Shown piece after piece: positions 1 through 64,000 of a stretch of DNA of 64,000 nucleotides. The notes beneath the pieces are model-generated. The model worked only from the letters and a program-made list of their open reading frames with translations. It was not told the origin of the DNA and searched no databases. The stretch is from Nevskia sp. (GTDB lineage: Bacteria; Pseudomonadota; Gammaproteobacteria; Nevskiales; Nevskiaceae): contig NZ_JAKFUM010000008.1 in NCBI RefSeq assembly GCF_021732705.1, positions 62,001-126,000 on the forward strand, given 5' to 3'. The translations under genes were made by a program, and so were the position numbers. Within the stretch, counting starts at the first letter, position 1, and each line of letters starts with the position of its first letter.

Positions 1-816
1 CACGGCGTCGATGTCGGCGGGAGCGGCGTCGGCGAGCCGGCGCGCGGTTTCGGTCTGCAGGTCGATGACCAGCGCGTTGATCATCCGGCGGATGGTTTCG
101 TGGCGCAGCTGGCGCGGCGTCAGGCTGGAGTAACGCGCGGTGACTTCGCCGTGGAAGCGCGCGAACAGCGGCACGTCGAGCAGCTGTTCGATGCTCAGGA
201 TGCCGGCACGCAGGCCGTCGTCGACATCGTGATTGTTGTAGGCGATCTGGTCGGCGATGTTGGTCAGCTGCGCTTCGAGACCGGGCTGCAGTCCTTTGAG
301 AAAACGCGCGCCGACATCGCCCAAGGTCGCCGCACGCGCCTGCGAGCAGTGCTTCAGGATGCCTTCGCGGGTTTCGAAGCTCAGGTTCAGGCCGCGGAAT
401 TCGGCGTACTTGTCTTCGAGTTCGTCGACCACGCGCAGGCTTTGGGCGTTGTGTTCGAAGCCGCCGTGGGCCTTCATGCAGTCGTCGAGCGCATCCTGCC
501 CGGCGTGGCCGAACGGCGTGTGGCCGAGGTCGTGCGCCAGCGCGATGGTTTCCGACAGGTCCTCGTTCAGCTGCAGGCTGCGGGCGAGGCTGCGGGCGAT
601 CTGCGCGACTTCCAGCGAATGGGTCAGGCGATTGCGGAACAGGTCGCCTTCATGGCTGACGAAGACCTGGGTCTTGTATTCCAGCCGCCGGAACGCGGCC
701 GAATGGATGATGCGGTCGCGATCCCGCTGGAACTCGCCGCGGCCCTGCGGGGGCGCCTCGGCATGACGACGGCCGCGCGTGCGGTCTTCGCGCGCGGCGT
801 ACGGCGCAAGGTTCAT
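1..816 (-). CDS. dgt: dGTP triphosphohydrolase, 3' end outside window
   Basis: Deoxyguanosinetriphosphate triphosphohydrolase-like protein, an HD-superfamily enzyme that hydrolyses dGTP to deoxyguanosine and triphosphate and so helps set cytoplasmic dNTP pools. The first 272 codons are visible. The diagnostic segments [20 protein letters not shown] and [17 protein letters not shown] (the HD metal-binding pair) are present in the expected order. The start ATG overlaps the aroB stop codon as ATGA and no Shine-Dalgarno is visible, which suggests translational coupling at the end of the pil-aroKB operon. The frame is open to the window edge, so the C-terminal part is missing here only because of the cut. 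Family assignment is firm; substrate preference is inferred from the family. Confidence 0.93.
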
Positions 817-1943
817 GACACCGGCAGCGCCGGGCGCGACTCGGTGGCGGGCTCGGTGCTGCAGAAGTGCGCGAGCGTGGCGTCGAGCGCGGCCGTGTCG
901 AAATCCGCAGTCGTGGTGGACTCACCGATCGCGCGCATCAGCACCAGCCGCAGCTTGCCGGCCGCAACTTTCTTGTCGCGCGCCATCAGGCTGCGGAAAT
1001 CGTCCGGCGTCATGCCGGCGGGCGGGCGGATCGGCAGCCTCGCGCGCTCGATCAGGCGGATGCAGCGCTCGGCATCGTCCGGCTTCAGCCAGCCGAGGCG
1101 CATCGACAGATCGGCCGCCATCGCCAGACCGAGTCCGACCGCTTCGCCGTGCAGCCAGCTCTCGTACTTCGTGTAGGTCTCGACCGCGTGGCCGAAGGTG
1201 TGGCCCAGGTTCAGCAGGGTGCGCGGGCCGCCGGCCAGCGATTCGCGTTCGTCGAGCGCGACGATCCGGGCCTTCAGCTGGCAGCAGCGTTCGATCGCTT
1301 CAGCCAGTGCCGTGCCGTCGAGTTCGAGCAGCGCGTCCATGTCGCGTTCGAGCCGGGCGAACAGGCCGGAATCGCCGAGCATGCCGCACTTGATCACTTC
1401 GGCGATCCCGGCCGACAGCTCGCGCGGCGGCAGGGTGGCAAGCGTGCTGGTGTCGGCGTATACCGCCACCGGCTGGTGGAAGGCGCCGATCAGGTTCTTG
1501 CCGCGCGCGTGGTTGACGCCGGTCTTGCCGCCGACCGACGAATCGACCTGGCTGAGCAGGGTCGTCGGCATCTGCACGAAGGCGATGCCGCGCTGGTAGA
1601 TCGCGGCGACGAAGCCGGTCAGATCGCCGATGACGCCGCCGCCCAGCGCGATCAGCACGCCATCGCGGGCGATGCGGCTGGCCAGCAGCCAGTCCAGCAG
1701 CAGTTCGGCGTTGGCCAGCGTTTTCTGGGTTTCACCCGCCGGCAGCACGAAGGCGTGCTCGCGCGTCAGGCCGAGGGCATCGAGCACCGGATCGAGGTAA
1801 CGCGCGGCGACGTTGGCATCGGTGACGACGCGCAGCGGCTTGCCCTTGAGGTCCACGAACGACGCCGGATCGGCCAGCAGACCGGCACCGATGTTTAGCG
1901 GATAGCTGCGCTCGCCGAGCTCGACCTTCAGGACGCGGGTCAA
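813..1943 (-). CDS. aroB: 3-dehydroquinate synthase
   Basis: Second step of the shikimate pathway: NAD-dependent cyclisation of DAHP to 3-dehydroquinate in the cytoplasm. The signature [14 protein letters not shown] is followed by [17 protein letters not shown], and the metal-binding histidines lie in HTFGHAVE and [10 protein letters not shown] place the start at a TTG only 4 nt after the aroK stop. This gives about 376 residues against roughly 360 in the family, and the protein opens with the usual beta-strand preceding [11 protein letters not shown] longer in-frame reading from an upstream ATG would lie inside aroK and adds unrelated sequence. The gene is translationally linked to aroK upstream and dgt downstream. 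Confidence 0.95.
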
Positions 1944-1947
1944 GGGT

Positions 1948-2493
1948 TCAGGACGCGGACGCGGGGACGGTGGCGACGGGGCGGACGAAGTGGTCTTCAA
2001 TCTCGCGCGCGAGGGCGCGGGCGTTGCGTCCGTCGGTGTGGACGACGAGGTCGGCGATTTCACGGTAGAGAGGATCGCGCAGCGTGAACAGGCGCTGGAG
2101 CGTGTCACGCCGGTCGCCGACCTGCAACAGCGGCCGGTTGTCGGTGCGCTCGGTCCGCATCAGCTGATGCTCGACGCTGGCGTGCAGATAGACGACGAAA
2201 CCGCGCTCGCCGAGCAGGGCACGCGAGTCCGGATCCATCACCGCGCCGCCGCCGGTCGACAGCACGATGCCGTCGCGTTCGGCCAGTTCGGCAATCGCCG
2301 CGCGCTCGCGCTTGCGGAAGCCGGCCTCGCCTTCCTTCTCGAAGATGAACGCGATGTTGACGCCGGTGCGGGCTTCGACCACCTGATCGGAATCGATGAA
2401 TTCCATGCGCCGCGCCTCGGCCAGCCGTCGGCCTACGGTCGTCTTGCCGGCACCCATCGGGCCGACCAGGTAGATGTTGCTCGTCTTGCCCAC
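1948..2493 (-). CDS. aroK: shikimate kinase
   Basis: ATP-dependent phosphorylation of shikimate to shikimate 3-phosphate, fifth step of aromatic amino acid synthesis. The Walker A loop GPMGAGKTT is at residues 11-19. The shikimate-binding acidic pair lies in EFIDSD, the glycine-rich STGGGAV segment follows, and the lid arginine region reads RTDNRPLL. At 181 residues the length is normal. The start is GTG. It lies 41 nt after pilQ and 4 nt before aroB, so it is read as part of the pilus operon, the order seen in Pseudomonas-type genomes. Confidence 0.96.
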
Positions 2494-2534
2494 GTCGTGC
2501 GGTTCGGCCGGAAGCGTCGCACGACGCCGCGCCG

Positions 2535-4784
2535 TCAGTTGACCTTCAAGCCCTCGCTCAGGATCTTCGGCGTGATGAAGATCAGCAGTTCGGTCTTGTT
2601 GGCGATCTTGGATTTGGTGCGGAACAGTACGCCAAGCAGCGGCACGTCGCCAAGCAGCGGCACCTTGGTGACCGAGTCGTTGTTGGTCTGTTCGTAGATG
2701 CCGCCGAGCACCACCGTCTGGCCGTTGTCGACCAGCACCTGCGTCGTGACCTTGCGGGTGTCGATCGCCAGCGCGGTGCCGCCGGTGCCCGTGTTGACGT
2801 CCTGACCGCGGCTGTCGTTGTTGACCGCGAGGTCCATGATCACGCGGTTGTCCGGCGTGATCTGCGGCGTGACGTTCAGGCTCAGCACGGCCTTCTTGAA
2901 CTGGATGGCGGTGGCGCCGCTGGAGGTCGAGTTCTGGTAAGGAATTTCCACACCCTGCTCGATCGACGCCTGCTTGCCGTTGGCCGTGATCACGCGCGGG
3001 CTGGAGATGACTTCGCCCTTGCCTTCCGACTGCAGTGCCGACAATTCCAGATCGATCAGGGAGTTGCGACCGAGAATCGCGAGGGCGATGGCGCCGGCCG
3101 GGTTGGCCACCGGGAGGTTGACGTTGTAGCGATCGCCGATCGCGCCGGTCGGGCGCGGCAGGCTGGCGTTGCCGCCGATCGATGGCTGGCCGGTCACCGA
3201 GCCGCCAGTGCCCGGCAGGGTGGCATTGGTGCCTTCGCCGGAGCCGCTGGTCGAGATCAGGCCGCCGTTGCCGCCATCGCGGGTGCGGACACCGTTGACG
3301 CCGAGGCGAGCGCCGAAATCGCGCTGGAAGTTCGAACGGGCGACGACGATGCGCGATTCGATCAGCACCTGACGCACCGGGATGTCCAGCCGCTGCACCA
3401 GCGCCCGGATCTCGCCGAGCTTGTCGCGGGTTTCGAGCACCAGCAGCGTGTTGGTGCGCTCGTCGACGGTGACGCTGCCGCGATCGGACAGCACCGAGTT
3501 TTCCTTCGACTTGATCAGGGTCGCCAGATCGGTGGCCTTGGCGTAGTTGACCTGGATGATTTCCGAGCGCAGTGCGGCGAGCTGCACCTTCTGCTTCTCG
3601 TTCTCCAGTTCCGCCTTCTCGCGCTGCGCCAGTTCATCGAGCGGCGCGACGAGGATGACGTTGCCGGTCTTGCGCTGGCCCAGCCCCTTCGTGCGCAGGA
3701 TGATGTCCAGCGCCTGATCCCACGGCACGTTCTGCAGGCGCATCGCGATCTGGCCGGTCACCGAATCCGACACCACCATGTTGGTCTGCGCGACGTCGGC
3801 GATGATCTGCAGCAGCGAACGCACGTCGACACTCTGGAAGCTCAGCGAAATCCGCTCGCCGGTGTACTGCGGTTCGGCGCGGCGGCGTTCCTCGAGCTTG
3901 TCCTGCGAGACCGGCTGCAGTTCCAGCGTGAAGGCATTGCCGGACTGATACGCCACCTGCTCGAAGTCGCCGGCGGCGATCGGCGTGACCACGATCTGCG
4001 TGTTGGCGCCGTCGCGGCTGGCGTCGATGAACTTCACCGGTGTGGCGAAGTCGAGCACGTCGAGGCGCTTGGCCAGGCGTTCCGGCAGCGCCGTGTTCTT
4101 GAACCGCGCGATGATCTTGCCGCCTTCCTCGCGGACATCGACGGCGTTGCGGGTGTCGCCAACGGTGACGATGATGCGGCCCTCGCCCTTTTCGCCGCGG
4201 CGGAAATCGATGTTGCTGATCAGGCCCTGGGTCTGGCCGGGGTTGGTCGCCGCCACCGGCGCCGGCGCCGGCGCGGGGGCCGGCTGCGCCGCCGGCGCCG
4301 GGCTGGACGCACCGGACAGCGCGCCGCCCAGACCGGCGAGCTCGAGGAAGACCTTGTTGCCGCTGACCCGGACGGTGTGCGGCGTCAGCGTGGTCATCTC
4401 GATCACGACGCGCGACCGGCCCTTGGCTTCGGCCGCGGCGATCGAGCGCACCTGACCGACATTGACCTTGCGATAGCGCTCGGCCAGCGCCAGCGTGGTG
4501 TCGGCTAGATCCAGCGACAGCCGCGCCGGCTTCTCGATCGTGAACACCGTCGGCTCCGGCGACGGTGCCGACAGGGTCAGCGTCAGCAGCACGCGGTCGC
4601 CATCGAGGGCGACGAAATCCATCGCCTGCAGCGACCGCACCTGCTCGGCACGCGCCGGCAGCAGCAGCGACATCAGCACGAGGGCGATCAGCGCGAGCGC
4701 GCGGCCGATCAGACCGGTGCCGGTGCGGGCTCCGGGCCCGGTGCGGAAACCCGCTTTCGGCTTGGCGGTGGTTGCGGTCGACAT
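2535..4784 (-). CDS. pilQ: type IV pilus outer-membrane secretin PilQ
   Basis: Forms the outer-membrane channel through which type IV pili extend. A signal peptide-like segment (hydrophobic [15 protein letters not shown]) is followed by AMIN-type peptidoglycan-binding domains around residues 40-130 and 180-270. A Pro/Ala linker separates the two. Then come the secretin N-terminal (STN) and NolW-like domains and the C-terminal secretin barrel, with [15 protein letters not shown] near the end. I chose the ATG with a GGAG 7 nt upstream. An alternative GTG at 4880 overlaps the pilP stop as GTGA and would add 32 residues before the signal peptide. The gene follows pilP, which usually escorts secretin assembly. 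Confidence 0.95.
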
Positions 4785-4876
4785 CGTTGTGCTCCAGTGC
4801 AGCCGTGTTCGGGAAATGACGGACCAGCGGACAAGGGCGCTCGGCAGCGCACCGGGGGTCGGAGTGTTCATGGGCT

Positions 4877-5410
4877 TCACTCGGTGGCGGCAAGCGCCGC
4901 TGCGCGTTCGATGAAGCCGCCGAAACCGTCCGGAATGATCTCGGTCAGCGTGACTTCGGCTTCGGCCACCTTGTTGATGCGGCCGTAGTTCTGGCCCATG
5001 TGATCACCGACGCTGACGCGGTGGATCACCGAATCCGGCGCCTTGACCATGGCATAGGTCTTGGTGCCGAAGGTGACGATGCCGACCAGACGCAGCGCAT
5101 CGAGCGGGAATTCCTCGAGCGGTTCCTTGTTGCGGTTGACGTCCGGCCGCAGGGCCGCGTCGCCGGGGCCGCCGCGCTCGCGCTGGTTCGGCGCGGTGAC
5201 GAACGGATCGCGCCGATCCTGACCGACGTAGGCGAACGCCTCGTACTGCTTCATCTGCGGAATCGGGTCGATCTGGTTGCTCTTCCGTGCCTTCACTTCG
5301 GCGACGTAGCCCTGCAGGTCGCTCATGTCGCGGCTGCAGCCGGCCAGCAGGCCGGCGGCCGCCAGCGCCACGACGGTCAAGCGCAACGACGACGGCAGCA
5401 CCGGCTTCAT
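4877..5410 (-). CDS. pilP: type IV pilus inner-membrane lipoprotein PilP
   Basis: Periplasmic lipoprotein linking the inner-membrane PilMNO platform to the PilQ secretin. The N-terminus has a hydrophobic stretch ending in the lipobox LLAGC at residues 21-25, so Cys25 is the predicted lipidated residue. The body contains DRRDPFV and LDALRLVGIVTFG, typical of PilP homology domains. At 177 residues the length matches the family. The start ATG overlaps the pilO stop (ATGA). Confidence 0.94.
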   Translation of the reverse strand: MKPVLPSSLRLTVVALAAAGLLAGCSRDMSDLQGYVAEVKARKSNQIDPIPQMKQYEAFAYVGQDRRDPFVTAPNQRERGGPGDAALRPDVNRNKEPLEEFPLDALRLVGIVTFGTKTYAMVKAPDSVIHRVSVGDHMGQNYGRINKVAEAEVTLTEIIPDGFGGFIERAAALAATE

Positions 5411-6078
5411 GGCGTGCTCCGGCGGGTCGGCCGCGGACGGTTGCCGTCGGCGGGCGGGGCGATCTCGCTTTCGTCGAGATAGCGATAGGTCTTGGCCAGC
5501 GCGCTCATCCGCAGCGCGCCGCGCGCGCCGCCGGGCTGGTTGGCGCCGCCGGCAGGGCGAATCTCGACCTCGTCGATGGTCACGATGCGCGGCAGTGCCG
5601 CCACGCCGCCGACGAACGCGCCCATCTGGTGATAGTTGCCGGTGACGACGATGCGGTTCGGCACCTCGGCGTAGAACTCCTTCGGCACTTCCGGCTGCGG
5701 CTGGAACAGCTCCTCCTCGAGGCTCGACGCGACGCGAGTCTGCGAGATGTCATTCAGCAGGTTCTCGACTTCGGTCTTGCTCGGCAGCTGCCGCAGCATG
5801 GCACCGAAATCGCGCTCCATCGTTTCCAGCTGCGCCTTGTAGGCATCGAGCGCCGCGACCTTCTTCTGCTTGCGCTCGAACTCGCCCTTCAGCGTGACTT
5901 CCTTCTGTTCCTCGACGCCCAAGGTTTCATACTCGGGCTTGATCAGGCTCCACGCGCCGACGCCGATGATCAGCACGCTGGCGACGACCACGGCGCCGAT
6001 GTGGGCCCAGCGCGGCCAGGCCCCCGGGTTCTTCAGGTCGAGCTGCTGCAGCTCCTCAAAGACTTCTTGCGCGGTCAT
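5407..6078 (-). CDS. pilO: type IV pilus assembly protein PilO
   Basis: Bitopic inner-membrane protein that pairs with PilN to form the alignment complex of the pilus machine. A short cytoplasmic N-terminus is followed by one membrane helix at about residues 28-47, then a coiled-coil stretch rich in Glu/Lys (about 55-90) and a ferredoxin-like periplasmic domain with LPSKTEVENLLNDIS. It is 223 residues long. It overlaps both pilN and pilP by 4 nt. The C-terminal dozen residues are Pro/Arg-rich and look disordered. Confidence 0.94.
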   Translation of the reverse strand: MTAQEVFEELQQLDLKNPGAWPRWAHIGAVVVASVLIIGVGAWSLIKPEYETLGVEEQKEVTLKGEFERKQKKVAALDAYKAQLETMERDFGAMLRQLPSKTEVENLLNDISQTRVASSLEEELFQPQPEVPKEFYAEVPNRIVVTGNYHQMGAFVGGVAALPRIVTIDEVEIRPAGGANQPGGARGALRMSALAKTYRYLDESEIAPPADGNRPRPTRRSTP

Positions 6079-6671
6079 GGCTTCACCTCGGTCCGGCCGC
6101 TGGCCTCGGCCGTCTCGTCACCGGAGGCCTTGGTCAGGTTGGTGACCTGCAGGGTGAATTCGCTGTTGCGCTGCTTGTTCTTCTCGCCGGTCTTGATCAC
6201 GACCAGCTTCGGGTCCTTGAACCACGGGCTCGAATCGAGATTCTTCAGGTAGGCCGAGATCCGGCCCGACGATTCGGCGATGCCTTCGATCGTCACGCTC
6301 TGGCCGCTCTGCTTGACCGAGCTCAGGAAGATGCCGTCCGGCAGCGTGTTGACGATCTCGTCGAAGAAATGGACGGTGGCCGAGCGGCTTTCCTGCAACT
6401 GCTGGATTACGTTCATCCGCGACACGAGGTTCGCCTTGACCTTCTCCAGCTCCTGGATTTCCTTGATCTGCTTGTCGAGATCGCTGATCTGGGTGCTGAG
6501 GTACTGGTTGCGGCTCTGCTGATGCGCCACGGCTTCGGTGACCGTGACATAGCCGAGCCCGAGCAGCGCGGCGCTGGCGCCGATGCCGAGCCCGAGCAGG
6601 GTCAGGAACTGCTGCTTGCGACGGGCGCGGCGTGCGGCGCGCCAGTCGAGCAGGTTGATTCTGGTGGCCAT
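6075..6671 (-). CDS. pilN: type IV pilus assembly protein PilN
   Basis: Inner-membrane partner of PilO. Its cytoplasmic N-terminal INLLDWR motif (residues 5-11) is the known docking peptide for PilM. One membrane helix follows at about residues 24-45, then a coiled coil and a periplasmic domain with LPDGIFLSSVKQSGQ, characteristic of PilN. The ATG lies 6 nt after the pilM stop. At 198 residues the length is normal. Confidence 0.95.
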   Translation of the reverse strand: MATRINLLDWRAARRARRKQQFLTLLGLGIGASAALLGLGYVTVTEAVAHQQSRNQYLSTQISDLDKQIKEIQELEKVKANLVSRMNVIQQLQESRSATVHFFDEIVNTLPDGIFLSSVKQSGQSVTIEGIAESSGRISAYLKNLDSSPWFKDPKLVVIKTGEKNKQRNSEFTLQVTNLTKASGDETAEASGRTEVKP

Positions 6672-6677
6672 GGCGCG

Positions 6678-7763
6678 TCAGTCCTCCGGATCGAACGCGC
6701 GCAGCGCCAGACCCGCCGCGATCAGCATCGACGCCTCGTCCTGCCCAAGCTGCGCCGGCTTGGCGCGCGAGCCGATCGACATCTTCGAGAACGGCTGGGC
6801 AATGACGCAGGGAATCTGCAGGCGCTTCTGGATCGCCGCATCGACGCCCGGGATATGGGCGCAGCCGCCGGCCAGGATCAGCTGGTCGATGACGTTGTGG
6901 CGCGACGCTGCAGCGAAGAAGAACTGCAGCGAGCGGTCGATCTGCTGCGCCATGTCGGCGATGAAATGCGTCAGCACTTCGCTTTCGTAGTTGTTCGGCA
7001 GGTTGCCCAGGCGCTTGGCCTTGCCGGCCTCGTCGTAGCTCATGCCGTAGAACCGCATGATGTCCTCGGTCAGCTGCTTGCCGCCAAAGGCCTGATCGCG
7101 GGTGTAGATGGTCTGCAGGTCGTGCAGCACCAGCAGCGAGGTGGTGGAGGCGCCGACATCGACCACGGCCACGGTCTTGCCCGCGCCCTGCGCCGGCATC
7201 TGATGGGTCAGGAACTGGCAGGCGTTCTCGAGCGCATAGGCTTCGATGTCGACCACCAGCGGCTTCAGGCCGGCGATCTCGAGCGCGGCGATGCGGGTTT
7301 CGACCTGCTCCTTGCGGCAGGCCGCGAGCAGCACGTCGACGGTGTCCTTCTCGCGAGCCGATGGGCCCAGCACCTGGAAATCGAGGTTCACTTCATCGAT
7401 CGGGTACGGAATGTACTGATCGGCTTCGGCCTTGATCTGCTCCTCCATGTCGTTTTCCTTCAACGACTGGGGCATGCCGATGATCTTGGTGATGACCGAG
7501 GAGCCGGCGACGGCGACGGCGACCTGCCGCGTGCGGGTGCCAGCCCGGTTCAGCGCGCGGACGATGACTTCGCCGACGGCGCGGGGATCGGTGATCTGCT
7601 TGTCGTTGACGACATTCGGCGGCAGCGGTTCGACGGCATAGGCCTCGACGCTGTAGCGGTCGCCGCGCTTGCCGAGTTCCAGCAGCTTGACGGCACTGGA
7701 CGAGATGTCCAGACCGATCAGCTCGCGGCTCCCTCTTCCAAACAGCGACTGCTTGATCGACAT
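6678..7763 (-). CDS. pilM: type IV pilus actin-like ATPase PilM
   Basis: Cytoplasmic FtsA/actin-fold ATP-binding protein that recruits PilN and couples the pilus motor to the membrane complex. The phosphate-1 loop LIGLDISSSAVKLLEL lies near the N-terminus. VAVVDVGASTTSLLVL (phosphate-2) and LILAGGCAHIPGVD (adenosine loop) follow. The chosen ATG has AGAGGT just upstream and gives 361 residues. An earlier in-frame ATG at 7859 would add unrelated Arg/Pro-rich sequence in the promoter region. First gene of the operon, divergent from mrcA. Confidence 0.95.
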   Translation of the reverse strand: MSIKQSLFGRGSRELIGLDISSSAVKLLELGKRGDRYSVEAYAVEPLPPNVVNDKQITDPRAVGEVIVRALNRAGTRTRQVAVAVAGSSVITKIIGMPQSLKENDMEEQIKAEADQYIPYPIDEVNLDFQVLGPSAREKDTVDVLLAACRKEQVETRIAALEIAGLKPLVVDIEAYALENACQFLTHQMPAQGAGKTVAVVDVGASTTSLLVLHDLQTIYTRDQAFGGKQLTEDIMRFYGMSYDEAGKAKRLGNLPNNYESEVLTHFIADMAQQIDRSLQFFFAAASRHNVIDQLILAGGCAHIPGVDAAIQKRLQIPCVIAQPFSKMSIGSRAKPAQLGQDEASMLIAAGLALRAFDPED

Positions 7764-7864
7764 GACCTCTCGCACCCCAGTTGACGAGCCCCCGAGTGGC
7801 CCTGCGCTGCCTCGCTCGCGAACTGCGGCGGTCGGGCGAAATGACGGCTTCCCGAGCAAGACTT

Positions 7865-7892
7865 AATATAGCCCATGTTTTTTACGGCGCAA
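7865..7892 (-). promoter_or_regulatory. candidate sigma70-type promoter for pilM operon
   Basis: In the 260-nt divergent space between pilM and mrcA the only AT-rich island contains, on the minus strand, TTGCGC, a 16-nt spacer and TATATT. It would start transcription about 95 nt upstream of the pilM ATG. An alternative -35 (TTGTTG) gives a 19-nt spacer. No comparable element was found for mrcA on the plus strand. Confidence 0.42.
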
Positions 7893-8023
7893 CAACAACT
7901 TGTGCGTCTAAGTGCCTGATAGAAGCCCTAAAGCAGGCGATGAAAGGCGAGGCTTGCACCCCCTGCGGAAGGGTCTGCAAGCCGCGTTCCGAAGCTCCCC
8001 AAACCGGACCGGGAGACACACGT

Positions 8024-10498
8024 TTGAAACCTGATTTTCGCATCGGCCGGATCGTCCTGATCGGGCTGGTCAGTCTGGCGATCCTCGGCGTCGTCGGCTT
8101 CCTTGGCGCCCGCGCCTGGTATGCGCCGCAGTTGCCGTCGGTCGAAAGCCTGCACGAGATCAAGCTCGGCGTGCCGCTCAGGGTTTATACGCGCGACGGC
8201 AAGCTGATCGGCGAGTTCGGCGCTGAACGGCGTGAACCGCTCCGCTACGAGCAATTGCCGAAGCCTCTGGTGCAGGCGTTCCTCGCGGCCGAGGACGATC
8301 GCTTCTTCGAGCATTCCGGCGTCGACATGGCCGGCCTCGCCCGCGCCGTCGTGGTGCTGGCAACGACCGGCGAGAAACGCCAGGGCGGCTCGACCATCAC
8401 GATGCAGCTGGCGCGCAACGTCTATTTGACCAACGAGCGCAGTTTCTCGCGCAAGTTCAAGGAAATCTTCCTGGCACAAAAGATCGAGCGGGAACTGAGC
8501 AAGGAAGCCATTCTCGAGCTGTACCTGAATCGAATCTTCCTCGGCGCCCGGGCCTACGGCGTCGGCGCTGCGGCATCGGTCTATTTCGGCAAGGATGTCG
8601 ACGAGCTGACCATTGCCGAGTCGGCGATGATCGCCGGCCTGCCGAAGGCGCCGTCGCGCGACAACCCGCTGAGCAACCCGGAGCGGGCCAAGAATCGCCG
8701 CGATTACGTGCTGCGCCGCATGCGCGAGCTCGGCTACATCGATCAGGCGGCGTACCAGACGGCGCTGGCCGAGCCGGTGACCGCATTCGAGCACGCCACC
8801 GCGGTCGAGGCCGAAGGCCGATACGTCGCCGAAATGGTCCGCGCCGAGCTGTACGCGCAGCACGGCGAAGGCACCTACACCGACGGCTACACCGTCACCA
8901 CCACGCTGGACTCGACCCGGCAGCAGGCCGCGACCGCCGCGCTGCGCGGCGGTCTTCTCGCGTACGAGGAGCGTCACGGCTACAACGGTGCGGAAGCGAA
9001 GCTGCCGCCGGAACTGTTGCCGAAGCTCGGCGTGCAGCCGCTGGCGCCTGAAATCCGGGCCCAGCTGGCGGCGCGGCCGCCGGTGGCCGGCCTGAAACCG
9101 GCGGTGGTGCTGAGCTATGCACCGGAACTGCTGGTCGTCGCCACCGAGGACGGGCGGCTGGAACTGCCGGCCGCCGCGTTCAAGTGGGCCGGCTTCAACG
9201 ACAAGCGCAAGCCGGCAGTGGGCGACCTGCTGCGGGTCGCGAAGATCGGCGCGAACTGGCGGATGACGCAATTGCCCGACGTGCAGGGCGCGTTCGTCGC
9301 ACTCGATCCGCGCGATGGCGCGGTGCAGGCGCTGGTCGGCGGCTACGACTTCTTCCTCGGCAACTTCAATCGCGCGACGCAGGCGCGGCGGCAGGTGGGC
9401 TCGGGCTTCAAGCCATTCCTGTACACCGCGGCGCTGTCGAAGGGCTACACGCCGGCGTCGATCTTCCTCGATGCGCCGGTGGTGTTCACCAGCGTCAATC
9501 CGGACGACGACTGGCGTCCGGGCAACTACGAAGGCAAGTTCAAGGGTCCGATGCGGCTGCGCGAGGCGCTGGCGCTGTCGCGCAATCTGGTGTCGGTGCG
9601 CGTGGCGCAGGCCATCGGCATCGACTACACCCGCGAGTTCGCAACGCGCTTCGGCTTCGACAAGTCGCGCCTGCCGGCCGATCTGACCGTGGCCTTGGGC
9701 AGCGCCTCGATGACGCCGATGGAACAGGCTCGCGCCTACGCCGTGCTCGCCAACGGCGGCTATCTGGTCGATCCGTACTTCATCCTGAGCATTCGCGACG
9801 GCGCCGGCAACGAAGTGTTCAAGGCCCGGCCGAAGATCGCGTGCCCGGCCTGCGATGCGCCGCCGCCACCGCCACCGGAACCGGCGCTCGATCCGGCCGC
9901 CGCCCATGCGGACGCCGATCCGGACGCCGAGCCGGCAGCGGAACCTGCGCCGACACCGGCGGTGGCGGAAGTGCCGGCGGAACCGGCGCCGCCACCGGTC
10001 GCGCCTGCGGATCGCGCGCCGCGCGTGCTGGCGGCTGACCTCGACTACCTGATCACCAGCATGCTGCACGACGTGGTCACGCGCGGCACGGCGGCGCAGG
10101 TCAAGGCGCTGGGCCGCGACGACTTGGCCGGCAAGACCGGCACCTCGAACGACGAGACCGATGCCTGGTTCAACGGCTACTGCCAGTCGCTGGTGGCGGT
10201 GACCTGGATCGGCTTCGACCAGCCGAAGCCGCTCGGTCGCGGCGAAGTCGGCGGCCGTTCGGCCGTGCCGGTGTGGATGGACTTCATGCGCACGGCGCTG
10301 AAGAACGAGCCGCAGCTGAAGCGCCCGATTCCGCCCGGCATCACCTCGATCGCGATCAACCCGAACAACGGCAAGCAGGTGTCCGGCGACACGCCCGGCG
10401 CGCTGTTCGAAGTGGTGCAGAGCGACCATGTGCCGCCGCCGGACGACGGCACCAGCGCCTACGGCAATGCCGAAGAATCCCCCGGTGACATTTTCTGA
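8024..10498 (+). CDS. mrcA: penicillin-binding protein 1A (bifunctional transglycosylase/transpeptidase)
   Basis: Class A PBP that polymerises and cross-links peptidoglycan. After a membrane anchor (about residues 9-30), the GT51 domain shows EDDRFFEHSGVD, GGSTITMQLARN and IERELSKEAILELYLNR. An OB-like insert follows. The transpeptidase has SGFKPF (catalytic SxxK), SRN (SxN) and KTGTSND (KTG box). The start is a TTG with GGGAG 8 nt upstream, giving 824 residues; an ATG at 7940 is possible but lacks a good ribosome site. Unusual is a stretch of about 58 residues rich in Pro, Ala and Asp between the SxN and KTG boxes, roughly residues 608-665. Divergence from pilMNOPQ is a classic arrangement. 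Confidence 0.95.
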   Translation: MKPDFRIGRIVLIGLVSLAILGVVGFLGARAWYAPQLPSVESLHEIKLGVPLRVYTRDGKLIGEFGAERREPLRYEQLPKPLVQAFLAAEDDRFFEHSGVDMAGLARAVVVLATTGEKRQGGSTITMQLARNVYLTNERSFSRKFKEIFLAQKIERELSKEAILELYLNRIFLGARAYGVGAAASVYFGKDVDELTIAESAMIAGLPKAPSRDNPLSNPERAKNRRDYVLRRMRELGYIDQAAYQTALAEPVTAFEHATAVEAEGRYVAEMVRAELYAQHGEGTYTDGYTVTTTLDSTRQQAATAALRGGLLAYEERHGYNGAEAKLPPELLPKLGVQPLAPEIRAQLAARPPVAGLKPAVVLSYAPELLVVATEDGRLELPAAAFKWAGFNDKRKPAVGDLLRVAKIGANWRMTQLPDVQGAFVALDPRDGAVQALVGGYDFFLGNFNRATQARRQVGSGFKPFLYTAALSKGYTPASIFLDAPVVFTSVNPDDDWRPGNYEGKFKGPMRLREALALSRNLVSVRVAQAIGIDYTREFATRFGFDKSRLPADLTVALGSASMTPMEQARAYAVLANGGYLVDPYFILSIRDGAGNEVFKARPKIACPACDAPPPPPPEPALDPAAAHADADPDAEPAAEPAPTPAVAEVPAEPAPPPVAPADRAPRVLAADLDYLITSMLHDVVTRGTAAQVKALGRDDLAGKTGTSNDETDAWFNGYCQSLVAVTWIGFDQPKPLGRGEVGGRSAVPVWMDFMRTALKNEPQLKRPIPPGITSIAINPNNGKQVSGDTPGALFEVVQSDHVPPPDDGTSAYGNAEESPGDIF

Positions 10499-11172
10499 TG
10501 AGCCGCAAGTCCTCGTCGCACCCTGGCTCCTCGGGCGGCCACTCGGCCGGCACCACCACCGGTGACGGCCCCGGCATCCGCGAGATGATTCTGGAAAGCG
10601 CCCGGATCATCTGCGAGGACGATGTGCTCGACTATCGCGCCGCCAAGATGAAGGCGGCGCAGCGGCTCGGCCTGAGCCCGCGGACGGCGCTGCCGGACAA
10701 TGCCCGGATTCAGGCCGCAGTCATCGAATATCAGCGGATCTTCGGCGGCGAAGACTATGCGCAGCATCTGATCGCGCTGCGCCGCGCCGCCGTGCAGGCG
10801 ATGAAGCTGCTGCGCGATTTCTCGCCAAGGCTGGTCGGTGCGACGGTCAGCGGCGCGGTCACCGCCGCGCACCGCGTGCAGATCCACGGCTTTGCCGATC
10901 AGCTCGAATCGCTCGATTTCTTCCTGACCGACAAGCAGATTCCGTTCGAGCAGGACGAGCGCGACTACCGCTACGCCGATGGCACCGAGCAGCCGGTGCC
11001 GCTCGCCCGGTTCGAGGCCGGCGACATCGGCATCGACATCGCGATGTTCACCTTCGACGACCTGCGCCGCGTGCCGCTGTCGCCGAGCGACGGCCTGCCG
11101 ATGAAGCGGCTGGGCCTGGCCGAAGCCGAAGCGCTGGCGGCGATCGGCGTCGACACCATCCTCGGGCGCTGA
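10498..11172 (+). CDS. conserved protein of unknown function
   Basis: The 224-residue product has a disordered Ser/Gly-rich start (residues 1-25) followed by an alpha-helical segment with DYRAAKMKAAQRLG and a basic KLLRDFSPRLVGATVSGAV. A second half carries VQIHGFADQLESLDFFL and DIGIDIAMFTFDDLRR. The layout loosely recalls nucleotidyltransferase-fold proteins, but I see no clear catalytic GS/DxD motif, so no function is assigned. Its ATG overlaps the mrcA stop by one base (TGATG), so the two are co-translated. It ends just before a strong bidirectional terminator. Confidence 0.8.
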   Translation: MSRKSSSHPGSSGGHSAGTTTGDGPGIREMILESARIICEDDVLDYRAAKMKAAQRLGLSPRTALPDNARIQAAVIEYQRIFGGEDYAQHLIALRRAAVQAMKLLRDFSPRLVGATVSGAVTAAHRVQIHGFADQLESLDFFLTDKQIPFEQDERDYRYADGTEQPVPLARFEAGDIGIDIAMFTFDDLRRVPLSPSDGLPMKRLGLAEAEALAAIGVDTILGR

Positions 11173-11213
11173 ACGGATTCCCGATCGCTCGGCAATGCCG
11201 GCAGCGCAGAAAC

Positions 11214-11243
11214 GAAAAAGCCAGCTCGAAAGCTGGCTTTTTC
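11214..11243. terminator. bidirectional Rho-independent terminator
   Basis: A perfect 13-bp inverted repeat with a 4-nt CGAA loop, carrying AAAAA on one side and TTTTT on the other. It therefore terminates in both directions. It sits between the convergent genes for the 224-residue unknown (plus) and gltA (minus). Confidence 0.93.
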
Positions 11244-11259
11244 TTGCTCCATCAACGAC

Positions 11260-12555
<1,296 letters not shown>

Positions 12556-12577
12556 CACATCATCTCCGTCGGACCGA

Positions 12578-12601
12578 TCGGGACTTAAGACGAGGTCCCG
12601 A
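12578..12601 (-). promoter_or_regulatory. stem-loop in gltA 5' leader
   Basis: A perfect 7-bp inverted repeat (TCGGGAC/GTCCCGA) with a 10-nt AT-rich loop lies about 20 nt upstream of the gltA ribosome-binding GGAG on the transcribed strand. It has no T-run and so is not a terminator. It may affect translation or mRNA stability; this is inference. Confidence 0.35.
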
Positions 12602-12805
12602 GAAAAATGTGCAGTGCCGCAATCAATCCGCGCGACATCACGTCAGCACGCCTGTGGCGGCGGCGAGGAGTCAGTGGGGGATTCCCGGCGAACGGTGTAA
12701 GCATAGCGACTTTAGGCGGCTTCCGGCCAGCCTTGACCCGGGGCAAACATTTCCCAGTGGCCCGATCTTGCGTCAATTTCGCTTAAATCAGCCGCTTCGG
12801 ACACG

Positions 12806-12830
12806 AAAAAGCCGCCCGAGGGCGGCTTTC
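12806..12830 (-). terminator. Rho-independent terminator of rpmE
   Basis: On the minus strand the AAAGCCGCC/GGCGGCTTT stem (9 bp, 4-nt loop) runs into TTTTTC about 80 nt after the rpmE stop. The T-run is on the minus-strand side, so it serves rpmE. Confidence 0.88.
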
Positions 12831-12907
12831 GATGCAGCGTGCAACGCCAGCGATCGGGCTGGAACGGCACCGGGACGGCGGCGGTTCCAGCGGCTGGTCG
12901 GCCTGAC

Positions 12908-13111
12908 TCAGGCGTTGGCGTAACGCTTGCGGAACTTGTCGATACGGCCACCGACATCGGCAACCTTCTGCTTGCCGGTGTAGAACGGGTGGCACTTCGA
13001 GCAGACTTCGATCTGCAGATCCTTGCCCACCGTCGAACGGGTCAGGAACTTGTTGCCGCAGCTGCAGGCAACCGTGATTTCGGCGTAGTTCGGGTGGATA
13101 TTGGGCTTCAT
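12908..13111 (-). CDS. rpmE: 50S ribosomal protein L31 (zinc-binding type)
   Basis: A 67-residue ribosomal protein of the large subunit that bridges to the small subunit. It retains the four zinc ligands Cys16, Cys18, Cys37 and Cys40 (CSC and CSKC), so it is the C+ form that also acts as a zinc store. The start ATG is preceded by GAGAGA. An upstream in-frame ATG at 13219 would add a Pro/Arg-rich tail absent from L31. It has its own terminator. Confidence 0.97.
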
Positions 13112-13257
13112 GGCAGTCTCTCGGATGCGCGGCCCGACGTCGGGATCGGGCGAAAGGACGCGGAGTGTAAGGAAGCCGCGTCGGGGAAGCAAGTGTGGCG
13201 ACGCGGTTTCCGGAATCAAGCCGCGACGCGCGCCCGGCCGTCAGCCCGGTCCGGGGT

Positions 13258-13662
13258 TCACTCGTTCTCGGCCTCGACGTCGACCGTGTGCTCGTCGCCG
13301 TCGTCCGACACCCAGACCCGCACCGTCATCGGCCGGCAGCAGACGCTGCAATCCTCGGAATAGGTCTGCGAGCCGGCGCTGAGATCGATCGTCAGCTCGA
13401 TGATTTCCCAGCAGGCCGGGCACGTGACTTCGGCTTCGGTCAGCGCGCCGTCGTCCTTCTCGACGCCGTTGAGGCGCTCGCCGGCTTCGGTGACGGTGAC
13501 CCGGAACTCGTCCTGATCTTCGGACACCCAGACCTTCACCTTCATCGGCTCGTCGCAGACGCTGCAGTCCTCGACGAAGCTGTGGGAGCCGGCATCGAGA
13601 TCGACGGTCAGCTCGATCTTCTCGTGGCAGGCGGGGCAGACGATTTCGGTTTCTTCGAGCAT
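13258..13662 (-). CDS. tandem CPXCG-type zinc-ribbon-like protein
   Basis: The 134-residue protein consists of two homologous halves. Residues 9-46 and 81-118 each carry CPAC, a 20-residue spacer and EDCSVC followed by a VxVWVS strand. The eight cysteines are Cys9/12/33/36 and Cys81/84/105/108. The halves align along most of their length, so this is an internal duplication. The CPXCG cysteine-rich family is normally a single domain of about 60-65 residues with unknown function, presumed metal-binding. The linker between halves is acidic. It lies upstream of rpmE and downstream of hemW on the same strand. Confidence 0.85.
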   Translation of the reverse strand: MLEETEIVCPACHEKIELTVDLDAGSHSFVEDCSVCDEPMKVKVWVSEDQDEFRVTVTEAGERLNGVEKDDGALTEAEVTCPACWEIIELTIDLSAGSQTYSEDCSVCCRPMTVRVWVSDDGDEHTVDVEAENE

Positions 13663-13688
13663 GGCGGTGCGAATCGCGTAAGGATCGG

Positions 13689-14858
13689 TCAGAGGAATTC
13701 GCCGATCAGTGTATTGAGGTGCGCGCGCCCGAGCGCGGTCGGGCGCACGATAGCGCCGTCGGCCTCGATCAGGCCACGGCCGGCCAGCCTTTCGAGGATC
13801 GGCGCGATCACGCCGGCGCCGAGTCCGGTGCGGGCCTCGAACTGCGTCATCGTGAAGCCTTCGTGCAGCCGCAGCGCGTTCATCGCGAACTCGAACGGCC
13901 GCTCGGCCGTCGTGACGAGGCGATCTTCCTGCAGCGCCTTGGCGGTTCCGGCCGCCGCGAGATAGGTCTTCGGCAGCTTGTGCCGGGCGCGACGCGCGAT
14001 CACATCCCCGGCCGTGCGCTTGCCATGCGCGCCGGCGCCGATGCCCAGGTAGTCGCCGAACTGCCAGTAGTTGCGATTGTGGCGGCTCTGCCGACCGGCC
14101 TGCGCGTAGGCCGACACTTCATATTGGCCGTAGCCGGCGGCTGCCAGCCGTTCCTGACCGGCCAGCTGCATCGCCCACGCGGCATCGTCGTCCGGCAATG
14201 GTGGCGGGCGGGCGGCGAATTCGGTGTTCGGCTCCAGAGTCAGCTGGTAGTAACTCAGATGGTCGGGTGCCAGCGCGATCGCCGCGGCGAGATCGGCTTC
14301 GGCCTCGGCTTCGGTCTGCTGCGGCAGCGCGAACATCAGGTCCAGATTCAGATTGTCGAAACCGGCGGCGCGCGCCGTGTCGACAGCACGCACGGCATCG
14401 GCGTGCCCGTGTATCCGGCCGAGGCGCTTCAGCATCGCGTCGTTCAGGCTCTGCACGCCGATCGACAGGCGATTGACGCCCGCCGCGCGATACGCCCGGA
14501 AGTTCGCCTCGTCGACCGTGCCCGGGTTCGCTTCGAGCGTGATCTCGATGTCGGCCGCGAAATGCAGCCGTTGCGCGCAGGCGGCCAGCACCTCGGCCAT
14601 CGCCGCGCCCGAAAACAGGCTCGGCGTGCCGCCACCGATGAAGATGCTGCCGATCGGGCGAGTTTCCGGCGTCTGCAGCTCGAACTCGAGATCGCGGATC
14701 AGCGCGGCGACGTACTCGGCTTCCGGCACCTCGCCGCGCAGGCCGTGCGAGTTGAAATCGCAGTACGGGCATTTGCGCACGCACCACGGGAAGTGCAGGT
14801 ACAGCGCCAGCGGAATGGTCGCGGCGTCGAGCGCCGGCGTCGATGCCGCTGCGTTCAT
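13689..14858 (-). CDS. hemW: radical SAM heme chaperone HemW
   Basis: Radical-SAM protein related to coproporphyrinogen III dehydrogenase, shown in other bacteria to deliver heme to respiratory proteins. The [4Fe-4S] motif CVRKCPYC places Cys26, Cys30 and Cys33. Later segments are FIGGGTPSLFS, EANPGT, RLSIGVQSLND and the C-terminal HemN_C-like domain. At 389 residues it matches HemW rather than the longer HemN. The start ATG lies 10 nt after the rdgB stop. This short-form family is often misannotated as HemN. Confidence 0.92.
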   Translation of the reverse strand: MNAAASTPALDAATIPLALYLHFPWCVRKCPYCDFNSHGLRGEVPEAEYVAALIRDLEFELQTPETRPIGSIFIGGGTPSLFSGAAMAEVLAACAQRLHFAADIEITLEANPGTVDEANFRAYRAAGVNRLSIGVQSLNDAMLKRLGRIHGHADAVRAVDTARAAGFDNLNLDLMFALPQQTEAEAEADLAAAIALAPDHLSYYQLTLEPNTEFAARPPPLPDDDAAWAMQLAGQERLAAAGYGQYEVSAYAQAGRQSRHNRNYWQFGDYLGIGAGAHGKRTAGDVIARRARHKLPKTYLAAAGTAKALQEDRLVTTAERPFEFAMNALRLHEGFTMTQFEARTGLGAGVIAPILERLAGRGLIEADGAIVRPTALGRAHLNTLIGEFL

Positions 14859-14868
14859 GCGGGCACGC

Positions 14869-15462
14869 TCATGCGCGCAGTTGCGCGAGCAGAGCAGCGA
14901 ACGCCCGGGCGCGATGGCTGCGGCGATTCTTGTCGTCCGGGTGCAGTTCGGCCGCACTCAAGCCGGTTTCCGGGTCGAGAAACAGCGGGTCGTAGCCGAA
15001 GCCGGCGCTGCCGCGCGGCGCGTGCAGGATGCGCCCCGGCCAGGCGCCGAACGCGATCAGCGGCACCGGGTCATCGGCGTGGCGCAGCAGCGTCAGCACC
15101 GAGATGAAGCGGGCGTCGCGCGCCTCGTCCGGAACCTTTTCGAGTTCTTTCAGCAGTTTGGCGTTGTTCGCGGCATCGTCGCCATGCCCGCCGGCGTAGC
15201 GCGCCGAGCGCACGCCGGGCGCGCCGCCGAGTGCGGCGACCTCGATGCCGGAATCGTCGGCAATGGCGGCCATGCCGGATACGCGGGCGGCATGCCGCGC
15301 CTTGATCAGCGCGTTCTCGACGAAAGTCGGCGCGCTTTCATCCGGCTCGATGTCGCTGAACGCCGACACCAGTCGCAGCCGGTACCCGAGCGGCGACAGC
15401 AAGGCGCTCATTTCCTTGAGCTTCTTGCCGTTGCGGCTGGCCAGCACGAGATCGGTCATCAC
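14869..15462 (-). CDS. rdgB: dITP/XTP pyrophosphatase
   Basis: House-cleaning nucleotidase that hydrolyses dITP and XTP to monophosphates, keeping deaminated purines out of DNA. The N-terminal LVLASRNGKKLKEM motif, the DDSGIEV motif with catalytic Asp, and FGYDPLF are all present. At 197 residues the length is normal. The two ATG codons at the start are adjacent; either could be used. It lies between rph and hemW, the order common in proteobacteria. Confidence 0.95.
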   Translation of the reverse strand: MMTDLVLASRNGKKLKEMSALLSPLGYRLRLVSAFSDIEPDESAPTFVENALIKARHAARVSGMAAIADDSGIEVAALGGAPGVRSARYAGGHGDDAANNAKLLKELEKVPDEARDARFISVLTLLRHADDPVPLIAFGAWPGRILHAPRGSAGFGYDPLFLDPETGLSAAELHPDDKNRRSHRARAFAALLAQLRA

Positions 15463-15480
15463 GCGCGATCCAGACGGCGA

Positions 15481-16197
15481 TCAGCCGGCGGCGAGGGCCG
15501 CCCGCTGCAGTGCGCACAGCTCGGCGATGCCCTTCTGGGCCAGCGCCAGCATCGAATCCAGTTCCTCGCGCCGGAAGGCGTGGCCTTCGGCGGTGCCCTG
15601 CACTTCGATGAAGCCGCCGGCATCGTTCATCACGACGTTCATGTCGGTCTCGCAGCCGGAGTCTTCCGGATAGTCGAGATCGAGCACCGGCACGCCGTTG
15701 ACGATGCCGACCGACACGGCGGCAACCTGCCCGTGCAGCGGGTCGCGCTTGACCTTGCCGCTCTTGCGCAGCTTGGCGATGGCATCGACCAGCGCGACGT
15801 AGCCGCCGGTGATGCTGGCGGTGCGGGTGCCGCCATCGGCCTGCAGCACGTCGCAGTCGATGGTGATGGTCAGGCCGGACAGCGCGTCGAGATCGAGCAC
15901 CGAGCGCAACGAACGCCCGATCAGGCGCTGGATTTCCTGCGTGCGGCCGTTCTGCTTGCCCTGCGCGGCCTCGCGCTTGGAGCGCGTGTGGGTCGAACGC
16001 GGCAGCATGCCGTACTCGGCCGTCAGCCAGCCGCCGTCCTTCTTCCAGGCCGGACCACGTTCCTCGACGCTGGCCGTGCACAGCACCTGCGTGTCGCCGA
16101 ACGCGACCAGCACCGAACCTTCCGCATGGCGCGTGAACTGGCGCTGGATCGTGACGGGGCGAAGCTGGTCGGGGGCGCGGTTCGAAGGACGGGTCAC
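15481..16197 (-). CDS. rph: ribonuclease PH
   Basis: Phosphate-dependent 3'-5' exonuclease that trims tRNA 3' ends. The protein opens [19 protein letters not shown] and contains [23 protein letters not shown] and [19 protein letters not shown], all typical. The start is GTG and gives 238 residues, the length of the E. coli enzyme. The open frame extends far upstream, but that part is read from a different frame of msrQ and is not coding. Confidence 0.96.
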
Positions 16198-16298
16198 AGG
16201 CGGGCGGTCACAAGGCAATGGGGGCGCATTGTGCGCCCGTTCGCCGGACCGTCGCCAACCGGGTGGCACGCCGCGGCGCTGCAGCAGCCGGTCACCGC

Positions 16299-16970
16299 TC
16301 AGCGCGCGCGATCGGCCCCGGCAACCACCGGTGCCGCGCGTCCACGCTGCACCAGCGCCTTCAGCTGCGGCCACGGCCAGCGCCAGGCGAGCAGCACGGC
16401 AAGGATCGCGGCATAGATCAGCGGCTCGGAAACGTCCTTCTTGACCAGCCAGATGAAGTGCAGCACGCCGAGGATCGCGGCCGGATAGACCAGCTTGTGC
16501 AGGGTCTTCCACTTGCGCTTGAGCCGGCGCTGCCAGCCATCGGTCGAAGTGATCGCCAGCGGCAGCAAGAACAGCCACGAGGCGAAGCCGACGGTGATGT
16601 ACAGGCGCTTCGTCAGGTCCTCTGCCAGCTTCGCAAGTGCCTGCGCCGGATAGAGAATGTTGAGATCGAAGACGATGTAGACGGCGAAATGCAGACAGAT
16701 GTAGGCATACGCCCAGAGCCCGATGGTGCGACGCAGCTTCAGCGGTTCGCTCCAGCCGGTGAGGCTGCGCAGCGGCGTCATCGCCAGCCCCAGGATCAGA
16801 AAGCGCAGCGCCCAGATGCCCAGGCTGTGCTCGAGCGTCTCGATCGGATTGGCGCCGAGCCGGTTCTCCAGCAGCCGCGTGATCAGCAGCGCCAGCGGCA
16901 CCACGGCCAGCGCCCAGACCGCGAGCCGCGCGGCCCACAGTCGCGCGGCCGGAGAGGCCAGAGCCGCCAT
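16299..16970 (-). CDS. msrQ: heme-binding membrane subunit MsrQ
   Basis: Inner-membrane b-type heme protein of the ferric-reductase-like fold that passes electrons from the quinone pool or a flavin reductase to MsrP. It has 223 residues with about six hydrophobic segments and conserved histidines in [24 protein letters not shown] and [12 protein letters not shown]. Its ATG overlaps the msrP stop by one base (TGATG), so the two are co-translated. Confidence 0.94.
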
Positions 16971-17968
16971 CAGAAGTTCCGGCGCAGGTCCATGCCGGTG
17001 TACAGCGACGCCACTTCCGGATAGCCGTTGAACGGCAAGGTCGGCTTGCGGAACAGTTCGCCGAGGCGCCGTTCGCTGCCCTGGCTCCAGCGCGGATGAT
17101 CGACTTCCGGATTGACGTTGGCGTAGAAGCCGTACTCGGTCGGCTGCACCATGTTCCACGTCGTTTCCGGCTGCTGCTCGGTGAAGCGGATCTTGACGAT
17201 CGACTTCGCCGCCTTGAAGCCGTACTTCCACGGCGCCATCAGGCGGATCGGCGCGCCGTTCTGGTTCGGCAGCACCTTGCCGTACAGGCCGACGACCATG
17301 AACGCCAGCGGATGCATCGCTTCGTCGATCCGCATGCCTTCGCGGTACGGATACGGCAGCACGCCGCGGCGGATCATCGGCATCTGCTCGACATCGGCCA
17401 GCGTGAAGAACTGCACGTACTTCGCCTTGGAATTCGGCTTGAAGCGCTTCAGCAGGTCGGCCAGCGGGAAACCGACCCACGGCACGACCATGCTCCAGGC
17501 TTCGACGCAGCGCAGACGATAGATGCGCTCTTCCAGCGCATGCGGCTTGATCAGATCGTCGATGCCGATGGTGCCCGGGGCATCGCACTCGCCTTCGATC
17601 GTCACCTGCCACGGCTTCGGCTGCAGCTTGCGGGCGTAGGTCGCCGGCTCGCTCTTGCCGGTGCCGAACTCATAGAAGTTGTTGTAGTTGGTGATGTCCT
17701 CGAAGCTCGACACCTTCTCGCCACCGGCCATTTCGACCTTCTTCGCGACGTTCAGGTCGGCGAGGCCGGATTCCTTGGCGGCCTGCTGCGAGGCGGCCGC
17801 TTCATCGACCTTCGGCGCCGGCGGCTTGGCGTCGGAGCAGCCGGCCAGCGCCAGCCCGGCCGATGCCAGACCCATCTGCGCGAGGAAGCGACGGCGGTCG
17901 TGGTAGACCGATTCCGACGTGATCTCGGACGGGGCGATCGGGAACGGGGGCTTGACGCGGATCAGCAT
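16970..17968 (-). CDS. msrP: periplasmic methionine sulfoxide reductase catalytic subunit MsrP
   Basis: Molybdopterin enzyme that repairs oxidised methionines in periplasmic proteins. The Tat signal has RRRFLAQMG at residues 25-33 and a hydrophobic segment ending LALAGC, so a lipid anchor is conceivable. The Mo-coordinating cysteine is Cys154 in [14 protein letters not shown] 7 nt before the ATG supports the start; an upstream ATG at 18079 adds unrelated residues. It forms the MsrPQ pair with the next gene and diverges from sufE. Confidence 0.95.
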
Positions 17969-18047
17969 GGGAAAACTCCGGGGGTTGCAACTCGGACCGC
18001 AGCTTAGCAACCCGGATCGCCGTAACATAGCCAGCAAACGCTTGAAC

Positions 18048-18488
18048 ATGAAATCCGGACGCTTGAACACGCACGACAATGCAGCGCTGCAGGACCTCGT
18101 CGAGACCTTCGACCTGCTCGGTGACTGGGAAGAGCGTTACCGCTACCTGATCGAACTCGGCCGCAAGCTGCCGCCGATGCCGGAGGCCGAGCACGACGAG
18201 GCTCATCTGGTCCGTGGCTGCATGAGTCAGGTCTGGCTGGCCGGCGAAGTCGCCGACGACCAGCGCCTTCATCTGCGCGGCGATTCCGATGCCCACATCG
18301 TCAAGGGCCTGATCGCACTGATCCTGGCGCTGACCGATGGCCGCACGCCGCGCGAAGTGCTCGACACCGACATCAAGGCCGCGTTCACGCAGCTGGGCCT
18401 CGAAAGCCATCTGTCGATGAACCGCCGCAACGGCTTCTACGCGATGGTCGAGCGCATCCGGCAGATGGCGGCCGACGCCGCCGCCTGA
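18048..18488 (+). CDS. sufE: cysteine desulfuration protein SufE
   Basis: Sulfur acceptor that takes persulfide from the SufS/CsdA cysteine desulfurase for Fe-S cluster assembly. The active-site cysteine is Cys58 in [10 protein letters not shown], and [17 protein letters not shown] is typical of the N-terminus. It is 146 residues long. A TTG a few codons later could also serve as start; the segment CGCTTGAACA occurs twice around the start, so the two candidate starts share context. No sufS or sufBCD is in the window. Confidence 0.93.
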
Positions 18489-18661
18489 ACGCGCGCACGG
18501 CGGCCTCGATTCGGCCGCCGCCATTGCAAGCGCGGCGTCCGATCTCCAGATTGACGAAGGACTGGAACGGCAGCCGACGCCGGATGGCAGGTCGCCCGCC
18601 GCCGTCATGCCGGTCATGGGGCCGGGCGTAGAATCGAGCCACTCACTGGAGGGAACCCGTC

Positions 18662-19624
18662 ATGTCGTACTTCGCAATGGCCCTGCTCGCGTTTGCGCTG
18701 GTCACGCTCTACAAGGGTGTGGTGACGGTGCCGCAGGGCATGGAATACACGATCGAACGGTTCGGGAAGTATCGCGGCACGTTCCAGCCTGGCCTGCACT
18801 GGCTGGTGCCGTATGTCGATCGCATCGGCCGCAAGGTGTCGATGCAGGAGCTGGTGCTCGACGTGCCGAGCCAGGAAGTGATCACCAAGGACAACGCGAT
18901 GGTCGGTGTCGACGGCGTCGTGTTCTACCAGGTGCTCGATGCCGCCCGCGCCGCTTATGAAGTGCAGAACCTGCAGTACGCGATCCTGAACCTGACGCAG
19001 ACCAATCTGCGCACGGTGATGGGTTCGATGGACCTCGACGAGCTGCTGAGCCAGCGCGATCACATCAACACGCGGCTGTTGTCGGTGGTCGATCAGGCGA
19101 CCAGCCCATGGGGCATCAAGGTCACCCGCATCGAGATCAAGGACATCCGGCCGCCGATGGATCTGGTCGAAAGCATGGGCCGGCAGATGAAGGCCGAGCG
19201 CGACAAGCGCGCATCGATCCTCGAAGCGGAAGGCATGCGGCAGTCGGCGATCCTGAAGGCCGAAGGCGCGCGGCAGGCACAGATCCTGTCGGCGGAAGGC
19301 ATGAAGCAGCAGGCCATTCTCGATGCCGAAGGCCGCCGCGAGGCCGCATTCCGCGACGCCGAGGCGCGCGAACGTCAGGCCGAGGCCGAAGCCAATGCCA
19401 CGGCGCGCGTCTCCGCCGCCATCGCGCAGGGCAACGTGCAGGCGATCAACTACTTCGTCGCGACCCAGTACATCGAGGCGCTGAAGGACATCGCCGCCAG
19501 CCCGAACCAGAAGCTGGTGTTCATGCCGCTGGAAGCCGCGAGCGTGATCGGCGCCATCGGCGGCATCGCCGATCTGGCCAAGGCGGCTGCCGGCCAGAGC
19601 GCCGCCGGCGCCGGCAAGTCCTGA
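18662..19624 (+). CDS. qmcA: SPFH/Band-7 membrane-anchored protein (QmcA-like)
   Basis: Stomatin/prohibitin-type protein with an N-terminal membrane helix (residues 3-20) and an SPFH domain (IERFGKYRGTFQPGLHW to DIRPP). A coiled coil of repeated AEG units at about 180-240 includes MRQSAILKAEGARQAQILSA. Family members form oligomeric membrane scaffolds and often work with proteases or NfeD partners. The strong site GGAGGGAA precedes the ATG. The NfeD-family gene follows 52 nt downstream, the usual pairing. An upstream TAGAAT at 18629 could be a -10, without a clear -35. Confidence 0.9.
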   Translation: MSYFAMALLAFALVTLYKGVVTVPQGMEYTIERFGKYRGTFQPGLHWLVPYVDRIGRKVSMQELVLDVPSQEVITKDNAMVGVDGVVFYQVLDAARAAYEVQNLQYAILNLTQTNLRTVMGSMDLDELLSQRDHINTRLLSVVDQATSPWGIKVTRIEIKDIRPPMDLVESMGRQMKAERDKRASILEAEGMRQSAILKAEGARQAQILSAEGMKQQAILDAEGRREAAFRDAEARERQAEAEANATARVSAAIAQGNVQAINYFVATQYIEALKDIAASPNQKLVFMPLEAASVIGAIGGIADLAKAAAGQSAAGAGKS

Positions 19625-19676
19625 CCGTCTTGCCCGAGCATTCGCGTTCACGCCTGACCCACCGAGGAGTTCGACC

Positions 19677-20153
19677 ATGGACAGCCTGCTGACCGACGGT
19701 TTCGTGTTCTGGCACTGGTGGGTGCTCGGCTTTGCCCTGCTGGTGGCGGAAATCCTGACGCCGGGCACGTTCTTCATGTGGGTGGGCTTCGCCGCGTTCG
19801 TCACCGGCATCGCGGCGTGGGCATTTCCGGGCATGAGCTGGGCAGCGGAGATCGTCAGCTTTGCGCTGCTGAGTCTGGTGTCGGTCGGCCTGTGGTTCCG
19901 GTTCAAGCCGCTGACCCGGAACGATGCCGAGGACAACGGCCTGAACCAGCGTGGCCGCCACACCATCGGCCGCGAACTGACCCTGGTGTCCGACATCGAG
20001 AACGGCATCGGCCAGGCCCGGCTCGACGATTCGGTCTGGCGCGTGGCCGGCCCGACGCTCAAGGCCGGCACGCGGGTCCGCGTCACCGGCTGCGACGGCG
20101 CGACCCTGCAGGTCGAGGCGATCGCTCATCACGGTGTGGAGCACGCGCATTAG
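19677..20153 (+). CDS. NfeD family membrane protein
   Basis: A 158-residue partner of SPFH proteins. Two to three membrane helices occupy residues 10-85 (HWWVLGFALLVAEILTPG, FFMWVGFAAFVTGI), followed by a soluble OB-fold domain with VWRVAGPTLKAGTRVRV. It matches YbbJ-type NfeD proteins. Its stop lies inside the next coding frame. The SPFH/NfeD pairing is established; the exact role is not. Confidence 0.9.
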   Translation: MDSLLTDGFVFWHWWVLGFALLVAEILTPGTFFMWVGFAAFVTGIAAWAFPGMSWAAEIVSFALLSLVSVGLWFRFKPLTRNDAEDNGLNQRGRHTIGRELTLVSDIENGIGQARLDDSVWRVAGPTLKAGTRVRVTGCDGATLQVEAIAHHGVEHAH

Positions 20154-20910
20154 CCGTTCGCTCGACACGGGCCGCGACGCGGTCGATCCGGAACGCATCC
20201 ACGCCGATGCCGACGCCGCGCCACCGGGCGAGGATCGGGCCCGCGCTGTCGTGCGCGAGGCCACGCACAACCTCTACAGCTTCGGCGAGGAGCTGGCGCA
20301 CGGGCTGACCCACGGTCTCGGTGCCGTCCTCGGCATCGTCGGCCTGTGCGTGCTGGTGGCGCGCTCGGTGCTGTACGGCGGCACGCGGGAACTGGTCGCC
20401 AGCAGCATCTTCGGCGGCGCGCTGATCCTGATGTACGCCGCCTCCACCCTGTTCCATTCGATTCCGCTGCCGCGCCCGAAGCACATCTTCCGGGTCATCG
20501 ACCACTGCCTGATCTACGTGCTGATCGCCGGCACCTACACGCCGTTCACCTTGATCGCGCTGCAGGACAGCGTCTGGGGCATGCGCCTGTTCGCCTTCAC
20601 CTGGGGGCTGGCGGCGGTTGGCATCCTGTTCAAGATCTTCACCACCGGCCGCTTCGAATGGCTGTCGCTCGCGGTGTATCTCGCGATGGGCTGGTGCGGT
20701 GTCGTGGCCGGCAGCGAGATCATCGCCGCGGTGCCGGATCCGGGCCTGTGGCTGCTGCTGGCCGGCGGGCTGTCGTATACCGTCGGCACCGTGTTCTATG
20801 CGTCGACCCGGATGCGCTACCACCACGCGATCTGGCACGTGTTCGTGCTCGCCGGCAGCGTCTTCCACTTTTTCAGCGTGCTGTTCTACGTGTTGCCGGG
20901 CCCCCACTGA
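20134..20910 (+). CDS. hemolysin III / PAQR-family membrane protein
   Basis: A seven-helix membrane protein of the YqfA/HlyIII type. The conserved histidines are in YAASTLFHS, FRVIDHCLIY and HHAIWHVFVLAGSVFHFF, matching the family's zinc-site pattern. The N-terminal 45 residues are hydrophilic and variable. The GTG start overlaps the NfeD gene by 20 nt. Despite the family name, E. coli-type members are better linked to membrane-energy or lipid homeostasis than to lysis, so function is left open. Confidence 0.85.
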   Translation: MWSTRISRSLDTGRDAVDPERIHADADAAPPGEDRARAVVREATHNLYSFGEELAHGLTHGLGAVLGIVGLCVLVARSVLYGGTRELVASSIFGGALILMYAASTLFHSIPLPRPKHIFRVIDHCLIYVLIAGTYTPFTLIALQDSVWGMRLFAFTWGLAAVGILFKIFTTGRFEWLSLAVYLAMGWCGVVAGSEIIAAVPDPGLWLLLAGGLSYTVGTVFYASTRMRYHHAIWHVFVLAGSVFHFFSVLFYVLPGPH

Positions 20911-20920
20911 GGAATCCGCG

Positions 20921-21802
20921 ATGAGCCTCGATTTCACGGTCGACAGCCCCTGGCTGGTGCCGGACGATGGCAGCTTCAAGGTGCGCAAGGCGCGCACGGC
21001 ACCGCCGAAGCACGCGCCGGGCGACGACGCGCAGAAGGCGCTGCTGCGCGAATCGGTGGCGCAGCTCGACGACCTGCAGAAGATCTTGTTCGCGCACGAC
21101 CGCCGTGCGGTGCTGCTGGTGTTCCAGGCGATGGACGCCGCCGGCAAGGATTCGACCATCCGCGCCGTGCTGACCGGCGTCAACCCGGCCGGCTGCGAGG
21201 TGCACGCGTTCAAGCGCCCGAGCCTCGAGGAGCTGGACCACGACTTCCTGTGGCGCACCGCGCGGCGCCTGCCGGAACGCGGTCGCATCGGCGTGTTCAA
21301 CCGCAGCTATTACGAGGAAGTGCTGGTCACCAAGGTGCATCCGGAATACCTCGGCGCGCAGCGGCCGCATCCCGGCCGGCATCCGAAGACGTTCTGGAAG
21401 CATCGCTACGAGTCGATCCGCGAGCACGAGCGCCATCTCGCCCGCAACGGCACGGTGATCATCAAGTTCTGGCTGAACGTGTCGAAGGAAGAACAGCGCC
21501 AGCGCTTCCTCGCGCGCCTGACCGAGCCGGAGAAGAACTGGAAGTTCGATACCGCCGACGTCGCCGAGCGCGGCCACTGGCCGGCGTATCAGCAGGCCTA
21601 CGAGGATGCGTTGAACGAGACCTCGCGCCCGTGGGCGCCGTGGTACGCGATTCCGGCCGACGACAAGCCCTACCTGCGCGCCACGGTTGCCGACATCGTC
21701 GTGCGCACGATGCAGCGGCTGGACCTGCGCTATCCGGAGGTCAGTCCGGCCGAGCGCACGCAGTTCGCGGCGCTGCGCCAGCAGCTCGAGGACGAGGCCT
21801 GA
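20921..21802 (+). CDS. ppk2: polyphosphate kinase 2 family protein
   Basis: Transfers phosphate between polyphosphate and nucleotides. The Walker A-like loop VFQAMDAAGKDSTIR is at residues 68-82, FNRSYYEEVLVTKVHP is the Walker B region, and KFWLNVSKEEQRQRF and lid arginines follow. At 293 residues it is a single-domain form. GKDS replaces the more common GKDG. A GAGGAA lies 7 nt before the ATG. The acceptor (AMP or NDP) cannot be decided by reading. Confidence 0.9.
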   Translation: MSLDFTVDSPWLVPDDGSFKVRKARTAPPKHAPGDDAQKALLRESVAQLDDLQKILFAHDRRAVLLVFQAMDAAGKDSTIRAVLTGVNPAGCEVHAFKRPSLEELDHDFLWRTARRLPERGRIGVFNRSYYEEVLVTKVHPEYLGAQRPHPGRHPKTFWKHRYESIREHERHLARNGTVIIKFWLNVSKEEQRQRFLARLTEPEKNWKFDTADVAERGHWPAYQQAYEDALNETSRPWAPWYAIPADDKPYLRATVADIVVRTMQRLDLRYPEVSPAERTQFAALRQQLEDEA

Positions 21803-21803
21803 G

Positions 21804-22232
21804 ATGGCGCAGCCGTCCGGCACTGCGGCAGGTCGGACGGCCGGATCGCGCAAGGCCGATGTCGCCGACACCGTCGATGCCTTCATGGCGCGTCTCGAAC
21901 ACCCGCTGCACGCCACGATTCAGGCGCTGCGCGGGCTGATCCGCGAGGCCGATGCCGGCATCGTCGAAGCCATCCAGTGGAATGCACCGAGCTTCCGCAC
22001 CCGCGAATACTTCGCGACGGTGAACCTGCGCGAGAAGGCCGGCGTCGGCGTGATCCTGCATCTGGGGGCCAAGGTCCGGCCGCTGGCGTCCGTTCCCGTC
22101 GACGACCCGGCGCAGCTGCTGCACTGGCTGGCGAAGGATCGCGCGATGATCGTGGTTCGCGATGCCGCCGATCTGGCCTCGAAAGCCGACGCCGTGCAGG
22201 CCCTGATCCGGCGCTGGATCGCCTACGTCTGA
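21804..22232 (+). CDS. DUF1801 domain protein
   Basis: A 142-residue protein of the YdhG-like DUF1801 family. Typical signatures are EAIQWNAPSFRT and FATVNLREKAGVGVILHLG. The first 17 residues are variable and basic. Starts two bases after the ppk2 stop, so co-transcribed. Function of the family is unknown. Confidence 0.85.
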   Translation: MAQPSGTAAGRTAGSRKADVADTVDAFMARLEHPLHATIQALRGLIREADAGIVEAIQWNAPSFRTREYFATVNLREKAGVGVILHLGAKVRPLASVPVDDPAQLLHWLAKDRAMIVVRDAADLASKADAVQALIRRWIAYV

Positions 22233-22241
22233 CCCGGCGCG

Positions 22242-22883
22242 CTACAGCGGCAGATCGTGCACGTGCACGCCGGCCTGATCGGACTGCGCGATCGTCAGCA
22301 TCGCCTTCGCGACCGCCTCGGCCGTGATCGGCTGGTACTTGCGCAGCGGGCCGACGCACAGCGGCGCCAGCCACGGCGCGATGCGCTGGGCGAACGCTTC
22401 CGCCGGCCGTGATTCGCTGCGGGCACCGAGCAGCAGCGACGGCCGGAACAGGTGCACGGCGGCGAAACCGGCTTCCGAAACACTCTTTTCCATCCGCGCC
22501 TTGACCCGCGAATAGAACGCCGGCGACGTGGTACTGGCGCCGGCCGCGGAAACGCCGAAGAAGCGGGTCGCGCCGCTGGCCTGCGCGGCGCGGGCCACGG
22601 CCAGCACCATGTGATAGTCGACCCGTTCGAGCCCGGCGCGGCCACCGGCAGCGGCCGTCGTGGTGCCCAGACAGCAGAACACGTCATCGGCGGCGAGCGG
22701 ATCCGGCAGCGTGTCCAGATCTTCCAGTGTCGATTTCACGAAGCGCAGCTTCGCGTGCGTCAGTGCCGGCGCGCGGCGGCCGAGGACGATGACCTCGCGA
22801 TAGCGCGCATCCGCCAGCAGCAAGGGCAGCAGCGCGGTACCGACGAGTCCGGTGGCACCGGCGAGCAGGGCTGTGCGGGGCAT
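22242..22883 (-). CDS. NAD(P)-binding Rossmann oxidoreductase (TIP30-like SDR)
   Basis: A 213-residue atypical SDR. The N-terminal GATGLVGTALL is the dinucleotide-binding loop, VFCCLGTT follows, and FFGVSAAGASTTSPAFYSRVK carries the Ser and Tyr-x-x-x-Lys catalytic residues. The C-terminal VHLFRPSLLLG matches the HTATIP2/TIP30-like group. Substrate unknown. It converges with the DUF1801 gene, leaving only 9 nt between stops. Confidence 0.87.
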   Translation of the reverse strand: MPRTALLAGATGLVGTALLPLLLADARYREVIVLGRRAPALTHAKLRFVKSTLEDLDTLPDPLAADDVFCCLGTTTAAAGGRAGLERVDYHMVLAVARAAQASGATRFFGVSAAGASTTSPAFYSRVKARMEKSVSEAGFAAVHLFRPSLLLGARSESRPAEAFAQRIAPWLAPLCVGPLRKYQPITAEAVAKAMLTIAQSDQAGVHVHDLPL

Positions 22884-23080
22884 GGCGTGTCCGGAGCGGA
22901 AAGGCGGGAGGAGCCGCGGAGTGTAGCGAAGCGTCGTTGCGGCAACGGGACCGGCCTCGAACCCGGCACGGCCACGTGGGTTCGACCGGCCGCGCCGCCC
23001 TGTGTCCGATGGCGCGCAGCGACCGCCGGAGTCAGGCCGCAGGCTAGACTTGATGCCCGCCCCACACCGACCGCTTGCGC

Positions 23081-23515
23081 ATGAGCATCTGGAAACAGCC
23101 CGTCACCATCGGCCAGGGATTGCCGACCGCGCCGAACACGCTCGGTGCCTTTCTCGGCCTGACCATCACCGAGGTCGGCGAGGACTTCCTGCGCGGCACC
23201 TTGCCGGTCGATCACCGCACGGTGCAGCCGTACGGCCGCCTGCACGGCGGCGCCTCGTGCGTGCTGGCGGAAGAACTGGGCAGCGTCGCGTCGTGGCTGT
23301 GCACGCCGCCGAACGCCGGCATGCCGGTCGGGCTGGACATCAATGCCAACCACATCCGTGCGGCGACGGGTGGCTTGGTCACCGGAACCGCTCGTCCGAT
23401 TCACATCGGCCGCGCCACGCAGGTGTGGGAAATTCGGATCGTGGACGACAGCGACAGGCTCGTCTGCATTTCGCGCCTGACCGTGGCCATGACCGGCAAC
23501 GCGGCAGGCAAGTAG
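23081..23515 (+). CDS. hotdog-fold acyl-CoA thioesterase (YdiI/PaaI-like)
   Basis: A 144-residue hotdog thioesterase. The active-site region RLHGGASCVLAEELGSVASW contains the HGG motif and catalytic Glu, and ININANHIR-like packing is seen in DINANHIRAATGG. It matches the YdiI/EntH group that hydrolyses DHNA-CoA and related thioesters. No menaquinone genes are nearby, so the substrate is open. The ATG is chosen; a TTG two codons earlier is possible. Confidence 0.87.
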   Translation: MSIWKQPVTIGQGLPTAPNTLGAFLGLTITEVGEDFLRGTLPVDHRTVQPYGRLHGGASCVLAEELGSVASWLCTPPNAGMPVGLDINANHIRAATGGLVTGTARPIHIGRATQVWEIRIVDDSDRLVCISRLTVAMTGNAAGK

Positions 23516-23558
23516 ATCGACCGGACGCGGCAGCGGCATCGGTCAGGGAGGACAGGTC

Positions 23559-25790
23559 ATGCGCTCGAACGGAACTGGCATCGCCGCAGCCCGCGGCATC
23601 GGATTGATGCTGATCGGCAGCGCGCTGCTGCTTGCCGGCTGTGGCGGCGGCGGCGCCGAACCGCTGCCGGCGCCGGCCCCGCCGCCGAACCCGGGCCCGA
23701 CCGGCTTCGGCCTCGACACCCGGCCTTCGCTCGGCGCGCTCGCGTTTCCGAGCGGCAGCGTGCAGAGCGGTGATGTGCGCATCGCCCGCGCGTTTCCGAA
23801 TCTCACGTTCCCGAGCCCGCTGTACTTCGCCGTGGCGCCGGGCAATCGCCAGCATGGCTTCGTCGTCAGCCAGAACGGCGTGATCCGGGTGTTCGACCTG
23901 ACCAACCCGGCCGCGACCACGTCCAGCGTCTTCCTCGACATCGACGCCCGTGTCACCAACGACGGCGGCGAGCTTGGCCTGCTCGGGCTGGCGTTCGATC
24001 CGGACTACGCGAGCAACGGCTACTTCTACGTCAACTACAACCCGATCACGACCGACGGCTCGCCGCTGCGCACCCACATCTCGCGCTTCCGCGTCACGTC
24101 CAACCCGCTGGTGGCCGATCCGGCCAGCGAAACCGTGCTGCTGCGCTACAACCAGCCGTTCGCCAACCACAACGGCGGCTGGCTCGGCTTCGGGCCGGAT
24201 CGCAAGCTGTACATCGCCTCCGGCGACGGCGGTGCCGGCGGCGATCCGCAGGGCAACGGCCAGAACCGCAACACGCTGCTCGGCAAGATGCTGCGCATCA
24301 ATCCGGACGGCTCGATTCCGGCCGACAACCCGTTCGTCGGCCAGGCCAATACCCGCGGCGAGATCTGGGCCTACGGCCTGCGCAACCCGTTCCGCGGCAG
24401 CTTCGACGTGGCCACCGGCAACCTGTGGGTGGGCGATGTCGGCCAGAACATCTACGAGGAAATCGACGTCATCACCCGCGGCGGCAACTACGGCTGGGCC
24501 ACGCGCGAAGGCCTGCACGGCTATCCGACCGCCAGCACGCCGATTCCGCCCGGCAGCAACTTCATCGAACCCGTGCTCGAATACGACCACAACGCCGGCT
24601 GCAGCGTGACCGGCGGCACGGTCTATCGCGGCGGCGCGATTCCCTCGCTGGCCGGCACCTATCTCTATACCGACTTCTGCTCCGGCACCCTGTGGTCGGC
24701 CACCCCGACCGACGGCCGTCCGGCCACCGCGACCGTGGTCGGCACGATTCCGGCCGGCCCCAGCTCGGTCGCGCCGGATCACGATGGCGAGCTGTACGCC
24801 ACCGGCCTGTTCGACGGCGCGCTGTACCGGCTGCTGCCGAATGTCGGTGGCGGCGGCAGCGCCCCGTTTCCGCAGCGGCTGTCGCAGACCGGCCTGTTCA
24901 CCAACACCGCGACGATGACGCCGAATCCCGGCCTGATCGAATACCAGCCGGCCGCCGAGTTCTGGTCCGACGGTACCCGCAAGCGCCGCTGGTTCGGCAT
25001 CCCGAACGGCACGCAGGTCACGTTCCGCGGCAACGCGCCGTGGACCTTCCCGCCCGGCTCGGTGACGGTCAAGCACTTCGAGATCACGCTGGCCAACGGC
25101 CAGAACCGGCGTCTGGAAACCCGCGTCTTCGTCAACCAGAGCAACGGCTGGCAGGGCTACACCTACCGCTGGAACGCCGACGGCAGCGATGCCGACCTGC
25201 TCAGCACCAGCGCCACCGAGACGCTGACCGTCGCCGGCGGCGGCACGCAGCTGTACGAATACCCGAGCCGCGCCGCCTGCGCGACCTGCCACTCGGCCGC
25301 GGCCGGCTTCGTGCTCGGCGTGTCGACCGCACAGCTGAACAGCGTGTTCGCCTACCCGCCGCGCAGCGACAACCAGCTGCGCACGCTGAATCACATCAAC
25401 CTGTTCACCGCCGATATCGGCAACGCGTCGCAGTATCCGGCGCTGGTCGACCCGGCCAACGCCAGCCTGTCGCTGACTGCGCGCGCCCGCTCGTATCTCG
25501 ACACCAACTGCGCCCAATGCCACCAGCCGAACGGCCCGGCGCCGTCGAACATCGACTTCCGCGCCTCGACGCCGATCGCCAGCACCAACCTGCTCGGCAT
25601 CAGCCCGCAGAACGGCGATCTGGGCCTCGCCAACGCGCGCCGGATCGCCCCGGGCCGCAAGGAATCGAGTGTGGTCTGGGAGCGCATGCGCCGCCTAGAC
25701 GACAACCGCATGCCGCCGCTCGCCAGCCATGTCGTCGACGCGGCCGGCGTGACCCTGATCGGGCAATGGATTGACGCCGGAGCGAATTGA
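23559..25790 (+). CDS. lipoprotein: sugar-dehydrogenase beta-propeller fused to diheme cytochrome domain
   Basis: A lipoprotein signal (LLLAGC, Cys28) and Pro-rich linker precede a glucose/sorbosone dehydrogenase-type beta-propeller at about residues 60-430 (GLLGLAFDPDY, YIASGDGG, NPFRGSFD, GNYGW). A second domain (GLIEYQPAAEFWSDGTRKRR) follows, and its end carries two c-type heme motifs: CATCH (Cys574/577/His578) and CAQCH (Cys651/654/His655). This half resembles the SO2930/HNE_0200-type diheme family, recalled from memory. Such a protein could oxidise a sugar-like substrate and pass electrons to its own hemes. GGGAGGACAGG precedes the ATG. A stem-loop straddles the stop. Confidence 0.85.
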   Translation: MRSNGTGIAAARGIGLMLIGSALLLAGCGGGGAEPLPAPAPPPNPGPTGFGLDTRPSLGALAFPSGSVQSGDVRIARAFPNLTFPSPLYFAVAPGNRQHGFVVSQNGVIRVFDLTNPAATTSSVFLDIDARVTNDGGELGLLGLAFDPDYASNGYFYVNYNPITTDGSPLRTHISRFRVTSNPLVADPASETVLLRYNQPFANHNGGWLGFGPDRKLYIASGDGGAGGDPQGNGQNRNTLLGKMLRINPDGSIPADNPFVGQANTRGEIWAYGLRNPFRGSFDVATGNLWVGDVGQNIYEEIDVITRGGNYGWATREGLHGYPTASTPIPPGSNFIEPVLEYDHNAGCSVTGGTVYRGGAIPSLAGTYLYTDFCSGTLWSATPTDGRPATATVVGTIPAGPSSVAPDHDGELYATGLFDGALYRLLPNVGGGGSAPFPQRLSQTGLFTNTATMTPNPGLIEYQPAAEFWSDGTRKRRWFGIPNGTQVTFRGNAPWTFPPGSVTVKHFEITLANGQNRRLETRVFVNQSNGWQGYTYRWNADGSDADLLSTSATETLTVAGGGTQLYEYPSRAACATCHSAAAGFVLGVSTAQLNSVFAYPPRSDNQLRTLNHINLFTADIGNASQYPALVDPANASLSLTARARSYLDTNCAQCHQPNGPAPSNIDFRASTPIASTNLLGISPQNGDLGLANARRIAPGRKESSVVWERMRRLDDNRMPPLASHVVDAAGVTLIGQWIDAGAN

Positions 25791-25818
25791 GCGCGCGTTG
25801 CGCTCAGCCGAATTCGCT
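25781..25818 (+). terminator. bulged stem-loop at end of the diheme fusion gene
   Basis: An outer perfect 8-bp stem (AGCGAATT/AATTCGCT) and an inner 6-bp stem (TGAGCG/CGCTCA), sharing one T, with a 7-nt loop and a 4-nt bulge. It spans the stop codon. There is no T-run afterwards, so it may be a stabilising hairpin rather than a true terminator. Confidence 0.4.
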
Positions 25819-26212
25819 TGAAGCACTGACGAGCGTTGCGCTGTCGGGGCTCGCCACGGTGGGGACACCGCCGTTGCTGGTGGCGCCTGAGTTTCCGCTG
25901 GCAGCGCGGCCCTGCGGCAGTGGTCAGCCCACCGTGACTTGACCTGGTCAACGGCGGCGCACCCTGCCGGACGGCGAATGGTCGTTGACGATGGGCGCTG
26001 ACGGAACGTCCCGGCGAGGTCTCGGCGCTGCGCTTCCGGCTGGTGGGGCGCACCGGCAAACCCGGCCGCCGGATGCCCGAGCGGCAACGACACAGAGTCA
26101 GGCCAGCACCGTTCGCACGCCGGATATCACGCCACGGATGCGGTTTTACCCATTGCCGCCAGCCAGTCGACCGGCGACGCTTCGACGCACCTCACTGTCG
26201 CGAGACTCGCCG
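25791..26212. other. intergenic region before the amine oxidase gene
   Basis: About 420 nt without a convincing gene. It has the stem-loop above, a direct repeat GCGTTGCGCT at 25795 and 25833, and a 13-nt palindrome at 25939. An in-frame extension of the downstream gene runs back to 25985, but it lacks a ribosome site and encodes Arg/Pro-rich sequence ahead of a clear Tat signal, so I do not count it as coding. Confidence 0.65.
25939..25951. repeat. 13-nt perfect palindrome, possible operator
   Basis: TTGACC-T-GGTCAA, a perfect inverted repeat with one central base, about 260 nt upstream of the amine oxidase start. It has the size of a dimeric repressor site. No regulator gene is adjacent. 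Confidence 0.3.
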
Positions 26213-27697
26213 ATGACACCGACCGATCCTTCCCGCCGCCGCGTGCTCGCGGGTCTCGCTGCCGGCACCGGCGCGCCGCTGCTCGGTCTGGCGCCGGACG
26301 CAGCGCTCGCCAGCGGCACGACGGCGACCGGCTCGCTGGCGACCGATACCGTCGTCATCGGCGGCGGCTATGCCGGTCTGGCGGCGGCGCGGGCGCTGCG
26401 CGCGGCGGGGCGCGACGTGCTGCTGCTCGAAGCGCGGGATCGCGTCGGCGGGCGCTGCGTCAATCAGCGGCTGCCGGCGCCGTACGAGCGCTACGTGGTC
26501 GAAGGCGGCGCCGAATTCCTCGGGCCGACGCAGGACCGCATGTACGCCCTGGTGCAGGAACTCGGCCTGTCGACGTTCCGCGCATTCAACACCGGCCGGC
26601 TGGTCGATTATCGCAACGGCCGCCGCACGACCTATTCCGGCCGCATTCCGCCGGGCGCGCTGGCCGGTGCCGCCGAAGCGGGTCTGGCGCTGATCCGCCT
26701 GAACCGCATGGCGCAGGACGTGCCGCGCGATGCGCCGTGGAACGCCCGCGAAGCTCCGCGCTGGGACGCGATGACGGTGGAGCAGTGGATCGATGCCAAC
26801 CTGCTGACCAACGCCGGCAAGCAATTGCTGACCCTGGCGACGATCGCGCTGCTGTCGGCCGAGCCGCGCGAGGTGTCGTTCCTGCACTTCCTGCATTACG
26901 TCGCGACCGCCGGCAGCCTCGACTTGCTGCTCGATACCGAAGGCGGCGCGCAGCAGGACCGCATCGTCGGCGGCTCGCAGGCGATCGCGCTGGCGATGGC
27001 GCAGAGCCTCGGGCCGGTCATCCGCTATCGCGCGGCCGTGCAGGCGATCGAGCAGGACGGCAGCGGCGTCACTGTCCGCGGCGAAGGCTTCACCGTCCGG
27101 GCGCGGCGGGTGATCGTCGCGATGTCGCCGTGGATGGCCGGGCGGATGCGCATTTCGCCACTCGATGGCCCGCTGCAGGCGCGGCAGCAGTTGTCGCAGC
27201 GGGTGCCGATGGGCTCGATCTGGAAAGTCCACGCGATTTACCCGACGCCGTTCTGGCGCGCCGCCGGCCTGAACGGGCAGGTCACCAGCGACGCCTTCCT
27301 GCCGAAGCTGACGTTCGACAACACGCCGCCCGAGCCGGGCGCGCCGGGCGTGATGATGGGCTTCATCGACGGCCAGGACGCGCGCGATGCCGTGCTGATG
27401 CCCCCCGCCGTGCGCCGCGCCGCGGTCCTCGAAGCCTTCGTCGCCTACTTCGGCCCGCAGGCAGCGAACCCGACCGGCTATCTCGAAATGAACTGGCAGG
27501 GCGAGGAATACAGCGCCGGCGGCCCGACCGGCGTGTTCCCGCCCGGCGTGCTGACGGCGTATCGCGGCGCGCTGCGCGACCCGATCGGCCGCATCCACTG
27601 GGCCGGCACCGAAACCGCGACCGTCTGGTCCGGCTACATGGACGGCGCCGTGCGCTCGGGCGAGCGTGCCGCGGCGGAAGTGCTGGCGGCGTCCTGA
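26213..27697 (+). CDS. Tat-exported flavin monoamine oxidase-like protein
   Basis: A 494-residue FAD-dependent amine oxidase. The Tat signal SRRRVLAGLAAGTGAPLLGL is near the N-terminus. The FAD loop VVIGGGYAGLAAARALRAAG at about residues 46-65 and EARDRVGGRC follow. The C-terminal flavin signature is GRIHWAGTETATVWSGYMDG. It likely oxidises amines in the periplasm; the specific substrate is unknown. The start is chosen because it places the twin arginines near the N-terminus. It begins after a 420-nt intergenic region and is followed 18 nt later by the Cdd1-like gene. Confidence 0.88.
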   Translation: MTPTDPSRRRVLAGLAAGTGAPLLGLAPDAALASGTTATGSLATDTVVIGGGYAGLAAARALRAAGRDVLLLEARDRVGGRCVNQRLPAPYERYVVEGGAEFLGPTQDRMYALVQELGLSTFRAFNTGRLVDYRNGRRTTYSGRIPPGALAGAAEAGLALIRLNRMAQDVPRDAPWNAREAPRWDAMTVEQWIDANLLTNAGKQLLTLATIALLSAEPREVSFLHFLHYVATAGSLDLLLDTEGGAQQDRIVGGSQAIALAMAQSLGPVIRYRAAVQAIEQDGSGVTVRGEGFTVRARRVIVAMSPWMAGRMRISPLDGPLQARQQLSQRVPMGSIWKVHAIYPTPFWRAAGLNGQVTSDAFLPKLTFDNTPPEPGAPGVMMGFIDGQDARDAVLMPPAVRRAAVLEAFVAYFGPQAANPTGYLEMNWQGEEYSAGGPTGVFPPGVLTAYRGALRDPIGRIHWAGTETATVWSGYMDGAVRSGERAAAEVLAAS

Positions 27698-27715
27698 TCC
27701 GCCCGCGACGCCGAC

Positions 27716-28015
27716 ATGCGCAAGACCCGCGGCAAGGCCGCCAGCATCAGCGAGGCCCGACGCTTCACCGACCTGCCGAGCATCGGCCCCGCGGCGGCGA
27801 AGGATTTCGCGCTGCTGGGTCTGCAGACGCCGGGCGAGCTGGCCGGGCTTGATCCGCTGGTGCTGTACCAGCGGCTGAGCGTGCTGACCGGCCAGCGTCA
27901 GGATCCCTGCGTGCTCGACGTGTTCATCGCGGCGATCGATTTCGCCAACGGCGCGCCGGCGCGGCCGTGGTGGGATTACACCGCCGAGCGCAAGCAGCGC
28001 CACCCCGACCTGTGA
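27716..28015 (+). CDS. helix-hairpin-helix protein, Cdd1-like
   Basis: A 99-residue protein with a helix-hairpin-helix core FTDLPSIGPAAAKDFALLGL and a C-terminal LDVFIAAIDFANGAPARPWWDY, typical of the Cdd1 'pathogenicity locus' family, whose function is not established. HhH motifs usually bind DNA non-specifically. The basic N-terminus could contribute. The start is an ATG directly after the amine oxidase gene. Confidence 0.82.
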   Translation: MRKTRGKAASISEARRFTDLPSIGPAAAKDFALLGLQTPGELAGLDPLVLYQRLSVLTGQRQDPCVLDVFIAAIDFANGAPARPWWDYTAERKQRHPDL

Positions 28016-28082
28016 TCGCGGCACGCGGCGGGACAGATCGGCCAGACTGCGCGCCAGCCGCCATCCTCGGAACCTGCCCGCC

Positions 28083-28517
28083 ATGACCGACGCCGACTGG
28101 ACCCTGCACCCGCAACTCGCAGCCGATACCGTCACCGTCGGCGAACTGCCGCTGGGCCGGCTGCTGCTGTCGAACGATGCCCACTACCCGTGGCTGATCC
28201 TCGTGCCGCGCCGCGCCGGCATTCGCGAGATCCATGAGCTGGCGGAGGTTGACCAGCTGCAGCTGCTGCGCGAGTCGATGCTGCTGTCGAAAGCGCTGAT
28301 GGCCGTGTTCGCGCCGGACAAGCTCAACATCGCCGCACTCGGCAATGTCGTGCCGCAGCTGCATGTCCATCACATCGCCCGTTATTCGACCGATCCGGCC
28401 TGGCCGGCGCCGGTCTGGGGCCGCGTGCCGAGCCTGCCGTACGACGCGGACCTGCGGGCCGCGCGGCTCGCGCAACTGCGCGCGGCGCTGGCCGAATCGC
28501 TGGTCGCGGCGGGCTGA
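28083..28517 (+). CDS. HIT-domain protein
   Basis: A 144-residue histidine-triad nucleotide hydrolase-like protein. The core segment VPQLHVHHIARY holds the triad region. In classical HIT proteins this reads HxHxH, but here the first His position is Gln (QLHVHH). This variant forms a known subgroup of bacterial HIT proteins, so it need not be inactive. Other family landmarks are WLILVPRR and DKLNIAALGNVV. Substrate unknown. Confidence 0.85.
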   Translation: MTDADWTLHPQLAADTVTVGELPLGRLLLSNDAHYPWLILVPRRAGIREIHELAEVDQLQLLRESMLLSKALMAVFAPDKLNIAALGNVVPQLHVHHIARYSTDPAWPAPVWGRVPSLPYDADLRAARLAQLRAALAESLVAAG

Positions 28518-28733
28518 TTCGCGCTGCCAGCGTGGCGCGCGCGACGGTGCGCTGGCGGCCGTGACCGCGAAAACGCGGCGGGTCGGAAGACCGCAGAGAT
28601 CAATACGCTACAGTATGGAAATCGCGAATCCGCTGCTACACTCGCGGCCGAACGCGCCGTCAGAGCGCATTCCCGGCCACGGGCCGGGTCGGGAATCACG
28701 CGCTGGGCTGGGGTTACGAGACGGGGATCGGGG

Positions 28734-31157
28734 ATGAATCGGACTGTGCTTGCTGCATCACTTCTGGCCGCCGCGATGCTCGCGACGGCCCCTGCGACCG
28801 CCGCTCCGGCCAAGGCCGCCGCCGCGCCGGCAGCGCCGGCTGCGTCGCCAGCCAACCCTTACCCGGTCAGCGACGCGCCGTACGGCATGACCTTGCGCTC
28901 GGTCTCGCTCGAAGACCTCGCCAAACGCGACATCCTGCCGCTCGGCACCTACAAGGGCACTCCGCAACTGAACGAGAAGCGCGCGTGGTACGACGCGAAC
29001 TTCTACGCGACCCTCGCCGCCCGCAAGGTCTGGCCGGATGGCGCCCAGCACTACACGCATGACTGGCAGGGCCCGATCACCTGGAAGTTCGCGCCGATTC
29101 CGCAGGCCGCTCCGCCGCCGTGCGATCAGCCGCAGCCGACCGGCTACGACGCGGAGTCCTGCCGCTACGTGAACCAGCTGTTCAAGGATGTCGAAGCGCG
29201 CGATCCGGCCAAGGCGAAGGAGCTGCGGGCGCAGGCGCGCCGTGGCCGCGATGTCTGGTTCAAGGGCACGTTCGGCAATCAGGACGAGATCTACCTGCAC
29301 TTCGCCCGCACCGTGCCGAACGGCATGGCGGACATCTGGTACCCGTGGCTCGACACCCGCGAGCGCGCCAAGCGCTTCGAGAAGTACGGCCTGATCAACG
29401 ATCCGGACTGCACCGAGGGCGACGCCAGCACCTACTGGTGGGACCGTTGCCCGGACGAGCATTCCAGCGGCGTGCTCGGCTACCGCAAGTACACGGCCGA
29501 CCCGACCAAGGACGCCACCGGCAAGGTCGTGTTCGATCCGCTGAAGTCGCCGTACCAGCCGGACGAGCTGAAGAAGAACCTGCGCTACGTGATCGGCCAT
29601 CCGTGCGTGCAGTGCCACGTCGGCTTCGATCCGACCCGCCCGCCGGCCAACCCGAACCTGCCGAAATGGGAAAACATCTCGGCCACGATCGGCAACCAGC
29701 ACATCAACCAGCCGACGATGTTCTTCCAGGGCGCACCGGAAGACTCGCTGGCCCGCATCGCGCTCCAGGCGGGCCGCAACGGCACGATTGACACGAGTCT
29801 CGTTGCCAACGATTTCCAGAACAACCCGGGCACGCAGAACAACATCATGGATTTCCAGAATCGGCGCGTATTCACGCACACGATGAAGGATCCGATCACC
29901 GGCAAGCTCGAGAAGGGGCGCACGCAGCACGTGCTGAAAGGCGGCGAAGATTCCGTTGGCGACCACCTCGCGCTGATCCGCGTCTACGTCAACATCGGCA
30001 TGTGCACCGAGGAATGCTGGACGCCGAACTTCCCGTCGCCCGGCAGCTTCTTCGGCGACAAGGCCAGGCAGAAGCCGTTCCGCATCGCCCAGTGCGCGAA
30101 GGACTGCGAGCCGTGGAACTACGCCGACGCCAAGATGGACGACCTCGCCGCGTTCCTGATCACCGGCGGCCCGACCTACCTCGCCGCCGCGAAGGATGCC
30201 GACGGCAAGTCGGGGCTCGACTACATCGACCTCGCCAAGGTCCCGCAGGGCCGCAAGGTCTTCGCCCGCGAATGCGCCGGCTGCCACTCGACCAAGGTGG
30301 CGCCGGACAACGTCCGCCAGGACAAGGCCGCGCTCGAACGCTTCTACGACGGCCACGTGTTCGGCGCGGAAGCCTACTGGCAGCACGAGTTCACCGAAGC
30401 CGAGCGGACCAGTCCGGCATTCATCGCCAAGCACATGGCCAAGGACGCGAAGGGCGTGCTGCGCCCGGCGCAGTTCGCGAAGGACGACGTCTTCGGCCAG
30501 GACTGGCTCGGCAACGACGAGCCGACGCCGTTCAACATCGTCGGCACCAACCAGTGCCGCGCGCTGCACGACAACCACAACGAAGGCCACATCTGGGAAG
30601 AGTTCTCGAGCGAGGACTACAAGCACCGCGCGTCGCCGGGCAGCGTGCCGGAGGTGCTGAACCGCATGGTGCCGGGCGTGGGCGGCACCAAGGTCGGCGA
30701 GAAGAAGATCGAAGGCGGGCCGGGCTACTACCGCAACATCTCGCTGCTCTCGGCCTGGGCCACGGCGCCGTTCCTGCACAACAACGCCATCGGCGAGCAG
30801 ACCCGGATGCCCGACGGCAAGACGCTGGACTACACGGTCAAGGGCCGCATCCGGCAGTTCGAGATGGCGTTCGACGAGCTGATGACCTCGGACGATCCGG
30901 CGGTCACGCCGCACCGTCCGCAGAAGATCACGACGGTCGACCGCGACTTCTGGCTCGCCCCGCGCGAGGACGGTCAGGGCCTGATCAAGCTGCCGGTGTC
31001 GAAGGGCACGCCGATCGCCAACTTCGCCAGCGCCGATCCGCACCATCCGCTGGTGATGAAGTGCGATGACCCGGTGGAGAACAAGGGTCACCAGTTCGGT
31101 GTCAGCCTGTCGGCCGACGACAAGCGCGCGCTGCGCGAATTCCTGAAGCTGATGTGA
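28734..31157 (+). CDS. large secreted diheme cytochrome c protein, unknown substrate
   Basis: An 807-residue exported protein. The Sec signal ends around residue 24 and an Ala/Pro linker follows. There are two c-type heme sites: CVQCH (Cys291/294/His295, in GHPCVQCHVGFD) and CAGCH (Cys514/517/His518, in FARECAGCHSTKVAP). The second half has the look of the cytochrome c peroxidase/MauG superfamily, which includes rubber oxygenase RoxA. The roughly 220-residue heme spacing is similar in scale to RoxA. Extra cysteine pairs (MCTEECW, QCAKDCE) suggest disulfides. First gene of a probable five-gene unit; the next gene overlaps its stop. Enzyme class is inferred, the substrate is not known. Confidence 0.75.
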   Translation: MNRTVLAASLLAAAMLATAPATAAPAKAAAAPAAPAASPANPYPVSDAPYGMTLRSVSLEDLAKRDILPLGTYKGTPQLNEKRAWYDANFYATLAARKVWPDGAQHYTHDWQGPITWKFAPIPQAAPPPCDQPQPTGYDAESCRYVNQLFKDVEARDPAKAKELRAQARRGRDVWFKGTFGNQDEIYLHFARTVPNGMADIWYPWLDTRERAKRFEKYGLINDPDCTEGDASTYWWDRCPDEHSSGVLGYRKYTADPTKDATGKVVFDPLKSPYQPDELKKNLRYVIGHPCVQCHVGFDPTRPPANPNLPKWENISATIGNQHINQPTMFFQGAPEDSLARIALQAGRNGTIDTSLVANDFQNNPGTQNNIMDFQNRRVFTHTMKDPITGKLEKGRTQHVLKGGEDSVGDHLALIRVYVNIGMCTEECWTPNFPSPGSFFGDKARQKPFRIAQCAKDCEPWNYADAKMDDLAAFLITGGPTYLAAAKDADGKSGLDYIDLAKVPQGRKVFARECAGCHSTKVAPDNVRQDKAALERFYDGHVFGAEAYWQHEFTEAERTSPAFIAKHMAKDAKGVLRPAQFAKDDVFGQDWLGNDEPTPFNIVGTNQCRALHDNHNEGHIWEEFSSEDYKHRASPGSVPEVLNRMVPGVGGTKVGEKKIEGGPGYYRNISLLSAWATAPFLHNNAIGEQTRMPDGKTLDYTVKGRIRQFEMAFDELMTSDDPAVTPHRPQKITTVDRDFWLAPREDGQGLIKLPVSKGTPIANFASADPHHPLVMKCDDPVENKGHQFGVSLSADDKRALREFLKLM

Positions 31158-32863
31158 TCGCAGCGATGCGCGCCGCCGTCCTCGCTGCTGTCGTCGCCGG
31201 CCTGCTGACCGGCTGCGGCAATGATGCCGGCGTCGCCATCACGCAACTCGCGAAGCAGCCCGGCGCCGTGGCGGCGGACGCGCTGAGCGCGACGCTCATT
31301 CCGGCCGACGATCTGCCGCCGGACGGCACGCGCTCGCTGTTCGATCACCTGATCGCGGCCAACGGCCAGATTCCGTACCCGTTCCCGAAGCTGGTCGAGT
31401 TGATCGCGAAGCACGATCCGGACGCGGCCAGACCGCTCACCGTGCTGATTCCGCATGGCCGCTCGCTGCTGAAGGGGCTGGCCGACGACACCCACCCGCG
31501 CGTGCTCGCCGCCGCCGATTTCCGCGCCGCCGCCACGCCGGCCGCGCTCGGCCTCAACACGAGCGGCCAGCTGTTCCTCGGCTTCGTCGAGAACGCCAGC
31601 GAGATCGAGGTGCTGAGCTACAACGAGGCGGCAGGCCGCTACGAGTTTCAGTTGGTGCAGAACTACTGCGCCGGCTGCATTCCGAAGCTGGTCTACGCCA
31701 GGCGCGCGATCTGCACGACCTGCCATCAGGGCGCGGTGCCGATCTTCCCGCAGCGGCCGTGGAACGAGACCAACGGCGCGCCGGCCACGGCAGCCGCCAT
31801 CACCGCCGCCCGCCACGGCGATCAGCCGTATCTCGGCGTGCCGGCGGCGAATGCGCTCGGCGTGCCGGAACGCTTCGACCAGCTGACCGACGTCGGCGGC
31901 TTCATTCCGGCGACGCAGCGTCTGTGGATCGATGCCTGCGGCACCTCGGCCGATTGCCGCCGCACGATGCTCACGCTGGCGCTGACCTGGCTGCAGAATC
32001 CGGCCGGCTTCGATGCCCAGTCACCAAGCGCTGCCAAGCTGCGCGAACTGCAGGCGGCACACTGGCCGAAGACCGGCATCGTCGTCGCCGAAAGCGACCT
32101 GCCGAACCGCGATCCGGTCGAGGAGAACCGCGGCTTCAAGGGCTGGCTGCGCAAGATCACGACGCGGCAGCCCAAGCCCGGCGACGGCGCGAAGACGAAC
32201 GAGGATCTCGAAGCTTTCGACCGCCTGCCGAAGCTGAAGGCGGCGTTCGACCCGCTGAGCCCGCGTGCGCCGAAACGCGTGCTCGCCGCCAGCGACCTCG
32301 ACGGTGTCTACGGCATCGCGGCGCTGTTCTCCGATGCCGACCGGCAGTTGCTGGAAACGGCCGCCGCCGGCGATACCGCGAAGCTGCTCGCGGCGGTCGA
32401 CCAGATCGACGACGGCTTTTTCGCACCGGCCGTCTACTCGCGGGTCAAGACGGTCAACGCGCTGCTGGCCGCGCTCGGCGCGAAGCCGCTCGACTACTGC
32501 TGCCTTGACACCGCCGAGCTATCGCCGCCGATTGCCAGTGGCGAGCCGCCGGTGCAGCTGTCCGCGAACTCGCCGCTGCAGCATTACGAGCAGTACTGCT
32601 TCGCCTGCCACCGCGGCAACCCATCGAAGAAGCTGAACTTCATGAGCGGTGCCGACGAAGCCGCCGTGCTCGCCAACATCAAGGCCAAGGACGCGATCCG
32701 CGAAGCGCTCGACTGGTCGCGCTATCAGGGCACCGACCGCGCCAACAAGCTGATGCCGCCGGCCGATTCGGTGCAGCACGAGCGCCTGCAGGCGGCACTC
32801 GCGCAGAACCCGAAGCTGCTCGACGAGATGCGGGCGGTGGTGCCCGGATTGTTCGATTTCTGA
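31154..32863 (+). CDS. secreted diheme c-type lipoprotein, unknown function
   Basis: The signal peptide ends in a lipobox (LLTGC, Cys21), so a lipid-anchored periplasmic protein. Two heme motifs are CTTCH (about Cys187/190/His191) and CFACH (about Cys482/485/His486). CTTCH is followed by QGAVPIFPQRPWNETN, which I recognise only as a recurring motif of uncharacterised cytochromes. The GTG start overlaps the stop of the preceding gene as GTGA; an ATG at 31166 is an equally plausible start. 569 residues. Probably an electron partner of the 807-residue protein. Confidence 0.72.
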   Translation: MIAAMRAAVLAAVVAGLLTGCGNDAGVAITQLAKQPGAVAADALSATLIPADDLPPDGTRSLFDHLIAANGQIPYPFPKLVELIAKHDPDAARPLTVLIPHGRSLLKGLADDTHPRVLAAADFRAAATPAALGLNTSGQLFLGFVENASEIEVLSYNEAAGRYEFQLVQNYCAGCIPKLVYARRAICTTCHQGAVPIFPQRPWNETNGAPATAAAITAARHGDQPYLGVPAANALGVPERFDQLTDVGGFIPATQRLWIDACGTSADCRRTMLTLALTWLQNPAGFDAQSPSAAKLRELQAAHWPKTGIVVAESDLPNRDPVEENRGFKGWLRKITTRQPKPGDGAKTNEDLEAFDRLPKLKAAFDPLSPRAPKRVLAASDLDGVYGIAALFSDADRQLLETAAAGDTAKLLAAVDQIDDGFFAPAVYSRVKTVNALLAALGAKPLDYCCLDTAELSPPIASGEPPVQLSANSPLQHYEQYCFACHRGNPSKKLNFMSGADEAAVLANIKAKDAIREALDWSRYQGTDRANKLMPPADSVQHERLQAALAQNPKLLDEMRAVVPGLFDF

Positions 32864-32866
32864 ATT

Positions 32867-32970
32867 GTGAGGCGGGAGGCGATAGGCGTGAGGCGAAACG
32901 ACAACAGCGGAGCCCAAAGCGATGGCCGACGTGGCTTTTCACGCCTCCCGCCTCGCACCTTCCGCCTCAC
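32867..32970. repeat. short element with 29-nt imperfect terminal inverted repeats
   Basis: Left arm 32867-32895 and right arm 32942-32970 match as reverse complements at 24 of 29 positions, with 46 nt between. Both arms are made of GAGGCG-type units. It begins 3 nt after the stop of the preceding gene. It has the size and structure of a REP- or MITE-like element. The downstream gene's first 34 or so codons lie inside it. No other copy was seen in the window. Confidence 0.7.
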
Positions 32971-33733
32971 GGCAGCGGCGGAAGCACTGCTGCTGGCTAC
33001 CGTGTTTGCATCAACCGCCGCGCACGCCCAGCCGGTGTTCGCGCTGATGTTCAAGCAGCAGTTCGGCTACGCGCCGTCGTGCAACGCCTGCCACCGGGAC
33101 GGCGGTGGCTCGGCGCTGAATGCCTACGGCGAGTCGTTCAAGAAGGCCGGCGAGACGCTCGCCGCGTTCAAGGCGATCGAGATGCTCGATGCCGATGGCG
33201 ACGGCTTTGCCAATGCCGTCGAGGCCACGGCCAAGGCCAATCCGGGCGCGAAGGCGTCGACACCGAAAGCGCCGGGCGACTGGCTGGATCTGGCCAGCCT
33301 GATCCCGCGCGAGGTGCAGAACCGCTTCCCCGGCGTGAAGACCTGGCTGCCGAAGGATGCGCTGCTGACCGATGCCGACGTCGCGCGTGCCGCAACGCTC
33401 GGCGCCAAGCTCGGCAAGGCCGACGACAACACGATCTACATTCCGCTGGTCGAGCAGAAGCCGGCCGGTACGGCGCTGATCTTCGCTGCCGAGTTCCGCG
33501 GCAAGCCGTTCTACCTGCTGATGACGACGGATCGCCAGCTGAATGTCGCTGCGGTTGCACCGATGAACACGCGGCAGGTGCCGGCGGCGGCGAAGTCCGC
33601 GGTGTACGCGAAGTTCAACGGCCTCGCCGTCGACAAGCTGCCGGCGGCCAGCGGCGATGATCTGGATGCGGTGATCACCGCGGCGGTGAAGAAGGCCGGC
33701 ACCTTGCTGTACGTGCGACTGAAGGGCGCCTGA
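32867..33733 (+). CDS. secreted monoheme protein with EF-hand-like loop
   Basis: A 288-residue secreted protein. The signal peptide core is ALLLATVFASTAAHA, followed by one heme motif CNACH (Cys72/75/His76) and an EF-hand-like or dockerin-like calcium loop DADGDGFANAVE at residues 108-119. The rest is a globular domain of unknown type. The start is uncertain: GTG at 32867 or 32888, both inside the inverted-repeat element. No start codon between the element and the hydrophobic core would leave a complete signal peptide. It ends in a one-base overlap with the next gene. Confidence 0.72.
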   Translation: MRREAIGVRRNDNSGAQSDGRRGFSRLPPRTFRLTAAAEALLLATVFASTAAHAQPVFALMFKQQFGYAPSCNACHRDGGGSALNAYGESFKKAGETLAAFKAIEMLDADGDGFANAVEATAKANPGAKASTPKAPGDWLDLASLIPREVQNRFPGVKTWLPKDALLTDADVARAATLGAKLGKADDNTIYIPLVEQKPAGTALIFAAEFRGKPFYLLMTTDRQLNVAAVAPMNTRQVPAAAKSAVYAKFNGLAVDKLPAASGDDLDAVITAAVKKAGTLLYVRLKGA

Positions 33734-34677
33734 TGACGCGGATCGCCGCACGATCGGTGCTGGCGTGCAGCGTGCGCGCGTGCGCCGCGTGGGCTGGCGG
33801 CCGGTTGAGCCTTGCCCTGCGCACTTGCGTGGCCGTGCTGCTGCTCGCGTTCGCGGTGATCGGCACGGCACCGGTTCGCGCGGACGATGCTCCGGCCGCC
33901 GCACAGTCGCCTGCCGCAGCGCCCGCTGCCGCCGGGACACCGGCCAACGCCGATGCCTCCAAAGCCGACAAGGACGATTTCGACTTCTTCAGCGACCAGC
34001 CGGTCGCCGCCGCCGACATCGTGCAGTTGCCGCCGGAACGGCCGTCGTGGCAGACCGTCGGCGGGCCGATCGCGCTGGCGCTGTTCTTCTTCGCGCTGAA
34101 TCTGACGATCTGGCGGCTGGTGCCCTTTCCCAAAACTTCCTCGTCGCATTCGATCGACATCAACCTGCGCAACTTTCCGCCGGCGGCGAAGCGCGGCATC
34201 GCGATGGCGGTCGTGATCTTCGGCATCGCGTTCGTCTTCGGCGCGTCCGAGATCAGCTACCAGCTGAACCTGCACGGCTCGGCGAGTGCCTATTTCGATC
34301 AGATGTCGCTCGGCAAGCTGATCGCGTTCAGCCACGCGCACCTGTTCGGCTTCACCACCAGCTTCTTCATCGTCGGCATTCCGTTTTCGCTGCAGTTCAA
34401 CCAGCTGCGCGTCTACCAGTGGGTGTTCCCGGTCGGCCTCGCGGCGTCCCTGACCGACGTCATCTCGTGGTGGGGCATCAAGTACGTGTCACCGAACTTC
34501 GAGTGGATCAGCCTGTTCTGCGGGCTGCTGTTCACGATCAGCTACGGCTGGATGCTGATCGGCCTGCTGCGCGTGCTGCTGTTCCCGGAAGTGATCTGGG
34601 GCAGCGACAAGGACAAGGAAGAACGTCTGGCCAAGCGCCGCGCTGCGGAATCGACCAAGTCGGGCGGCCATTCCTGA
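33733..34677 (+). CDS. membrane protein with histidine-rich segment, unknown function
   Basis: A 314-residue protein. A hydrophobic N-terminal signal or anchor (to about residue 50) is followed by a long Ala/Pro and acidic periplasmic stretch. About five further membrane helices lie between residues 115 and 285. The segment IAFSHAHLFGFTTSFFIVGI carries two histidines at a helix edge, suitable for heme or metal binding. It fits no family I can name. TGATG overlap with the cytochrome gene means co-translation. Possibly the membrane electron acceptor of the module; inferred only. Confidence 0.7.
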   Translation: MTRIAARSVLACSVRACAAWAGGRLSLALRTCVAVLLLAFAVIGTAPVRADDAPAAAQSPAAAPAAAGTPANADASKADKDDFDFFSDQPVAAADIVQLPPERPSWQTVGGPIALALFFFALNLTIWRLVPFPKTSSSHSIDINLRNFPPAAKRGIAMAVVIFGIAFVFGASEISYQLNLHGSASAYFDQMSLGKLIAFSHAHLFGFTTSFFIVGIPFSLQFNQLRVYQWVFPVGLAASLTDVISWWGIKYVSPNFEWISLFCGLLFTISYGWMLIGLLRVLLFPEVIWGSDKDKEERLAKRRAAESTKSGGHS

Positions 34678-34740
34678 GTCTTCATTTCTTCACGGTGCGG
34701 CCTCAACGTCGCATCCGGTTTTCACCTGCGGAGCGTTTCC

Positions 34741-35964
34741 ATGATTCCCTTCTCGATCAAAGTGTTCATCTACAAGCTGTTCCAGCTCGCGCTGAAATGG
34801 TCGACCAAGCTGCTGACCTTCCGCACGCCGGAGCTGTTCAGCGGTGCCGGTTCGTCGCTGCAGTTGTGCGAGCACATCGCGACCCGGACCGACGTCAAGA
34901 GCCTGCTGATCGTCACCGACGCGATGCTGGTCAAGATCGGTCTGCTGAACCCGATGCTGGACAAGCTCAAGTCGCTCGGCATCAGCACCGTGATCTATGA
35001 CGGCGTGCTGCCGAACCCGACGATCGAGCAGATCGAGACCGGCCTCACGATGCTGAAAAGCGCCGGCTGCACGGCGATCCTCGCGATCGGCGGCGGTTCG
35101 TCGATCGACGCCGCGAAGGTCATCGCCGCCCGCGCCCGCAACCCGCACAAGATCGTCCACATGGCCGGCCTGATGCGCGTGTTCTTCAAGCCGATGCCGC
35201 TGTACGCGGTGCCGACCACCGCCGGCACCGGCTCGGAAGTGACGATTGCCGCCGTGGTGTCGGATCCGTCGACCACCCGCAAGTTCGCGATCATGGACCC
35301 GAAGCTGGTGCCGATCGGCGCCGCGCTCGACGGCGCGTTGATGGCCGGCCTGCCGCCGCACATCACGTCGGCCACCGGCATGGACGCGTTGACCCACGCG
35401 GTGGAGGCCTACATCTCGCGCAACCACACGCCGATGACCGATGCCGAAGCGCTCGAAGCGACGCGCCTGATCATGCAGAACCTGCCGGCGGCGGTCGCGA
35501 CCGGCAGCAACATCGAGGCGCGCCAGAACATGGCGGTGGCCTCGTTCAAGGCCGGCGTGGCGTTCACCACGGCGGGCGTCGGCTACGTGCACGCGATTGC
35601 CCACAACTTCGGCGCGTACTACCACCTGCCGCATGGCCTCGCGAACGCGATCATCCTGCCGTACGTGCTCGATTTCTCGAAGCCGGACTGCGCCGAACGC
35701 CTGGCCAAGCTGGCGGAAGTCAGCGGCCTGAAGCAGGGCGGGGAAAGCGATGCCGTGCTGGCCGATCGCTTCATCGCCCATATCCGCAAGCTCAATGCCG
35801 AGTTCGGCATTCCGACGCAGGTCGACAAGCTCAAGGCCAGCGACATTCCGGCGATCACCGACAAGGCGCTGGCCGAGGCGCACTGGACCTACGCCGTGCC
35901 GCGCTACATGGACAAGGCCGAGTGCGAGGCGTTCGTGGCGCAAATGCTGCCGAAGGCCGCCTGA
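34741..35964 (+). CDS. iron-containing alcohol dehydrogenase
   Basis: Group III (Fe-type) NAD(P)-dependent alcohol dehydrogenase of 407 residues. The nucleotide-binding GGGSSIDAAK is at about residue 118. The metal ligands are in SATGMDALTHAVEAY and GYVHAIAHNFGAYYHLPHGLANA. A hydrophobic N-terminal helix precedes the domain but no cleavable signal is evident, so it is read as cytoplasmic, perhaps membrane-associated. GCGGAGCG precedes the ATG. It closes the heme-protein cluster after a 63-nt gap, so co-transcription is likely but not certain. Confidence 0.88.
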   Translation: MIPFSIKVFIYKLFQLALKWSTKLLTFRTPELFSGAGSSLQLCEHIATRTDVKSLLIVTDAMLVKIGLLNPMLDKLKSLGISTVIYDGVLPNPTIEQIETGLTMLKSAGCTAILAIGGGSSIDAAKVIAARARNPHKIVHMAGLMRVFFKPMPLYAVPTTAGTGSEVTIAAVVSDPSTTRKFAIMDPKLVPIGAALDGALMAGLPPHITSATGMDALTHAVEAYISRNHTPMTDAEALEATRLIMQNLPAAVATGSNIEARQNMAVASFKAGVAFTTAGVGYVHAIAHNFGAYYHLPHGLANAIILPYVLDFSKPDCAERLAKLAEVSGLKQGGESDAVLADRFIAHIRKLNAEFGIPTQVDKLKASDIPAITDKALAEAHWTYAVPRYMDKAECEAFVAQMLPKAA

Positions 35965-36092
35965 GCGGCGATTGAAGATCCCGTTCCATCGGCTGCGCCA
36001 TCCCGCGGCCGATGGCGCGGAGTGGCCCCGGCGCTGGCGCCACCCGCGCGCAGCGCCGACAATCCGCATCGGTTTCAGAGATTCGGAATTCC

Positions 36093-36863
36093 ATGATCGT
36101 TTTCATCACCGGCGCCAGCGCCGGTTTCGGGGCCGCGATGGCGCGGCAGTTCGTGGCGGCAGGCCATCGCGTGATCGCCAGCGCTCGCCGCGTCGACAAG
36201 CTCGCCGCGCTGCAGGCGGAACTCGGGCCATCGCTGCTGCCGGTGGCGCTCGATGTCACCGATCGTGCCGCCATCGCCGCCGTCATCGCCGCGCTGCCGG
36301 CGGACTGGGCGGCGATCGACGTGCTGGTCAACAACGCCGGTCTGGCCCTCGGGCTGGAACCGGCACAGCGCGCCAGCCTCGATGACTGGGAGCGCATGGT
36401 CGATACCAACATCAAGGGCCTGATGACGATGACCCACGCGCTGCTGCCGGGCATGGTGGCGCGCGGCCGCGGCCACGTGATCAACATCGGCTCCACCGCC
36501 GGCGAGTGGCCGTATCCGGGCGGCAACACCTATGGCGCGACCAAGGCCTTCGTCCGCCAGTTCACCTTGAACCTGCGAGCCGATCTGGTCGGCACCGGCG
36601 TCCGCGCCACCGACATCGAGCCCGGCCTGTGTGGCGGCACCGAGTTTTCCGCCGTGCGCTTCCACGGCGATCAGGCCAAGGCCGATGCGGTCTATGCCGG
36701 CACCGTGCCGCTGACGGCCGACGACATCGCCGAAACCGTGCTGTGGGTCGCGAGCCGGCCGGCGCACATCAACATCAACCTGCTGCAGCTGATGCCGGAA
36801 TGTCAGGCGATCGGCCCGCTGGCGATCAAGCGCCAGCCGCTGCCCGGCGCGGCCTCGACCTGA
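36093..36863 (+). CDS. ydfG: SDR family oxidoreductase (YdfG-like)
   Basis: A 256-residue short-chain dehydrogenase. The cofactor loop TGASAGFGAAMA is at the N-terminus, VNNAG follows, the catalytic Ser lies in INIGSTAGEW, and YGATK is the Tyr-x-x-x-Lys. The C-terminal LLQLMPECQA matches the YdfG group of NADP-dependent 3-hydroxy acid and allo-threonine dehydrogenases. The start fits the normal N-terminus. Its stop overlaps the next gene. Confidence 0.87.
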   Translation: MIVFITGASAGFGAAMARQFVAAGHRVIASARRVDKLAALQAELGPSLLPVALDVTDRAAIAAVIAALPADWAAIDVLVNNAGLALGLEPAQRASLDDWERMVDTNIKGLMTMTHALLPGMVARGRGHVINIGSTAGEWPYPGGNTYGATKAFVRQFTLNLRADLVGTGVRATDIEPGLCGGTEFSAVRFHGDQAKADAVYAGTVPLTADDIAETVLWVASRPAHININLLQLMPECQAIGPLAIKRQPLPGAAST

Positions 36864-37174
36864 TGGCCGCGTTCAAGGATTCCGGCGTCATCGTCATCGA
36901 CGACGACGAGTACCACTGGCAGGTGCGCCACTGGATCGGCGGGCCGCTGAAGGGCGGCGGCTGCGGCGGCCTGTCGGTGACCGTGTCGACCGATCCGGGC
37001 AAGCGCCGCGAACTGATCGTCGAGTTCCCGTTCGTCGAGTTCGGGCACGGCAAGCCGAAGTCCGAAGTGCAGTTCGCCAAGCGTCTGCAAGGCTGCATCG
37101 AAGCGGCGATCGCCGACGGCTACCGCCCGAATTCGCGCGGCCGGCCGTGGATCTGGGAAGCCGAGCCGGCCTGA
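36863..37174 (+). CDS. small conserved protein of unknown function
   Basis: A 103-residue soluble protein with an acidic N-terminus (VIVIDDDEYHWQVRHW) and a Gly-rich turn GGPLKGGGCGGLSVTV. It ends GRPWIWEAEP. No membrane segment or known motif. It is translated through a one-base TGATG overlap with the SDR gene, so the two are expressed together. I do not recognise a family. Confidence 0.78.
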   Translation: MAAFKDSGVIVIDDDEYHWQVRHWIGGPLKGGGCGGLSVTVSTDPGKRRELIVEFPFVEFGHGKPKSEVQFAKRLQGCIEAAIADGYRPNSRGRPWIWEAEPA

Positions 37175-37224
37175 GCGCGCCTCCTTCCTCCGCGTGCGAG
37201 GCAGGCGATCAGTGCCTTGCCCCG

Positions 37225-37230
37225 TACAAT
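37225..37230 (+). promoter_or_regulatory. candidate -10 hexamer for argS
   Basis: TACAAT, one mismatch from the sigma70 -10 consensus, about 50 nt upstream of the argS ATG. The -35 at 16-18 nt spacing is poor. Confidence 0.3.
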
Positions 37231-37280
37231 GTTGTCCTCACTTCTGAAGCACGGCCACCCGGCCGATTGACCGCGTCCCG

Positions 37281-38960
37281 ATGAAATCCCAACTGCAGGA
37301 CCTGCTGCGCACCGCCCTCGCCACCGTGCTCGCCGGCACCGATGTGCCCGCGCCGCGCGAGATCCTCGTCGAACCGGCGAAGGACAAGAAGAACGGCGAC
37401 TTCGCGACCAACCTCGCGCTGACCCTGGCCAAGCCGCTCGGCAAGCCGCCGCGCGCCGTGGCGGAAGCGATCGTCGCGGCCCTGCCGGCGGGCGGCATCG
37501 TGTCGAAGGTCGAGATCGCCGGCCCGGGCTTCATCAACTTCTTCCTCGCGGCCGGCGCGCTGCAGCAGATCGTGGTCGAGATCCTGAACGCCGGCGACGC
37601 GTTCGGCATCGACCGCTCGGGCGCCAAGGGCAAGGCGATGGTCGAGTTCGTCTCGGCCAATCCGACCGGCCCGCTGCACGTCGGCCACGGCCGCGGTGCG
37701 GCGGTCGGCGACTGCATGGCGCGCGTGCTCGCCGCCGCCGGCTGGCAGGTGACGAAGGAGTTCTACTACAACGACGCCGGCAACCAGATCGCCAACCTCG
37801 GCGTGTCGGTGCAGGCGCGGGCCAAAGGCATCAAGCCGGGCGATGCCGGCTGGCCGGAAGACGGCTACCGCGGCGACTACATCGACGACGTCGCCAAGGC
37901 CTACCTCGCCGGCGAAACCGTCACCGCCGACGACCGCGCGGTGACCGCGAAGGCCGACGCCGACGATCTCGACGCGATCCGCGACTTCGCCGTGGCCTAT
38001 CTGCGCCGCGAGCAGGATCTGGACCTGCGCGCGTTCGGCGTGAAGTTCGATGTCTACTACCTCGAATCGTCGCTGTACGCCGATGGCAAGGTCGACAGCA
38101 CCGTGGCCGCGCTGCAGGCCAGCGGCCACACCTTCGAGGAAGGCGATGCGCTGTGGCTGCGCACCACCGCGTTCGGTGACGACAAGGATCGCGTGATGCG
38201 CAAGCGCGAAGGCGGCTACACCTACTTCGTGCCGGACGTCGCCTATCACGTCAACAAGTGGCAGCGCGGCTTCGTCCGCGTGATCAACGAGCAGGGCGCC
38301 GACCACCACGGCACCATCGCCCGCGTGCGCGCCGGCCTGCAGGCGCTCGACATCGGCATTCCCAAGGGCTACCCGGAATACGTGCTGCACCAGATGGTCA
38401 CCGTGATGCGCGGCGGCGAGGAAGTGAAACTGTCGAAGCGCGCCGGTTCCTACGTGACCCTGCGCGACCTGATCGACGAGGCCGGGCGCGACGCCACGCG
38501 CTACTTCCTCGTCGCCCGCAAGAGCGATTCGCAGCTGATCTTCGACATCGACCTGGCGCGCGCGCAGACCAACGACAACCCGGTCTATTACATCCAGTAC
38601 GCCCACGCCCGCGTCTCGGCGGTGTTCCGGCAGCTGGCCGAGCGCGGCCTGCGCTACGACGCGGCCGCGGGCCTTGCGGCACTCGATCAGCTGACCGAAG
38701 CCGATGCCGTGGCGCTGGTCGCGCTGCTCGGCCGCTTCGCCGAGACGGTGCAGTCGGCTGCGCAGAATCTCGAGCCGCACGTCGTCGCCCAGTACCTGCG
38801 CGATCTCGCCGCCGCCTTCCATGGCTACTACCACGCGGTGCCGTTCCTGATCGATGACGAGGCCCTGCGCAACGCCCGTCTGGCGCTGGCGCTGGCCACC
38901 CAGCAGGTGCTGAAGAACGGGCTCGACCTGCTCGGCGTTTCCGCACCGGACCGGATGTAG
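37281..38960 (+). CDS. argS: arginyl-tRNA synthetase
   Basis: Class I aminoacyl-tRNA synthetase charging tRNA-Arg. The HIGH-type signature is in [30 protein letters not shown] is the anticodon-domain DALR start, and the KMSKS-equivalent position reads KLSKRAG. Both ends look complete; 559 residues is normal. It is followed 4 nt later by the SPOR gene, a common order. Confidence 0.97.
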
Positions 38961-38964
38961 GCCC

Positions 38965-39768
38965 GTGGCCCGCGACTACGCCAAGCCGCGCCACCCGAAC
39001 GCCAACCGCAATCGCGGCAACGGCAACGGTCAGCCGGGCAATCGCCGCGGATCGTCGTCCGGCGGCGGAGGCAGCAGCGGACGCGACCTGCCGGGCTGGG
39101 TCTGGCTAGTCGTCGGTCTGGCGATAGGGCTGGTCGTTGCCGCGTTCGTCTACATCGACCGGCCGTCGCACCGCACCGCGCTCGGCGAAGGCGCTGCTTC
39201 GAGCGCCGCAGCCGCGGGTCCGGCCGCATCCGCCAGGGATCGCGACGCGGGAAAGTCCGATGACGCCGGCAAGGGTGAAGCGAAGGGCAGTGACCGCAAG
39301 GACACCGCTGCCGCCGACAAGCCGGCGCCGAAAGAGCCGGTCAAGGACAGCGCGGCAGCCGGCAGCGGCGCCGTGGCCGTGCCGGACAAGGTGCCGTCGC
39401 GCTATTCGTTCTACAACGAGCTGCCGAAGATCGAAGTGACGATCCCGCGCGAGTACTCGCGCCCGGCACCGGTCGGCAAGCCGCCGAAGGCGCCGCCGCC
39501 GGACGTCAAGCAGGCGCTGGCCGATCCGGGTGGCGCGTATCTGGTGCAGGTCGGCGCGTACAAGTCGCGCGACGAGGCCGACAAGCAGCGCGCCAGCCTC
39601 GCGCTGATCGGCTACGAATCGCGCATCGAGCAGGTCACCCTGACCGAACGCGACACCCGCTTCCGCGTGCGCATCGGCCCGCAGCCGACGCTGGCGGCGG
39701 CGCAGTCGGTGCTGGCGAGGCTGGAGAGCAACAAGATCAAGGGCTTTCTGGTCAAGATCAAGGATTGA
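38965..39768 (+). CDS. SPOR-domain membrane protein (FtsN-like)
   Basis: A 267-residue bitopic protein. A basic, Gly/Asn-rich cytoplasmic start precedes one membrane helix (about residues 45-64, VWLVVGLAIGLVVAAFVYI). A long disordered Ala/Lys/Asp-rich linker comes next, and the C-terminal SPOR domain YLVQVGAYKSRDEADKQRAS runs to the end. SPOR domains bind denuded glycan strands at the septum, so a role in division is likely. The GTG start is 4 nt after argS. Confidence 0.85.
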   Translation: MARDYAKPRHPNANRNRGNGNGQPGNRRGSSSGGGGSSGRDLPGWVWLVVGLAIGLVVAAFVYIDRPSHRTALGEGAASSAAAAGPAASARDRDAGKSDDAGKGEAKGSDRKDTAAADKPAPKEPVKDSAAAGSGAVAVPDKVPSRYSFYNELPKIEVTIPREYSRPAPVGKPPKAPPPDVKQALADPGGAYLVQVGAYKSRDEADKQRASLALIGYESRIEQVTLTERDTRFRVRIGPQPTLAAAQSVLARLESNKIKGFLVKIKD

Positions 39769-39875
39769 GTCGGCATGCGACGCCGATCAAGCCCGCACCG
39801 ATCCCGGCAACACGGCGCGTGAAGTTTTGACCGCGGCGCAGTATTTTCGGAGCTGATCCCTCGCCGAGATTCCCC

Positions 39876-41810
39876 GTGTCCCTGTCGAAGTTCGCCGGCA
39901 CCGCGCTGGCCGTTGCCCTGTTGCCTCTGGCTGCCTCTGCGGCCGATCCGGTCAAGCGCGTCGAGCGCGGCGCGCTGGTGATCGAAGGCATTCCGGAGAT
40001 TCCGCCGGCGCTGGCCGAGCGCACCAACCGCTACCAGCAGTCGCGCGGCGCGACGCTCGAAGGCTGGCTCGCCGACGGCAGCCTGCTGATCTCGACCCGC
40101 TTTGGCGAAACCGCGCAGATCCACCGGGTGCTGGCACCGGGTGCGGCGCGTACCCAGCTGACGTTCTTTCCGGAGCCGATCAATGGCGCCTCGCCATCCC
40201 CGGACGGCAAGGGCTTCCTCTTCGGCAAGGACAACGGCGGCAACGAGTTCTTCCAGCTCTACTTCCACGATCTGGCCAGCGGCGAGTACCGCCTGCTGAC
40301 CGATGGCAAGTCGCGCAACACCGGCGGGCTGTTCGCCGAGACCGGCGAGCAGTTCGCGTTCAGCACCACGCGCCGCAACGGCCGCGACAGCGACATCCAT
40401 CTCGCCACGCCTTCACAGCCGGGCTCGACGCCGCTGGTCGAGGCCGAAGGCTCGTGGAGCGCGGTGGACTGGTCGCCGGATGGCCGTACCCTGCTGGTCG
40501 GCCGCTACATCTCGGCGCAGGAAAGCGAGCTGTATCTGGTGGACGTGCAGAGCCGCGAGCGTCGCCGCTTCCACCCGGCGAACACGCCGATCGCGTTCAG
40601 CAACGCCCAGTTCGCGAAGGACGGCAAGGGCATCTACTACATCTCCGACGAAGGCTCGGACTTCCAGCAGCTGCGCTACGAGCGTCTCGACGGCAGCGGC
40701 GCGAAAGTGCTGACCGCCGACCTGCCGTGGGATGTCGATGGCCTCGAACGCTCGCCGGACGGCCGCTGGCTGGCCTACACCGCCAATGTCGATGGTGCGA
40801 GCCAGCTCAAGCTCATCGACCTGAAGACCGGCAAGCCGGCCGCCGTGCCCGCGATTCCGGTCGGCCTGATCGGGTCGCTGAGCTTCGACCACGCCGGCAA
40901 GCGCCTCGGCTTCGTGCTGAACAGCCCGCGCTCGGCCAGCGACGTCTTCTCGTTCGTCCCCGGCAGCAACAAACCGGCGCTGACCCGCTGGACCACCAGC
41001 GAAACCGGCGGGCTCAAGGCCGAGACCTTCACCGAGCCGACCCTGATCCGTTACCCGAGCTTCGATGGCCGCAGCATCCCGTCGTTCCTGTACACGCCGA
41101 AGGGCGCAGGCCCGCATCCGGTGCTGATCTCGATCCACGGCGGGCCGGAAGGGCAGTCGCAGCCGAGCTACAACCCGACCACCGAATTCTTCGTGCGCGA
41201 ACTCGGCATCGCCGTGCTGACGCCGAACGTGCGCGGCTCCACCGGCTACGGCAAGACCTATCTCGGGCTCGACAACGGTTACCAGCGCGAGGACTCGGTC
41301 AAGGACATCGGCGCACTTCTCGACTGGATCGCGAAGCAGCCGAACCTTGATGCGAAGCGCGTGGTGGTGGCCGGCGGCTCGTACGGCGGCTACATGACGC
41401 TCGCCGCGATGACCCACTACAACGATCGCCTCGCCGGCGGCATCGACACCGTCGGCATCTCGAACTTCGTCACCTTCCTGACCAACACCCAGGACTATCG
41501 CCGCGACCTGCGCCGGGTCGAATACGGCGACGAGCGCGACCCGCAGATGAAGGCCTTCCTCGAGCGGATCTCGCCGCAGACCCATGCTGCGAAGATCACC
41601 AAGCCGATGCTGATCGTGCAGGGCCTGAACGATCCGCGCGTGCCGTACACCGAAAGCGAGCAGATGGTCGCGACGATCCGGGGCAACGGTGGCGAAGTCT
41701 GGTATCTGCTGGCCAAGGACGAGGGCCATGGCTTCCGCAAGAAGGGCAACCGCGACTACAACAGCAACGCCATCGTGCTGTTCTTGCAGAAGATCATCGG
41801 CACGCCCTGA
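39876..41810 (+). CDS. secreted S9-family prolyl oligopeptidase-like peptidase
   Basis: A 644-residue exported peptidase. The signal ends ASAA near residue 22. A WD/beta-propeller domain (SPDGKGFLF, WSPDGRTLLVG, SPDGRWLAYT) gates the C-terminal alpha/beta hydrolase. Its catalytic residues are Ser at about 502 in GGSYGGY, Asp in LNDPRVP and His in EGHGF. The HGGPEG oxyanion segment is present. It resembles dipeptidyl aminopeptidase/acylaminoacyl peptidases. The start is GTG. Confidence 0.9.
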   Translation: MSLSKFAGTALAVALLPLAASAADPVKRVERGALVIEGIPEIPPALAERTNRYQQSRGATLEGWLADGSLLISTRFGETAQIHRVLAPGAARTQLTFFPEPINGASPSPDGKGFLFGKDNGGNEFFQLYFHDLASGEYRLLTDGKSRNTGGLFAETGEQFAFSTTRRNGRDSDIHLATPSQPGSTPLVEAEGSWSAVDWSPDGRTLLVGRYISAQESELYLVDVQSRERRRFHPANTPIAFSNAQFAKDGKGIYYISDEGSDFQQLRYERLDGSGAKVLTADLPWDVDGLERSPDGRWLAYTANVDGASQLKLIDLKTGKPAAVPAIPVGLIGSLSFDHAGKRLGFVLNSPRSASDVFSFVPGSNKPALTRWTTSETGGLKAETFTEPTLIRYPSFDGRSIPSFLYTPKGAGPHPVLISIHGGPEGQSQPSYNPTTEFFVRELGIAVLTPNVRGSTGYGKTYLGLDNGYQREDSVKDIGALLDWIAKQPNLDAKRVVVAGGSYGGYMTLAAMTHYNDRLAGGIDTVGISNFVTFLTNTQDYRRDLRRVEYGDERDPQMKAFLERISPQTHAAKITKPMLIVQGLNDPRVPYTESEQMVATIRGNGGEVWYLLAKDEGHGFRKKGNRDYNSNAIVLFLQKIIGTP

Positions 41811-41907
41811 TCGGGGCCTGATTCAAGCCTGATCCGGACGGGACCCGGAACCGCCTGCCGTCACCGCACCTCGACGGCAGGCGGCGCTTGATCCAACGGC
41901 CGAGTGC

Positions 41908-41936
41908 TTGACCGCAATCCGCGCCCCGAATACCGT
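41908..41936 (+). promoter_or_regulatory. promoter of the toxin-antitoxin operon
   Basis: TTGACC, a 17-nt spacer and TACCGT. The -35 matches five of six consensus bases; the -10 matches three. The -10 lies inside the left arm of the palindrome below, so repressor binding would block it. Confidence 0.5.
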
Positions 41937-41965
41937 GTGACCCCATGTAGTCACATGGTATTCGG
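41926..41965. promoter_or_regulatory. palindromic operator upstream of antitoxin gene
   Basis: Two 16-nt arms (41926-41941 and 41950-41965) are reverse complements with one mismatch, around an 8-nt centre. It overlaps the promoter -10 and touches the antitoxin's GGAGG ribosome site. This is the position expected for autoregulation by a Phd/YefM-type antitoxin and its toxin complex. Confidence 0.72.
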
Positions 41966-41976
41966 AGGCATCCAGC

Positions 41977-42234
41977 ATGAACACGCTGCAAGTTCGCGAA
42001 GCCAAGGCCGCGTTTTCATCGCTGATCGCGGCGGCCGAGAACGGCCAGCCGACCATGATCACGCGCCACGGCCAGCCGATGGCGATGGTCGTGCCGGTCG
42101 CAGAAGGCCGCAAGCTGTATCCGGACAACCAGCCGAGCTTCGCCGACTACCTGCTGGCGATTCCGGAGAGTTTCGACGAGCCCGACGTTGCGCCCGAGCG
42201 GAACACCGCGCCGCTGCGTGACATCGACCTGTGA
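41977..42234 (+). CDS. Phd/YefM-type antitoxin
   Basis: An 85-residue antitoxin. The N-terminal NTLQVREAKAAFSSLIAAAE is the Phd/YefM DNA-binding motif, followed by ITRHGQPMAMVVPV. The acidic C-terminus (ESFDEPDVAPE) is the likely toxin-wrapping tail. GGAGG lies 8 nt before the ATG. Its stop overlaps the toxin's GTG (GTGA), so the two are co-translated, with the antitoxin first as usual. Confidence 0.93.
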   Translation: MNTLQVREAKAAFSSLIAAAENGQPTMITRHGQPMAMVVPVAEGRKLYPDNQPSFADYLLAIPESFDEPDVAPERNTAPLRDIDL

Positions 42235-42689
42235 GCCGCGCCGCTACGGAAGGCTATTTGCTCGATACCAGCGTGCTGTCGGCTTTCGCGCCGGACCGCG
42301 CCGCCGTGTCGCCCGAACTTGGGATCTGGCTGCGGGCGGCGAGTGATCGCCTGTTCGTGCCGTGCATCGCGGTGGCCGAACTCGAACAGGGCATCGCCAA
42401 ACTGCATCGCGCCGGCGGCGTGGCGCGGGCAGCGCGACTGTCGATCTGGCTCGACGGGCTGCTGAAGCACTACGGAGACCGCGTGCTGCCGCTCGATGCT
42501 GCCGTCAGCCGGGTGCTCGGCCGCATGGCCGATGCCGCGGTCGCAAGCGGCCAGCATCCCGGCTTCCCCGATGCGGCGATCGCGGCTTTGGCGAAACATC
42601 ACGCCTTGCTCGTGCTGACGCGCAATACCCGCCACTTCGATGCGCTGGGCGTCGCGAACGCGGACCCGTTTGTCGCGCCGCCGACGTAA
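42231..42689 (+). CDS. PIN-domain toxin (VapC/FitB-like)
   Basis: A 152-residue PIN-fold ribonuclease toxin. The acidic active-site residues are seen in LLDTSVLS, AVAELEQG and FPDAAIAA, and LVLTRNTRHFDALG is the usual C-terminal signature of FitB-like PIN proteins. It would cleave RNA and arrest growth when freed from the antitoxin. The GTG start overlaps the antitoxin by 4 nt. It converges with aroE, 17 nt away. Confidence 0.9.
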   Translation: MSRAATEGYLLDTSVLSAFAPDRAAVSPELGIWLRAASDRLFVPCIAVAELEQGIAKLHRAGGVARAARLSIWLDGLLKHYGDRVLPLDAAVSRVLGRMADAAVASGQHPGFPDAAIAALAKHHALLVLTRNTRHFDALGVANADPFVAPPT

Positions 42690-42706
42690 GCGGGAACCGA
42701 GCCGCG

Positions 42707-43528
42707 CTAGCCGCGCAGGTCTGCCAGCACCGCCGACGTTTCCGGCCGAACGCCGCGCCAGCGCTGGAACGCTTCGGCGGCCTGTTCGACCAGCATGCCG
42801 AGGCCATCGCTCAGGCGGCTGGCGCCCTGCGCGGCCGCCCAGTCGAGGAATGGACGCGACGCCGGCCCGTAGTTCAGGTCGTAGGCAGTCGCACCCGGCG
42901 CGAAAAGACCCGGCGGCAGGCGTGGTACTTCGCCCTTGTGGCCGGCGCTGGTGGCGTTCAGCACAAGGTCGTACTGATCGCCCTTCAGCGACAGGTGCGT
43001 GCGCGGCACGATGTTGCCGAGCGGCTTCAGTGCGGCGGCGATCTCTTCCGGCTTCCACGGGTTGCGGTTGGAGATCGCGACGATCGCCGGCTGCTCGGCC
43101 AGCAGCGGCGCGAGGATGCCGCGGGCGGCACCGCCGGCGCCGAGCACCAGCACGCGCTTGCCCGCGATCGCCACGCCGAGGTTGGCGACGAGATCGCGCA
43201 CCAGCCCGGCACCATCGGTGTTGTCGCCATGCCAGCCGGTGGCGGTGCGGATGAGCGTGTTGACCGCACCGGCGGCAACGGCAGCGTCCGAGCGGGTTTC
43301 GCTCAGTGCGAAACCGGCCTGCTTGTGCGGCACGGTCAGGTTGAAGCCGGCCCAGGCGTCGGCGTGGAAGCGGGCGAGCGACGGCGCCAGTTCGTCCGGC
43401 GCGATTTCGTAGGCCTCGTACAGCAGCTTCTGGTTCAGGCTTGCGGCGAACGCCGCGTGGATGCGCGGGGACTTCGAATGGGCGATCGGCTGGCCGAGCA
43501 CGCCGTAACGACTGACGTCAGCATTCAT
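42707..43528 (-). CDS. aroE: shikimate dehydrogenase
   Basis: NADP-dependent reduction of 3-dehydroshikimate to shikimate. The substrate-binding YGVLGQPIAHSKSPRIH and NLTVPHKQ, the cofactor loop VLVLGAGGAARGIL and the NATSAG segment are present. It is 273 residues long and starts 4 nt after hemB. With aroK and aroB this is the third shikimate gene in the window, though in a separate operon. Confidence 0.96.
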   Translation of the reverse strand: MNADVSRYGVLGQPIAHSKSPRIHAAFAASLNQKLLYEAYEIAPDELAPSLARFHADAWAGFNLTVPHKQAGFALSETRSDAAVAAGAVNTLIRTATGWHGDNTDGAGLVRDLVANLGVAIAGKRVLVLGAGGAARGILAPLLAEQPAIVAISNRNPWKPEEIAAALKPLGNIVPRTHLSLKGDQYDLVLNATSAGHKGEVPRLPPGLFAPGATAYDLNYGPASRPFLDWAAAQGASRLSDGLGMLVEQAAEAFQRWRGVRPETSAVLADLRG

Positions 43529-43532
43529 GCGA

Positions 43533-44528
43533 TCAGGCGTCCTTCAGCCACTGCGCGGCCTGCTTCGAGAAATAGCTCAGGATCATGTCGGCGCCGGCGC
43601 GGCGGAAGCACAGCAGCGATTCCATCACCACCTTCTTCTCGTCCAGCCAGCCGTTCTGGGCCGCGGCCTTCAGCATCGCGTACTCGCCGGAGACCTGATA
43701 CGCCGCCACCGGTACGCCGAACTCGTCCTTCACGCGGCGGATGATGTCGAGATACGGCATGCCCGGCTTGACCATGACGATGTCCGCACCCTCGGCGATG
43801 TCGAGGCCGACTTCGCGCAGCGCCTCGTCGCTGTTGGCCGGGTCCATCTGGTAGGTGCGCTTGTCGCCCTTGAGGGCGGCGGCCGAGCCGACGGCATCGC
43901 GGAACGGGCCGTAGAAGCCGCTGGCGTATTTCGCCGCGTAGCTCAGGATCATCGTGTTGTGGCGGTTGTCGCGCTCCAGCACCGAACGGATGGCGCCGAC
44001 TCGGCCATCCATCATGTCTGAAGGTGCGACGACATCGGCCCCGGCGCGCGACAGCACCACCGCCTGCTTGCGAAGCGCCTCGACCGTGATGTCGTTGGCG
44101 ACGTAGCCGGCTTCGTCGAGGATGCCGTCGTGGCCGTGGCTGGTATACGGATCGAGCGCGATGTCGACGATGACGCCGAGCTCCGGGCAGGCGTCCTTCA
44201 CGCGCTTGATCGCGCGCGGAATCAGGCCGTCCGGGTTCAGCGATTCGCTGCCGACCTCGTTCTTCAGGTGCGGTGGGATCACCGGGAACATCGCCACCGC
44301 CGACACGCCGAGCGCCGCCAGTTCACGGCATTCGGCGACCAGCTGGTCGAGATCGCGGCGGATCTGGCCCGGCATCGAGGCGATCGGCCCGCGCAGATCG
44401 CCTTCGGCCACGAACAGCGGCTGGATCAGCTGGCCGGCGGCAAGGCGGGTCTCGCGCGTGAGTTCCCGCGAAAAGGCGGCGGCGCGCGCACGGCGCGGAC
44501 GGGTGGCGGGATACGCGGTGTGGATCAC
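43533..44528 (-). CDS. hemB: delta-aminolevulinic acid dehydratase
   Basis: Condenses two 5-aminolevulinate molecules to porphobilinogen, second step of tetrapyrrole synthesis. The Schiff-base lysines lie in SYAAKYAS and MVKPGMPYLD. The metal-site loop lacks the zinc-type cysteines (DIALDPYTSHGHDGI), as in Mg-dependent forms. It has 331 residues and a GTG start. Co-transcribed with aroE. Confidence 0.96.
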   Translation of the reverse strand: MIHTAYPATRPRRARAAAFSRELTRETRLAAGQLIQPLFVAEGDLRGPIASMPGQIRRDLDQLVAECRELAALGVSAVAMFPVIPPHLKNEVGSESLNPDGLIPRAIKRVKDACPELGVIVDIALDPYTSHGHDGILDEAGYVANDITVEALRKQAVVLSRAGADVVAPSDMMDGRVGAIRSVLERDNRHNTMILSYAAKYASGFYGPFRDAVGSAAALKGDKRTYQMDPANSDEALREVGLDIAEGADIVMVKPGMPYLDIIRRVKDEFGVPVAAYQVSGEYAMLKAAAQNGWLDEKKVVMESLLCFRRAGADMILSYFSKQAAQWLKDA

Positions 44529-44678
44529 GGCAGGCTCGCTCGGTGGTGAAGCGCAAGTATAGTCGCCGGCCTCGAGGGGCCGGTCGCGATGACCGGCGCG
44601 GACGGTGCATCACCGGGCAGGATCGCGGCCCGTCGCCGACGGCCGATGGCGGATCAGGCCGAATCGATGCCCGGCCAA

Positions 44679-44733
44679 CGAGAGATCGACGAGAGATCGG
44701 CGGCGGATCGGCGGCAGGTCGACGGAGGATCGG
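44679..44733. repeat. five degenerate 11-bp tandem repeats
   Basis: In the 293-nt divergent space between hemB and the sigma gene, five consecutive 11-nt units (44679, 44690, 44701, 44712, 44723) share a CG start and a nearly invariant TCG at positions 8-10. The period equals about one DNA helical turn. The rest of the spacer shows nothing that I can support beyond a weak TATCAT at 44778 as a possible -10 for the sigma gene. Confidence 0.65.
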
Positions 44734-44821
44734 CCAGCCGCGCACGGTCTTTCACCCAGTTTCCACGAGGCACTTGCTATCATCCGTGTCGATCGTTTCC
44801 AAGACGAAATCCCCTTCGAAC

Positions 44822-45409
44822 ATGAGCCTCACCAGCGCCGATTCCGAGCGTCTCGTTCGCCTGCTGGCCGATACCGGCGCAGGCGATCAACGCGCGTTCG
44901 CGCAGCTCTACGAGGCCTGCAGTTCGCATCTGTTCGGCTTGCTGCTGCGTATGCTCAAACGTCGGGATTGGGCTGAGGAAGCGCTGCAGGATTGCTTCCT
45001 CCGGGTCTGGCAGAAAGCCGACACCTACGCGCCGGAAAAGGGCGCGCCGCTGACGTGGCTGATGACGGTGGCTCGCTACCGCGCGCTGGACCTCATCCGC
45101 ATGAAGCGGCCGGAAGTGGAAATGCCGGAGGAAGGCGAGGAAGCGCCGATGACCTTCGCCGATGTCGGCGAAAGCCCGGAAGATCGGGCAGTGGAACGGG
45201 AAGGTCTGGGCATGCTGCGGGATTGCATGCGCGACTTGCAGAGCGAGCAGAAGCGCAGCGTGCCGCTCGCGTATTACGAGGGTTACACCCATCAGGAGCT
45301 GGCACGCGTGATGAATGCGCCACTCGGAACGGTGAAGAGTTGGGTGCGGCGCGGCCTGACGCGTCTGCGCGAATGTCTTGATGGAACGGTGAGCGGCGGC
45401 ACGAGATGA
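44822..45409 (+). CDS. ECF-type RNA polymerase sigma factor
   Basis: A 195-residue ECF sigma factor with region 2 (EEALQDCFLRVWQKADTY, WLMTVARYRALDLIR) and region 4 (YYEGYTHQELARVMNAPLGTVKSWVRRGLTRLR). It resembles SigK-type sigmas controlled by RskA-like anti-sigma factors, which is what the next gene encodes with ATGA overlap. The start excludes an upstream frame rich in Arg and Gly that runs through the repeat array. Inducing signal unknown. Confidence 0.92.
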   Translation: MSLTSADSERLVRLLADTGAGDQRAFAQLYEACSSHLFGLLLRMLKRRDWAEEALQDCFLRVWQKADTYAPEKGAPLTWLMTVARYRALDLIRMKRPEVEMPEEGEEAPMTFADVGESPEDRAVEREGLGMLRDCMRDLQSEQKRSVPLAYYEGYTHQELARVMNAPLGTVKSWVRRGLTRLRECLDGTVSGGTR

Positions 45410-46188
45410 AGGTTCAGAACGCCCAGTTGCGCCAGATGCTGGCTGCCGAGTACGCCCTCGGCACGCTGCGCGGACGCGCCCGCCGCCGGTTCGAGAAGCT
45501 GGTGCAGAAGGATCACGACCTTCGGGCGGTCGTCACGCTGTGGGAAACCCGGCTCGCCGGCCTGGCCGATGACGTGCAGCCGGTGGCACCGGCGCCGTCG
45601 GTGTGGCAGTTCATCCAGCAGCGCATCGGTCCGGCCCCCGAAGCGGCACCGGCGCCACGCGCCACGGTCACGCCGATCCGCAAGCCGGCCGCCGCGACGC
45701 CGCCAGCGGCAGCGCCGAAGCCGCCGCCGCCGTGGCGCATTCTCGCCGGGCTTGCGACGGCGGCCGCGGTGGTGCTTGCCGTGCTGTTCGGTTCGCGCGT
45801 CGGCACGCCGCCGGTGGTGGCCACGGCGCCGCCCGCTGCCTCGCCGGTGGTGCCGCAGACGATCTACGTGTCGCTGCTGCGTCTGCCGGAATCGGACATG
45901 CAGTGGACGCTGTCGGTGAAACCGCAGCTCGATCAGGTCATTGCCGTCGCCAGCGGTGCCTATCCGAAGCTCGGCGAGCACAGCCTGGAACTGTGGCTGA
46001 TCACCGACGCCGGCCCGGTGTCGCTCGGCCTGCTGCCAACCGCCGGCGAAGGCCAGTTGAAACTGCCGCCTGGCGTCGGCGGCGAGCGCCTGACCCTGGC
46101 GGTCAGCCTGGAACCGGTCGGCGGCTCGCCGACCGGCAAGCCGACCGGCCCGGTGCTGACATCCGGCCCGGCGATCAAGGCGGCCTGA
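45406..46188 (+). CDS. RskA-like anti-sigma factor
   Basis: A 260-residue membrane protein. The cytoplasmic domain has LAAEYALGTLRGRARRRFE, followed by a Pro/Ala linker, one membrane helix (about 111-129) and a periplasmic domain with GEHSLELWLIT typical of RskA. The zinc-type HxxxCxxC motif of ZAS anti-sigmas is absent. It would hold the sigma factor inactive until an envelope signal triggers proteolysis. Overlaps the sigma stop codon. Confidence 0.87.
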   Translation: MKVQNAQLRQMLAAEYALGTLRGRARRRFEKLVQKDHDLRAVVTLWETRLAGLADDVQPVAPAPSVWQFIQQRIGPAPEAAPAPRATVTPIRKPAAATPPAAAPKPPPPWRILAGLATAAAVVLAVLFGSRVGTPPVVATAPPAASPVVPQTIYVSLLRLPESDMQWTLSVKPQLDQVIAVASGAYPKLGEHSLELWLITDAGPVSLGLLPTAGEGQLKLPPGVGGERLTLAVSLEPVGGSPTGKPTGPVLTSGPAIKAA

Positions 46189-46284
46189 TCCGGTTCGAGG
46201 TCCGGCGCAGCACGCGCTCGGGTTCGGTCGATCACCCAGAAAACTGGCGACGCCCTCGCCGGTTCTTGGTTGTCCGCGACGGGC

Positions 46285-47211
46285 TCAGCCCAGCCGCTGC
46301 ACCATCCAGCCAAGCACATCGGCGGTGGTTTGTTCGCGGCAGACGTCGTTCAGCAACTCGTGCCGGCCGTCTGCGTACGAGATGACGCTGGCATCGGAGA
46401 TGCCGGCGGCGCGATAGCGCTGCACGAGTCCATCCGGCCCGGTCCGGCCCTGACTGACCGGGTCGGCCGTGCCGCAGATCAGCAGGATCGGCAGCGACTT
46501 CGGAATCCGCGCCAGCCGCGCGGCATCGCCGAATCCGGCACCGGCGGCGAACAGGTCGGCCCACATCTGTGCCGAGCAGCGGAAACCGCACAGCGGATCG
46601 GCGACATAGGCATCGACCTCCGCCGGATCGCGTGACAGCCAGTCGAAGCCGGTCCGCGCCGGCGCGAACGGCTTGTTGAAGGCCTTGAAAGTCAGCGCTT
46701 CCGCCAGCGCGCTCGGGTGGCGGCGGCCGAGCAGCGCGCCTTCCGCCTGCATCAGCAGCCGCCCGAGTGCGCGCAGCGGCCCGAGCGTGTGGCTGGTCGC
46801 CGACAGCACCGCCGCCGCGAGCTTCGCGCCGTGCTCGACGAGATAGTCCTGCATCAGGAACGAGCCCATGCTGTGCCCGAACGCGACGATCGGCAGGCCC
46901 GGGTGGCTCCTTGCGGCGTAGACCCGCGTGGCGTCGATCGCATCGACCATCTGCGCCCATCCGCTGTCATCGTCGGCGACAAAGCCGCGATCTTCCGTCT
47001 TCGCGCTCAGGCCGTGGCCGGGCAGGTCCGGCGCGAACACGGCGAAGCCCTGCGCATTCGCGGCGGCGGCGAAGCGGGCGTAGCGGGCGCCGTGTTCGGC
47101 CATGCCGTGAATGATCAGCAGCACCGCGCGCGGCGGCGTGTCCGGCAGCCAGCGGTGGATGAAAAGCGGCGGCAGCGCCGCGCGGGTCAACTGGAAACCA
47201 TCGGCCGTCAT
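46285..47211 (-). CDS. alpha/beta hydrolase (monoacylglycerol lipase-like)
   Basis: A 308-residue serine hydrolase. The oxyanion segment [18 protein letters not shown] and the nucleophile elbow [10 protein letters not shown] match monoacylglycerol lipases. DGRHELLND supplies the catalytic His and CGTADPVS the Asp. No signal peptide is visible, so cytoplasmic. It diverges from glpK; breaking monoglycerides would release glycerol for that kinase, an inference from proximity. Confidence 0.87.
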
Positions 47212-47275
47212 CGGTACCTTTCCTGCACGACCGTCGCTGGTCGCCCAGAACTATAACCAACAGGCTCCCGTCGCC

Positions 47276-48814
<1,539 letters not shown>

Positions 48815-48838
48815 CGCGGCGGCGGCCAGCCGCGCGGA

Positions 48839-49765
48839 TCAGGTCACCCAGTCGCGCGGGCGCAGATAGTCGGCGAGGAAGGTCGCTTCCGGACTGCCTG
48901 GTTCCGGTTGGTGGTTGTAGTGCCAGGCCACCAGCGGCGGCATCGACATCAGGATCGACTCGATGCGGCCCTTGCTCTGCAGCCCGAACAGCGTGCCGCG
49001 ATCCCAGACCAGATTGAATTCGACATAGCGGCCGCGCCGGTACAGCTGCCAGTCGCGCTCGCGCTGGGTGTACGGCAGGCCGATGCGACGCTCGACGATC
49101 GGCACGTAGGCCGGCAGGAAATGGTCGCCGACGCTCTGCATCAGCGCGAAGCTGGCGTCGAAACCGCCTTCGGTCCAGTCGTCGTAGAACAGACCGCCGA
49201 TGCCGCGCGGCTCGCCGCGATGCTTCAGGAAGAAATAGTCGTCGCACTGCGCCTTGAGCTTCGGAAACACGCTCGGGCCGAACGGCGCGCAGGCGTCGCG
49301 GGCGGTCGAGTGCCAGTGGATCGCGTCTTCCTCGAAGCCGTAGTACGGCGTCAGGTCGAAGCCGCCGCCGAACCACCAGACCGGTTCCTCGCCGTCCTTT
49401 TCCGCGATCAGGAAGCGGACATTGGCGTGCACTGTCGGCGCGTACGGATTGCGTGGGTGGAACACCAGCGACACGCCCATCGCCCGGAAGCCGCGGCCGA
49501 CCAGTTCCGGCCGCGCGGCGGTCGCCGCCGGCGGCAGTTTCGTGCCGCGGATATCGGAGAAATTGACGCCGGCGCGCTCGAACACGGCGCCGTCCGCGAG
49601 CACGCGCGATTCGCCGCCGCCGCCCTCGTCGCGCTGCCAGGCATCGCGCAGGAACGTGGCCTGACCGTCGATCCGTTCGATCTCGGCCGTGATGCGGTTC
49701 TGCAGACCGCGCAGATAGGTTTCGACGGCAACCGGATCGGGCCGGGACACGGGGCTGGTGCTCAT
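48839..49765 (-). CDS. hemF: oxygen-dependent coproporphyrinogen III oxidase
   Basis: Aerobic oxidative decarboxylation of coproporphyrinogen III to protoporphyrinogen [46 protein letters not shown] and [14 protein letters not shown] are all family hallmarks. 308 residues. The ATG lies 40 nt after the J-like gene. Together with hemB and hemW it points to strong heme demand. Confidence 0.96.
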
Positions 49766-49805
49766 CGCGAAAGTGTAATCGGGTTGCCGCCGAAGTCGGC
49801 GATCG

Positions 49806-51671
49806 TCAGCGCCGCTGGGCGGCGGCCGGATCGAGCCACAGCAGCAACCCGGCCAGTGCGACGACGAACAGCAGCGGCGCCAGCCACCAGGCGATGTCGA
49901 TGTGGCGCAGCCAGCGCTCGGCCTTGGCCGACGGCCACTGCCGCCGTGCGAAGTGCTCCGCCAGCCACGGCATCGACTCGGCATGGGCGATCGCGGCCAG
50001 CAGCACGGCGAGCAGGCCGGCCGCCAGTTCGTCGTGCAGCACGGCATTCAGCAGGCCGAACAGCAGCATGCCGGCGACCATCAGGCCGCGAAACAGCGCG
50101 TTCAGCGCGCGGCGGCCGTGGCGCAGCAGCAGCGTGCCGAACGCGATCAGCGCGGCGGCGAACTGCCAGCCGGGCGTCGGCAGCGCCGCGCAGCCGATCA
50201 GCGCGGCGACCAGCGCCGTCAGCACGCGCTGGCGCGTCCTGCGGTCCGACCGACCATCGGCCAGCCGCGCATCCAGCCACGGCGTGACCCGCTGCCGCCA
50301 GCGCTGGCCCGCGTAGCGCAGGCCGAGCGCGATCGCGGTGATGACGGCGAGCTGCGCCAGCGCCAGCAGCACCGTCGTCGCCAGCGGCCAGTCCGCCAGC
50401 ACGGTGCCGGGGGTCAGCCATCCGCGCAGCGCGCTGGCCGCGACCAGTGTCAGCCCGAACAGGATCGCGAGGCCGCGCAGCGTCACTTCATCGCGCGCGG
50501 CGGGGCGGCTCAGCGCTTCGGTCCACCAGCGGACCGAGGCCCGATCGAACTCGCCCGCAATCGTCTGCGCCATCGCGTCGCCCGGCAGCGTCTCGAGACG
50601 ATCAAGCACTGCGCCAAACGCCGACGAGCGCCGCCGCGACTGGCGCAGCAGCGCGAACCGGATCGGACGCGGCGGCTGGCGCAGCGATGCCAGCGCCTGC
50701 CGCAGCGGCCGGCCATGGCGGCCGTCGGCCACGGCCTCGAGCCAGGCGCGGGTGTCGGCGGTCTGCCGCGCGGCATCGGCCGCGGCCAGTCGATCGCGCA
50801 GCGCATCCATCGCCGGGTGGTCGTGCAGCGGATGGCGCGGGTTGTCCCAGTCGAGCGCGCGCTGTGCGATGCCGGCCAGCGATTGCGGCAGTGGCTCGCG
50901 CTGCAGCAGCCCGAACAGCAGCCGACGCTCGAAATGCTCGCGCGCGTCGAGCGCCGTCAGCAGCGGATCGGCCAGCTGCCGCTGCAGGGTCGCTTCGATC
51001 GTCACGTCATCGAGCGCGTCGTGCCAGTTCTCGACCAGCCCTTGCGAGCGTTGCTCGGCCTGCACCATGGCCAGCCGCGTTTCCAGCTGCAGCCAGCGGC
51101 CGTCGTCGCCATAGCGATGCGCAGGCTGCTGCCAGCCCCAGACCGCGAGCGCGGCCTCGATCATCGGCACCAGCACCGGCAGGCGGGTGACGAGGATCCG
51201 CTGCAGGGCGTCCTCGAAGCGCTGCTGGGCGTGCGGCGCTGCCAGCGGCTCGGATGCCAGCATCTGCCGCAGCGCCTCGGTCGTCGCGAGAACGTCGTCG
51301 CTGCCGCGATGGCCGTCGACAAAGCGCTCGGCCAGCGCTTCCGGGTCAGAAGCCGGCACCGGCTCGGCGGGCGCGGCGGCGACTTCGACGCGGCTGTCGA
51401 AGCGGCTGTCGAAGCGGTCGGCCACCGCCGACTCGGCTGCGCCATCGGCCTCGCCATCGGCCTCCGCCTGCTCGGCGGCGGCCTGTCGCCATGGCGCTTC
51501 GTCGCGTGCCTGCTCGTAGGCCTCGCGCAGGCGCTGGAACGCCTTCGGATCGTCTTCCGGGCTGGTGCGTTTCAGGCGCGCCGCGTAGGCACGGCGAATC
51601 GCGGCCTGATCGCCGGTCGGCGCCAGGCCCAGCTCGGCCCAGATGCCGTGCAGCGACGTGGGATCGGACAT
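49806..51671 (-). CDS. membrane protein with degenerate J-like domain
   Basis: A 621-residue protein. The first 60 residues look like a J domain ([36 protein letters not shown]), but the HPD loop is replaced by SPEDDP at about residues 37-42. A long helical Arg/Glu-rich middle follows, then about six membrane helices in the C-terminal third. It directly follows an HscC-type Hsp70 gene (16-nt gap), as DjlB/DjlC-type co-chaperones do in E. coli. Co-chaperone role is inferred from this pairing. Confidence 0.78.
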
Positions 51672-51687
51672 GCGTCGGTCGGAGCGA

Positions 51688-53397
51688 TCAGGTCAGCGGC
51701 GCGCCTTCCAGATCATCGAGCTGGCGCGACAGCTGCTCGCGGGCGTGGGCGATCTCGCGCGGGTCCTGCCGGGCCAGCACGTCGTCGAACGCGCCGATCT
51801 GCCGGCCGACCCAGTCGCGCACGTCGCCGAGCTGCTGTTCGTACAGCCGCGCCAGCCGCGCGGACAGCGCCCGGTTCTCGGCCTGATCGCGCGGATGGAT
51901 CTTGAGCCGGGCCAGCGCATCGAGGCTGGCGCGGATCGCGTCCGCCGACATCGCGCCCGGCGTCTGCTCGATCAGCAGCCGCTGGCGGCTCTGGTCGGCC
52001 AGCACCAGCGCCTCGACTTCGAGCAGGCCGTTGACGTCGTAGGTGAAGCGCACGTCGATGGTCTGCTCGGCCTTCGGGCGGCGCGGCAGCGGCACGGTCA
52101 GCGTGCCGAGCGGCACGTTGTCTTTCACGTCCCGGCTTTCGCCCTGGAAGATGCGCAGCTCGACTTCGCTCTGATGGTCGGTCAGCGGCGAAACCTCCTT
52201 CGAGCGGCTGGCCGGGATCACCGTGTTGCGTTCGATGATCGGCAGGTAGATGCCGCTGCGCACGGCACCGCCGGCCGAGGTTTCGCTGGTCTCGATGCCG
52301 AGCGTGTACGGGCAGACGTCGGTCATCACGACGTCGTCGAGCGCGGCATCGCGCGCCTTGAGCCCGGCCTGCACGGCGGCGCCGACGGCGATCGCCTCGT
52401 CCGGGTTGATGTCGCGGTTCGGGAAGCGCCCGAACAGGCGCGACACCAGCCGGTGCACGATCGGCATGCGGGTGGCGCCACCGACCAGCACGATGCGCGC
52501 GAGATCGGCCGGGCGCAGGCGGGCGTCGCGCAGCGCCCGCTCCACCGGCGTGCGCAGGCGTTCGAGCAGCGGCGCGGCGCGGCGCTCGAACTCGGCCGCG
52601 GTGACGGTCCAGCGCGCGGTCTGGCCATCCTCGGTATGGCTGAACTCGGCGCTGTCGGCGGTCGACAGCACGCGCTTCACGCGCTCGGCCTCGGCCCGCA
52701 GCCGCGCGGCCTGCGCCTCGCCGAGCTTGCGCGCCTGCAGCCCGATGGCGGCACCGGCCTCGGCGATGAAGCCGTCGACCAGCAGGCTGACGAAGTCCTC
52801 GCCGCCGAGGTAGTTGTCGCCGGCCGTCGCCCGCACTTCCATCACGCCGGAGAACAGTTCGAGGATCGAAACATCGAAGGTACCGCCGCCGAGATCGAAC
52901 ACCAGAAACTGCGATTCCGGATCGGCCTGATGCAGGCCGTAGGCGAGCGCGGCCGCGGTCGGCTCGTTCAGCAGGCGCTCGACCTTGAGCCCGGCCAGCT
53001 CGCCGGCCACCCGTGTCGCCTTGCGCTGGGTGTCGTTGAAGTACGCCGGCACGGTGATCACCGCTTCGCTGACGGCTTCGCCAAGGAAGGCCTCGGCATC
53101 GGCCTTCAGCGCCTTGAGCACCAGCGCCGACAGCTCCTCCGGCCGGTATTCCCGCCCGGCCAGCCGCAGGCGCTTGTCCGTGCCCATGTAGCGCTTGAAC
53201 GCGGCGGCCGAGCGTGTCGGCTGGCTCAGCAGCCGGTCGCGCGCGGCCACGCCGACCAGCACGCTGCCGTCGTCGTCGAAGCTGACGCAGCTCGGCGTCA
53301 GCACCTGCCCGAGCGCGTTCGGCACCAGTTGCGCCCGCCCGTCCTTCCAGACCGCGATCAGGCTGTTGGTGGTGCCGAGGTCGATGCCGACGATCAT
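51688..53397 (-). CDS. hscC: Hsp70-family chaperone (HscC-like)
   Basis: A 569-residue Hsp70. The nucleotide-binding domain starts [16 protein letters not shown], with [32 protein letters not shown] and [14 protein letters not shown]. The substrate-binding domain is short, as in HscC rather than DnaK, and the protein lacks a DnaK EEVD-like end. A TAGAAT at 53425 on the minus strand could be a -10. It works presumably with the J-like protein downstream. Confidence 0.9.
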
Positions 53398-53494
53398 GGA
53401 GCGTCCCGGGGAGTTCGTGAACGAATTCTAGGGAATGCCGTGGCTGGCGATCGGCGGTCGCAGGCTGCCGCCTCCGCGCAGGCGGCAGGCGTGC

Positions 53495-54052
53495 TCAGCG
53501 CCGCAGAATGTTGCCGTTGGCCGCGTCGCGGATGATCGTCGGCTGATCGAGCCCGCCGAGTGCGCCCGGCACCAGCAGGTCGAAGCGGTTGCGCAGGTAG
53601 ATTCGCGCCGTGCCGGCACTGCGGGCTGGCGGATCACCGGCGCGATTGGCGCTGGTCGAGACAATCGCGCCGCCGAAGACTTCGCACAGGCGTGACGCCA
53701 CCGGATGCGCGGTGACCCGCACGGCCACGGTGTCGCGGTCGCCGCTGATCCACATCGGGCAGTGGTCGGTCGCCGGAAACACCCAGGTCGACGCGCCCGG
53801 CCAGGTCGCCGTGGCACGGCGCCAGGCCATGCGCGACGGCACTTCGATGTACGGCTCGACCTGCTCGATGCTCGCGGCAATCAGGATCAGGCCCTTCTGC
53901 CATTCGCGGTTCTTCATCGCGAGCAGGCGTTCGACCGCGCCGCGATTCTGCGGATCGCAGCCGACACCCCAGACCGCTTCGGTCGGGTAGACGATGACAC
54001 CGCCGCTGCGCATGACGCGCCCGGCTTCCCGGATCTTCGCGACGTTCAACAC
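53495..54052 (-). CDS. tsaC: threonylcarbamoyl-AMP synthase
   Basis: YrdC-family enzyme making threonylcarbamoyl-AMP for the t6A37 tRNA modification. VIVYPTEAVWGVGCDP and KNREWQKGLILI bind ATP and bicarbonate. STSANRAGDPP is the typical C-terminal loop. It has 185 residues from a GTG, 11 nt after the topA stop; a TTG one codon later is possible. Any longer reading would lie in topA's tail. Confidence 0.94.
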   Translation of the reverse strand: MLNVAKIREAGRVMRSGGVIVYPTEAVWGVGCDPQNRGAVERLLAMKNREWQKGLILIAASIEQVEPYIEVPSRMAWRRATATWPGASTWVFPATDHCPMWISGDRDTVAVRVTAHPVASRLCEVFGGAIVSTSANRAGDPPARSAGTARIYLRNRFDLLVPGALGGLDQPTIIRDAANGNILRR

Positions 54053-54063
54053 GGCGGCTGGCC

Positions 54064-56583
<2,520 letters not shown>

Positions 56584-56841
56584 CAATGACCGTTTCCCGC
56601 GCCCCGGCGGCGCGTGGGGCGTCAGCTTATACGGCAAAGGCCGGGCCAATGGCTAGCCCGGCGGGGTCGCGGTGGTGGCGGTCGACGCGCGTCCAGAACC
56701 CGGCCGAACGCTCGCGCAACAGGCGGATGAACCGGCGGCGGCGAAGGTTCGGACCGTCGACGAGGTCAGGGTTCCAGCCGGTTCGCGACCGCAGGAGTCC
56801 CGCCGCGATGCCCCGCACCCGGACGACCCGGGCAGCCGGTA
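56584..56841. other. spacer between smg and topA
   Basis: Contains a perfect 7-bp GC hairpin (56640-56646/56656-56662, 9-nt loop) without a T-run and the possible topA -10. No supported gene. Confidence 0.5.
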
Positions 56842-57309
56842 TCAGTGCAGGAATTCGCCGTGGTAATAGACCATGTCTTCGAGGTGCACCGCCGCTTCCT
56901 CGGAGCCCGGCTGATTGATCAGCACCAGCAGGCAGACCCACTTGACGCGCTCGATGTCGATCTCGTCCTCGAACGCCAGCAGACGGTCGATCACCAGCTC
57001 GCGACTCTGCGAGTTGAGGATGCCGAGCTGCTCCAGGTACAGGAGAAAGCCGCGGCATTCGGCCGACAGCCGTTCCTGTTCCTGCGGCGCGTACAGCCGC
57101 AGGGTGTCGGTACGGCCTCGGAGGGTCGGCGCATTGCGCTGGGTGGCCAGACCATCAAGCCACGAGAAAGCGTGCGCCACTTCTTCATCGGGGAAACCGG
57201 CGGCGGACAGCTCCACCCGCAGATTTTCCTGGTTGTCGGAGTCGGAGAACTCACCGTCCTGGTAGTTCTCGAAGAGGTACATCAGCACATCGAGAAGGGT
57301 CTCTTTCAT
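56842..57309 (-). CDS. smg: Smg family protein (DUF494)
   Basis: A 155-residue protein of the Smg family. It starts MKETLLDVLMYLFENY and contains VIDRLLAFEDEIDIERVKWV. Smg is encoded beside dprA in many gammaproteobacteria; its function is not firmly known. Acidic and helical, without membrane segments. Confidence 0.92.
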   Translation of the reverse strand: MKETLLDVLMYLFENYQDGEFSDSDNQENLRVELSAAGFPDEEVAHAFSWLDGLATQRNAPTLRGRTDTLRLYAPQEQERLSAECRGFLLYLEQLGILNSQSRELVIDRLLAFEDEIDIERVKWVCLLVLINQPGSEEAAVHLEDMVYYHGEFLH

Positions 57310-57379
57310 GTTCTCTCACATGCGCCGGGACCGGGCGCTTGCAGTCATCGAAAAACTGCGACGAATCTAGTCTAGCGCC

Positions 57380-58534
57380 TCACCGGCTGCGTTGCAGCCG
57401 AGTGAATCGATCGCCCGGATGGGTCTCGACCACGCCCTGCAGCTCCAGTGACAGCAGGGCTGCACCCAGCGCCGCAGCGCCCAGCCCGAGCTGTTCGGCC
57501 AGCTGATCGAGCGCCAGCGGCGTGTCGCCAAGGTGTTCATAGACGCGGCGTTCGAGTGGATCGCTGACCGGCGCCGCCTGCCGGTTGTCGGGTTCTGCAT
57601 GGTCCGACGACGGCCGGATCGACACGGTCAGCTGCGGCGCCAGCTCGCGCAGGATGTCGTCGACCGATTCGGCCAGGGTGGCGCCGTCGCGGATCAGCGC
57701 GTGACAGCCGCGCGCCAGCGGATTGTGGATCGAGCCCGGCACCGCGAACACTTCGCGGCCCTGCTCGTTGGCCAGCCGTGCGGTGATCAGCGATCCGGAC
57801 TCGGGCACCGCCTCGATCACCAGCACGCCCAGACTCAGGCCGCTGATGATCCGGTTGCGCCGCGGGAAATGCTCCGGCTTCGGCGGCGTGCCGGGCGGAA
57901 ACTCCGACACCAGCAGCCCGCGCGCGGCGATGTCCCGCGCCAGATCGCGGTTGCGCGCCGGGTAGACCCGATCCAGGCCGTTGCCGCAGACGGCGATCGT
58001 CGGCCCGCTGGCGTCGAGCGCGCCGCGATGCGCGGCGGCGTCGATGCCGAGCGCCAGCCCCGAGGTCACGGTCAGCCCGATCCGGGCCAGTGCACCGGCG
58101 AAGTGAGCCGCGTTTTCCCGGCCCTGCACGGAGGCGGCGCGGGCGCCGACGATCGCGAGCTGCGGCTCGGCCAGCCACACCGGATCGCCGATCAGGAACA
58201 GGCCCAGCGGTGCCGATGCGATCTCGGCCAGCCGCATCGGGTACCGAGCGTCCCCGGGACGGACGTGATGATGGTGGTCGGACGCGTCGAGCCAGCGCAG
58301 GTCGGCCTCGCCGCCGGCGTGATCGGGGGCAGCGAGTGCGGCGATCTGGGCGTCGCTGCAGCCACAGTCGCGCCAGGCGGACGGTCCTGCGACGAGCACG
58401 GCGCCGGCATCGCCGAAGCGATGCAGCAGGCGACGCAGTCGGGCCGGGCCGACGCCGGCCGTGCGCAGCAGCGTCAGGTAGGCAAGCAGATCGCGCGTGG
58501 TCGCCGCGGTCGCGGCGTCGGGAGGCTGGGGCAT
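57380..58534 (-). CDS. dprA: DNA-processing protein DprA
   Basis: Recombination mediator that loads RecA on incoming single-stranded DNA during transformation. An N-terminal SAM-like domain with GVGPARLRRLLHRFG precedes the Rossmann core (LAIVGARAASVQG, TVTSGLALGIDAAAH, FPRRNRIISGL, IEAVPESGSLITA). A winged-helix segment ends the protein. 384 residues. With the type IV pilus genes it is compatible with natural competence, though no other com genes are in the window. Confidence 0.94.
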   Translation of the reverse strand: MPQPPDAATAATTRDLLAYLTLLRTAGVGPARLRRLLHRFGDAGAVLVAGPSAWRDCGCSDAQIAALAAPDHAGGEADLRWLDASDHHHHVRPGDARYPMRLAEIASAPLGLFLIGDPVWLAEPQLAIVGARAASVQGRENAAHFAGALARIGLTVTSGLALGIDAAAHRGALDASGPTIAVCGNGLDRVYPARNRDLARDIAARGLLVSEFPPGTPPKPEHFPRRNRIISGLSLGVLVIEAVPESGSLITARLANEQGREVFAVPGSIHNPLARGCHALIRDGATLAESVDDILRELAPQLTVSIRPSSDHAEPDNRQAAPVSDPLERRVYEHLGDTPLALDQLAEQLGLGAAALGAALLSLELQGVVETHPGDRFTRLQRSR

Positions 58535-58574
58535 CGGGCGGCGTCCTTGCCGCGAAGCAGCGAGTCGGGCGGGG

Positions 58575-59720
58575 TCAGCGTGGGGCGGGCTTCTTGACCT
58601 TGTCGAGCACGTGCAGCGGCTTGGTCGCGTTCATCACCAGCCCGTAGCTCAGCTTCGGCGTGACCTTGAACACCATCAGCACGCCGGCGTACTGGTCCGG
58701 CAGCCTCACCGCACGGCTGCCGTACGGGTCGGGGACGACGCGTCCGCTTTGGAAGATGTCGAGCACGGTGCCCGGATCGAGCCCGTGGTTCGAGCCGCGA
58801 TTCAGCGCCACGATCTGGTACTGCGAGATCTGCGACAGGCCGTCGAACACCGAAATGATGCGGCCTTCGAGCGGACTGGCCGGCGGATGCGGATAGAAGT
58901 TGGCATCGAAGCTTTCGGCCTCGATCGGCAGCAGCCGGTCGGCGACCAGCACTTCCCGGTTCGACTTGGTGATGCGCATCAGCGCGGTCGGCTGCCCGGC
59001 CTGACCGGGTTCGCGCAGTTCCGCCTCGCCGGTCGGAATCGCTTCGTAGCCCAGCAGCTCGCGGCTGTCCGGATCGCGATACGGCTCGCCGACGCGAATC
59101 ACGGCGTAGCTGTACTTGACCTCGGCCGGCAGGTTCTTGACGTAGACATCGTTGTTGGCGCCGACCGCGAGGCGCTCGTCGACGAAGGCGACGACATACG
59201 GCGAACGCTGCGTTTCCTCGAGCGTGACGAGGCGCGGCCCGCGCAGGAAATTGCGGATCGCCTCGATCGGAATCGCGGGCAGCGAGGCATCGATCGCCTC
59301 CTCGCGCACACGCGGCGACAGGCGCTCGACCGGGCCTTCGCGCACCAGCCGCGGACGGCCGTCGACATTGATCAGTGTCAGCACGTCGCCCGGGTAGATC
59401 AGATGCGGATTGCGCACCTGCGAATTCGTGTACCAGAGCTCGGGCCACTGCCAGGCGTCCCGCAGGAAATACTGAGCAATGTCCCACAGGGTGTCGCCCT
59501 TCTTCACGACGTAACGCAGCGGCGCGTCTTCGCGCAGCACCACCGGCGCGGTGGGCTCGGCCTGAGGGACCGGAGCCGCGGGCGGCGGCGGCGCAACGGG
59601 AGCAGCCACCGGCTCAGCAACCTGCGGCGCCTGACTGGCGCAGCCCGCGAGCAGGGCGATCAGCAGCGCGGCCGCGCCTCGTGCCGGGAGCTGAAACGGC
59701 GAGGCGTTATACTTCCTCAT
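58575..59720 (-). CDS. LysM-domain lipoprotein
   Basis: A 381-residue lipoprotein. The lipobox is LLAGCASQ, followed by a Pro/Ala linker and a LysM domain ([33 protein letters not shown]). The rest is a periplasmic domain of unknown fold. It is the gene usually found before dprA and beside def in this class. AGGAA lies upstream of the ATG. The N-terminal extension to 59813 is not supported. Confidence 0.88.
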
Positions 59721-59784
59721 GGCTGCATGTTCCTGTTGTGCGGCCAGTGCTGCGGCCTTCGCGATGGTGGCATGAATCCCTGCC

Positions 59785-59813
59785 ATTACGCATGGTTGTA
59801 ATCCGTTTCTCAA
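59785..59813 (-). promoter_or_regulatory. candidate promoter of the LysM-dprA operon
   Basis: On the minus strand TTGAGA, a 17-nt spacer and CGTAAT. The -35 matches five of six and the -10 four of six consensus bases. It would start about 58 nt upstream of the LysM gene, in the space shared with def. Confidence 0.45.
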
Positions 59814-59848
59814 GTCAATCCGGCAAGTCTTGCGCGCAGGTCTGGACC

Positions 59849-60355
59849 ATGGCGATCCTTCCCATCCTCACCCATCCCGATCCCCGTCTGAGGCTGAAAA
59901 CGAAGCCGGTCACGGTGTTCGACGACAAGCTCCAGACACTGATCGACGATCTCTTCGAGACCATGTACGCAGCGCCCGGCGTCGGGCTGGCCGCGAACCA
60001 GTGCGGCGTGCTGCTCCGGCTCTCGGTGATGGACTGTTCGGACGACAAAACCCAGCCTAAGGTCTTGATCAATCCGGAAATCCTGTCGACCGACGAGCGG
60101 CAGGAAATGGAAGAAGGTTGCCTGTCGGTACCGGACATCCGCGACACCGTGCAGCGCTACAACAAGCTGCGCGTGCGCGCGCTCGACCGCAACGGCCAGC
60201 CGTTCGAGATGGACTGCGAGGGGCTCGAAGCGCAGTGCGTGCAGCACGAGATCGACCATCTCGACGGCAAGCTCTATGTCGACTACCTGTCGTCGCTGAA
60301 GCGCGAGCGAATCAAGAAGAAGATGCTGAAGCTGAAGGAAGCGGTCGCCGGCTGA
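59849..60355 (+). CDS. def: peptide deformylase
   Basis: Iron-type metalloenzyme removing the formyl group from new proteins. Motif 1 GVGLAANQ, motif 2 EGCLSVP with the metal Cys, and motif 3 QHEIDHLDG with both metal His are present. 168 residues. The ATG is preceded by GCAGGTC. No fmt follows; the next gene is on the other strand. Confidence 0.96.
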
Positions 60356-60403
60356 GCATCGGCCGATCGCGCGACCGTCTGTCCGCATCGGGTGGCGGCG
60401 ACG

Positions 60404-61015
60404 TCAGCCGCAGCAGTCCTGCATCGGCACGAAGCCCGGCGTATCCATCACGTTGCCGAGCCAGTTCCGCACCGCCGGATACGGGCCGAGATCGAAGCCG
60501 CCCTCGTGTGCGACGTGCGTATAAGCAAACAGCGCAATGTCGGCGATGGTGTAGTCGGCTCCGGTCAGGAACGGGGTCTGCGCCAGCTGCCGCTCCATCA
60601 CCGCCAGCGCCGCATGGCCGCGCGGCCGCATTTCGGCAATGCGATCACGGTGGCGCTCGACGCTGTTCTCGATCGTTGTCCAGAAGCGGATCGTCGCGAT
60701 GTACGGCTCGTGACTGTACTGCTCGAAGAACAGCCATTCGTAGACCTTCGCCCGGGCCCAGCGATCGGCTGGCAGCAGCGCCGTGCCGTCGGCGAGGTAG
60801 CCGAGCATCGCGTTCGATTCGGCGAGATACCGGCCCGGTTCGACCTCCAGCAGCGGGATCCGGCCGTTCGGATTCTTGGCCAGGAACGCCGGCGTGCGCG
60901 ATTCGCCGCGCAGGATGTCGACCTCGTGCCACTGATACGGAATGCCGAGCTGACGCATCGCGAGCGCCGGCTTGTAGCAGTTGCCGGAACCGGTAAAGCC
61001 GTGAAGCTGGATCAT
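60404..61015 (-). CDS. glutathione S-transferase family protein
   Basis: A 203-residue cytosolic GST. The thioredoxin-fold half shows LHGFTGSGNCYKPALAM and NPNGRIPLLEVEPGRYLAESNAML, typical of the glutathione site (Ser-type). The C-terminal helical half includes TGADYTIADIALFAY. The carboxyl end is CCG, an unusual double-cysteine. Substrate unknown. Confidence 0.9.
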   Translation of the reverse strand: MIQLHGFTGSGNCYKPALAMRQLGIPYQWHEVDILRGESRTPAFLAKNPNGRIPLLEVEPGRYLAESNAMLGYLADGTALLPADRWARAKVYEWLFFEQYSHEPYIATIRFWTTIENSVERHRDRIAEMRPRGHAALAVMERQLAQTPFLTGADYTIADIALFAYTHVAHEGGFDLGPYPAVRNWLGNVMDTPGFVPMQDCCG

Positions 61016-61347
61016 CGTGTGGGGTCCTCGTCGGGTGGGATCGGCCGTCGGTCCACAGCATACGAAGCCGGCCCAGCGGTCGCCGTGAAATCGCCTCGCG
61101 GCCGCCGTGAACGGAATTCAGCCGGGTCAGCGGCCGCGACGGGAGGGCGGCTGCCGCTCGGCGTCCTGACCGCGCCGTCTGTCCGCCATCGCCTCAAGGA
61201 AATTCGCGGGCCGCTTTCACGGGCTGCCCGAGTAGGTTTTAATCCGCCGACCTGCACCCTGAAAGCTGCAGGGATTGCGCCCGGACGTCGCCGTGAAGCG
61301 CGCGGTCGGGACCAGCACGTCGAGCCGAACGCACCCGGAGTCACCCC
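61016..61347. other. divergent intergenic region between GST and TadG-like genes
   Basis: About 330 nt. Holds the candidate promoter below and, just after it, a 6-bp inverted repeat CCTGCA/TGCAGG (61251-61272). No gene is supported. Confidence 0.6.
61216..61243 (+). promoter_or_regulatory. candidate promoter of the TadG-like gene
   Basis: TTCACG, a 16-nt spacer and TTTAAT. The -10 matches five of six consensus bases, the -35 four. It would start about 100 nt upstream of the TTG start. Confidence 0.42.
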
Positions 61348-63168
61348 TTGAACACCGTACCCGCCCGCTTTCCTCGCCGACAGTCCCGGCGTTCGAGCCA
61401 GCGCGGCGTGGCCGCGATCTTCGTCGCGATCTCGATGCTGCTGCTGATTCCGATCACGGCGCTCGTGGTCGACATCGGCCAGCTCTACTACGCGCAGCGC
61501 GATCTGCAGAAACTGGCGACGATCGCCGCACTCGATGCTTCGCGCGCCCAGAGCGGCTGCTTCAGCAACGGCAGCGGCATTCCGGGCACCGAGGCCGCAG
61601 CGCTGAGCGCGGCGAACAACGCGCTGGTGGTCAACAACGCGCCGGCGGGTGCCAGCGGCATCACCGCAGCGGTGGCGCTCGGGCGCTACGAGGACATTGC
61701 CGGCACCCGCACCTTCACGCCATTGGCCAGCAACAATCCCGCCGTCGATGCCGTGCGGGTGACGCTGACCCGTCCGACCCCGCGGCCATTGCTGCCGTTC
61801 TTCAACATCGTGCTGCCGGCCACCGGCACGCTGGCAGCGTCTTCTTCCGCGCAGCACGCACCGCAGGCCTCGTTCATGATCGGCACGACCACGGTCACCG
61901 TGAACCAGGTCAGCCCGCTGAATTCGCTGCTGAGCGCGCTGCTTGGCGGCAACGTCAACCTGACGCTGATCGGCTACCAGGGTCTGGCCAACGCCAATGT
62001 CACGCTGGCGCAGATTCAGGCTGCGCTCGGCGTCGGCAATGCCGAGGACCTGCTCGACCTGCAACTGCCGCAAAGCCAGATTCTCGATGCACTGGCCACG
62101 GCACTGGCCAACACCGGTCAGACCGCCGCCGCCAACACGCTGCAGACCCTGGCCGATCTCGCCGATCCGAACCGCACGACGACGCTTGGCAATGTGCTCG
62201 GGATCGAGGACGGGGCGGCGGCCTTGGTCGATGCGCTGCCGTTCAACGCGCTCTCGGTGCTGCAGGCGCTGGCGTTGAGCGCCGCGCATGGCCTGTATCC
62301 GCTGAACATTCCGAACCTGGGCGTCAATGTCGCGAATCTGGTCAGCCTCGACACCTTCATCGAGGTCGGACAGCCGCAGCGCGAGTCCCAGCAGTTCGAG
62401 ACGATCGGCCTCGGCCGCCCGAGCCCGCTGAGCGCGCCGCGAACGGTTGCGACCACGCAGCAGATCACGCTGAAGCTGCGCGCCGTCGTCAACAATGTTC
62501 CGGGCCTCGCGGCCCTGGCGCAGGTCAAGCTGGGCGTCGACGTGGCGGTCAGCAGTGCCAGCAGCCAGCTGACCTCGATCCTGTGCCCGTCGGCGGTGTC
62601 GAGCCCAGCCCGGCCGCAGCCGGTCGTGGCGCTGAGCACGACGGTGATGCCGGCCTCGCTGACGGTCGGCTCGTTCAGCACGAGCAACCCGTCGGGGCCG
62701 TTGACCTCGGGATCACTGGTGTCGGCGCTCTTTGGCCTGCTGACGGTCAATCTGAATTCGGCACCGCTGTCGGCTCAGGTCGGCGGCGCCGGCCCGACGA
62801 TCAACACCTTCAATGGGCCGTTCCCGAGCGCCCCGGCGACGGTTGGCTCGAACATTTCGCTCGGCAACACGCTGAACGGCCTCAGCGGCAGCCTGCGCAA
62901 CAATCTGACGATCTGCGCGACACCGCTGCCCTGCCTGCAGGCGGGCGGCCTCGCAGCGGCCGTCACCGGCATCCTGTCCCCGGTCACGAATGTCCTCGAC
63001 GGCGCGGTGACCAACCTGCTGCAGACGCTGGGCGTGCAGGTGGGCGCGGCGCAGATCACGGTGCTGCGGCTCAATTACGGCAACGAGTCGAATGGCGGCG
63101 CCAATCCGCTGAACCAGGTGCCGAGCATCTTCAACGAGCAGGTTCCGGCGCCGCCCGCGACGCGTTGA
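61348..63168 (+). CDS. TadG-like surface/pilus assembly protein
   Basis: A 606-residue protein. A basic N-terminus (residues 1-19) precedes the TadE/TadG-type helix QRGVAAIFVAISMLLLIP at about 18-43. VDIGQLYYAQRDLQKLATIAALDA follows, a hallmark of TadG proteins. The long remainder is low in charge, rich in Asn, Leu, Ala and Ser, and looks beta-rich and extracellular. The start is a TTG with GGAG 8 nt upstream. No tad/flp genes are in the window, so it is an orphan here. Confidence 0.82.
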   Translation: MNTVPARFPRRQSRRSSQRGVAAIFVAISMLLLIPITALVVDIGQLYYAQRDLQKLATIAALDASRAQSGCFSNGSGIPGTEAAALSAANNALVVNNAPAGASGITAAVALGRYEDIAGTRTFTPLASNNPAVDAVRVTLTRPTPRPLLPFFNIVLPATGTLAASSSAQHAPQASFMIGTTTVTVNQVSPLNSLLSALLGGNVNLTLIGYQGLANANVTLAQIQAALGVGNAEDLLDLQLPQSQILDALATALANTGQTAAANTLQTLADLADPNRTTTLGNVLGIEDGAAALVDALPFNALSVLQALALSAAHGLYPLNIPNLGVNVANLVSLDTFIEVGQPQRESQQFETIGLGRPSPLSAPRTVATTQQITLKLRAVVNNVPGLAALAQVKLGVDVAVSSASSQLTSILCPSAVSSPARPQPVVALSTTVMPASLTVGSFSTSNPSGPLTSGSLVSALFGLLTVNLNSAPLSAQVGGAGPTINTFNGPFPSAPATVGSNISLGNTLNGLSGSLRNNLTICATPLPCLQAGGLAAAVTGILSPVTNVLDGAVTNLLQTLGVQVGAAQITVLRLNYGNESNGGANPLNQVPSIFNEQVPAPPATR

Positions 63169-63173
63169 CGCGA

Positions 63174-63197
63174 GGCCCGCGATAATCGGCGCGGGCC
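63174..63197. other. 8-bp perfect hairpin between TadG-like and thioesterase genes
   Basis: GGCCCGCG/CGCGGGCC around an 8-nt AT-rich loop, six nt after the TadG-like stop. No T-run follows, so terminator function is uncertain. Confidence 0.4.
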
Positions 63198-63217
63198 CAC
63201 CACCTGCTCCGATTCCG

Positions 63218-63643
63218 ATGCCGCTGCCTGACCCGGTTCTCGACGCTGCCGCCGTCGAGCGCATCATCTACAACGGCCTGCCGATGTCTTCGCTCGCGGC
63301 CTTCACCGTCATCGACGTGGCCCGCGGCAGCACCACCGTGCGCCTGCCGTTTGCCAGCTGGATGCTGCGCCCGGGTGGCACCGTCGCCGGGCCAGTGATG
63401 ATGCTGGCAGCCGATACCGCGATGTACGCGGTGATCCTCGCCCACATCGGCGATCAGGTGATGGCGCTGACCACGAATCTGACGATCAACTTCCTGAATC
63501 GGCCGCAGCCGGCCGCCGTGATCGCCGAAGGCCGGATCCTGAAGCTGGGCCGGCGGCTGGCGACGGTGGAAGTACTGATCCGCAGCGAAGGCGACGACAC
63601 GCTCGTCGCTCACGCCACCGGCAGCTACGCACTGCCCGGCTGA
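63218..63643 (+). CDS. hotdog-fold thioesterase (PaaI-like)
   Basis: A 141-residue hotdog protein. LRPGGTVAGPVMMLAADTAMYA corresponds to the PaaI active-site helix, with Asp in the catalytic position and no HGG motif. LTINFLNRPQPAAVIAEGRILKLG is typical of the second half. It is a different subgroup from the one at 23081. Substrate unknown. Confidence 0.85.
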   Translation: MPLPDPVLDAAAVERIIYNGLPMSSLAAFTVIDVARGSTTVRLPFASWMLRPGGTVAGPVMMLAADTAMYAVILAHIGDQVMALTTNLTINFLNRPQPAAVIAEGRILKLGRRLATVEVLIRSEGDDTLVAHATGSYALPG

Positions 63644-63790
63644 GCCAGCGCCGCACGCGGCACGGGCGGCTCACCCGACGCCCGACATTCGACCTTCGCC
63701 GCGCTTGACCCCGCTGCCGTCACGGCCGAATCTTGCCGCCACAACGAGCAGATTGCCGGCCGCGTCCCGCAGGCCCGGCCGGAGAACACG

Positions 63791-64000
63791 ATGAACGCTG
63801 GTGCAACGAGCGTGGGCGCGCGGATCGGCTGGGCCGTGCTGGCGCTGTTCGGCGCGGCCTGCCTCGCCGTGGTGGCGTTGCGCCGCGGCGAGACCATCAA
63901 CGCGATGTGGCTAGTCGCGGCCGCCGCGTCCGTGTTCCTGATCGGCTACCGCTTCTACAGCCGCTACATCGCCTACACCGCGCTGGGGCTCGACCCGAAC
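63791..64000 (+). CDS. cstA: carbon starvation protein CstA, N-terminal part
   Basis: The first 70 codons of a peptide/pyruvate transporter of the CstA family. ACLAVVALRRGE and a segment ending YRFYSRYIA closely match the CstA N-terminus, which holds the first two membrane helices. GGAG 6 nt before the ATG supports the start. The frame runs off the window. Confidence 0.9.
   Translation, partial: MNAGATSVGARIGWAVLALFGAACLAVVALRRGETINAMWLVAAAASVFLIGYRFYSRYIAYTALGLDPN

Follow-up and report, generated by a model that had tools for sequence, protein, structure and literature searches.

The few reactions known for diheme enzymes of the RoxA/OdsA/MauG group comprise rubber cleavage, fatty-acid dioxygenation and diol formation, cofactor maturation and peroxide reduction, and its characterised oxygenases act on polyisoprene (RoxA) or on unsaturated fatty acids (PA2077/PA2078, i.e., OdsA/OdsB, proposed FadCcp). 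We know of no dedicated membrane relay that is needed by RoxA or OdsA. The published distance between the two heme sites is 199 residues in RoxA, 245 in PA2077 and 235 in PA2078, and bacterial cytochrome c peroxidases (CCPs) have a size of 35–40 kDa. PMC6311187, in which Steroidobacter cummioxidans served as host for RoxA, gives PYFH517NGSVP as the MauG-type motif of RoxA and H641 as its late C-terminal histidine, and PMC10837239 assigns proteins to RoxA/RoxB at an identity of at least 30% and a coverage of at least 60%.

Herein we analysed a 64,000-nt stretch of Nevskia sp. (NZ_JAKFUM010000008.1, GCF_021732705.1; hereafter the window, from whose start all coordinates are counted), in which an enzyme of this wider group (g1) is followed by two further heme proteins (g2, g3), a membrane protein (g4) and an Fe-type alcohol dehydrogenase (Fe-ADH, g5). 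Our leading, still tentative reading is that g1–g4 form a membrane-wired extracytoplasmic oxidation module that may act on an unsaturated lipid or hydrocarbon.

A conserved four-gene block

Gene calls and motifs confirmed the original prediction of two diheme proteins, one monoheme protein, a membrane protein with a His-x-His pair and an Fe-ADH, all on one strand (Table 1). Its tight linkage of the first four genes stood for the g1/g2 and g3/g4 overlaps (4 nt and 1 nt, both real) and less so for the spacing of 3 nt given for g2 and g3, which relies on a GTG within the dispersed palindromic repeat, and for this reason the start of g3 is uncertain. A scan of the locus for promoters and terminators gave signals that were not above those of shuffles.

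Table 1 Features of the g1–g5 locus, in window coordinates.
Feature	Position	Strand	Remark
g1, exported diheme enzyme, 807 aa	28734..31157	+	RoxA/OdsA/MauG group, separate subfamily
g1 N-terminal heme site CVQCH, residues 291-295	29604..29618	+	H295 invariant, 34/34
g1 C-terminal heme site CAGCH, residues 514-518	30273..30287	+	H518 invariant, 34/34
g1 MauG-type motif PFLHNNAI, residues 679-686	30768..30791	+	H682 invariant, 34/34
g1 C-terminal motif ENKGHQFG, residues 782-789	31077..31100	+	H786 invariant, 34/34
g2, diheme protein, 569 aa	31154..32863	+	lipobox-like LTGC here
Palindromic repeat, dispersed	32867..32970	.	g2/g3 junction, overlaps annotated g3 start
g3, exported monoheme protein, 288 aa	32867..33733	+	start uncertain
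g4, multi-helix membrane protein, 314 aa	33733..34677	+	
g5, Fe-ADH, 407 aa	34741..35964	+	

The order g1-g2-g3-g4 on a single strand was found in 45 of the 48 public loci with enough sequence, in Nevskiales, Limnobacter, environmental Moraxellaceae, and metagenome-assembled genomes (MAGs) of Oleiphilus and Leptospiraceae. Since the four genes have been kept at ~43–92% identity in several bacterial families, the cluster is not due to chance, and trees suggest that it was transferred as a block. Literature searches retrieved no description of the g1–g4 module, in line with the undescribed system that had been predicted, and what the unit does seems to be undescribed for a block that is present in many aquatic bacteria. 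Because cultured organisms (Solimonas fluminis, Limnobacter humi, L. litoralis, Agitococcus lubricus, Stagnimonas aquatica and Perlucidibaca aquatica) carry this conserved set of four genes, heme relay included, a further function of the RoxA/OdsA/MauG group is directly testable, and from the function of the module would follow a shared role for three protein families without an assigned one.

g1 is a distant subfamily of the RoxA/OdsA/MauG group

Fold and profile evidence places g1 in the RoxA/OdsA/MauG diheme group as a separate, distant subfamily, which agrees with the RoxA likeness noted in the original prediction. Profile comparisons matched RoxC-type proteins across both hemes (E 3.2e-6) and, around the MauG motif and the C-terminal one, the NF040606 (CytoC_perox) proteins (E 1.8e-7); weaker support for membership of the wider group comes from the fold search and from PF21419, which was found below its cutoff in 28 of 34 g1 family members at E 0.05. 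Using a heme-free model of g1 (mean pLDDT 76), Foldseek returned RoxA first and MauG next as the two best fold matches, both weak, with MauG chains making up 15 of the other 31 matches listed besides RoxA; none of the matches reached E 0.001, and the TM-scores for RoxA were 0.26/0.31.

The NCBIfam models for RoxA, RoxB and RoxC (NF050033, NF050034 and NF051462) did not match the window's g1 at E 0.1; a RoxC-type protein scored 1347 bits against 900 with the NCBIfam model. Neither g1 itself (phmmer) nor the g1 family profile matched RoxA 4b2n at E 1, and compared with the same RoxA, g1 falls short of the identity and coverage thresholds given above. The NF040606 model scored 42.8 bits on residues 495–686 of g1, which is below its cutoff of 150.

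The RoxA-type set of features (two CxxCH sites, the histidine of the MauG-type motif and a late ligand histidine) is present in g1, with different motif letters. Like RoxA, RoxB and RoxC, g1 is exported and carries two c-hemes ~200–225 residues apart (223 residues from CVQCH to CAGCH), a MauG-type motif and a late C-terminal histidine. Its four invariant histidines match RoxA ligands or motif, where the heme sites were placed by the RoxC-type profile match, and H682 and H786 by the NF040606 match together with likeness to the RoxA motif. From their sequences, PFLHNNAI is likely the counterpart of PYFH517NGSVP in RoxA (P(Y/F)xHN(G/S)SVP as against PFLHNNAIGE), and ENKGHQFG likely that of H641. 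The positions assigned in g1 by these comparisons do not extend to F317 and W302 of RoxA, two further residues that mark rubber oxygenases of this type. What sets g1 apart from RoxA, RoxB and RoxC are its three partner genes and ten further cysteines that are invariant in the 34-member alignment, beyond those of the heme sites, which bears out the extra cysteines noted earlier. With PA2077/PA2078 and the NF040606 proteins g1 shares a C-terminal region containing the MauG motif and NxGHxxG...LK, a likeness that was computed against the NF040606 proteins and not PA2077/PA2078 themselves; in the NF040606 comparison, g1 is ~170 residues longer than the first protein of locus L237 (634 aa).

These features bear on whether g1 could instead be a quinol-linked peroxidase, with electrons running from g4 through g3/g2 to g1 for the reduction of H2O2 or lipid hydroperoxides in detoxification or respiration. 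Such an electron supply fits a multi-heme relay with a membrane protein, and MauG and the bacterial CCPs (PF03150) are diheme proteins like g1; however, g1 is about twice their size and has the ten additional cysteines, PF03150 (CCP_MauG) was found neither in g1 at E 0.1 nor in the 34 family members at E 0.05, and the link with g5 presented below would be left unexplained, so that we regard this reading as unlikely. Lacking a PF03150 match, g1 was rejected as a canonical CCP, and no characterised peroxidase aligned fully with g1 in Pfam, NCBIfam or PDB searches, an alignment that the original prediction had named as speaking against a new module. We also rejected the fatty-acid cis/trans isomerase Cti, which likewise acts on lipids with a c-type heme and is comparable in size, and whose model is absent from the Pfam/NCBIfam matches of g1.

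Partner proteins g2, g3 and g4

The heme sites of g2 are CTTCH at residue 187 and CFACH at residue 482. A comparison of the g2 and g1 profiles, which served as a negative control, returned a probability of 1.3%, and on this basis we rejected the idea that g2 duplicates the fold of g1. A MauG-like maturase, in which g1 would modify a partner (e.g., g2) to form a protein-derived cofactor and g2 would be the real catalyst, draws on the recurrence of MauG chains in the g1 fold search, on a confident g2 model for which Foldseek gave no PDB match, and on the position of g2 downstream of g1 in 47 of the 48 loci with room. The profile comparisons of g1, however, covered the RoxC-type and NF040606 proteins and not a MauG alignment, and we consider this reading improbable. 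In g3, the heme site CNACH at residue 72 is followed by a D-x-D-x-D-G loop, which gives a temptin-like CxxCH...DxDxDG segment ahead of a conserved C-terminal domain that, speculatively, might bind flavin. With the g2, g3 and g4 profiles, searches at E 1 retrieved no PDB sequence.

Pfam and NCBIfam searches for g4 gave single-member matches only. Its invariant motifs are H201-A-H203 (HAH) and SWWG, and over 95 columns it matched an alignment of membrane-anchored monoheme proteins (A8; probability 97.5, E 5.6e-12), i.e., membrane proteins with a CxxCH domain and the motifs HIHLFG and SWWLTK, of which the two members tested had no match in Pfam or NCBIfam. The CxxCH domain of the A8 proteins is absent from g4, and the heme sites of the module lie in the separate genes g2 and g3. 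Kinship with membrane proteins that bear c-type heme makes it plausible that g4 carries electrons, as had been predicted. One A8-type relative of g4 is encoded in line with [NiFe]-hydrogenase genes.

A possible oxidation module outside the cytoplasm

In the oxidation module that we tentatively favour, g1–g4 would be a self-contained, horizontally transferable redox unit outside the cytoplasm, for which we infer the substrate, the oxidant, the direction of electrons, the order of the relay and the role of g5. The N-terminal heme of g1 (H295) would activate O2 or a peroxide, the C-terminal heme (H518/H786) would pass electrons, and g2 (membrane-tethered) and g3 would relay them between g1 and g4, whose own exchange partner may be the quinone pool or some other carrier in the membrane. 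The likeliest task of g1, reductively activated via g4-g3-g2, would be to oxygenate or peroxygenate an unsaturated hydrophobic compound, either a lipid or a hydrocarbon, after which cytoplasmic g5 could interconvert long-chain alcohol and aldehyde products. Since RoxA and OdsA have, to our knowledge, no dedicated relay, its presence here may mean a different reaction. A broader and more doubtful proposal is that the module represents a new class of extracytoplasmic lipid or hydrocarbon oxidation, combining a RoxA/OdsA-like diheme enzyme, whose relatives stand alone, with a dedicated three-protein membrane heme relay that includes a g2 of unseen fold, passed as a four-gene unit among Proteobacteria and Leptospiraceae and dependent on a long-chain alcohol dehydrogenase of the host.

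The Fe-ADH tracks the module but is rarely adjacent

By its matches to PF25137 (E 1.5e-49) and PF00465 (E 2.3e-42), both above cutoff, and by its metal-ligand motifs DALTH at 215, HAIAH at 284 and HLPHG at 295, g5 is an Fe-containing alcohol dehydrogenase. Strong matches link it to Fe-ADHs, among them 3owo (AdhB of Zymomonas) and lactaldehyde reductase. Unlike these Fe-ADHs, g5 has a hydrophobic N-terminal segment, and with each of the 16 NCBIfam models listed its score stayed under the cutoff.

The original prediction saw a five-gene pathway, with periplasmic oxidation, electrons leaving via g4 and products passing to the adjacent Fe-ADH. Its block stood for g1–g4, which co-occur instead of being scattered, and not for g5: in surveys of 21 and 55 loci, some of them cut by contig ends, an Fe-ADH adjoins g1–g4 only in the window, where g5 lies 63 nt downstream of g4, and in one Oleiphilus MAG (L105), where it follows the block, and is non-adjacent in the other 20 of the 21 loci and in 54 of the 55. 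A plain five-gene operon was rejected on these surveys. In that Oleiphilus genome, the copy closest to g5 (55% identity) is on a different contig from the 46% copy. Gene order in the window, the Fe-ADH behind the block in L105 and the co-occurrence described next favour the pathway as first drawn, which we nevertheless consider very unlikely.

Of the 33 genomes of the order that bear the module, 32 have a g5 relative, as do 8 of 52 module-free ones, counts that are uncorrected for phylogeny; in the sole module-bearing genome without one (1/33), the module is deleted. Because its presence tracks the module, a weaker version of the idea can be kept, in which the Fe-ADH would take part in the same process from outside the conserved block. 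Among 18 module genomes, g5 was missing at threshold in three and found only as a 42% fragment in one more, and the relatives in six Moraxellaceae have only 39–47% identity. The neighbours of non-adjacent Fe-ADHs were not widely shared in the other genomes examined.

Other neighbours of the module

In 8 of 34 loci, the region downstream of the module contains an acyl-reductase-like SDR gene, whose product matches only SDR models and PF07993 and which we take to resemble Marinobacter fatty acyl-CoA reductases. Since it occurs in 80 of 85 genomes, and near the same HIT gene in three chosen module-negative ones (G016, G017 and G046), it marks the locus and not a function, and was rejected as an uninformative functional neighbour. 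In the Oleiphilus MAG, a gene for an FMO-type monooxygenase lies ~1.1 kb upstream of g1, with one ORF between them, a neighbour that counts in favour of the oxidation reading.

A conserved four-gene unit

The original prediction placed five genes on one strand, and this was confirmed: g1 to g5, encoding two diheme proteins, a monoheme protein, a membrane protein and an iron-type alcohol dehydrogenase (Fe-ADH), respectively, all lie on the forward strand of contig G000:C7 in a 4.5-Mb genome, with overlaps of 4 nt (g1/g2) and 1 nt (g3/g4) and a spacing of 63 nt from g4 to g5. That the five form one cluster held for g1 to g4, whose order is conserved, but not for g5, which stands beside them in only one other locus. 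The conserved unit is four genes, g1-g2-g3-g4 (the module).

Within the order Nevskiales, g1 was present in 33 of 85 genomes, and the order g1-g2-g3-g4 was the same in 20 of 21 loci (20 extended, one from the window); g4 is absent within the fetched sequence of L053, 2.1 kb separates g2 from g3 in L048, and 2.6 kb separates g3 from g4 in L052 and L054. The closest public loci to that of the window include Nevskia MAGs. Searching public genome contigs retrieved 55 module loci, which are not independent (they overlap with the 85-genome set, and some genomes give two contigs). All four genes occurred in order on one strand in 45 of them (the script gave 44 and had counted L059, whose g1 and g2 touch, apart), seven were cut by a contig end, and three lacked part of the unit despite having room for it (g4 in L094, g3 and g4 in L106, g2 to g4 in L098). 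In L072, L073 and L101, g1 and g2 are separated by a gene of ~210 aa, and comparable gaps occur in L074 and L097. Since a strong g4 match was found in only 5 of 369 genomes sampled evenly across the class, the window's own included, the module is uncommon. No description of the g1-g4 block was found in the titles and abstract openings of the open-licence PMC papers listed by literature searches, and it may be described elsewhere.

The 3-nt gap between g2 and g3 had been read as linkage, a reading that did not stand: the GTG annotated as the g3 start (32867) opens a palindromic repeat whose two 29-nt arms are 83% complementary, and the g3 signal peptide begins directly 3′ of the repeat. The gap is thus no evidence of tight coupling, and the start position of g3 is only provisional. 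Folding of 32861-32995 beat all 200 shuffles (z −3.96), and partial copies of the repeat occur at five further places in the genome, two of which were read. In a sibling genome (L057 6773-6853, reversed-stretch coordinates), a partial second 3′ end of g2 lies between g2 and g3 (74% to residues 544-569), showing that the junction differs between members of the genus.

Features of the module, its surroundings and related loci
Feature	Location	Strand	Description
g1 to g5	window 28734-35964	+	
g1		+	exported, 807 residues; CxxCH at 291 and 514
g2		+	two CxxCH; lipobox-like LTGC in the window's copy
g3		+	single CxxCH, then DxDxDG loop
g4		+	multi-helix membrane protein; HAH at 201-203
g5		+	Fe-ADH
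Dispersed palindromic repeat	window 32867-32970		built of GTGAGGCGGGAGGCG-type words; overlaps g3 start
Upstream flank	window 25985-28517		flavin amine oxidase, Cdd1 protein, HIT protein
Downstream flank of g5	window 36012-36863		SDR
Fe-ADH relatives (G062, G064, G065)	L239 1345-2565; L240 1215-6505; L241 1317-6302		on one contig with RoxA-like matches (G062); ~2 kb from an acyl-reductase-like gene (G064, G065)

Association of the alcohol dehydrogenase with the module

Outside the window, the one locus found with an Fe-ADH adjoining the module belongs to an Oleiphilus MAG (L105), whose genome holds two g5 relatives (55% and 46%) on different contigs, the module-adjacent copy being the 46% one by identity. 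The surroundings of g5 varied in 18 other genomes, no neighbour family being common to more than four of 19 loci. Within the order, a g5 relative (E 1e-60 or better) was found in 32 of 33 genomes with the module versus 8 of 52 without it (Fisher p 8.7e-15, phylogeny ignored); as a control, in 8 of 34 loci an acyl-reductase-like gene lies 3′ of the module, yet 80 of 85 genomes have it. The Limnobacter family (151 genomes) had g1 in four genomes, g5 (E 1e-100) in eight and both in three (one-sided p 3.9e-4), so g5 occurs without the module too. Eighteen further module genomes, mostly from other lineages and at least one of them (G102) sharing match coordinates with a genome of the order set (G061), comprised eight with a g5 relative of at least 55%, six (Moraxellaceae) with only 39-47%, one with a 42% fragment and three with none. 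Among the g1-positive genomes of the order, only G024 lacks g5, and it carries a module remnant; module loss and g5 absence coincide in this assembly, which is only 89% complete.

An Fe-ADH relative shares a 6.8-kb contig with RoxA-like matches in G062, and lies ~2 kb from the acyl-reductase-like gene in G064 and G065.

Relationship of g1 to RoxA, OdsA and MauG

Against Pfam and NCBIfam, g1 gave weak matches only, with 42.8 bits to NF040606 (CytoC_perox; cutoff 150) and 14.7 bits to the RoxA-like PF21419 (cutoff 26.7), the latter being matched by 28 of 34 g1 members at E 0.05. No sequence match to RoxA in the PDB was obtained at E 1. The AlphaFold model of g1 (pLDDT 76, pTM 0.80) gave no Foldseek match at E 0.001; its top match was RoxA (4b2n; E 8.6e-3, 903 columns, 13% identity, TM 0.26/0.31), and MauG chains made up 15 of the other 31 listed.

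Profiles were compared with two alignments: A6, of 13 RoxA-like proteins chosen from the many in the order (E 2.5e-169 against 4b2n), whose head member, alone scanned, passes NCBIfam RoxC, and A7, of five NF040606-type proteins from three genomes (E 3.1e-14 against 4b2n; head member alone scanned). The g1 profile matched A6 with a probability of 88 (E 3.2e-6) over 292 columns spanning both hemes, and A7 with a probability of 93.8 (E 1.8e-7) over 97 columns that carry the MauG motif and a C-terminal NxGHxxG...LK motif; the g2-g1 control comparison gave 1.3. The likeness to RoxA noted originally was supported by the weak top fold match and by the profile matches to A6 and A7. Histidines H295, H518, H786 and H682 of g1, invariant in 34 of 34 members, are likely counterparts of the RoxA ligands H195, H394 and H641 and of H517 in its PYFH517NGSVP motif, as tabulated in PMC6311187. 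The architecture of g1 is that of RoxA/OdsA/MauG, although by the curated models it is not a member of RoxA, RoxB, RoxC or NF040606.

Some relatives have strongly expanded sets of RoxA-like (PF21419) matches at E 0.01 (18 in G050, 12 each in G049 and G025, 11 in G001); in the window's genome, g1 supplies the only one, which is weak. L237 (209-4064) and L238 (376-4191) each hold a tandem pair of diheme proteins (~630 aa per protein; over or near the NF040606 model) reminiscent of the PA2077/PA2078 (OdsA/OdsB) pair; in each pair, one protein is without the PY/F-L-H-N pattern.

Partner proteins

A simple lipobox pattern was present in only 5 of 34 g2 members, the window's included; in most relatives, anchoring may therefore be through an N-terminal helix, or lacking altogether. 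The g2 model is confident (pLDDT 87, pTM 0.87); nothing better than E 1.8 was found among PDB folds, and the g2 profile found no relative among PDB sequences at E 1. For g3, Temptin_C matched weakly in 30 of 31 members and TSP3 in 16 of 31, and NF041762 scored 56.5 bits (cutoff 300).

In Pfam and NCBIfam, g4 had no family, with single-member matches only. Six remote relatives from the even class sample, half of them from a single genus, are membrane proteins (252-275 aa) carrying one CxxCH together with HIHLFG and SWWLTK, and their profile matched that of g4 (probability 97.5, E 5.6e-12, 95 columns). Judged by this match, g4 looks like a membrane monoheme protein minus its own heme c, which could be supplied by g2/g3. 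One of the six g4-like membrane monoheme proteins is encoded in L257 (6310-11451), collinear with a HupE-like gene and, on the same strand, with genes for the small and large subunits of a [NiFe]-hydrogenase; it may be an unrecognised membrane partner.

Possible function

The characterised oxygenases of the g1 group attack hydrophobic double bonds; the substrate is polyisoprene for RoxA (PMC6311187) and long-chain fatty acids for PA2077/PA2078 (PMC4496055). From its fold group and ligands, g1 would use the N-terminal heme for chemistry with O2 or peroxide and the C-terminal one for passing electrons. Together, the membrane protein and the three hemes of g2 and g3 suggest a net exchange of electrons with the membrane, which RoxA and OdsA are not known to require. 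On these grounds, our tentative preference is for a membrane-linked enzyme that oxygenates or peroxygenates an unsaturated lipid or hydrocarbon. A quinol-linked peroxidase is possible if rather unlikely. That g1 is a MauG-like maturase appears improbable. The five-gene pathway proposed originally, with electrons leaving, is slightly less probable still: although g5 co-occurs with the module in the order, it adjoins it elsewhere only in L105.

Possible transfer, gain and loss

In midpoint-rooted trees of g1, g2 and g4, Limnobacter sequences fall among Nevskiales (at a node without a stated support value), and three Leptospiraceae MAGs nest in a clade of Moraxellaceae, Oleiphilus and one Rhodocyclaceae MAG (support 0.95, 1.00 and 1.00, respectively). 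These placements suggest transfer of the whole unit at once; binning errors are possible for Leptospiraceae and Rhodocyclaceae, whose members here are MAGs.

A HIT relative lies 5′ of the module in 12 of 21 loci (20 extended plus the window's own), and the HIT and acyl-reductase-like genes flank the module in several relatives. In three chosen module-negative genomes these two genes are close, with one SDR-like reading between them, so gain and loss of the module appear to happen at a single site. In G024, of the same genus as the window, the remnant (L262 6179-7854) retains the first ~155 residues of g1 followed by the end of g3, with ~4.1 kb missing between them relative to the window, and a g4 split over two frames.
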